Shown in pieces: positions 1-32,703 of a stretch of DNA of 32,703 nt. The DNA lies in NCBI GenBank assembly GCA_031285725.1, contig JAITVP010000148.1, positions 1 through 32,703 on the forward strand, written 5' to 3'. This stretch comes from Bacteroidales bacterium. GTDB taxonomy: Bacteria; Bacteroidota; Bacteroidia; Bacteroidales; WCHB1-69. The notes under the pieces are model-generated. The model was not told where the DNA came from. It worked only from the letters and a program-made list of their open reading frames with translations, and ran no database searches. How positions within the stretch are numbered: position 1 is the stretch's first letter; each line of letters starts with the position of its first letter. The position numbers and the translations under genes are program-made.

Positions 1-145
1 CAGATTTCAGATTTCTTTTAAATATTTGATAATGTGGCAAATATACAAAAAATATAAATACAAAGCACATACAAGCATTTAAAATATCACCAATGGCTTG
101 TGTACAAAATGATCTCATCTTATGAATATGAAATGAAGATTTTTA

Positions 146-331
146 ATGCGTTTGCCCTGTTCACAACCGGCAAAATGCATTTACAATCCTTATATTTGCA
201 AATGGGAAGGACAAGACGGGTACATTCCGGTAGAAGAGTGCGGCAACTATGCCAGGGAAACAGGTTTTGTTCCTGATCACGAGAAGATCAAAGAGCTAAA
301 CAAACAGATCTGGGGAGATGATGATGAGTAG
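146..331 (+). CDS. small hypothetical protein (61 aa, 4 Cys)
   Basis: Complete ORF with acidic C-terminus; no recognised family. Confidence 0.35.
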   Translation: MRLPCSQPAKCIYNPYICKWEGQDGYIPVEECGNYARETGFVPDHEKIKELNKQIWGDDDE

Positions 332-679
332 CAAATTCCACCATTGGCTATAGGATCGGGTGATTGTGAATACGGTTGGAGGGAGGAAGCAATCTCTTTA
401 AGACGAAAAATGAGCAATAGCATTCCATTGAATAAAATTTTATTTCGCTATAATTCAATTACTTATAAATATAATTTCTTAAAATACAAGAAAACTATTG
501 CATTTCTCATTTTTCTTCTTATTTTTGCGTTATAAAATGTTATTCTAAAAAAGAAAGTAAGATGAAAATTGGAGTGCATTTTTTGTATGAAGTCATTTCC
601 TTCTTAAGGGAAGTTTATCAATATGTACTATTGATCCCAAGATCTGATCGTTTTATCTTTCAAAAAACATTTACAATAG

Positions 680-874
680 AAGAAAATCACGAAAAGAGAG
701 AGTGCCCGAATTTATTTTCACGCCATAACATTCACTGGTTATGTAAAACAAACTTGGCTTTATTTAACCTCCGTCATCATGTGCGCCTGTGACGGATGCG
801 ATAACTCGGTGCTGCCACGGGAAAGAGGTGTTGTGCTCGAATCTAATGCCCTCTCCCTGCTTGAAAGCACCTAA
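680..874 (+). pseudogene. possible lipoprotein-like gene fragment (open frame without a good start codon)
   Basis: Open frame reads ...YVKQTWLYLTSVIMCACDGCDNSVLPRERGVVLESNALSLLEST*; hydrophobic stretch followed by a lipobox-like VIMC; no ATG before the hydrophobic segment. Confidence 0.25.
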
Positions 875-1046
875 GGCTGTGTCAAACCACATATAAACTG
901 TTCGCATGGCATTTGTAGCACGCCGTTTTGAAGTACAAAAGCTCTAAAAAACACATGCCGAATAAACATTTTGCAGAGGTGTGGAGTGTGGAGTGTGGAT
1001 TGCGTGAAAGTTTAAAACCTTTATCAACCTGATAATATTTGACGAA

Positions 1047-1637
1047 ATGAAAAAAATTAAATTTATTATAATGGGTATTCTTTTACCTGTTGGAGTGTTT
1101 GCGCTTATATTTTCTTGCCAAAAAGATGAAAGTAATACGCTTCTAAACGACATTCAATCAATTCCAAAAAATGAAAAAATGGCTATTGCAAGATTAACAG
1201 AAAATAACGAAATAGTACATCTGTTCTTGCAAAAAGATGTACAAGAGTTTTTTTCCAAAGAAAGTTCTGCTGTATATGGCTCTTCTTCCAAAAACATCTC
1301 TAATGCAAGTTTAGTTTTTGTTGAAGTAAAAGACGACAACAAAAATGATAAAGATGCGGAATTATTATACCGAATTTATAATGATGAGAGTAAAGTTACG
1401 GAAACGAGTATAAGCACGGTATTAACTTTGGAAGATGGCATTTACTATGCACAAGTCGGTCGTGGAGCGCAAACGGTTTCTTGTACTACTTCAAACTCAG
1501 CTTGTACACAAGAAGTAAATGGATGTGTTCCTTACGGAACTCTTTGTACTAAATGTGCTAGTGGTGGAATATGTACAAGGACAGTAACAGAGGTTAATGC
1601 AATGGTAATATCTGCAATAATTAGGTCTGCTCATTAA
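1047..1637 (+). CDS. secreted Cys-rich lipoprotein
   Basis: N-terminal signal peptide MKKIKFIIMGILLPVGVFALIFSC (lipobox-like), C-terminal 6-Cys segment SCTTSNSACTQEVNGCVPYGTLCTKCASGGIC. Confidence 0.75.
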   Translation: MKKIKFIIMGILLPVGVFALIFSCQKDESNTLLNDIQSIPKNEKMAIARLTENNEIVHLFLQKDVQEFFSKESSAVYGSSSKNISNASLVFVEVKDDNKNDKDAELLYRIYNDESKVTETSISTVLTLEDGIYYAQVGRGAQTVSCTTSNSACTQEVNGCVPYGTLCTKCASGGICTRTVTEVNAMVISAIIRSAH

Positions 1638-1647
1638 TCTTGTGATT

Positions 1648-1687
1648 AAAATCAAGAGACTTTGGCTTTTCGCCTCTTGATTTTTTT
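1648..1687 (+). terminator. Rho-independent-type terminator between lipoprotein and TlpA-like gene
   Basis: AAATCAAGAG ... CTCTTGATTT stem followed by a T-run. Confidence 0.7.
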
Positions 1688-1699
1688 ATTCTAAAATAC

Positions 1700-2920
1700 A
1701 TGAAAAAAACATTTTTATTCTCAATAGTTTTTATTTTTGGACAAACGCTTTTTGCTCAAATTAATCTTGATACGATTTGGCAAAATTTTGTAGTGGATAA
1801 TTATAAAAAATATGACAACTACACAGCCGAGATTGTTGTAAATTCAACAGTTCGCGGAAAGCATACAAAAGACGGAGTAATTGATACCATATATTGTACT
1901 ATAGACACAATTTTGATTTATCATGAGAATAATAAATTTGTAGGCGTGCATAGTAAAAATTCAATTTCATATACTGAAAATGACACCAATACAACTATAA
2001 ACTTTGCAAGAAAATTTATAGCAATCAACTCTTTGCAAGATGATTGGGGAGGGTATTTTAATGATATCAGTATTCGTTGGGAAACACATTTTTATACTTC
2101 AATAATAGGGTATCCTAAGTTTTTTAAAAAGATTGATAAGATTTCAGATATTGACGATTATTTTGTATTTGAATGTGTTGATTCTTCCTTGAATATAAAT
2201 GATATTCGAATGTACGAAAATGTAAACATGTATGTAAATAAAAATAATTATTTATTGGAAAAAATAACTACAAAACGTCAAAATAATACAATGGCCGAAT
2301 TGGGTTTGGGAACCATAGAATGTGAAATAATAATCAATTATTTGGAATTTGACCAACCAAATTCTATTTACAAAACAAGATTTAACACCGATTCATATTA
2401 CGATTTTCGTGTTGTGAAAAACGATAACCCGTATGAGGCAATATTTGACAAAAGCGAGCAAGAAAAGGCAAAATTTGAAAAATCAAAAGTTACTTTAAAC
2501 AAAAAACTCCTTGATTGCGAAATAGTTAGTTTTGAAGATGATTTTATAAAACTGAATGATATAAGTGGTTGGATTTTGTTTGATATCTGGAGTCAAACCT
2601 GTATTCCATGTTTTGATATGATGAAAGAGATTGATTTAAATAGACAGGAATTTGAAAAACGTGATATTACAATTGTTTCATTAAACTCTTATGAACAGCC
2701 AAGTGATTATTTAAAAGCGTTTTGTGAAAAGATGAAAGTTGATATTTCCGACCTTTATTTTTTTAAAAATCCCAAGGATATAACAACTTTCAAAAAACAA
2801 ATTAGAATTTTCCCGTCTATTTTCCTTATTTCGCCTGACAAAAAAGTCGTTTGGCAAACAGCTGGGAAAAAATCTGTAACCGAATTATTACAAGAGATTG
2901 ATAAATTTATAAAAAAGTAA
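1700..2920 (+). CDS. TlpA-like thioredoxin-fold protein (secreted)
   Basis: Signal peptide, C-terminal redoxin motif WSQTCIPCFDMMKEI (CxxC). Confidence 0.75.
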   Translation: MKKTFLFSIVFIFGQTLFAQINLDTIWQNFVVDNYKKYDNYTAEIVVNSTVRGKHTKDGVIDTIYCTIDTILIYHENNKFVGVHSKNSISYTENDTNTTINFARKFIAINSLQDDWGGYFNDISIRWETHFYTSIIGYPKFFKKIDKISDIDDYFVFECVDSSLNINDIRMYENVNMYVNKNNYLLEKITTKRQNNTMAELGLGTIECEIIINYLEFDQPNSIYKTRFNTDSYYDFRVVKNDNPYEAIFDKSEQEKAKFEKSKVTLNKKLLDCEIVSFEDDFIKLNDISGWILFDIWSQTCIPCFDMMKEIDLNRQEFEKRDITIVSLNSYEQPSDYLKAFCEKMKVDISDLYFFKNPKDITTFKKQIRIFPSIFLISPDKKVVWQTAGKKSVTELLQEIDKFIKK

Positions 2921-2926
2921 AAAGTG

Positions 2927-3310
2927 ATGAAAAAAGCATATATTCTATTTGTAGCCAGTATTTTAATTTTTTCTTGTGGGCGAAAAAATCAGTCGCAAAG
3001 TGCCGTGATAGAGTTTGAAAATACCGAATTTAATATCGGAAAAATTCGCCAAGGCGAAACATCCGAATGTTATTTTGTGGCAAAGAATACAGGTGGAAGT
3101 ACGCTCGTTTTCGACCAAATAATCCCTAACTGTGATTGCACTTTGCTAACAAACAATAATATTGAGATTCCTGCAGGAAAAACTGATACTTTGCGGTTTA
3201 TTATGGATACAGAGGGCAAAGATTTAGGCAAATTTGAGAGTGATATTCTCATTATAACAAATACAATTCCAGATTTCCATAAGTTAAGAATCATTGCGGA
3301 AATTGAATAA
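2927..3310 (+). CDS. DUF1573-type lipoprotein
   Basis: Signal peptide with lipobox ILIFSC; FNIGKIRQGETSECYFVAKNTGGSTLVFDQIIPNCDCT pattern typical of DUF1573. Confidence 0.75.
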   Translation: MKKAYILFVASILIFSCGRKNQSQSAVIEFENTEFNIGKIRQGETSECYFVAKNTGGSTLVFDQIIPNCDCTLLTNNNIEIPAGKTDTLRFIMDTEGKDLGKFESDILIITNTIPDFHKLRIIAEIE

Positions 3311-4438
3311 AGGCATTGAATTTAGAGCTTTGTGTGCTCCTATTTTCTCCGCCGCTTTCTCCGAAGCACCACCATTACCCAAAATCTCCCGCAATTTCCT
3401 GTAATCATCTTCCATCTGATTCATAACTTCTTGATTATGCAAAATACGGTCTAACTCTTCCTGCAATCGTTTTTCATTGAAATTATATTGAATTAACTCA
3501 TTGAATATTTGTTTATTAAGAATAAGATTAGAGAGGGAGATGTAGTTTATGCCTTTCACCAAGTGCCGTGCGATGAAGTAGGAGATTGGATTTCCCTTAT
3601 AGCAAACGATCTGAGGGACGTTCATCAGGGAGGCTTCGAGGGAGGCGGTTCCGGAAGTAACGATCGCAGTGCGGGCGTTCATCAGTAGCGGGTAGATACC
3701 GCCGTCCACGAGCGGAATGTCGGTGGTAATGTCGGTGTACAGCGTGCGGGATTGCCATTTCACCGCCGAGATTACAAATTGATAATCAGGGAAAAGTGGC
3801 TTCATCTTCACCATTGTGGGAAGCATGGTCTTGACCTCCTGCTTCCGACTGCCGGGCAAAATGGCAATGATAGGACGGTTATCCAACCCATGGATTTTGC
3901 GAAAATTTTTCACCTCATCGCTTTCTCGGTCAAAAGTTTGGATCTCATCCAGCAACGGATTGCCGACATAGTGAACCGGATAGTCATATTGCTGATAGAA
4001 AGCCTCTTCGAAAGGCAGGATCACGAGCATCTCATCCACATGCTTCTTGATGTTTTTCACTCGTCCTTTCTTCCACGCCCAAACTTGCGGCGAGATATAG
4101 TAATAGACCGTAATGCCGTGTTGATGGGCATATTTTGCAATACGCAGATTAAAACCAGGGTAGTCCACCAAGATAATTGCATCGGGTTTGAACCACTCAA
4201 TTTGGGAGATACAGGTTTTAAAGTTATCCAAGATCGTCGGGAGATGGGTAAATACTTCCCAAAAACCCATGAATGCCAGCTCTTTGTAATGCTTTAAGAT
4301 TTTACATCCGGCTTTTTCCATACGGTCACCACCCCAGCCTTGGAATTGGGAGTCAGGAACTGTTTTTTTCATGGCGGTGATCAGATTGCCTGCGTGCACG
4401 TCGCCAGAGGCTTCGCCAGAGATGATGAAATATTTCAT
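3284..4438 (-). CDS. lpxB: lipid-A-disaccharide synthase
   Basis: MKYFIISGEASGDVHAG N-terminus and full-length similarity to LpxB; 384 aa. Confidence 0.95.
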   Translation of the reverse strand: MKYFIISGEASGDVHAGNLITAMKKTVPDSQFQGWGGDRMEKAGCKILKHYKELAFMGFWEVFTHLPTILDNFKTCISQIEWFKPDAIILVDYPGFNLRIAKYAHQHGITVYYYISPQVWAWKKGRVKNIKKHVDEMLVILPFEEAFYQQYDYPVHYVGNPLLDEIQTFDRESDEVKNFRKIHGLDNRPIIAILPGSRKQEVKTMLPTMVKMKPLFPDYQFVISAVKWQSRTLYTDITTDIPLVDGGIYPLLMNARTAIVTSGTASLEASLMNVPQIVCYKGNPISYFIARHLVKGINYISLSNLILNKQIFNELIQYNFNEKRLQEELDRILHNQEVMNQMEDDYRKLREILGNGGASEKAAEKIGAHKALNSMPLFNFRNDS

Positions 4439-4458
4439 GGGATGGGATTTGATAATGG

Positions 4459-4533
4459 CAACGCAGATTTAGCCGATGAGGCGGATTAACACGGATAAAA
4501 AATAAATCCGTCTTATCCGTTAAATCCGTGTTC
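4459..4533. repeat. intergenic palindromic repeat unit (interspersed-repeat type)
   Basis: AACACGGAT (4488-4496) / ATCCGTGTT (4524-4532) inverted repeat embedded in repeated (A)ATCCG-type motifs. Confidence 0.6.
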
Positions 4534-4547
4534 CCATCATACAGTTG

Positions 4548-6224
4548 CTATTTTATCATTTTTTTATATCGAATCCTCTTCGGTCCTTCATTTCCCAGCC
4601 GTTTTCGCTTGTTTTCCTCATATTCAGAGTAGGTTCCCTCAAAGAAATAGACTTGCGAATCCCCCTCAAAGGCCAAAATGTGGGTGCAGATCCGATCCAA
4701 AAACCAACGGTCGTGGGAGATCACCACGGCACAGCCGGCAAAGTGGTCCAAGCCTTCCTCTAATGCCCGCAATGTGTTGACATCGATGTCGTTGGTTGGC
4801 TCATCAAGGAGAAGGACGTTGGCTTCTGATTTCAGAGTCAGCGCCAAGTGCAGTCGATTGCGTTCTCCGCCGGAGAGCACGCCAGCTTTCTTGCTCTGGT
4901 CGGTGCCGCTAAAATTGAACCGGGAAACATACGCTCGGGAGTTGATCAGCCGGTTGCCCAACATGATCTGTTCGTTGCCCTCTGAGATCACCTCCCACAC
5001 GGTCTTTTCGGGATTGATATGGCTATGTTGCTGATCCACATAGCCTAATTTCACTGTATCGCCTACAATGAAATCGCCTTTGTCGGGTTTTTCCAGTTCC
5101 ATAATCATGCGGAACAAGGTACTCTTTCCGGCACCATTCGGCCCGATGACACCCACAATACCATTCGGGGGCAGATTGAAATTCAAATCTTCAAATAGCA
5201 AATTATCGCCAAATGCCTTGGAGACGTGTACCGCCTCAATCACGTTGTTACCCAACCGAGGCCCATTCGGTATGAATATCTGCAAGGTCTCTTCTTTTTG
5301 CTTTACATCCTCGTTCAACAATTTATCGTACGCATTCAACCGCGCTTTGGACTTTGCATGCCGCGCTTTCGGCGCCATCCTCACCCACTCCAACTCCCGT
5401 TCCAGAGTCTTCATCCGTTTGGACTCCTGCTTCTCCTCCATCATCAGGCGGTTGCTTTTCTGTTCCAGCCACGAGCTGTAGTTGCCTTGCCATGGGATAC
5501 CTTCGCCGCGGTCGAGTTCAAAAATCCAACCGGCCACATGATCCAAAAAATAGCGATCGTGGGTCACGGCGATGACCGTTCCCTTATATTGTTGCAAGTG
5601 CATCTCCAGCCACTGCACAGACTCGGCATCCAGATGGTTAGTCGGTTCGTCCAATAACAAGATGTCTGATTCGGAAAGGAGCAGTCGGCAAAGCGCTACC
5701 CGGCGGCGTTCGCCGCCGGAAAGGTTCTTGATTGGCGTGTCGCCTTCGGGACAACGCAAGGCTCCCATTGCCCGTTCCAGTTTGGAATCCAACTCCCACG
5801 CATCGTGTTGTTCGATCAGTTCCGTCAATTCCCCTTGCCGTTCAATCAGCTTGTTCATCTCCTCGTCATCCATCGGTTCCATGAATTTCATGTTTACCGC
5901 TTCATACTCCGCCAAAATATCAACTACATTCTGCACGCTCTGCATCACTACTTCCTTCACAGTGAGGTTGTCGTCCAATTCGGGTTCCTGCGGGAGGTAG
6001 CCCACACTGTAGCCCGGCGAGAAAGCCACCTCACCCAGGTACGACTTATCCAGCCCCGCGATGATTTTCAATAACGAAGATTTTCCAGAGCCGTTCAATC
6101 CCAACACGCCGATCTTGGCACCGTAGAAAAAAGATAAATAAATGTTCTTTAATACTTGTTTTTGAGGAGGGTAAATTTTGCTCACATTGACCATCGAAAA
6201 AATGATCTTCTTGTCGTCTGCCAT
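4548..6224 (-). CDS. ettA: ABC-F ATPase, energy-dependent translational throttle protein EttA
   Basis: Two ABC cassettes (GLNGSGKSS, LSGGERRR; GPNGAGKST, LSGGERNR), 558 aa. Confidence 0.92.
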   Translation of the reverse strand: MADDKKIIFSMVNVSKIYPPQKQVLKNIYLSFFYGAKIGVLGLNGSGKSSLLKIIAGLDKSYLGEVAFSPGYSVGYLPQEPELDDNLTVKEVVMQSVQNVVDILAEYEAVNMKFMEPMDDEEMNKLIERQGELTELIEQHDAWELDSKLERAMGALRCPEGDTPIKNLSGGERRRVALCRLLLSESDILLLDEPTNHLDAESVQWLEMHLQQYKGTVIAVTHDRYFLDHVAGWIFELDRGEGIPWQGNYSSWLEQKSNRLMMEEKQESKRMKTLERELEWVRMAPKARHAKSKARLNAYDKLLNEDVKQKEETLQIFIPNGPRLGNNVIEAVHVSKAFGDNLLFEDLNFNLPPNGIVGVIGPNGAGKSTLFRMIMELEKPDKGDFIVGDTVKLGYVDQQHSHINPEKTVWEVISEGNEQIMLGNRLINSRAYVSRFNFSGTDQSKKAGVLSGGERNRLHLALTLKSEANVLLLDEPTNDIDVNTLRALEEGLDHFAGCAVVISHDRWFLDRICTHILAFEGDSQVYFFEGTYSEYEENKRKRLGNEGPKRIRYKKMIK

Positions 6225-6241
6225 ATGTTATGATTTTGGGG

Positions 6242-6249
6242 CAAAGATA
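6242..6249 (-). promoter_or_regulatory. Bacteroidota -7 element TATCTTTG upstream of ettA
   Basis: Match to TAnnTTTG 18 nt upstream of the ettA ATG. Confidence 0.5.
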
Positions 6250-6298
6250 CGGATTAGTTTACAAAGTAGATGGGTTGACGCAGAAATCCGTCTACTCG

Positions 6299-7048
6299 TT
6301 ACTTCTTCGTTGTCTGATTTGCTACCTCCTCCATCAGTTTTTTCAATGTCTCTTCGTCGGTAAGGAAATAGTCTTTTAACACGTTGAAATTTTCATCCAG
6401 TTCAAAGATGTAGGGGATTCCGGTGGGAAGATTCAGTGAAACGATATCTTCATCGGAGATATTTTTCAAGTATTTGATGATACCGCGGAGGCTGTTACCG
6501 TGGGCGGTGACCAATACTTCCCGGTGCTCTTTCAATTTTGCGGTGATGTCGTTTTGCCAAAGCGGGATAATGCGACCCACGGTGTCTTTCAACGCTTCGG
6601 TGCCCGGTTGCGAACCCTCTTCGGTAAGTCCTTGGTAGCGGGGATCGTGGTTGGGATGCCGCAGGTCATCGATGGGGATCGCAGGTGGACGCACATCGTA
6701 ACTTCTGCGCCACAATTGCACTTGTTCCGCACCGAATTTTTCCACCATTTCGGTCTTATTCATCCCTTGCAGATTGCCATAATGTTTCTCGTTCAACCGC
6801 CACGTTTTCTCTTCGGGAATCCATAATAGCCCCATCTCTTCCAAGATAAAGTTATTGGTGCGGATCGCCCGGGTCAATAAAGAAGTGAAGGAGTATCTGA
6901 AATTGAAACCGGCCTCTTTCAGGGATTTGCCAGCTTCGCAGGCTTCGCGCACGCCACGGGTGGTGAGGTCAACATCTGTCCAACCGGTGAATAGGTTCAA
7001 TTCGTTCCATTCGCTTTGTCCGTGTCTAACTAATACTAATTTGTACAT
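6299..7048 (-). CDS. gpmA: 2,3-bisphosphoglycerate-dependent phosphoglycerate mutase
   Basis: LVLVRHGQSEWN motif, VTAHGNSLRG; 249 aa. Confidence 0.95.
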   Translation of the reverse strand: MYKLVLVRHGQSEWNELNLFTGWTDVDLTTRGVREACEAGKSLKEAGFNFRYSFTSLLTRAIRTNNFILEEMGLLWIPEEKTWRLNEKHYGNLQGMNKTEMVEKFGAEQVQLWRRSYDVRPPAIPIDDLRHPNHDPRYQGLTEEGSQPGTEALKDTVGRIIPLWQNDITAKLKEHREVLVTAHGNSLRGIIKYLKNISDEDIVSLNLPTGIPYIFELDENFNVLKDYFLTDEETLKKLMEEVANQTTKK

Positions 7049-7050
7049 GG

Positions 7051-7395
7051 TTATATTTTATTATTTTTATCGGGAAAAATGACGGTAGGTTTGAAGGTTT
7101 TCGCTTCTTCGAAATCCATGCTGGCGTAGGAGATCACAACCACTTGGTCGCCCACGACCACTTTGCGGGCGGCAGGACCATTCAAGCAAATCACGCCCGA
7201 ATCTCTTTGTCCTTTGATCACATACGTCTCAAACCGTTCCCCGTTGTTAATATTCAAAACCTGAACTTTCTCGTTTTCAATCAGATTGGCCGCCTCCATC
7301 AACATCTCATCAATCGTGATGCTGCCCACGTAATACAAGTTGGCCTCGGTAACGGTGACAATGTGTATTTTGGATTTTAAAACATCAATTCGCAT
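7051..7395 (-). CDS. panD: aspartate 1-decarboxylase proenzyme
   Basis: YVGSITID self-cleavage site, GPAAR motif; 114 aa. Confidence 0.95.
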
Positions 7396-7405
7396 ACCTT
7401 AGTTC

Positions 7406-8251
7406 TTATTTATATCTAATATTATCTATTAATCGTATTTCATTGATATATAGCGCTATACATCCAAACACACCTTCGTGTTCGTCCAAACTCTCCACGG
7501 GTTGCAACGTGGTGGCATCTACGATCTCTAAATAATCTAACCGAAATTCGGTGATATTGTTTATTTCCCGCATCACAAATTCTCTGATATTCTGAACGGT
7601 AAGAGGTTGGATTTGCGTGGAAGCATTCAAAATGCGGAAAATTTCGCCGGCGAGGACAAACTGTTCGGGCGACAACCGTTTGTTGCGGGAACTCATTGCC
7701 AATCCATGTTTTTCGCGCACCGTAGGACAATCCACAATCTGAATTTCCATATTGAGGTCTTTCACCAATTGCCGGATGATTGTCAACTGTTGAAAATCTT
7801 TCTCGCCAAAATAGGCTTTGTCGGGATGGATCCAATCGAAGAGCCGTTTCACAATAGTGGCCACGCCATTGAAATGGCCGGGGCGGCTTGCTCCCTCCAT
7901 CACCGTTTCCAACGTGCCAAAATTATATTGCTCGGTGGGTGGTTCGGGGTAAATCTCTTCGTTGGACGGTGTAAACACAATATCCACAAACCCTTCAACC
8001 ATCTGGATATCCTTCTCCGGTGTTCGAGGATAGTTTGCCAAATCAGCGGGATTGTTAAATTGTGCGGGGTTGACGAAAATGGAGCAAACCACCACTTCCG
8101 TCTCATCGTGCGCTTTTTTGATGAGGGAGAGATGACCGTCGTGCAATGCTCCCATCGTGGGCACAAAGCCAATGGATTTCCCGTTACTTTTTATTCTAAA
8201 CAAGACATCTTTTAGTTCTTCAACAGTATTAATCGTCAGTACTCCAGCCAT
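7406..8251 (-). CDS. panC: pantothenate synthetase
   Basis: GFVPTMGALHDGHLSL, FVNPAQF, YFGEKDFQQL. Confidence 0.95.
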   Translation of the reverse strand: MAGVLTINTVEELKDVLFRIKSNGKSIGFVPTMGALHDGHLSLIKKAHDETEVVVCSIFVNPAQFNNPADLANYPRTPEKDIQMVEGFVDIVFTPSNEEIYPEPPTEQYNFGTLETVMEGASRPGHFNGVATIVKRLFDWIHPDKAYFGEKDFQQLTIIRQLVKDLNMEIQIVDCPTVREKHGLAMSSRNKRLSPEQFVLAGEIFRILNASTQIQPLTVQNIREFVMREINNITEFRLDYLEIVDATTLQPVESLDEHEGVFGCIALYINEIRLIDNIRYK

Positions 8252-8266
8252 GTAAGTGTGTTACTT

Positions 8267-8797
8267 TTATTTTATGCTTTTTAAAATATTCAAAATACTC
8301 TGTTCCGATGTTCCCTGAGGCACTTCTACGATCCGCCCAATCTCCTTGCCATCCAGCAAAAAGATAAAAGTGGGCACAAACTCAATGTTCACTTCGGAAA
8401 TATCAAGCTCCCCGGCTTTTTTTTCGCGGTCGCAACCTATATAAACCACCTCTGTTTTCTGCAACAATAAAGATTGCTCCATGATTTTCAAGAAATGGGG
8501 AAGTTGCTCTTTGGAATCTCCACACCACGCTCCGAAATAGACATCAATGGAAAGTTCAGCGGCATCAACCGGCAAGTTGTCTATTGCCTTTACCAATTTC
8601 GTATCAACTTCATAATCAGTATAATGTTCTTCCATTTCAGCATAATATTTTCCGGTAGCGATATCCTTCCAAGAACAGATTCCGATCGGGACATCATATC
8701 CTTTCTCCTCATCCATCACCCATTGAATCGACTGTGCATTCAACTCCGTGATCATAAAGCAAAGGGTAATACTGCAAAACAGAATTATTATTCTCAT
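8267..8797 (-). CDS. thioredoxin-family protein with CxxS-type site
   Basis: Signal peptide; FGAWCGDSKEQLPHFLKIM. Confidence 0.75.
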   Translation of the reverse strand: MRIIILFCSITLCFMITELNAQSIQWVMDEEKGYDVPIGICSWKDIATGKYYAEMEEHYTDYEVDTKLVKAIDNLPVDAAELSIDVYFGAWCGDSKEQLPHFLKIMEQSLLLQKTEVVYIGCDREKKAGELDISEVNIEFVPTFIFLLDGKEIGRIVEVPQGTSEQSILNILKSIK

Positions 8798-8816
8798 CCT
8801 TTAAAAAATTGGCGCG

Positions 8817-8824
8817 CAAAGGTA
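8817..8824 (-). promoter_or_regulatory. candidate Bacteroidota -7 element TACCTTTG
   Basis: TAnnTTTG match upstream of the thioredoxin-panC-panD-gpmA run. Confidence 0.45.
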
Positions 8825-9081
8825 ACATTTTTTGGGAGAAGAGGGATAGAGGGAAAGTCGAGCATCCAGGGCTAAATCATTAAAAAAGCGTAATTTTTCA
8901 TCAAAAATAATTTTACAACTTCTTTTCAATCCATGTTTTGTATTGATATTATTTATATATTTTCCTTGTAATCAATAAAGTATAATGCTATAAACGAATT
9001 ATTTTCCTCGTATTTTTCCAACGATGGATTATACCTACTGATCAATCAAGATATGTATAAATCTTGTTCGCAGGAATACTC

Positions 9082-9922
9082 CTGATGCGTTAATTTTTTA
9101 ATTTCAACCGTAAATATTTGATTACACATTAGATACAAGCGTTCTTTGATTTGAATTGACCGTAGCTTTGTATCCTTACAAATTGCAAGGTCATGGATTC
9201 AGGCAAGTATGTTTTCTCTCAGCTACTAGAGTTTGTGGACAGCTATGAGTTTACCAAATGCGTAAAACGCTATAATGGAGATTATCGAGTCAGAGATTTC
9301 AACTGTTGGAGCCAGTTTGTACAGTTGTTTTTCGGACAACTTACATCTTTGAACTCTTTACGGGATATTTGTCTTTGTATAAAAGCCCACAGGCGAAAGC
9401 TTTACCATTTAGGAATAAAGCAACATGTAAATCAATCAACCATTTCACGAGCCAATGAGAGTCGAGACTGGCGGATTTTTGCCGACTTTGGAGATTTTCT
9501 CATAAGATTAGTTCGTCCGCTTTATTTGGATTCACCCATTCCTGATATGGATATTGATAACGAAATATTCGCACTGGATTCTACAACGATTTCCTGTAGT
9601 ATCAATCTTCTAATATGGGCTGAGGGAAAATACAGCAACGGAGCTGTCAAAGTCCATACTTTGATTGATTTACGATGTACTATTCCGACTTTTATCCTCA
9701 TTACCGATGGGAAGTATCATGACAGTAACGCGCTATAGACGAAACCACAGGACTAAGAACCGACAAAAGCACGCTCTCTATTTATGAGATTATGCAAATA
9801 CTGGGAATATCGGCTTTTGACAAAACCCCGATAAAGGAACTGCTTACCGAATTCCAAGTCAATTCAAAACAAAATGTCAAAGAGCAATTGGATTTATTTA
9901 ATTCAAATTTTTAACGCATCAG
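9082..9922 (+). mobile_element. internally deleted IS4-family-type insertion sequence
   Basis: Perfect 12-bp terminal inverted repeats CTGATGCGTTAA (9082-9093) / TTAACGCATCAG (9911-9922) bracketing N- and C-terminal transposase fragments. Confidence 0.75.
9193..9914 (+). pseudogene. IS4-family transposase (DUF4372-type N-terminus), central part deleted and frame broken
   Basis: MDSGKYVFSQLLEFVDSYEF...FALDSTTISCS then abrupt change at ~9730 into out-of-frame C-terminus AIDETTGLRTDKSTLSIYEIMQILGISAFDKTPIKELLTEF...QLDLFNSNF*. Confidence 0.8.
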
Positions 9923-10177
9923 TAGTAATCCATGCGCTATGGAACTGCCTCAAGCACAAATGCGAACAGATTTTCGACATGTTGTATTTTTATTTACATT
10001 TGCCGAGAATTATTTATAAAATTCAACTAATGAAAGTCGTAACACACACCGTGAATCTCATGAAAATACTTTTAAAAAGAGAGAATACTTTATGGCCTGT
10101 CCGATTAGTGCGGAGTATGTCATTTCCAACGATGGTTTTGTGTAAGCGAACTAAAAAATAATAATTGTTAAAATAAA

Positions 10178-11701
10178 ATGAAAATATATATTATTGCTAT
10201 TTTTTTTCTTTTTGGACTTTGCATTCAAATGCAATCCCAAGAAATGACACTTTCTAAGAAACAGATGTATGAAGATTTTGATGAACTTATTCATATTTTA
10301 CAAGATTGTAATGCTCAATTGCCTATTCGCAAGATTGTTACGGGTATTGATCAAATAGCATTAGCTAAATCTCTCCGCTCGGCTATTGATACGATTTCAA
10401 CAACAGATAGTTTTATAGCACTGCTGAATACGGTATTAAATTATATGTATGATATCCATGCAAGGGAATCTAATGCTTACTTTGTGGGATACGATAATTT
10501 GAAAGGGATTGACACTGCTATAATGAGCTATAGGGAAAATAATAAAGATTTTTCAAATAAACATCTATTTCCGGCAAATCCATTGTTTGCTAACGGGGAA
10601 TATTTTATTCCGGGAATTTATCAAATGATAGACCTTGAAAATAGAGACACGATTTTTCTTTATTATTCGAAAATAATCTCATACAAAGGTATCCCTTATG
10701 AAAAATATGTGCAGGACAATCTTGCATATTTTAGTCCCATAGGAACTCGCTGGGATAATGAAAAAAAAGAATATTATTCAATAACCTCTCTTATTCCATT
10801 TACTGACACTATTAAAGTGGAAAATCAGGGGAATGAGATTGACATAGACCTGGGGAGAAAATATAAAATTAGTATCACCCAAACAGATACCGTATGCAAA
10901 AAAGAGGACGTGCAAAAATCGAAATTTCCATTAGGAGAAAAAAAGGTACTCTATTTTGAAGAGGATTCAATCTTATACATTTATTTAAATGATATGATAG
11001 ATTTTGAAAATCTTATACCTTTGAAGATAAAGAATATAGGAAAACTAAAACCGATTTCAAAAATTATTATTGATGTCAGAGGAAATAGAGGAGGTGGGGA
11101 TCTCGTTTGGCACAATATCCTGCGAGCTATTGTTGCGGACACTTTGATATATGATCCGGTAATAGCTTTTAAAAACACAAAGCGACTAAAAAAATTCTAT
11201 TCCTATCCTAATGCTTTTGCAGACATTAGAAAATTAGACATCAAGGTGTTTGATTGGTGTCCTGATGAATCTTTTTTAGTTACGAACTTTGAGCACACTT
11301 TTCTTATCCCTGATTCTAATTCATTGCAATATACGGGAAAGATATATATAATACAAAATGAAGAGGTCTACTATGCAGGACATTCATTGACAACGTATGC
11401 ATCACATATAGAACAACTCGTATCTATTGGTGAACCGAGTGGATTATTCGCTGGATTTGGATTATCGCCTAATTTATTTCAATTGAAACACTCTAAGTTT
11501 TCATTTCGTATAGAATTAGCCATTGATGTATCGGAGGTCAAAGAACCATCAGATGTATATCAAAATATTCCGGAGATTATAGTTGCAATTCCTCCAAAAG
11601 AAAAATTTGAATATATAAAAGATCACTCCTATGACAAACAAAGCAAGGAGTACTTATACAAATATGACTATTTATTCAGAAAAATTGCAGAAATGAAATG
11701 A
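10178..11701 (+). CDS. S41 (C-terminal processing) peptidase-like secreted protein, possibly catalytically inactive
   Basis: Signal peptide; KIIIDVRGNRGGGDLVWHNI core; NEEVYYAGHSLTTYASHIEQLVSIGEPS region. Confidence 0.65.
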   Translation: MKIYIIAIFFLFGLCIQMQSQEMTLSKKQMYEDFDELIHILQDCNAQLPIRKIVTGIDQIALAKSLRSAIDTISTTDSFIALLNTVLNYMYDIHARESNAYFVGYDNLKGIDTAIMSYRENNKDFSNKHLFPANPLFANGEYFIPGIYQMIDLENRDTIFLYYSKIISYKGIPYEKYVQDNLAYFSPIGTRWDNEKKEYYSITSLIPFTDTIKVENQGNEIDIDLGRKYKISITQTDTVCKKEDVQKSKFPLGEKKVLYFEEDSILYIYLNDMIDFENLIPLKIKNIGKLKPISKIIIDVRGNRGGGDLVWHNILRAIVADTLIYDPVIAFKNTKRLKKFYSYPNAFADIRKLDIKVFDWCPDESFLVTNFEHTFLIPDSNSLQYTGKIYIIQNEEVYYAGHSLTTYASHIEQLVSIGEPSGLFAGFGLSPNLFQLKHSKFSFRIELAIDVSEVKEPSDVYQNIPEIIVAIPPKEKFEYIKDHSYDKQSKEYLYKYDYLFRKIAEMK

Positions 11702-11856
11702 ATGCTGGCTTGCCCGATTGTTTTGCCATCCAGGCTCACCATTTTTATATCCGTGTCTTTGGCTAATGACTCCGCCCATTCTAAAAAATAGACTTCAAAT
11801 ACTTGAGGGTTCTCCCAGGTTTCCATGTGCTTCCTGATCCCTTCTGCAAAAATAAG
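11702..11856 (-). pseudogene. ISAs1-type transposase fragment
   Basis: Minus-strand frame reads EGIRKHMETWENPQVFEVYFLEWAESLAKDTDIKMVSLDGKTIGQA, resembling the DGKT region of ISAs1 / H-repeat proteins. Confidence 0.5.
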
Positions 11857-11911
11857 TTAAGATTTTTGGTTTCATCATTGCTATAATTTCTGAAATCAAA
11901 GATTATTATTG

Positions 11912-11919
11912 TAAATTTG
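11912..11919 (+). promoter_or_regulatory. candidate -7 element TAAATTTG upstream of the Fe-S protein gene
   Basis: TAnnTTTG match 21 nt before the ATG at 11941. Confidence 0.4.
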
Positions 11920-11940
11920 CAATTCAAAAAATAAAGCCAA

Positions 11941-12693
11941 TGACAGACAAGCCCACATACAGTACCGTTAACTTGTTTATTCCGTGTGCGATGGATATGT
12001 TCAGCCCTTCCATCCCCGACAGCATCATTCTCGTTTTGCAGCGATTGGGTTACCAGGTGGTTTACAATCCCGAGTCCACGTGTTGCGGACGGCGGTTTTT
12101 CATGGAGGGTGCGTTGGATTGCGCCAAGGCGTTGGCCGAGAAACTCTTTAACGACTATGATCCCCAATACCCCATCATCATCCCGTCGACGGCGTGTGCA
12201 TCGTTCATCCGTAACCATTACCGCAAACTCATTGAAAACACCGCTGTTCCTGGACGATTGAAACAGTTCACCGGCCATGTTTATGAGCTTTGCGATTTCA
12301 TCGTGAACGTGCATGGCGTGTCGAATCTCGGCAACAAGTTCAGCCAGCGGGTATTCTATTACGAATCTTGTTCGGCGAAAAACAGTAACCAGCCGGGAAA
12401 TGCACCCAAAGTTCTGTTAGAAAACACGGAAGGGATTGATATGTTGGAAAATACATTGGGAGATTGTTGCTGTACGGCCAATGGAAGTTTCGCCATGCAA
12501 AACCCCGCCATTTCCGACAAGATACTGAGCGAGATGGTGAATACGATCTATAAAACCGGTGCGCAATGTGTGACCTCCACGGATATACATTGCTTGCAGT
12601 ATATCGACTCCATGATACAGGCGAATGGCGGCGGCATAGAGGTCATCCACATCGCCGACATTCTGGTCGGCGAGGACGAAGAGCAAAACGTAT
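11941..12693 (+). CDS. LutA/YkgE-like (Fe-S)-binding protein, CCG-type Cys-rich domains
   Basis: LFIPCAMDMFSP, ESTCCGRRFF, PSTACASFIRNHY, YYESCSA, DCCCTANGSFAMQNP; same ORF as track entry 11940..12695, boundaries approximate by 1-2 nt. Confidence 0.75.
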
Positions 12694-12718
12694 AATATTA
12701 ACACAAAATAAAAACAGG

Positions 12719-13471
12719 ATGAGACTACTACTAATCAGCAATTCAACAAATTATAAAGAACCTTATTTGGGATGGTGCCTGCCTCTGATCGAAGATTTTT
12801 TGAAAAACGAAAAGAAAAATATTCTTTTTTTCCCTTATGCGGGTGTGAAGATCGGCGGGAAGAATTTTCCCGAAAGTTACGATGCGTATTTGGAACGGGT
12901 GAAGGGCATTTTCGCCGAGCGTGGCATTCATGTAACTTCCATTCACCAAGCGGCCTGTCCGGTTGAGGCGGTGAACAATGCTGATGTGATCATGGTGGGT
13001 GGCGGCAACACGTTCAACTTGGTGGCGGAAATTCACCGTCATAAATTGATCGAGCCGGTGCGCCGGAAAGTGATGGAAGGCACGTTGTTTTTGGGCTGGA
13101 GCGCAGGTTCTAATGTGGCTTGTCCCACGCTACGCACCACCAATGACATGCCGATCGTGATGCCCGAAAGTTTCAACGGCTTCGATTTCGTTCCCTTCCA
13201 GATCAACCCGCACTATTTGGATCCTTATTCGGAAGAGATAAATGATGCGATTGGTCACGGCGGTGAGACCCGGCAAGACCGGATCAATGAGTTTTTGTCC
13301 GTGAATCCGCAAATTACCGTGGCGGGCTTGCGCGAAGCCTGCGCTTTATGGGTGGAAGACGGCGAGATCACGCTGAAAGGGAACCGGCCGTTGCGCATCA
13401 TGCGGCATGATGTAGACGCTATTGAAATTGAGCCGAATACGAAATTTGACTTTTCTTTCAACATAAAATAG
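12719..13471 (+). CDS. pepE: dipeptidase E (S51 peptidase)
   Basis: MRLLLISNSTNYKEPYLGW, nucleophile motif GWSAGSN; start moved to ATG 12719 from the longer ORF. Confidence 0.9.
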   Translation: MRLLLISNSTNYKEPYLGWCLPLIEDFLKNEKKNILFFPYAGVKIGGKNFPESYDAYLERVKGIFAERGIHVTSIHQAACPVEAVNNADVIMVGGGNTFNLVAEIHRHKLIEPVRRKVMEGTLFLGWSAGSNVACPTLRTTNDMPIVMPESFNGFDFVPFQINPHYLDPYSEEINDAIGHGGETRQDRINEFLSVNPQITVAGLREACALWVEDGEITLKGNRPLRIMRHDVDAIEIEPNTKFDFSFNIK

Positions 13472-13478
13472 TTAAACC

Positions 13479-14462
13479 ATGGCAAGTTTATCGATTAAGT
13501 ATATGGGGTTGGATCTCTCTTCCCCGCTCATCTTGGGCAGTTGCGGATTGACCAATTCCGTTGATAATCTGGTGAAGGCCGAGCAAGCCGGTTTTGGTGC
13601 GGTGGTGCTGAAATCTGTTTTCGAGGAACAGATCAAGTATGACATAGAAAAGACTTACCAAAGCGGTGGAAACATAAGCCATTCGCAGTCCTACGATTAC
13701 ATCGCCCATTACCAAGAAGAGGCTTCGATTGATAAGCATTTGCGTTTAATTCGAGATGCTAAAGATGCATTGTCCATTCCTGTCATAGCCAGTATAAACT
13801 GCTTTTCCATAGAAGGTTGGATGGAGTATGCCAAACGGATCGAGCAATCCGGCGCCGACATGTTGGAGGTGAACTATTTCGACCTGCCGACCCATTTCGA
13901 AAAGAAAGCGGACGAATATTACGACTCGTATTTCAAGTTAATCCGTGAACTTCAGGCAACCGTGACCCTTCCGATTGCATTGAAAACTTCACATTATTTC
14001 ACGGATTTGGCTTATTTTATGCAAAAGTTGTCCTATACAGGTTTGGCTTCGTTGGTACTCTTCAACCGGTTCCATTCGCCGGATATCAACATTGAGAAGA
14101 TGGAAATTTCGAACACCAACAAGTTGAGCAAACCGGAGGAGCTTTCTAACACGATCCGCTGGGTGGGCATCTTGAGCGAGCATCTGCGCTGTGACATTTG
14201 TGCGACCACCGGTTGCCACGATGCCGAAGGGCTGATCAAACTGATCCTCGCCGGTGCCGATGCCGTGCAATCCGCTTCCGTTTTTTATATAAAAGGGATC
14301 GAATATGGCCGTGAAATGGTTGATGGCCTTGCAAAATGGATGGATCAAAAAGGCTATGCCACCATTGACCAGTTCAAAGCAAAACAAAACTACGCCAACA
14401 TCGAAGATCCGGCAGTCTATTTTAGAATACAGTTCATGAAGTGTATGGCGGGGATAGAGTGA
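13479..14462 (+). CDS. dihydroorotate dehydrogenase-like protein
   Basis: YMGLDLSSPLILGSCGLTNSVDN...; DHOD-like TIM-barrel pattern, 327 aa. Confidence 0.8.
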   Translation: MASLSIKYMGLDLSSPLILGSCGLTNSVDNLVKAEQAGFGAVVLKSVFEEQIKYDIEKTYQSGGNISHSQSYDYIAHYQEEASIDKHLRLIRDAKDALSIPVIASINCFSIEGWMEYAKRIEQSGADMLEVNYFDLPTHFEKKADEYYDSYFKLIRELQATVTLPIALKTSHYFTDLAYFMQKLSYTGLASLVLFNRFHSPDINIEKMEISNTNKLSKPEELSNTIRWVGILSEHLRCDICATTGCHDAEGLIKLILAGADAVQSASVFYIKGIEYGREMVDGLAKWMDQKGYATIDQFKAKQNYANIEDPAVYFRIQFMKCMAGIE

Positions 14463-14496
14463 TTCAATGATTCACCTGTGTGCTACTTGCGTTTGC

Positions 14497-15624
14497 TTAT
14501 ACTTTCGGCAGCATTACCGTAAATGTTGATCCCTTATCAGGCACGCTCTCTACGGAGACTGTGCCATGATAAACCTCGTCAACGATTTTTTTGAGGATGG
14601 ATAGTCCTAAACCGCTGCCACTGATGGCTTTGGTCTTGTCGTTTTTGATGCGGACAAATTCTTGGAAGAGTTTGGAGATCTCTTCTTCTGAGAGGCCGAT
14701 GCCGGTGTCACTCACGGAGATACGGATGCAGGCACCCTCATCACGGAGTTCGCAGTTGACCTCGCCGAAATCCTTGTTATATTTCACCGCATTGGAAACG
14801 AGATTGTTGAATATGATTTCCACCTCCTGTCGATCGGCGGTGTAGAGGATATGCTCCGGCTGTGCATCGATGTTGATTTTAACATTTTTTTGGATGGCCA
14901 TTGGACTCATGGTATCTTTGGAAATCCGCATCAGTTCCACCAAGTCCACTTTTTGCACGTCCCTGCTTTTTTTGCCCGATTCCAATCGCGTCAAATCCAA
15001 CATATCCATGATGAGACTGCGCATTCCTCTGATTCGTTCGAGGGAACGGTCGATCATCACTTTATAGTCGGAGATATTTTCGCCAAGTTGCCCGTCTTTC
15101 ATGATGTTAAGATATCCTTCAATGGCATTGATCGGGGATTTCAGTTCGTGGGAAAGTACGGACAAAAACTGGAATCGGATCTGTTTTCCCTCCGTGTTCA
15201 TCTTTTTGGTCATTCTTCGCAGGTAGAGATTCTTGGTGATCCATTCCATGGAAGTTTTCAACTCCGTGGGCGTGAATGGTTTGGGTATAAAATTATATGC
15301 GCCGTTGTTCGTGGCCTTGACCGCCAGATCCAACGACGCATACGATGTGATCATCATCACGCTACAATCGTACTCTTTTTTAGTGAGATATTCCAGTACC
15401 TTGATCCCATCCATGCCCGGTAATTTATTGTCGAGCAACACGATATCAACCTCGCCCGCATCCAAAAGCTCCACCGCACGCTCGCCCGTTTCGACCTCGA
15501 TGAGATTAAAGTCGAACTCTTTATCCAAGAAGGGGAAGTCAACGGTGAAATGGTTTAAAATTCGGACGATACCAGAGCGAATACCAGGTTCGTCATCCAC
15601 GATGAGCACGTTCAAAGTAGCCAT
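14497..15624 (-). CDS. hybrid response regulator / histidine kinase (REC-HisKA-HATPase)
   Basis: VLIVDDEPG...LLDNKLPGMDG; LSVLSHELKSPINAIEGYL; DTGIGLSEEE, GSGLGLSI. Confidence 0.9.
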   Translation of the reverse strand: MATLNVLIVDDEPGIRSGIVRILNHFTVDFPFLDKEFDFNLIEVETGERAVELLDAGEVDIVLLDNKLPGMDGIKVLEYLTKKEYDCSVMMITSYASLDLAVKATNNGAYNFIPKPFTPTELKTSMEWITKNLYLRRMTKKMNTEGKQIRFQFLSVLSHELKSPINAIEGYLNIMKDGQLGENISDYKVMIDRSLERIRGMRSLIMDMLDLTRLESGKKSRDVQKVDLVELMRISKDTMSPMAIQKNVKINIDAQPEHILYTADRQEVEIIFNNLVSNAVKYNKDFGEVNCELRDEGACIRISVSDTGIGLSEEEISKLFQEFVRIKNDKTKAISGSGLGLSILKKIVDEVYHGTVSVESVPDKGSTFTVMLPKV

Positions 15625-15636
15625 GACAATGGGGTT

Positions 15637-16038
15637 TTATTTGCCTAACAATTGACTGATCTCCATCTCAAGCTGTTCGGGTCGCAATCCTTTTTCCAAG
15701 TAAGCGTCGGCTTTGATCCATTTTTTTTCTTCGTCGGTGTTCACGCCAAACATCATGCCGGTGTCGGATGTTACCGACGTAAGGATGATCACCGGTACAT
15801 CCGGATATTTCTTCTTCATTTTATAGCTCAAGATAAACCCACTGTCGCGGTTGTCCATCATCAAATCAAGAATAGCAATATCCGGCTTGGTGGTTTCGAT
15901 AATCTCTTCTGTGTCTTTTTGTGATTCAGCCGTAATCACTTTAAATCCAATTTGTTGAAGATGAAGTGTCATTTGCGTGATCATGTCTACATCGTCATCA
16001 GCTAATAAGGCTGTCATGTTTTTGAATTTTTGTTCCAT
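15637..16038 (-). CDS. single-domain response regulator
   Basis: ALLADDDVDM...IAILDLMMDNRDSG...ILTS; no output domain. Confidence 0.85.
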   Translation of the reverse strand: MEQKFKNMTALLADDDVDMITQMTLHLQQIGFKVITAESQKDTEEIIETTKPDIAILDLMMDNRDSGFILSYKMKKKYPDVPVIILTSVTSDTGMMFGVNTDEEKKWIKADAYLEKGLRPEQLEMEISQLLGK

Positions 16039-16053
16039 AATTTTTAATCTTTT

Positions 16054-17283
16054 CTATTTTCTTCTTGGTATTTTAACTTTAAATGTTGTTCCGGTCGGGC
16101 CTTTTTCAGGATTATTGTTTGATTCGACCTGAATTTGTCCCTTGTGCATCTTCACTATCCCATATAACAACGGCAACCCCAATCCGGTTCCCTTACCCAC
16201 TGGTTTGGTGGTGAAAAACGGAGTGAAAATCTTGTCCATGTTCTTTTCGGAAATGCCGGTGCCGGTATCTTTGATCAGAAACTCGACTTCCTTGTCATCT
16301 CCATTGAGAATGATAGACAGCGTGCCGCCGGTTTCGGGCATCGCTTCAATGGCGTTTTTTTCAATATTGGTTAAGACTTGCATAAACTGATCCATATCCA
16401 CTTCCACCAGTTTATCCATTAGATTAGATTGAATGTCAACCCGAATCGGGTCGGGAATGATCACGGATTCGATGCTGCGTTGCACAAAGGCTTCTATGTC
16501 GGTTTCTTGATGGCGCACTTGATTTTTTCTTGCGAAATTCAACAAGCCACCCACAATTTTCCGACACCGTTCCGCCTGTTCTACAATGAGTTCCAGATCG
16601 GCGTGCCGGGCATCGCCTTCCTCCAACTCTTCCAATAAGATATTGCTATACATCGTGATGATTCCCAATGGATTATTTAGCTCATGCGCAATGCCTGCCG
16701 AAAGTTGCCCCATCGAAGCCAATTTTTCGCTTTGGCGAAGGGATTGCTGTGCGGAAGCCAACTTTTCGTTGGAAAGGTTCAACTCCGCCACCGATTTGTG
16801 CAGTTTTTCAATGGTGAACGGTAGACACATTTCGGGTTTCGCCAACCCTTCCACCATGGCGATCGCATGGTCGATGCAGGTGTCGTATCCGCAAGCGCCG
16901 CAATTGAGGTGTTCTTGGGGATTACCTTTGCCCATTGAGACCAACACGTTTTCAATCTCCTCGTTGGAAGGATTTGGAATTCGCCGATCCGCCGGATGGA
17001 AAGACTCCGAGTAATCCCCGTTTTTGAATTGATCGAAATTTTGTTGCCATTTCTCCCGATCCAATGTTTTAATTTTATTGGACACGTAATTTTTCATTTT
17101 GGATACTTTGGTAAAATAGTGCGTTCCTTGGGTCATTCCCGGTCCCATGATACGACTTGAAATAACCTCTGCCTGGCCATTAACCATTCTAATGGCCTTG
17201 ACAGGGCATTCTCTCACAAAAGTGTAACACACTTTACACCTGTCTTTTACCGTGAAAACAAGTTCGTTGCTTGGACGTGCCAT
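16054..17283 (-). CDS. Fe-S-cluster-containing sensor histidine kinase
   Basis: N-terminal ferredoxin-like CKVCYTFVRECPVKAI, CGACGYDTCIDHAIAMVEGLAKPEMC cluster, H-box SAGIAHELNNPLGI, HATPase motifs. Confidence 0.88.
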   Translation of the reverse strand: MARPSNELVFTVKDRCKVCYTFVRECPVKAIRMVNGQAEVISSRIMGPGMTQGTHYFTKVSKMKNYVSNKIKTLDREKWQQNFDQFKNGDYSESFHPADRRIPNPSNEEIENVLVSMGKGNPQEHLNCGACGYDTCIDHAIAMVEGLAKPEMCLPFTIEKLHKSVAELNLSNEKLASAQQSLRQSEKLASMGQLSAGIAHELNNPLGIITMYSNILLEELEEGDARHADLELIVEQAERCRKIVGGLLNFARKNQVRHQETDIEAFVQRSIESVIIPDPIRVDIQSNLMDKLVEVDMDQFMQVLTNIEKNAIEAMPETGGTLSIILNGDDKEVEFLIKDTGTGISEKNMDKIFTPFFTTKPVGKGTGLGLPLLYGIVKMHKGQIQVESNNNPEKGPTGTTFKVKIPRRK

Positions 17284-17295
17284 TGATTTCAGTAT

Positions 17296-18393
17296 TTATA
17301 ACAAGACATCTCTTTCTTTATAAGTGGTATGGAGCAAGTCATGGCTCTTGTGTCCCAGTGGTTTACCCAAGAACTTTTCATACAACTCGATAATTTCGGG
17401 ATTTTTGTGTGAAACTTTGATCGTTTCCCGTTCGTCGATGTCGTAGAGCGATTTCATACGGGCAGCCACGAAAGACTCGCTGGCACCGATGATCTGACCA
17501 CCGCCGGCAATACAGCCACCGGGACAGGTCATCACCTCGATAAAGTGGATGTCATTGCGCCCGTTGCGAATCTCTTCGATGAGTGCTGCCGCATTCGCCA
17601 AACCGCTCACCACGGCTACGCCGATTTCGAGATCATCGGTGATCTTGATTTTCGCCTCTTTCCGTCCATCGAAACCTCTGACTGCACATACTCTGAAATC
17701 TTTAAGTTCTTCGCCGGTGATCATCTTATAAGCTGTACGAATGGCTGCTTCCATCACACCACCGGTTGCGCCGAAAATCTTACCCGCAGAGCTTCGGATG
17801 CCCAGCGGAGAATCGGCGATTTCAGGTTCAATATTTTTTAAATCAATGCCATACAATTTGATCATCTGGATCAATTCGCGGGTGGTCAACACAATGTCCA
17901 CATCGGGAACGCCGTTGCGGCTCATCGTTTCCCGTTCCGCTTCAAACTTCTTAGCGGTACAAGGCATGATGGACACGGAAACGATCTCTTCCGGTTTCAG
18001 GTTGCTCTGTTCCGCAAAGTGACTTTTGATCACTGCGCCTAACATCTGCTGAGGTGATTTACATGTAGATAGATTACCCAACATGTCGGGAGCGAATTCT
18101 TCGGCATATTTCACCCAACCCGGACAACAGCTGGTGAACATGGGCAATTTGCCGCCGTTTGTCACGCGGTGGATCAGCTCGGACGCCTCTTCCATGATGG
18201 TCAAGTCGGCGCTGAAGGTGGTGTCGAACACGAAATTGAATCCCATTTGCCGGAGGGCGGTATTTAACACGCCGTTCAAATCTTCGCCGGGTTCCATGCC
18301 GAAAGCTTCTGCGATGGAAACCGTGATGGAAGGAGCATATTGCACCACTACTTTTTTATCTTTGTGATTTAAAGCTTCTTGCACTAAAGTCAC
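17296..18393 (-). CDS. hydA: [FeFe] hydrogenase catalytic (H-cluster) part, separated from its N-terminal half by an in-frame TAG
   Basis: H-cluster motifs TSCCPGW, MPCTAKKFE, EVMTCPGGCIAGGGQ; frame contiguous with the upstream ORF. Confidence 0.9.
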   Translation of the reverse strand: MTLVQEALNHKDKKVVVQYAPSITVSIAEAFGMEPGEDLNGVLNTALRQMGFNFVFDTTFSADLTIMEEASELIHRVTNGGKLPMFTSCCPGWVKYAEEFAPDMLGNLSTCKSPQQMLGAVIKSHFAEQSNLKPEEIVSVSIMPCTAKKFEAERETMSRNGVPDVDIVLTTRELIQMIKLYGIDLKNIEPEIADSPLGIRSSAGKIFGATGGVMEAAIRTAYKMITGEELKDFRVCAVRGFDGRKEAKIKITDDLEIGVAVVSGLANAAALIEEIRNGRNDIHFIEVMTCPGGCIAGGGQIIGASESFVAARMKSLYDIDERETIKVSHKNPEIIELYEKFLGKPLGHKSHDLLHTTYKERDVLL

Positions 18394-18402
18394 ATTGTTC
18401 CG

Positions 18403-19023
18403 CTAGGTCAACGCACCGGTCGGGCAAACCATGATACACTGACCGCAGTTGATACAGCTGGAGGTGTTCAGCGGTTTCTTTAACGTGGTGCCGATAAATG
18501 TTTGGCTACCCCGGTTGATGTAGTCGATGCAAGCCACATCCATGATCTCTTCGCACACCCGCACGCAACGGCCGCAAAGGATGCATTTTTCCGGGTCGCG
18601 TACGATGCTCGGACCGGAGTGGTCTAATTTGAAACTGTTTTTCTTGCCGCGGATTCGCCGTTCTACCACGTTGTACTCTTTAGAAAGGCTTTGCAATTCG
18701 CAATTTCCGTTTCGCAAGCAGTACAAACAGTCGTCCGGATGGTTGGACAACAACAATTCGATAATGGTTTTACGCGCTTCGGTCACTTTCAACGAGTGGG
18801 TCAGCACTTGCATGCCGTCGTAAACGGGGAATGAGCAAGATGCCGCCAACTTCGGACTTCCTATGATCTCCACCACACAAATACGACACGCCCCGGTGGG
18901 AATGAATTTTTTCATGTGACATAACGTGGGCACTTTGATGCCGTTTCTATTCAGCGCGCTTAATATGGTTTCGCCTTCAAAGGCTTCTATTTTTTTACCG
19001 TTAACTTCTATTTGAATACTCAT
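18403..19023 (-). CDS. hydA: [FeFe] hydrogenase N-terminal [2Fe-2S]/His-Cys3/2x[4Fe-4S] part, ends at in-frame amber codon
   Basis: HPDDCLYCLRNGNC, CILCGRCVRVC, CINCGQCIMVCPTGALT*. Confidence 0.9.
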   Translation of the reverse strand: MSIQIEVNGKKIEAFEGETILSALNRNGIKVPTLCHMKKFIPTGACRICVVEIIGSPKLAASCSFPVYDGMQVLTHSLKVTEARKTIIELLLSNHPDDCLYCLRNGNCELQSLSKEYNVVERRIRGKKNSFKLDHSGPSIVRDPEKCILCGRCVRVCEEIMDVACIDYINRGSQTFIGTTLKKPLNTSSCINCGQCIMVCPTGALT

Positions 19024-19034
19024 AACTCTGTTTT

Positions 19035-20978
19035 TTAAATCATTTCAATTGCATTAAAATTACATGACTCTTTGCAAGAACCACAGCCTATACATTTGTC
19101 ATCAATAATGTAGTGGGGTGCTTTCTTCGATCCGATAATAGCACCGGTAGGACATTTCCGCGCACAGAGTGTACAACCGGTACATAAGTCCGCATGGATT
19201 TTGAATTTTCGTAATTCGGTACAAGTCCGGGTCGGGCAATTCCGTTCGAAAATATGCTCTTCATACTCTTTCCTGAACCATTTCAAGGTACTCAGCACCG
19301 GGTTGGGTGCTGATTGTCCTAATGCGCACAACGAAGTTTCCTTAATGATCTGTCCGAGTTTCTCTAACTGCATCACGCCGCGCATTCTCTCTAATGCGGA
19401 ATTAGGTCCGTTGTGGATCGGTTTAGTGGTGATGCTTTCCAGGATTTCCAACATACGACGGGTTCCTTCGCGGCAGGGAATACATTTCCCGCAGCTTTCG
19501 CGTTGGATGAAGTCCATGAAGAACTTCGCCACGTCAACCATACAGTTATCTTCGTCCATCACAACCAGACCGCCGGATCCCATCATTGCGCCCACCTTCA
19601 ACAACGATTCATAGTCGATTTGGATATCCAAGTTCTCATCGGTGATACAACCGCCAGACGGACCGCCGATCTGCACGGCTTTGAACTTCTTGCCGTTTGC
19701 GATACCGTCGGCAATGTCGAACAAAATCTGACGGATTGTGGTTCCCATCGGAATCTCCACCAACCCCGTGTTTTTAATTTTTCCAGACAAAGCGAACACT
19801 TTCGTTCCCTTGCTGGTTTCGGTACCCACGGAAGCAAACCATTCCCAACCCTTTGCGAAGATTTCAGGAATGTTGGCGAACGTCTCCACATTGTTGATCA
19901 CGGTGGGTTTGCCGAACAAGCCGCTCACTGAAGGGAACGGCGGGCGTGGACGAGGCATGCCTCGTTTACCTTCAATACTGTGGATCAATGCGGTTTCTTC
20001 TCCGCAAACGAACGCACCGGCTCCCATCTTGATCTTCAATTCGAAATCAAAACCGGTTCCGAAAATGTTTTTCCCCAACAAGCCGTACTCTTTCGCTTGT
20101 TTGATGGCAATTTGCAGGCGTTTGATCGCCAACGGGTATTCCGCGCGGATATAGATGTATCCGATGGAAGCCCCGATTGCGTAAGCCCCGATAGCCATAC
20201 CTTCCAGCAGACGGTGCGGGTCGCCCTCAATCACGGCGCGATCCATGAACGCACCCGGGTCACCCTCGTCGGCATTACAGATGATATATTTTTGGTCGTT
20301 TTGCTCTTTTTGCGCCACTTTCCATTTCCGTCCGGTGGGGAAACCGCCGCCGCCACGGCCGCGCAATCCACTCTTTTCCATGAGATCGCACACCGCTGCG
20401 CCATTGTGTTTCTTGATCAGATCCAGCAGTGTGCTGTATCCGCCAAAAGCGATGTATTCCTCAATGCTTTCCGGATCAATCAAACCGCAATTTTTCAAAA
20501 CGATCCGACGTTGGCGAACGAAGAAGGGGTGATCGTTGAAATTGGTGATGTTTTCCCATTTCGCACCGCCTTCTATCGGAAATTGTCCGAGCACCTGTTT
20601 CATTTCCGGTTTCCCGTTGAAGGCGGTGTTCAACACATCGTCCACTTTCTCTTGGGTCACATTTTTGAAGGAGATTCTGTTTTTGCCCGGAATCTGCACG
20701 TCCACGATGGGTTCCGCGGTACATAGACCGATACAGCCCACTTCCATCACATTGGCAACCAGTTTGTTATCTTCGAGATATTTCTTGATAGCGGAGATGG
20801 TTTCCCCTGCCCCGGCACCCAATCCGCAGGTGCCTGCACCCACGTAAATCATTGGTTTGTCAATAATTTCCCGTTTTATCACGCGCATCTCTTTTTGAGC
20901 TTCTGCGCCATCTATTTTCAGACCTTTCAAAAGATCCATCAATAAATTTGTCCTTTTTTCTGAATTCATTCCGGTCAT
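19035..20978 (-). CDS. hydB: NuoF-like hydrogenase subunit beta (HydB)
   Basis: SGLRGRGGGGFPTGRKW, ESCGKCIPCREGTRRM, C-terminal 2x[4Fe-4S]; start set to ATG 20978, 1 nt after the hydC stop (ORF track starts at 21005). Confidence 0.9.
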   Translation of the reverse strand: MTGMNSEKRTNLLMDLLKGLKIDGAEAQKEMRVIKREIIDKPMIYVGAGTCGLGAGAGETISAIKKYLEDNKLVANVMEVGCIGLCTAEPIVDVQIPGKNRISFKNVTQEKVDDVLNTAFNGKPEMKQVLGQFPIEGGAKWENITNFNDHPFFVRQRRIVLKNCGLIDPESIEEYIAFGGYSTLLDLIKKHNGAAVCDLMEKSGLRGRGGGGFPTGRKWKVAQKEQNDQKYIICNADEGDPGAFMDRAVIEGDPHRLLEGMAIGAYAIGASIGYIYIRAEYPLAIKRLQIAIKQAKEYGLLGKNIFGTGFDFELKIKMGAGAFVCGEETALIHSIEGKRGMPRPRPPFPSVSGLFGKPTVINNVETFANIPEIFAKGWEWFASVGTETSKGTKVFALSGKIKNTGLVEIPMGTTIRQILFDIADGIANGKKFKAVQIGGPSGGCITDENLDIQIDYESLLKVGAMMGSGGLVVMDEDNCMVDVAKFFMDFIQRESCGKCIPCREGTRRMLEILESITTKPIHNGPNSALERMRGVMQLEKLGQIIKETSLCALGQSAPNPVLSTLKWFRKEYEEHIFERNCPTRTCTELRKFKIHADLCTGCTLCARKCPTGAIIGSKKAPHYIIDDKCIGCGSCKESCNFNAIEMI

Positions 20979-20979
20979 A

Positions 20980-21441
20980 TTACTCTTTGTTTCTATAGGT
21001 TTCAACTAATTCATTAATACTTTCTGGGGTCATGTTGGCGTGGAACGTGCCGTTCACGCTGATGACCGGAGCCAGACCGCAAGCACCTATGCAGGCCACC
21101 ACTTCAATGCTGAATAGGGCGTCGCGGGAGGTTTGTCCCGCCTTCATTTTCAGTGTTCGTTCCAGTTCTTGCAGCACGGAGAGTGATCCGAGCACGTGGC
21201 AAGCTGTTCCGCGGCACACCTGGATGTGATACTTTCCTTGGGGTTCAAACCGGAATTGGTTGTAGAAAGTCGCCACCCCGTAGATCTTACTGGTGGGAAT
21301 GTTCAATTTTTCTCCGGTTTTCACGATAGCTTCTTCCGAAAGGTAGCCCTCGTTTTCCTGAATCTTTTGAAGCAATGCGATCAAGGCGTCTCTCCCGCTG
21401 TTTTCGTACTTCTCTAAGATGTTGTCAATTGATTTTTTCAT
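20980..21441 (-). CDS. hydC: NuoE-like hydrogenase subunit gamma (HydC)
   Basis: CRGTACHVLGS and ACIGACGLAP [2Fe-2S] motifs. Confidence 0.9.
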   Translation of the reverse strand: MKKSIDNILEKYENSGRDALIALLQKIQENEGYLSEEAIVKTGEKLNIPTSKIYGVATFYNQFRFEPQGKYHIQVCRGTACHVLGSLSVLQELERTLKMKAGQTSRDALFSIEVVACIGACGLAPVISVNGTFHANMTPESINELVETYRNKE

Positions 21442-21587
21442 AATAAATTTTTGATTACTAAATTTATTGGGTTATAACTCTGTGATTTGTTTTTGTTGTA
21501 AAAGAAGATTGTAAAACACTTGTCATTTGAAAATGGAATCATCTTCAAAAAAGAGTGTTTTGCAATAAAAAATGCCAAAAAATGGCT

Positions 21588-22085
21588 CTATTTCCCCAAT
21601 ATCCGAACGATTTCTGCGAACACCTTCTTCCCGTCCACGGGTTTGCGGACGAAGCCGTCCACCGGGAACCAGATGGAGTCGCCCTCTTCGTTCAGATAGT
21701 CAACACCGGACTTTCCAGTGTTGATGTCTTTCACCAAGATCACGTGCAACTCTTTGAAACCAGGGTTCTTGCGGAACTCGCGTGCCATAGATTGCACATC
21801 CGGCTTGGTGGTCGTGAGGATGTCTATGGAGGTCTGCATCAATACGGGGATTTTGCGCAATTCGGGATCGTCGGTAAGCTCTTTTGCAAGCTCAAATCCC
21901 TCGTAATGCGTGGTCATCATCACGTCTAAGATGGCTAAATCAGGCTCCTCATCCCTGATTTTCTGCATCCCTTCCACCTTGTTCATGGCGGAAATGACGT
22001 TGTATCCCTCTTTGGACAAGATGGTTTCGATGATGGCGATCACATCAATGTCATCATCGACAATTAAAATTTTTTTACTTTCCAT
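21588..22085 (-). CDS. response regulator with extended REC domain
   Basis: ILIVDDDIDVIAIIETIL...LAILDVMM; late conserved Lys in GFVRKPVDG after a long insert. Confidence 0.85.
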   Translation of the reverse strand: MESKKILIVDDDIDVIAIIETILSKEGYNVISAMNKVEGMQKIRDEEPDLAILDVMMTTHYEGFELAKELTDDPELRKIPVLMQTSIDILTTTKPDVQSMAREFRKNPGFKELHVILVKDINTGKSGVDYLNEEGDSIWFPVDGFVRKPVDGKKVFAEIVRILGK

Positions 22086-22198
22086 AACGCTCTGTTTTGG
22101 TATAATAACAACATTTGGCAGGTGTTTTTCGTAATCTAATCAATCGTTACTTGAAAAGGACAGCTTTTCCAAATTTACTTTTCCCCTTTCAAGCGGTG

Positions 22199-22206
22199 CA
22201 AAGGTA
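22199..22206 (-). promoter_or_regulatory. candidate -7 element TACCTTTG for the RR-hyd operon
   Basis: TAnnTTTG match about 114 nt upstream of the first ATG. Confidence 0.45.
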
Positions 22207-22443
22207 CAACAAATTTCAATTAAAAAAAAGTGCAAAAATCATTTTTAACTAATTCTTTTTCAGATAGTTTACATGCAGTTAATAAAGAAAAAAATCTTTA
22301 TTAACTTAAACAGAATCCACACGCTCAGTCCCTAAACTTTTTTTCCTTTTTTTTGTTTCATCTGCATATTCAGATGAAATGTCAGGTAAACCTGTTGAAT
22401 CTGTGTGCTATTAAACGATGTTTTAATCATTAAAACAACCATT

Positions 22444-22497
22444 ATGAAAAATTTAAATTTGGCATTAATTGCGGCGTTGGCTATGTTGACTTTTTAA
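22444..22497 (+). pseudogene. truncated duplicate of the NlpE/META lipoprotein 5' end (17-aa mini-ORF MKNLNLALIAALAMLTF*)
   Basis: 47 of 52 nt identical (counted by eye) to the start of the gene at 24381. Confidence 0.8.
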
Positions 22498-22509
22498 CAA
22501 AAAAATGAT

Positions 22510-24318
22510 ATGAAAAAAAGTTTTTCCATTTTCTTCATTATAGTATTATTTTCTTTATTATCAATACATTCCTTGCACTCACAAGAGGCACCTTCGTGGG
22601 ATGAATTGAATGCCCGACCTTACCCGCAATGGTTCATTGATGCGAAGTTGGGAATTTTTATCCATTGGGGTATTTATTCGGTTCCCGCTTATGGCGGACC
22701 GGAGTCTTATGCTGAGTGGTTCCTGCGCGGTATCGATGTTGGCGATCCGAGACGGACACAATTTATGAAACAGGTTTGGGGTGAGGATTTCACTTATCGC
22801 GACTTCGCTCCACTCTTCAAAGCCGAACTTTTCGATCCGGATGAGTGGGCGAATATTTTTCAAAAATCAGGGGCAAAATATATTCTTCTGACATCCAAAC
22901 ATCACGATGGCTATTGCCTGTGGCCTAGCCGATATGCGCCGAATTGGAACAGTGTGGAGATCGGACCGCACCGCAATATTGTGGGTGAATTGAAAACCGC
23001 CGTGGAAAAACAAGATATAAAATTTGGAATTTACTACTCTTTGGCAGAATGGAATAATCCATTACACTATTGGTATAAAGATCCGCATGACTCCATTGCG
23101 AATTATGTGAATAACTATATGATCCCGCAATTCAAGGAGGTGATCACGGCATACAAACCCGAAGTGCTTTTCACGGATGGTGAGTGGTTCAACACCGCAG
23201 AGCAGTGGCACGCTCGGGAGTTGATTGATTGGTATTACAATACCGTAGGGCCGATGGCGATCGTGAATGATCGTTGGGGATACGGTGCGGATGTGGGGTT
23301 CAAAACGCCCGAATACAGTTCGGGTGGGTTGAAGATTGATCGACCATGGGCGGAAGTGCGCGGATTGGGCAGATCTTTTGGACTCAATCGCTATGAAAAA
23401 CTTTCCACCTATATGACCTCTCGCGAGCTGATTGAGCTTTTTGCACGGGCAATCGCTTGTGGAGGTGGTTTGATTATCAACGTTGGACCCGCTGCCGATG
23501 GACAAATCCCATTGATACAACAAGAACGGATTGAGGCGCTGGGAGAGTGGATTCGTATCAACGAAGAGGCGGTATACGGTTCAACCGCTTGGATAAAACA
23601 CGGCGAGGAGCACGAAGTAACTCTCACCCGGATTGACACGACAATCAACTTCAACTGGGTGCGTAATTCGCCGGGTTATCCCATCATGGAAGACTACTTT
23701 ACCGCCACGTGGAACGGTTTCATCCAACCCGATTTTGATGGTGAATACACTTTCACCGCCACCGCCGATGAAGGCATGTACCTCTTCATCGATGGCGAGT
23801 TGGTGTTGGATTTATGGGAAGGCACTGTAGAAAGCACCGATTCGGAAGCGATGCGGGAGTTAGAACAACAAGATAAAAAAGGTGCGGTGAAGCTGAAAAA
23901 GGGCGAGTTGCATGCGATCCGAATTGATTTCCGAGAAGAAACGCATGCAGCCTCTATCTCGTTGAGTTGGGAACACAAAAATATCCCCAAAGAAGTGGTG
24001 CCGGGGCGGAACTTCTACACCACGAACGCAGCCATACAGCACGGTTTGAATGCCGAGTATCGCTCCATGCGCCAATATATCGCCTACACGCAAAATCATG
24101 GAAATATTTATGCCATCTGTTTTGAATGGCCTGATGACCGCTTGGAGCTGCCGATTGATGCTCCCCCTTCCGGCACCAAAATTTCCTTATTAGGAAGAGA
24201 CGGCGACCTCCCTTGGAAACACGAGAACGGCAAACTAATCATTGATGTTTCCGGTGTGAAATACAACGAGATCCCGAACCATGAAGCTTGGACTTTTAAG
24301 ATAATTAATAACTATTAA
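22510..24318 (+). CDS. GH29 alpha-L-fucosidase with C-terminal PA14-like domain
   Basis: FIHWGIYSVPAYGGPESYAEWF, SKHHDGYCLWPS, LFTDGEW; PA14-like YTFTATADEGMYLFIDGELVLDLW. Confidence 0.92.
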   Translation: MKKSFSIFFIIVLFSLLSIHSLHSQEAPSWDELNARPYPQWFIDAKLGIFIHWGIYSVPAYGGPESYAEWFLRGIDVGDPRRTQFMKQVWGEDFTYRDFAPLFKAELFDPDEWANIFQKSGAKYILLTSKHHDGYCLWPSRYAPNWNSVEIGPHRNIVGELKTAVEKQDIKFGIYYSLAEWNNPLHYWYKDPHDSIANYVNNYMIPQFKEVITAYKPEVLFTDGEWFNTAEQWHARELIDWYYNTVGPMAIVNDRWGYGADVGFKTPEYSSGGLKIDRPWAEVRGLGRSFGLNRYEKLSTYMTSRELIELFARAIACGGGLIINVGPAADGQIPLIQQERIEALGEWIRINEEAVYGSTAWIKHGEEHEVTLTRIDTTINFNWVRNSPGYPIMEDYFTATWNGFIQPDFDGEYTFTATADEGMYLFIDGELVLDLWEGTVESTDSEAMRELEQQDKKGAVKLKKGELHAIRIDFREETHAASISLSWEHKNIPKEVVPGRNFYTTNAAIQHGLNAEYRSMRQYIAYTQNHGNIYAICFEWPDDRLELPIDAPPSGTKISLLGRDGDLPWKHENGKLIIDVSGVKYNEIPNHEAWTFKIINNY

Positions 24319-24380
24319 CTATAAAGAACTATTTCTCTCCTTTTTTGTTTCAGTGCTATGATCATTAAAAAACAAATAGT

Positions 24381-25145
24381 ATGAAAAATTTAAATTTGCC
24401 ATTGATTGCGGTGTTGGCTGTGTTGACTTTTGGGGCGTGCAAATCTTCTTTGAAGAACAGCGAGGTGAAGTCGGATAACAGCGAGAACTCGTTAGATTGG
24501 AGTGGCATTTACAGCAATGTGCTGCCGTGTGCCGATTGCGAAGGCATTCAGACAACGATCGTGTTGAACCGGGATAACACGTACACCAAAACATGGCGAT
24601 ATCTGGATCGGGATGTGAGCAGTTTCACGGCAAGCGGAACGTTTTCTTGGGATGCTGACGGTCGGAAGATCACCCTGTCGGACATTGCCGAAACCCCCTT
24701 GCAATATCTGGTGGGTGAGAACCGCCTCCTCCAATTGGACATGGAAGGGATGGAAATTCCCACAGATCAACAGGATCTATACACGCTAACCAACATCGAT
24801 AATCTTGTGGAACACCATTGGAAATTGATTGAGGTGAATGGCAATCCTGTACCTGAAGGGATGCGCACGGAAGCGTACCTGATGTTCAAAGTAGAGGACA
24901 ATCGTCTGGTCGGCAGCGGCGGATGCAATTCGCTGACCGCTTCTTACATCGTCCGTAACGGTAACCGTCTTGAAATCACCGCTCCGGTAGCCACCAAGAT
25001 GGCCTGCTTGGACATGGAAGTGGAAACCCAGCTTTTCAGAGCTTTGGAAACAACCGACAACTACGCCATCCTTGGTGACACGCTTTCGTTGAATAGGGCG
25101 AGAATGGCGCCGTTGGCAAAATTTGTTAAGACGTTGGGACGTTAG
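24381..25145 (+). CDS. lipoprotein with NlpE-like N-terminal and META/HslJ-like C-terminal domain
   Basis: Lipobox TFGAC; GIYSNVLPCADCEGIQTTIVLNRDNTY; SGGCNSLTASY...MACLDMEVE. Confidence 0.85.
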   Translation: MKNLNLPLIAVLAVLTFGACKSSLKNSEVKSDNSENSLDWSGIYSNVLPCADCEGIQTTIVLNRDNTYTKTWRYLDRDVSSFTASGTFSWDADGRKITLSDIAETPLQYLVGENRLLQLDMEGMEIPTDQQDLYTLTNIDNLVEHHWKLIEVNGNPVPEGMRTEAYLMFKVEDNRLVGSGGCNSLTASYIVRNGNRLEITAPVATKMACLDMEVETQLFRALETTDNYAILGDTLSLNRARMAPLAKFVKTLGR

Positions 25146-25155
25146 GATATTGGGT

Positions 25156-27444
25156 TTAATCAAAGTCTGGTACTATCTTCTCCTTCACCTTTTCATTACA
25201 GCCATTGGCATCACCGGTGAAAGCTGCGGGGATTTGGAAATCGTAACCTTCTCCTTTGTCGGCAGCAACGCCCTTGTAAGGTAATTTGGGATCATTGTAT
25301 ACTTTTTGCATGAAAAGGGCGAACACGGGCATCGCCGTGCGGGCGCCCTGTCCCAGGCTGATGCTGCGGAAGTGAGCGGCGCGGTCTTCACAACCTACCC
25401 AAACGCCGCACGTCAGCGACGGGGAATAGCCCACAAACCACCCGTCTGATTGGTTGTCTGTAGTACCGGTTTTACCGGCTAATGGGAAGCCCAATTTATA
25501 CTGTGACCGCAGTCGTCCCCCGGTTCCGTAATCCACCACGCCTTGCATCAATCGAACTGTCTTGAATGCCGTGATTTGGTCGATCGCCTCGTTGGTTTTT
25601 GGGATAAATGTGTGGATGACATTGCCTTCCTTGTCACAAATAGTGGTGATGAAAGAGGGTTCAACATATACGCCTTGGTTAGGAAAACAGTTGATAGCCC
25701 CGACTTGTTCGTACAACGTTAACTCGCAAGCACCCAGACAGATGGATGGAACAGAGGGAATATCGGAAGTCATCCCCATATTGCGAACCAAGTGGATTAC
25801 CGATTCGGCTCCGAATTGTTTCATCAGGTAAGCGGAAACGTAGTTCAATGAGTGCGCTAATGCCTCTTTCAGCGGGAGCATCTGTCCGTTTTTGTAGTCG
25901 CCGGAGTTCTTGGGTGTCCATGTTCCACCCTCGGGCAGGTGGAATGTCACAGGAACGTTTGGCACCAATTTACAAGGATTGTACTCGCCGTTCTGCATTG
26001 CCACCGTGTACACGTACGGCTTGAATGTTGAGCCGACCTGTCGTTTCGACAGTTTCACATGGTCGAATTGGAAGTGATTGTAGTTGGTGCCACCCACATA
26101 TGCCTTCACATAGCCGGTGTGTGGTTCCATCGCCATCATGCCGCAATGAAGGAATGATTTCATGTAACGGATATGATCCATCGGCGTCATCACCGTGTCG
26201 ATTTCCCCTCTGTCCCAAGTGAAAACTTTCATCTCCATTTTTGTGTTAAATGCCTTTTTGATCTCCTCTTCCGTTGCGCCCTCCGCTTTCATGGCCAGGT
26301 AAAGTTCGGTGCGTTTCATGGCGGAATTCAAGATGCGGTCGGTCTCCTCTTTTGATATTCTGAAAAACGGTGCGTTGTCGCGACCTTTCCAATGATCGAA
26401 AAACATGGGTTGCAGATATCGGCAAACGTGTTCATGCACCGCAGCTTCGGCATGCCGTTGCATCTGCGCGTCAATGGTGGTGTAGATTTTCAACCCATCT
26501 TTATAAATGTCATACTGTGAACCGTCCGCTTTCGGATTGTTTTTGCACCACTCCACCAAATATTGCCGGATATACTCTCTAAAATAGGTGGCGATTCCTT
26601 GCGTGTGGCTTTGCACCCGGAAATGTGACATGTCGATTGGGATGGCTTGCACCGAATCCGCCATGTCCGGACTCAAGTATTTGTACTTTTCCATCTGCTC
26701 AATCACCGTGTTGCGCCGTTCCAGTGATGCGGTGGGATTCCGGCGGGGACTGTATTTTGTGGGCGCTTTCAACATCCCCACTAACAGTGCCGATTCCTCA
26801 GCGCACAGATCCTTAGGTTCTTTGCTGAAATAAGTATTGGAAGCGGATTTAATGCCCGAAGAATTATTTCCGAAATCAACGGTATTCAAATACATGGTCA
26901 TGATCTCGTTTTTTGAATATTCCCGTTCCAATTTGGCTGCCACCACCCACTCTTTCAGTTTGGTCATGATCATCTCCGCCTTAGACATATCGCTGCTGCG
27001 CGGAAAAAGGTTTTTCGCCAGTTGCTGTGTGATCGTGCTACCACCGCCCTTGTGGTTGTTGGTGAGTACCCCGAACGCCACCCGGAACAACGCCCGCACA
27101 TCCACGCCGGCATGGTCATAAAACCGCACATCCTCCGTGGCGATCAATGCGTCCGTGAGATTCTTAGGCAAATCATGGTAAGCCACCATTGATCGGTTCT
27201 CGATGTAGTATTTCCCCAGCAACTCGCCGTCATACGAATAGACCTCTGTTGCCAGGTTCGTGTTCGGGTTTTCCAAATCGGCGAACGATGGCATGAAACC
27301 CATATGTCCATGAGAAATCAGCCAGAATATCAACACAATACCAGCAACCAAAACGGAATAAACGATCCAAAATGGCTTGATCCACTTGGAATATTGAGTG
27401 TTTTGCTTGCCTTTTTTCTTTTTGGTTTGTCCTTTTTTATACAT
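25156..27444 (-). CDS. penicillin-binding protein 1A (transglycosylase/transpeptidase)
   Basis: GGGSTITQQLAKNLF, QVGSTFKPYVYTVAM, AGKTGTTDNQSDGWFVG; start placed at MYKKGQTKKKKG. Confidence 0.93.
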   Translation of the reverse strand: MYKKGQTKKKKGKQNTQYSKWIKPFWIVYSVLVAGIVLIFWLISHGHMGFMPSFADLENPNTNLATEVYSYDGELLGKYYIENRSMVAYHDLPKNLTDALIATEDVRFYDHAGVDVRALFRVAFGVLTNNHKGGGSTITQQLAKNLFPRSSDMSKAEMIMTKLKEWVVAAKLEREYSKNEIMTMYLNTVDFGNNSSGIKSASNTYFSKEPKDLCAEESALLVGMLKAPTKYSPRRNPTASLERRNTVIEQMEKYKYLSPDMADSVQAIPIDMSHFRVQSHTQGIATYFREYIRQYLVEWCKNNPKADGSQYDIYKDGLKIYTTIDAQMQRHAEAAVHEHVCRYLQPMFFDHWKGRDNAPFFRISKEETDRILNSAMKRTELYLAMKAEGATEEEIKKAFNTKMEMKVFTWDRGEIDTVMTPMDHIRYMKSFLHCGMMAMEPHTGYVKAYVGGTNYNHFQFDHVKLSKRQVGSTFKPYVYTVAMQNGEYNPCKLVPNVPVTFHLPEGGTWTPKNSGDYKNGQMLPLKEALAHSLNYVSAYLMKQFGAESVIHLVRNMGMTSDIPSVPSICLGACELTLYEQVGAINCFPNQGVYVEPSFITTICDKEGNVIHTFIPKTNEAIDQITAFKTVRLMQGVVDYGTGGRLRSQYKLGFPLAGKTGTTDNQSDGWFVGYSPSLTCGVWVGCEDRAAHFRSISLGQGARTAMPVFALFMQKVYNDPKLPYKGVAADKGEGYDFQIPAAFTGDANGCNEKVKEKIVPDFD

Positions 27445-27553
27445 TGTTTTTAGATGTTCAATGGGTATGCAAAGATAGCCATAATTTAACAATGAAGATA
27501 TTTGAAAATGATGGAAATATTTTCCTTCTTTCCGCAATTTCTCAACTTTTTCG

Positions 27554-27561
27554 TACCTTTG
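27554..27561 (+). promoter_or_regulatory. candidate -7 element TACCTTTG upstream of ileS
   Basis: TAnnTTTG match 27 nt before the ATG at 27588. Confidence 0.5.
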
Positions 27562-27587
27562 CCTGCTTATTTCAAAAATGGAAAATA

Positions 27588-30500
27588 ATGAGTAAATATG
27601 CTGAATACAAGCGACTTAATCTTCCTGGAATCAATGAGGAGATGAGAGAGTATTGGGAAAAGAACGACATCTTTGCCCAGAGTTTGAAATCCCGGGAAGG
27701 GAAAGAGGCTTTCGTTTTCTACGAAGGGCCGCCGTCGGCTAACGGAATGCCGGGCATCCACCACGTGATGGCTCGGGCGATTAAGGATCTCGTATGTCGC
27801 TACCAAACCCTTAAAGGTAAGTATGTTGGACGAAAAGCCGGTTGGGACACGCACGGTCTTCCCGTGGAGTTGAGCGTAGAAAAAACACTGGGTATTACCA
27901 AAGAGGACATCGGGAAAACCATCTCTGTGGAGGGCTACAACAAAGCGTGCCGCAAGGAGGTGATGAAATATAAGGATCAATGGGACGAACTGACCCGGCA
28001 AATGGGTTATTGGGTTGATTTGGATAGTCCGTATATCACTTTCGACACCAAGTATATGGAGTCGGCATGGTATCTTTTGGCGGAATTTTACAAAAAAGGA
28101 TTACTATACAAAGGATATACCATCCAGCCCTATTCGCCGGCGGCGGGCACTGGGTTGAGTTCACACGAGCTGAACCTGCCGGGATGCTACAAAGATGTGA
28201 AAGATACCACCGTGGTGGCGCAGTTCAAGGTGAAAGCAGAACAGAAAATCGGCTGCCCGTGGGGGTTCGGCGATGGGGAAAATCCCGAGAATCTCTACTT
28301 GCTGGCTTGGACAACCACGCCTTGGACATTACCGTCCAATACTGCGTTGGCCGTTGGTCCGAACATTGATTATGTGTTGGTGAAAACGTTCAATCCCTAT
28401 TCGGGAACACCAATCTTGGTGATTTTGGCTAAGAATCTGTTAGGCAGCTTCTTTCCGGATAAAAATAGCGAATTGAGTTTTGAGGATCACAAGCCGGGCG
28501 ATAAAAATATTCCGTTCCAAGTGTTGTCGGAGACGAAAGGCGAGAAACTGATAGGGATGGAGTATGAACAATTGTTTTCCTACGTGAATCCGGGTGAAGG
28601 CGCATTTCGGGTGATTGCGGGCGATTATGTCACCACGGCGGAGGGCACGGGAATCGTGCACATTGCTCCTACGTTCGGTGCTGATGACAAACGAGTGGCT
28701 ACCGAAGCAGGCGTGCCGCCGTTGATGTTGATTGACAAAACCGGCAACCACCAACCGATGGTCGATAAAACCGGAAAGTTCTATAAAATAGAAGATTTGG
28801 ATGATGATTTTGTGAAAAACAACGTAAATATCGAGTTGTATGGTGAAGTGGCGGGGCAGTTTGTGAAACCTTGCTACGGAAAAAATTGCGATGAAAAAGA
28901 GGCGTTGGATATTTTCCTTTCGATATGGTTGAAGAAGAACAACCTCGCATTTAAAGTGGAAAAATACACGCATAATTATCCGCATTGTTGGCGTACTGAT
29001 AAACCCGTATTGTACTATCCATTAGATTCCTGGTTTATCAAAACCACGTCATATCAAAACCGGATGCTCGGCTTGAACGGCACGATCAATTGGAAACCGC
29101 AGGCGACCGGTACCGGCCGTTTTGGCAACTGGCTGGAAAACCTCGTGGATTGGAACTTGTCGCGTTCCCGTTTTTGGGGTATCCCGCTCCCAATCTGGAC
29201 AACCGAGGATAAAAAGGAACAGCTTTGTATCGGCTCAATTGAGCAGCTGATGGGCGAAATTGAGAAATCGATCCGAGTGGGTTTCATGATAAAGAATCCT
29301 TATGAAGGTTTTGTAGTTGGTGATTTTTCTACGGAGAATTATGACAAAGTCGATCTTCATCGTCCTTATGTGGATGAGATCGTGTTGGTGTCGCCCACCG
29401 GACAAAAAATGATCCGCGAGAGTGATTTGATTGATGTGTGGTTCGATTCGGGTGCGATGCCCTATTGCCAATGGCATTACCCATTTGAAAATCAGCATAT
29501 TTTCAAAAACAACTTCCCCGCCGATTTCATTGCGGAAGGCGTTGATCAAACCCGCGGCTGGTTCTTCACCCTCCATGCGATCGCCACCATGCTTTTCGAT
29601 TCCGGGGCATTCAAGAATGTGGTTTCCAACGGATTGGTGTTGGACAAGAACGGCAACAAAATGTCCAAACGGTTGAACAATGCCGTGGATCCGTTTGAGA
29701 CGATAGCTAAATACGGATCCGATGCCACCCGTTGGTATATGTTGACCAACACACAGCCGTGGGACAACCTCAAGTTTGATTCGGAAGGCATTGGCGAAGT
29801 GCAACGGAAGTTCTTCAGCACGTTGTACAATACCTACAATTTCTTCGCTTTATATGCGAATATCGATGGATTTAGCTATAAAGAGGCAGATATTCCGATC
29901 GAAAAGAGACCGGAAATTGATCGTTGGATTTTGTCGGAAATGAACACGTTGGTGAAAAATTGCGATGCCAATTATGCGGATTACGAACCGACGAAAGCGG
30001 GTCGCGACATCCAACAATTTGTGGATGAGTATTTAAGTAACTGGTACGTGCGCCTTTGTCGTCGTCGCTTCTGGAAAGGCGAATACACTGAGGACAAAGT
30101 TTCCGCTTACCAAACCCTTTACACCTGCATGGTGACGGTGGCTAAATTGGCATCACCCATCGCACCCTTCTTCATGGACAAACTCTTCCTTGATCTCAAC
30201 CGAGTGAGCGGATTGGAAAAGGTGAACTCTATCCATCTTTCCGATTTCCCGAAAGTGAACGAGCAATTGATTGACAATAAATTGGAATACCGTATGCAGA
30301 TGGCGCAACAGATCTCCTCAATGGTGCTTTCGTTGCGGAAGAAGAGCAATATTCGGGTTCGTCAACCGCTAAACCGGATCATGATTCCGGTGCAAAACAG
30401 CGAGTTCAAAACCCAAATTGACTTGGTGAAACATTTGATTATCCATGAAGTAAACGTGAAGGAACTTGATTTCATCGAAGAGGACAATGTGATGTTGGTG

Positions 30501-31034
30501 AAACGTATCAAGCCGGATTTCAAAGTGTTAGGACCCCGTTATGGCAAAATCATGAAATCGATCGCTGCCCGGATGGCAGAATTTACCCAACAAGAGATCG
30601 CCACGATTGAGCGGGCTGGTCAAATCGATCTTCATATTGATGGTGAACGGGTGGAATTGCTGAGCAGCGATGTGGAGATCTTTGCCGAAGACATCCCAGG
30701 CTGGGTGGTGGCTAACCAAGGCACGCTGACGGTGGCGTTGGATATCACCATCACCGATGAACTGCGTAAGGAAGGTTTCGCCCGCGAGCTGGTGAACCGC
30801 ATCCAAAATTACCGCAAAGAATCCCAATTAGACGTAGTTGATCACATCAAGATCACGATCGAGAGCCATCCGGAGCTGGACGAGGCTTTTCGAACATTCG
30901 AAGACTACATCAAAACGGAAACGTTGTGCGACAATCTGAACATCACTGACAAGATAGAAAACGGACAGTCGTTTGAGATTACGGATGAGATTACGGTGGA
31001 TGTGGCGATTGAGAAGGCCCCCCTTAATTTTTAG
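27588..31034 (+). CDS. ileS: isoleucyl-tRNA synthetase (KMSKR, eukaryote-like type)
   Basis: PPSANGMPGIHHVMAR, GNKMSKRLNN; start placed at MSKYAEYKRLNLPG. Confidence 0.95.
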   Translation: MSKYAEYKRLNLPGINEEMREYWEKNDIFAQSLKSREGKEAFVFYEGPPSANGMPGIHHVMARAIKDLVCRYQTLKGKYVGRKAGWDTHGLPVELSVEKTLGITKEDIGKTISVEGYNKACRKEVMKYKDQWDELTRQMGYWVDLDSPYITFDTKYMESAWYLLAEFYKKGLLYKGYTIQPYSPAAGTGLSSHELNLPGCYKDVKDTTVVAQFKVKAEQKIGCPWGFGDGENPENLYLLAWTTTPWTLPSNTALAVGPNIDYVLVKTFNPYSGTPILVILAKNLLGSFFPDKNSELSFEDHKPGDKNIPFQVLSETKGEKLIGMEYEQLFSYVNPGEGAFRVIAGDYVTTAEGTGIVHIAPTFGADDKRVATEAGVPPLMLIDKTGNHQPMVDKTGKFYKIEDLDDDFVKNNVNIELYGEVAGQFVKPCYGKNCDEKEALDIFLSIWLKKNNLAFKVEKYTHNYPHCWRTDKPVLYYPLDSWFIKTTSYQNRMLGLNGTINWKPQATGTGRFGNWLENLVDWNLSRSRFWGIPLPIWTTEDKKEQLCIGSIEQLMGEIEKSIRVGFMIKNPYEGFVVGDFSTENYDKVDLHRPYVDEIVLVSPTGQKMIRESDLIDVWFDSGAMPYCQWHYPFENQHIFKNNFPADFIAEGVDQTRGWFFTLHAIATMLFDSGAFKNVVSNGLVLDKNGNKMSKRLNNAVDPFETIAKYGSDATRWYMLTNTQPWDNLKFDSEGIGEVQRKFFSTLYNTYNFFALYANIDGFSYKEADIPIEKRPEIDRWILSEMNTLVKNCDANYADYEPTKAGRDIQQFVDEYLSNWYVRLCRRRFWKGEYTEDKVSAYQTLYTCMVTVAKLASPIAPFFMDKLFLDLNRVSGLEKVNSIHLSDFPKVNEQLIDNKLEYRMQMAQQISSMVLSLRKKSNIRVRQPLNRIMIPVQNSEFKTQIDLVKHLIIHEVNVKELDFIEEDNVMLVKRIKPDFKVLGPRYGKIMKSIAARMAEFTQQEIATIERAGQIDLHIDGERVELLSSDVEIFAEDIPGWVVANQGTLTVALDITITDELRKEGFARELVNRIQNYRKESQLDVVDHIKITIESHPELDEAFRTFEDYIKTETLCDNLNITDKIENGQSFEITDEITVDVAIEKAPLNF

Positions 31035-31036
31035 TT

Positions 31037-32703
31037 TCATACCTGCTGCATCTCAAAAAATCGTCGATATTCCCCATTTAGCGTCATCAGTTCCAAGTGT
31101 GTGCCGGATTCGATGATTTGACCATGTTTCATGAAGAGGATGCGGTCGGCATTGCGGATTGTGGAAAGACGATGGGCGATGATGACGGCGGTTTTGCCTT
31201 GCAGCAACGTGTCCAATGCTTGTTGCACTGCGTATTCTGACTCATTGTCGAGGGCGGAGGTCGCTTCGTCCAAGATCAGGATTTGAGGGTTTTTGAGGAA
31301 CGTGCGGGCGATGCTGATCCGTTGGCGTTGCCCGCCGGAGAGTTTCAGGCCGCGGTCGCCAATCACGGTGTCATAACCGTCCGGCATATCGCTGATAAAC
31401 TGGTGGGCTTGCGCCATTTGCGCCGCTGTAACCACCTTCACCTTGTCTGTATTTTGTTCTCCGAAAGCGATGTTATTGAAAATAGTGTCGTTAAACAAGA
31501 TTGTGTCTTGGCTCACCATGCCAATCAAATCTCTCAGGTCTTTCAGTATTATCTTTTTATTGTTGATGTTATCAATCAAAATTTCACCATGCCGGATGTC
31601 GTAAAATCGGGGCAACAGATCCACCAATGTGGATTTCCCGCTACCGGATGGCCCGACTAAGGCTACTTTTTCTCCTTTTTTGATCACCATGTTGATGTTT
31701 CGTAGCACGTAGATCGGATTGCCACTCTGTTCACAATAGGGATCTTCCTGGTAGCTGAACGTCACGTTGTTGAAAACGATCGACTGGTCGAACGTGGCTT
31801 TCGGTTGCGCCGCAGAGGCGTTTTTGATCGCATTGTCGGTATCCATGATCATGGCGATGCGGTCGGCGGCAGCCTTCCCTTTCTGGATCGTGTAGTATGC
31901 CGTAACCAACTGTTTAGCAGGAGCTAACATCCGGGCGAAAATCAAGATGTATGCAGCGAAAATCTCCCCTTTGAACATCGGATCGGAAAATACAAACGAA
32001 GAACCGATAGCGAGGATAACCGCTAATGACAAAATACTGAGAAACTCAATCAACGGTGATCCCAATTCGTTGATACGATGTATTTTGGTAGATGCCCTAG
32101 TGTAATATTCGTTGTCTTGCTTGAAATTTTCCTCCGCTTGGTCAATGACGTTGTATCCCTTGATAATGCGCAACCCATTGATTGTTTCGTCAAACTTTGC
32201 GCTCATTTTTCCTAATACTTCTTGCGCTTTCGCCGCATTGCGCTTGATGCTCTTCCCGACGGTGGCGATGAGTAATCCGCTGAGTGGCAGCACCAATAGC
32301 GAAATGATAGTGAGTTTCACATTGACTGCAAACAGCGCAATTAACGAGAAAGCCAGCATGAATGGATCCCGGCAAAAGGTTTGGATGGAGGAGATGAACG
32401 ACCATTCTACCTCTTGCACATCAGTGCCCATGCGGTTCAACAAATCGCCTTTTTTGTATTTGGAAAAGAACGAGATGGGCAGAGAGATAATCTTGGCGTA
32501 GATGTCTTTCCGAAAATTCCGCAGCACACCCGAGCGGATTGGTGCCATACAAAAGAGGCTGAGGTAGCGGAATAGATTGGTGAGAAACGAAAAAACGATC
32601 ATAGTCAATCCGGTGGCGAATAATGTGAAAGCCTTGCCTTTCCAAGCGATTAACTGTCCCAGATAGTAATAGAATGTGTTGATGATGGATGAAGATGTCA
32701 GAG
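31037..32703 (-). CDS. MsbA-like ABC transporter, permease-ATPase fusion (5' end beyond window)
   Basis: VGPSGSGKSTLVDLLPRFYD, LSGGQRQRISIARTFLKNPQILILDEATSALD; frame stays open to the window edge (LTSSSIINTFYYYLGQLIAWKGKAF...). Confidence 0.9.
   Translation of the reverse strand, partial: LTSSSIINTFYYYLGQLIAWKGKAFTLFATGLTMIVFSFLTNLFRYLSLFCMAPIRSGVLRNFRKDIYAKIISLPISFFSKYKKGDLLNRMGTDVQEVEWSFISSIQTFCRDPFMLAFSLIALFAVNVKLTIISLLVLPLSGLLIATVGKSIKRNAAKAQEVLGKMSAKFDETINGLRIIKGYNVIDQAEENFKQDNEYYTRASTKIHRINELGSPLIEFLSILSLAVILAIGSSFVFSDPMFKGEIFAAYILIFARMLAPAKQLVTAYYTIQKGKAAADRIAMIMDTDNAIKNASAAQPKATFDQSIVFNNVTFSYQEDPYCEQSGNPIYVLRNINMVIKKGEKVALVGPSGSGKSTLVDLLPRFYDIRHGEILIDNINNKKIILKDLRDLIGMVSQDTILFNDTIFNNIAFGEQNTDKVKVVTAAQMAQAHQFISDMPDGYDTVIGDRGLKLSGGQRQRISIARTFLKNPQILILDEATSALDNESEYAVQQALDTLLQGKTAVIIAHRLSTIRNADRILFMKHGQIIESGTHLELMTLNGEYRRFFEMQQV

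Follow-up and report, generated by a model that had tools for sequence, protein, structure and literature searches.

A truncated copy of a lipoprotein gene's 5' region directly upstream of an alpha-L-fucosidase gene in an uncultured Bacteroidales lineage

We found that the 5' region of a lipoprotein gene is present in two copies that exactly bracket an alpha-L-fucosidase gene in a Bacteroidales genome, and that the left copy is truncated at codon 17. The duplicated module is native to the lipoprotein, and its duplication is younger than the split from a relative of the same genus (G002). With moderate confidence, we attribute the arrangement to a lineage-specific rearrangement in which the native lipoprotein 5' module was copied and a truncated copy was joined to a resident fucosidase gene, 15 nt before its start. 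Events of this type are known; ours is a further instance, and otherwise ordinary genome evolution. It provides a natural, roughly datable case, from an uncultured lineage of Bacteroidales, of a rearrangement that supplied one gene with the 5' region of its neighbour. Additionally, the locus lends itself to a straightforward reporter assay for whether short upstream open reading frames (ORFs) feed translation in bacteria without Shine-Dalgarno signals.

The duplicated module and the genes it flanks

The window, meaning the whole 32,703-nt stretch of DNA that was analysed, is one complete contig of a 2.1-Mb, 197-contig assembly, and both genes and both module copies lie on its forward strand. 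The fucosidase (22510-24318) is a GH29-type enzyme with PA14 and fucosidase C-terminal domains and predicted export, as indicated by matches to Pfam (PF01120, E 2.6e-105; PF07691; PF16757) and to the PDB (7pls, E 4.9e-87). Its Alpha_L_fucos domain scores 353 bits against a curated cut-off of 25, which places it in GH29. The gene that follows (24381-25145) encodes a lipoprotein with NlpE N-terminal (PF04170, E 1.7e-26) and META (PF03724, E 3.8e-22) domains, which scores below the NCBIfam NlpE equivalog cut-off (68.6 bits versus 243) and is the only full lipoprotein of this kind in the genome. The fucosidase resembles neighbouring genes in GC content and codon usage, and is thus native in composition. 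Elsewhere on the contig, genes at 1047-2920 and 9874-11701 have clearly lower GC (28-33%) and codon usage that deviates from the rest, and are possible foreign islands.

The right, intact copy of the module (24327-24431) is the native one and is conserved in the G002 orthologue. The left, truncated copy (22335-22494) comprises a T-rich element, an extra hairpin segment, an A-rich start region and 17 codons. The first 51 coding nucleotides of the lipoprotein (24381-24431) are identical to 22444-22494 at 47 positions; beyond codon 17 the similarity ends abruptly, and a TAA closes the left copy. The core of the repeat, taken as the best ungapped alignment (22432-22494 with 24369-24431, 63 nt), is 89% identical and has a blastn E value of 4.9e-18 with the whole genome searched. 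A blastn search with the left copy as query found no third copy of comparable quality in the genome. Farther upstream, both copies carry the T-rich element (22335-22360 and 24327-24352), 81% identical over 26 nt. These results bear out a first-pass annotation of the sequence, which had described two near copies of the lipoprotein 5' region with similarity extending upstream. In the alignment that it proposed as a check, of 22340-22500 with 24330-24435, the repeat itself holds, and its left start moves from 22340 to about 22335.

Together, the genome-wide blastn search and dinucleotide shuffling rule out chance similarity between the copies. The whole repeat pair outscored all 2000 shuffles, and the score of the upstream untranslated (UTR) part alone was reached in 8 of 2000, a significant but weaker result. 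The same DNA query gave weak matches in other genomes of the family, mostly in the A-rich start region. As for a family-wide leader, a generic start-region motif accounts for some of the UTR similarity and leaves the coding match unexplained.

The segment between the two copies (22495-24326) is filled exactly by 15 nt, the fucosidase ORF and 8 nt past its stop codon. The fucosidase is bracketed by direct repeats of the lipoprotein 5' region, as had been proposed, with a copy within a few nucleotides on each side. This bracketed arrangement was seen in one genome only.

Origin and age of the module, and its setting in relatives

The lipoprotein orthologue in G002 is 62% identical, and its leader contains AACTATTTGTATTCTTTTTTGTTCTTCA, matching AACTATTTCTCTCCTTTTTTGTTTCA in the right copy. 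Because the T-rich element and the approximate leader length are shared with this orthologue, the comparison indicates that the module originates from the lipoprotein gene. Over the 51 coding positions, there are 4 differences between the left and right copies, but 15-16 between either copy and G002. As the copies are closer to each other than to G002, these counts date the duplication to after the split from that relative.

A segment of about 55 nt (22361-22415, limits approximate) occurs in the left copy, contains two predicted hairpins, and is without counterpart in the right copy or in the G002 leader. From the T-rich element to the ATG, the leader measures 59 nt in G002 and 54 nt in the right copy, against 109 nt in the left. 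Since the leader length in G002 matches the right copy and not the left, an insertion of about 55 nt into the left copy is most likely. The downstream copy had been taken for a deleted version, which probably reverses the direction of change. The region 22355-22415 is predicted to fold at -14.4 kcal/mol (z -2.7). No second copy of the segment was found in the genome, and an Rfam search of the leader returned no credible match, with a single subthreshold snoRNA hit.

The first-pass annotation had proposed a comparison with relatives in which the lipoprotein has no adjacent fucosidase, and G002 is such a relative. Its lipoprotein is flanked by a PHP-like hydrolase and a methyltransferase-like gene, both identified by reading the sequence and not by family search. 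The G002 fucosidase lies on another contig beside a convergent gene and shows 80% identity across its C-terminal 451 residues; its N-terminal part and its leader fall past the contig end. Searches of the present genome for the neighbours of the G002 lipoprotein and of the G002 fucosidase found none, and so give no indication of which of the two genes moved.

Both G002 and a further relative (G001) share the conserved response regulator and hydrogenase block that lies left of the fucosidase here, and the PBP right of the lipoprotein is conserved in relatives too. In these relatives, the two blocks never adjoin the lipoprotein, the fucosidase or each other. Similarity to the upstream region of the G002 response regulator stops within an approximate left breakpoint zone (22285-22335). 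Taken together, these comparisons point to several rearrangements at the locus, both outer flanks included. Either insertion or leader duplication had been suggested for this locus. The duplication is established; insertion into a resident locus does not follow, as the outer flanks are unlinked in relatives, the fucosidase is native in composition and its G002 orthologue lies elsewhere. A tRNA-associated insertion was rejected, because the window contains no tRNA. At 22280-22303, near the end of the similarity to the G002 regulator upstream region, there is an A+T hairpin (TAATAAAGA-AAAAAA-TCTTTATTA), possibly a feature of a rearrangement junction.

Routes to the arrangement

Under the explanation that we favour, a rearrangement would have duplicated a module consisting of a putative promoter, a leader and the first 17 codons, leaving the fucosidase and the lipoprotein each behind a copy. 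The left module would then drive transcription of the fucosidase, by promoter or leader capture. A simple route would begin with tandem duplication of a unit made of fucosidase, module and 17 codons, after which the first fucosidase copy would have been lost; this would yield exactly the observed junction, and other routes would fit equally well. Because fucosidase and lipoprotein are not adjacent in G002, an ancestral fucosidase-lipoprotein order is an assumption. Left of the repeat, nothing that would mark a lost first fucosidase or a lipoprotein body scored above shuffles. A scan of the module that covered E. coli-type promoters recognized none with confidence.

The locus has the arrangement that characterizes capture, in that a duplicated 5' segment of a resident gene lies directly upstream of another coding region. 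Promoter capture through deletion or tandem duplication is an established mechanism in bacteria (PMC11111574), and examples cited in that source include the Salmonella histidine genes and the citrate transporter of the E. coli long-term experiment. Such events share with our locus a copied 5' region directly before another gene and a fused start fragment at the junction. Our case departs from them in the age and divergence of the duplicate, in the lack of a first copy of the captured gene, and in that a role of the module in expression is putative. Segmental duplication of a gene's 5' part, leaving a truncated pseudogene, likewise produces intact and truncated copies in tandem orientation. The locus differs in that the truncated copy stands immediately upstream of an unrelated intact gene, which it may serve.

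The same final anatomy, with the module copies in the right order and orientation, would result if the lipoprotein gene had first been tandemly duplicated and its left copy had then lost all but the 5' end, through deletion or through replacement with the fucosidase. We consider this possible but rather unlikely, as there is no lipoprotein 3' trace in 22495-24326 or to the left of it.

Insertion of a fucosidase cassette into a resident lipoprotein gene, with a target duplication of about 105-160 bp, could account for the direct repeats that flank the fucosidase and for the G002 lipoprotein standing alone. However, the boundaries show no sign of an integrase, an insertion sequence or terminal inverted repeats, and a short target duplication, which would be expected of a transposon or cassette along with a mobility gene or terminal repeats, is not what we see. 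The duplicated length far exceeds usual transposon target duplications. Additionally, the fucosidase is compositionally native and the flanks of the locus are likewise unconserved, and we regard such an insertion as unlikely.

The mini-ORF and translation of the fucosidase

The left module copy ends in a mini-ORF, MKNLNLALIAALAMLTF (22444-22497), which encodes a truncated lipoprotein signal peptide without the lipobox cysteine. Its 17 codons (22444-22494) and TAA (22495-22497) are followed by 12 nt and then by the fucosidase ATG at 22510, confirming the upstream ORF as first annotated. The mini-ORF and the fucosidase share a reading frame, with the TAA between them. All more distant fucosidase relatives whose start was readable lack the mini-ORF, in keeping with a capture specific to this lineage. 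At the mini-ORF start, A occupies positions -3, -6 and -12. The fucosidase start has a weaker context, with G at -3 and an additional AUG 5 nt upstream, which opens a two-codon frame whose UGA overlaps the fucosidase AUG (AUGAUAUGA overlap). In Bacteroidetes, initiation benefits from A at these positions, and AUGs tend to be avoided close to the start codon (PMC6847099).

The mini-ORF is probably translated, since it has kept a good start context. It is most readily interpreted as a fossil of the lipoprotein signal peptide, a leftover start. Its translation may feed ribosomes to the fucosidase start, and translational coupling between the two is possible. A literature search on upstream ORFs in Bacteroidetes yielded nothing specific. 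It had also been suggested that the mini-ORF attenuates fucosidase translation, for which the anatomy offers no support. An attenuator is unlikely, because 22050-25300 contains no terminator-like site and the 12-nt gap is too short to hold one. The locus resembles leaders that act by attenuation or translational coupling in that a short ORF with a good initiation context ends shortly before the start codon of an enzyme, here by 12 nt. In contrast to leader-peptide control, the locus has no terminator, no regulatory codon run and no conservation, and the peptide is a truncated signal sequence.

A selected regulatory leader that controls fucosidase synthesis, by coupling or by nascent-chain membrane targeting, would be consistent with the good mini-ORF start, the short gap, the common frame, the weaker fucosidase start with its overlap just before, and the structured segment in the left leader. 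However, we hold this to be quite improbable: the mini-ORF occurs in one genome only and has no terminator and no conserved relative, and 3 of its 4 differences from the right copy alter the amino acid. Recruitment of the truncated signal-peptide ORF as a regulator, whose translation and perhaps membrane targeting would keep the fucosidase in step with the lipoprotein behind the other copy of the module, is very improbable. An assembly artefact is scarcely credible even though the window is an entire contig of a fragmented, 197-contig draft, as substitutions and an insertion distinguish the copies, and their longest exact match, about 18-19 nt, is too short for a false join.

Left of the locus, the region 14497-22085 holds a hydrogenase cluster with two histidine kinase-like genes and a response regulator, in an order that is conserved in G002 and G001. 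Its [FeFe] hydrogenase group A6 gene (19023-17296, minus strand) contains an in-frame TAG at 18403-18405 (minus strand), where the aligned codon specifies Glu (GAG, GAA) in G002 and G001. The TAG may represent a nonsense mutation, readthrough or a sequencing error. The frame reopens 9 nt past it at a GTG, between the ferredoxin-like and H-cluster parts.
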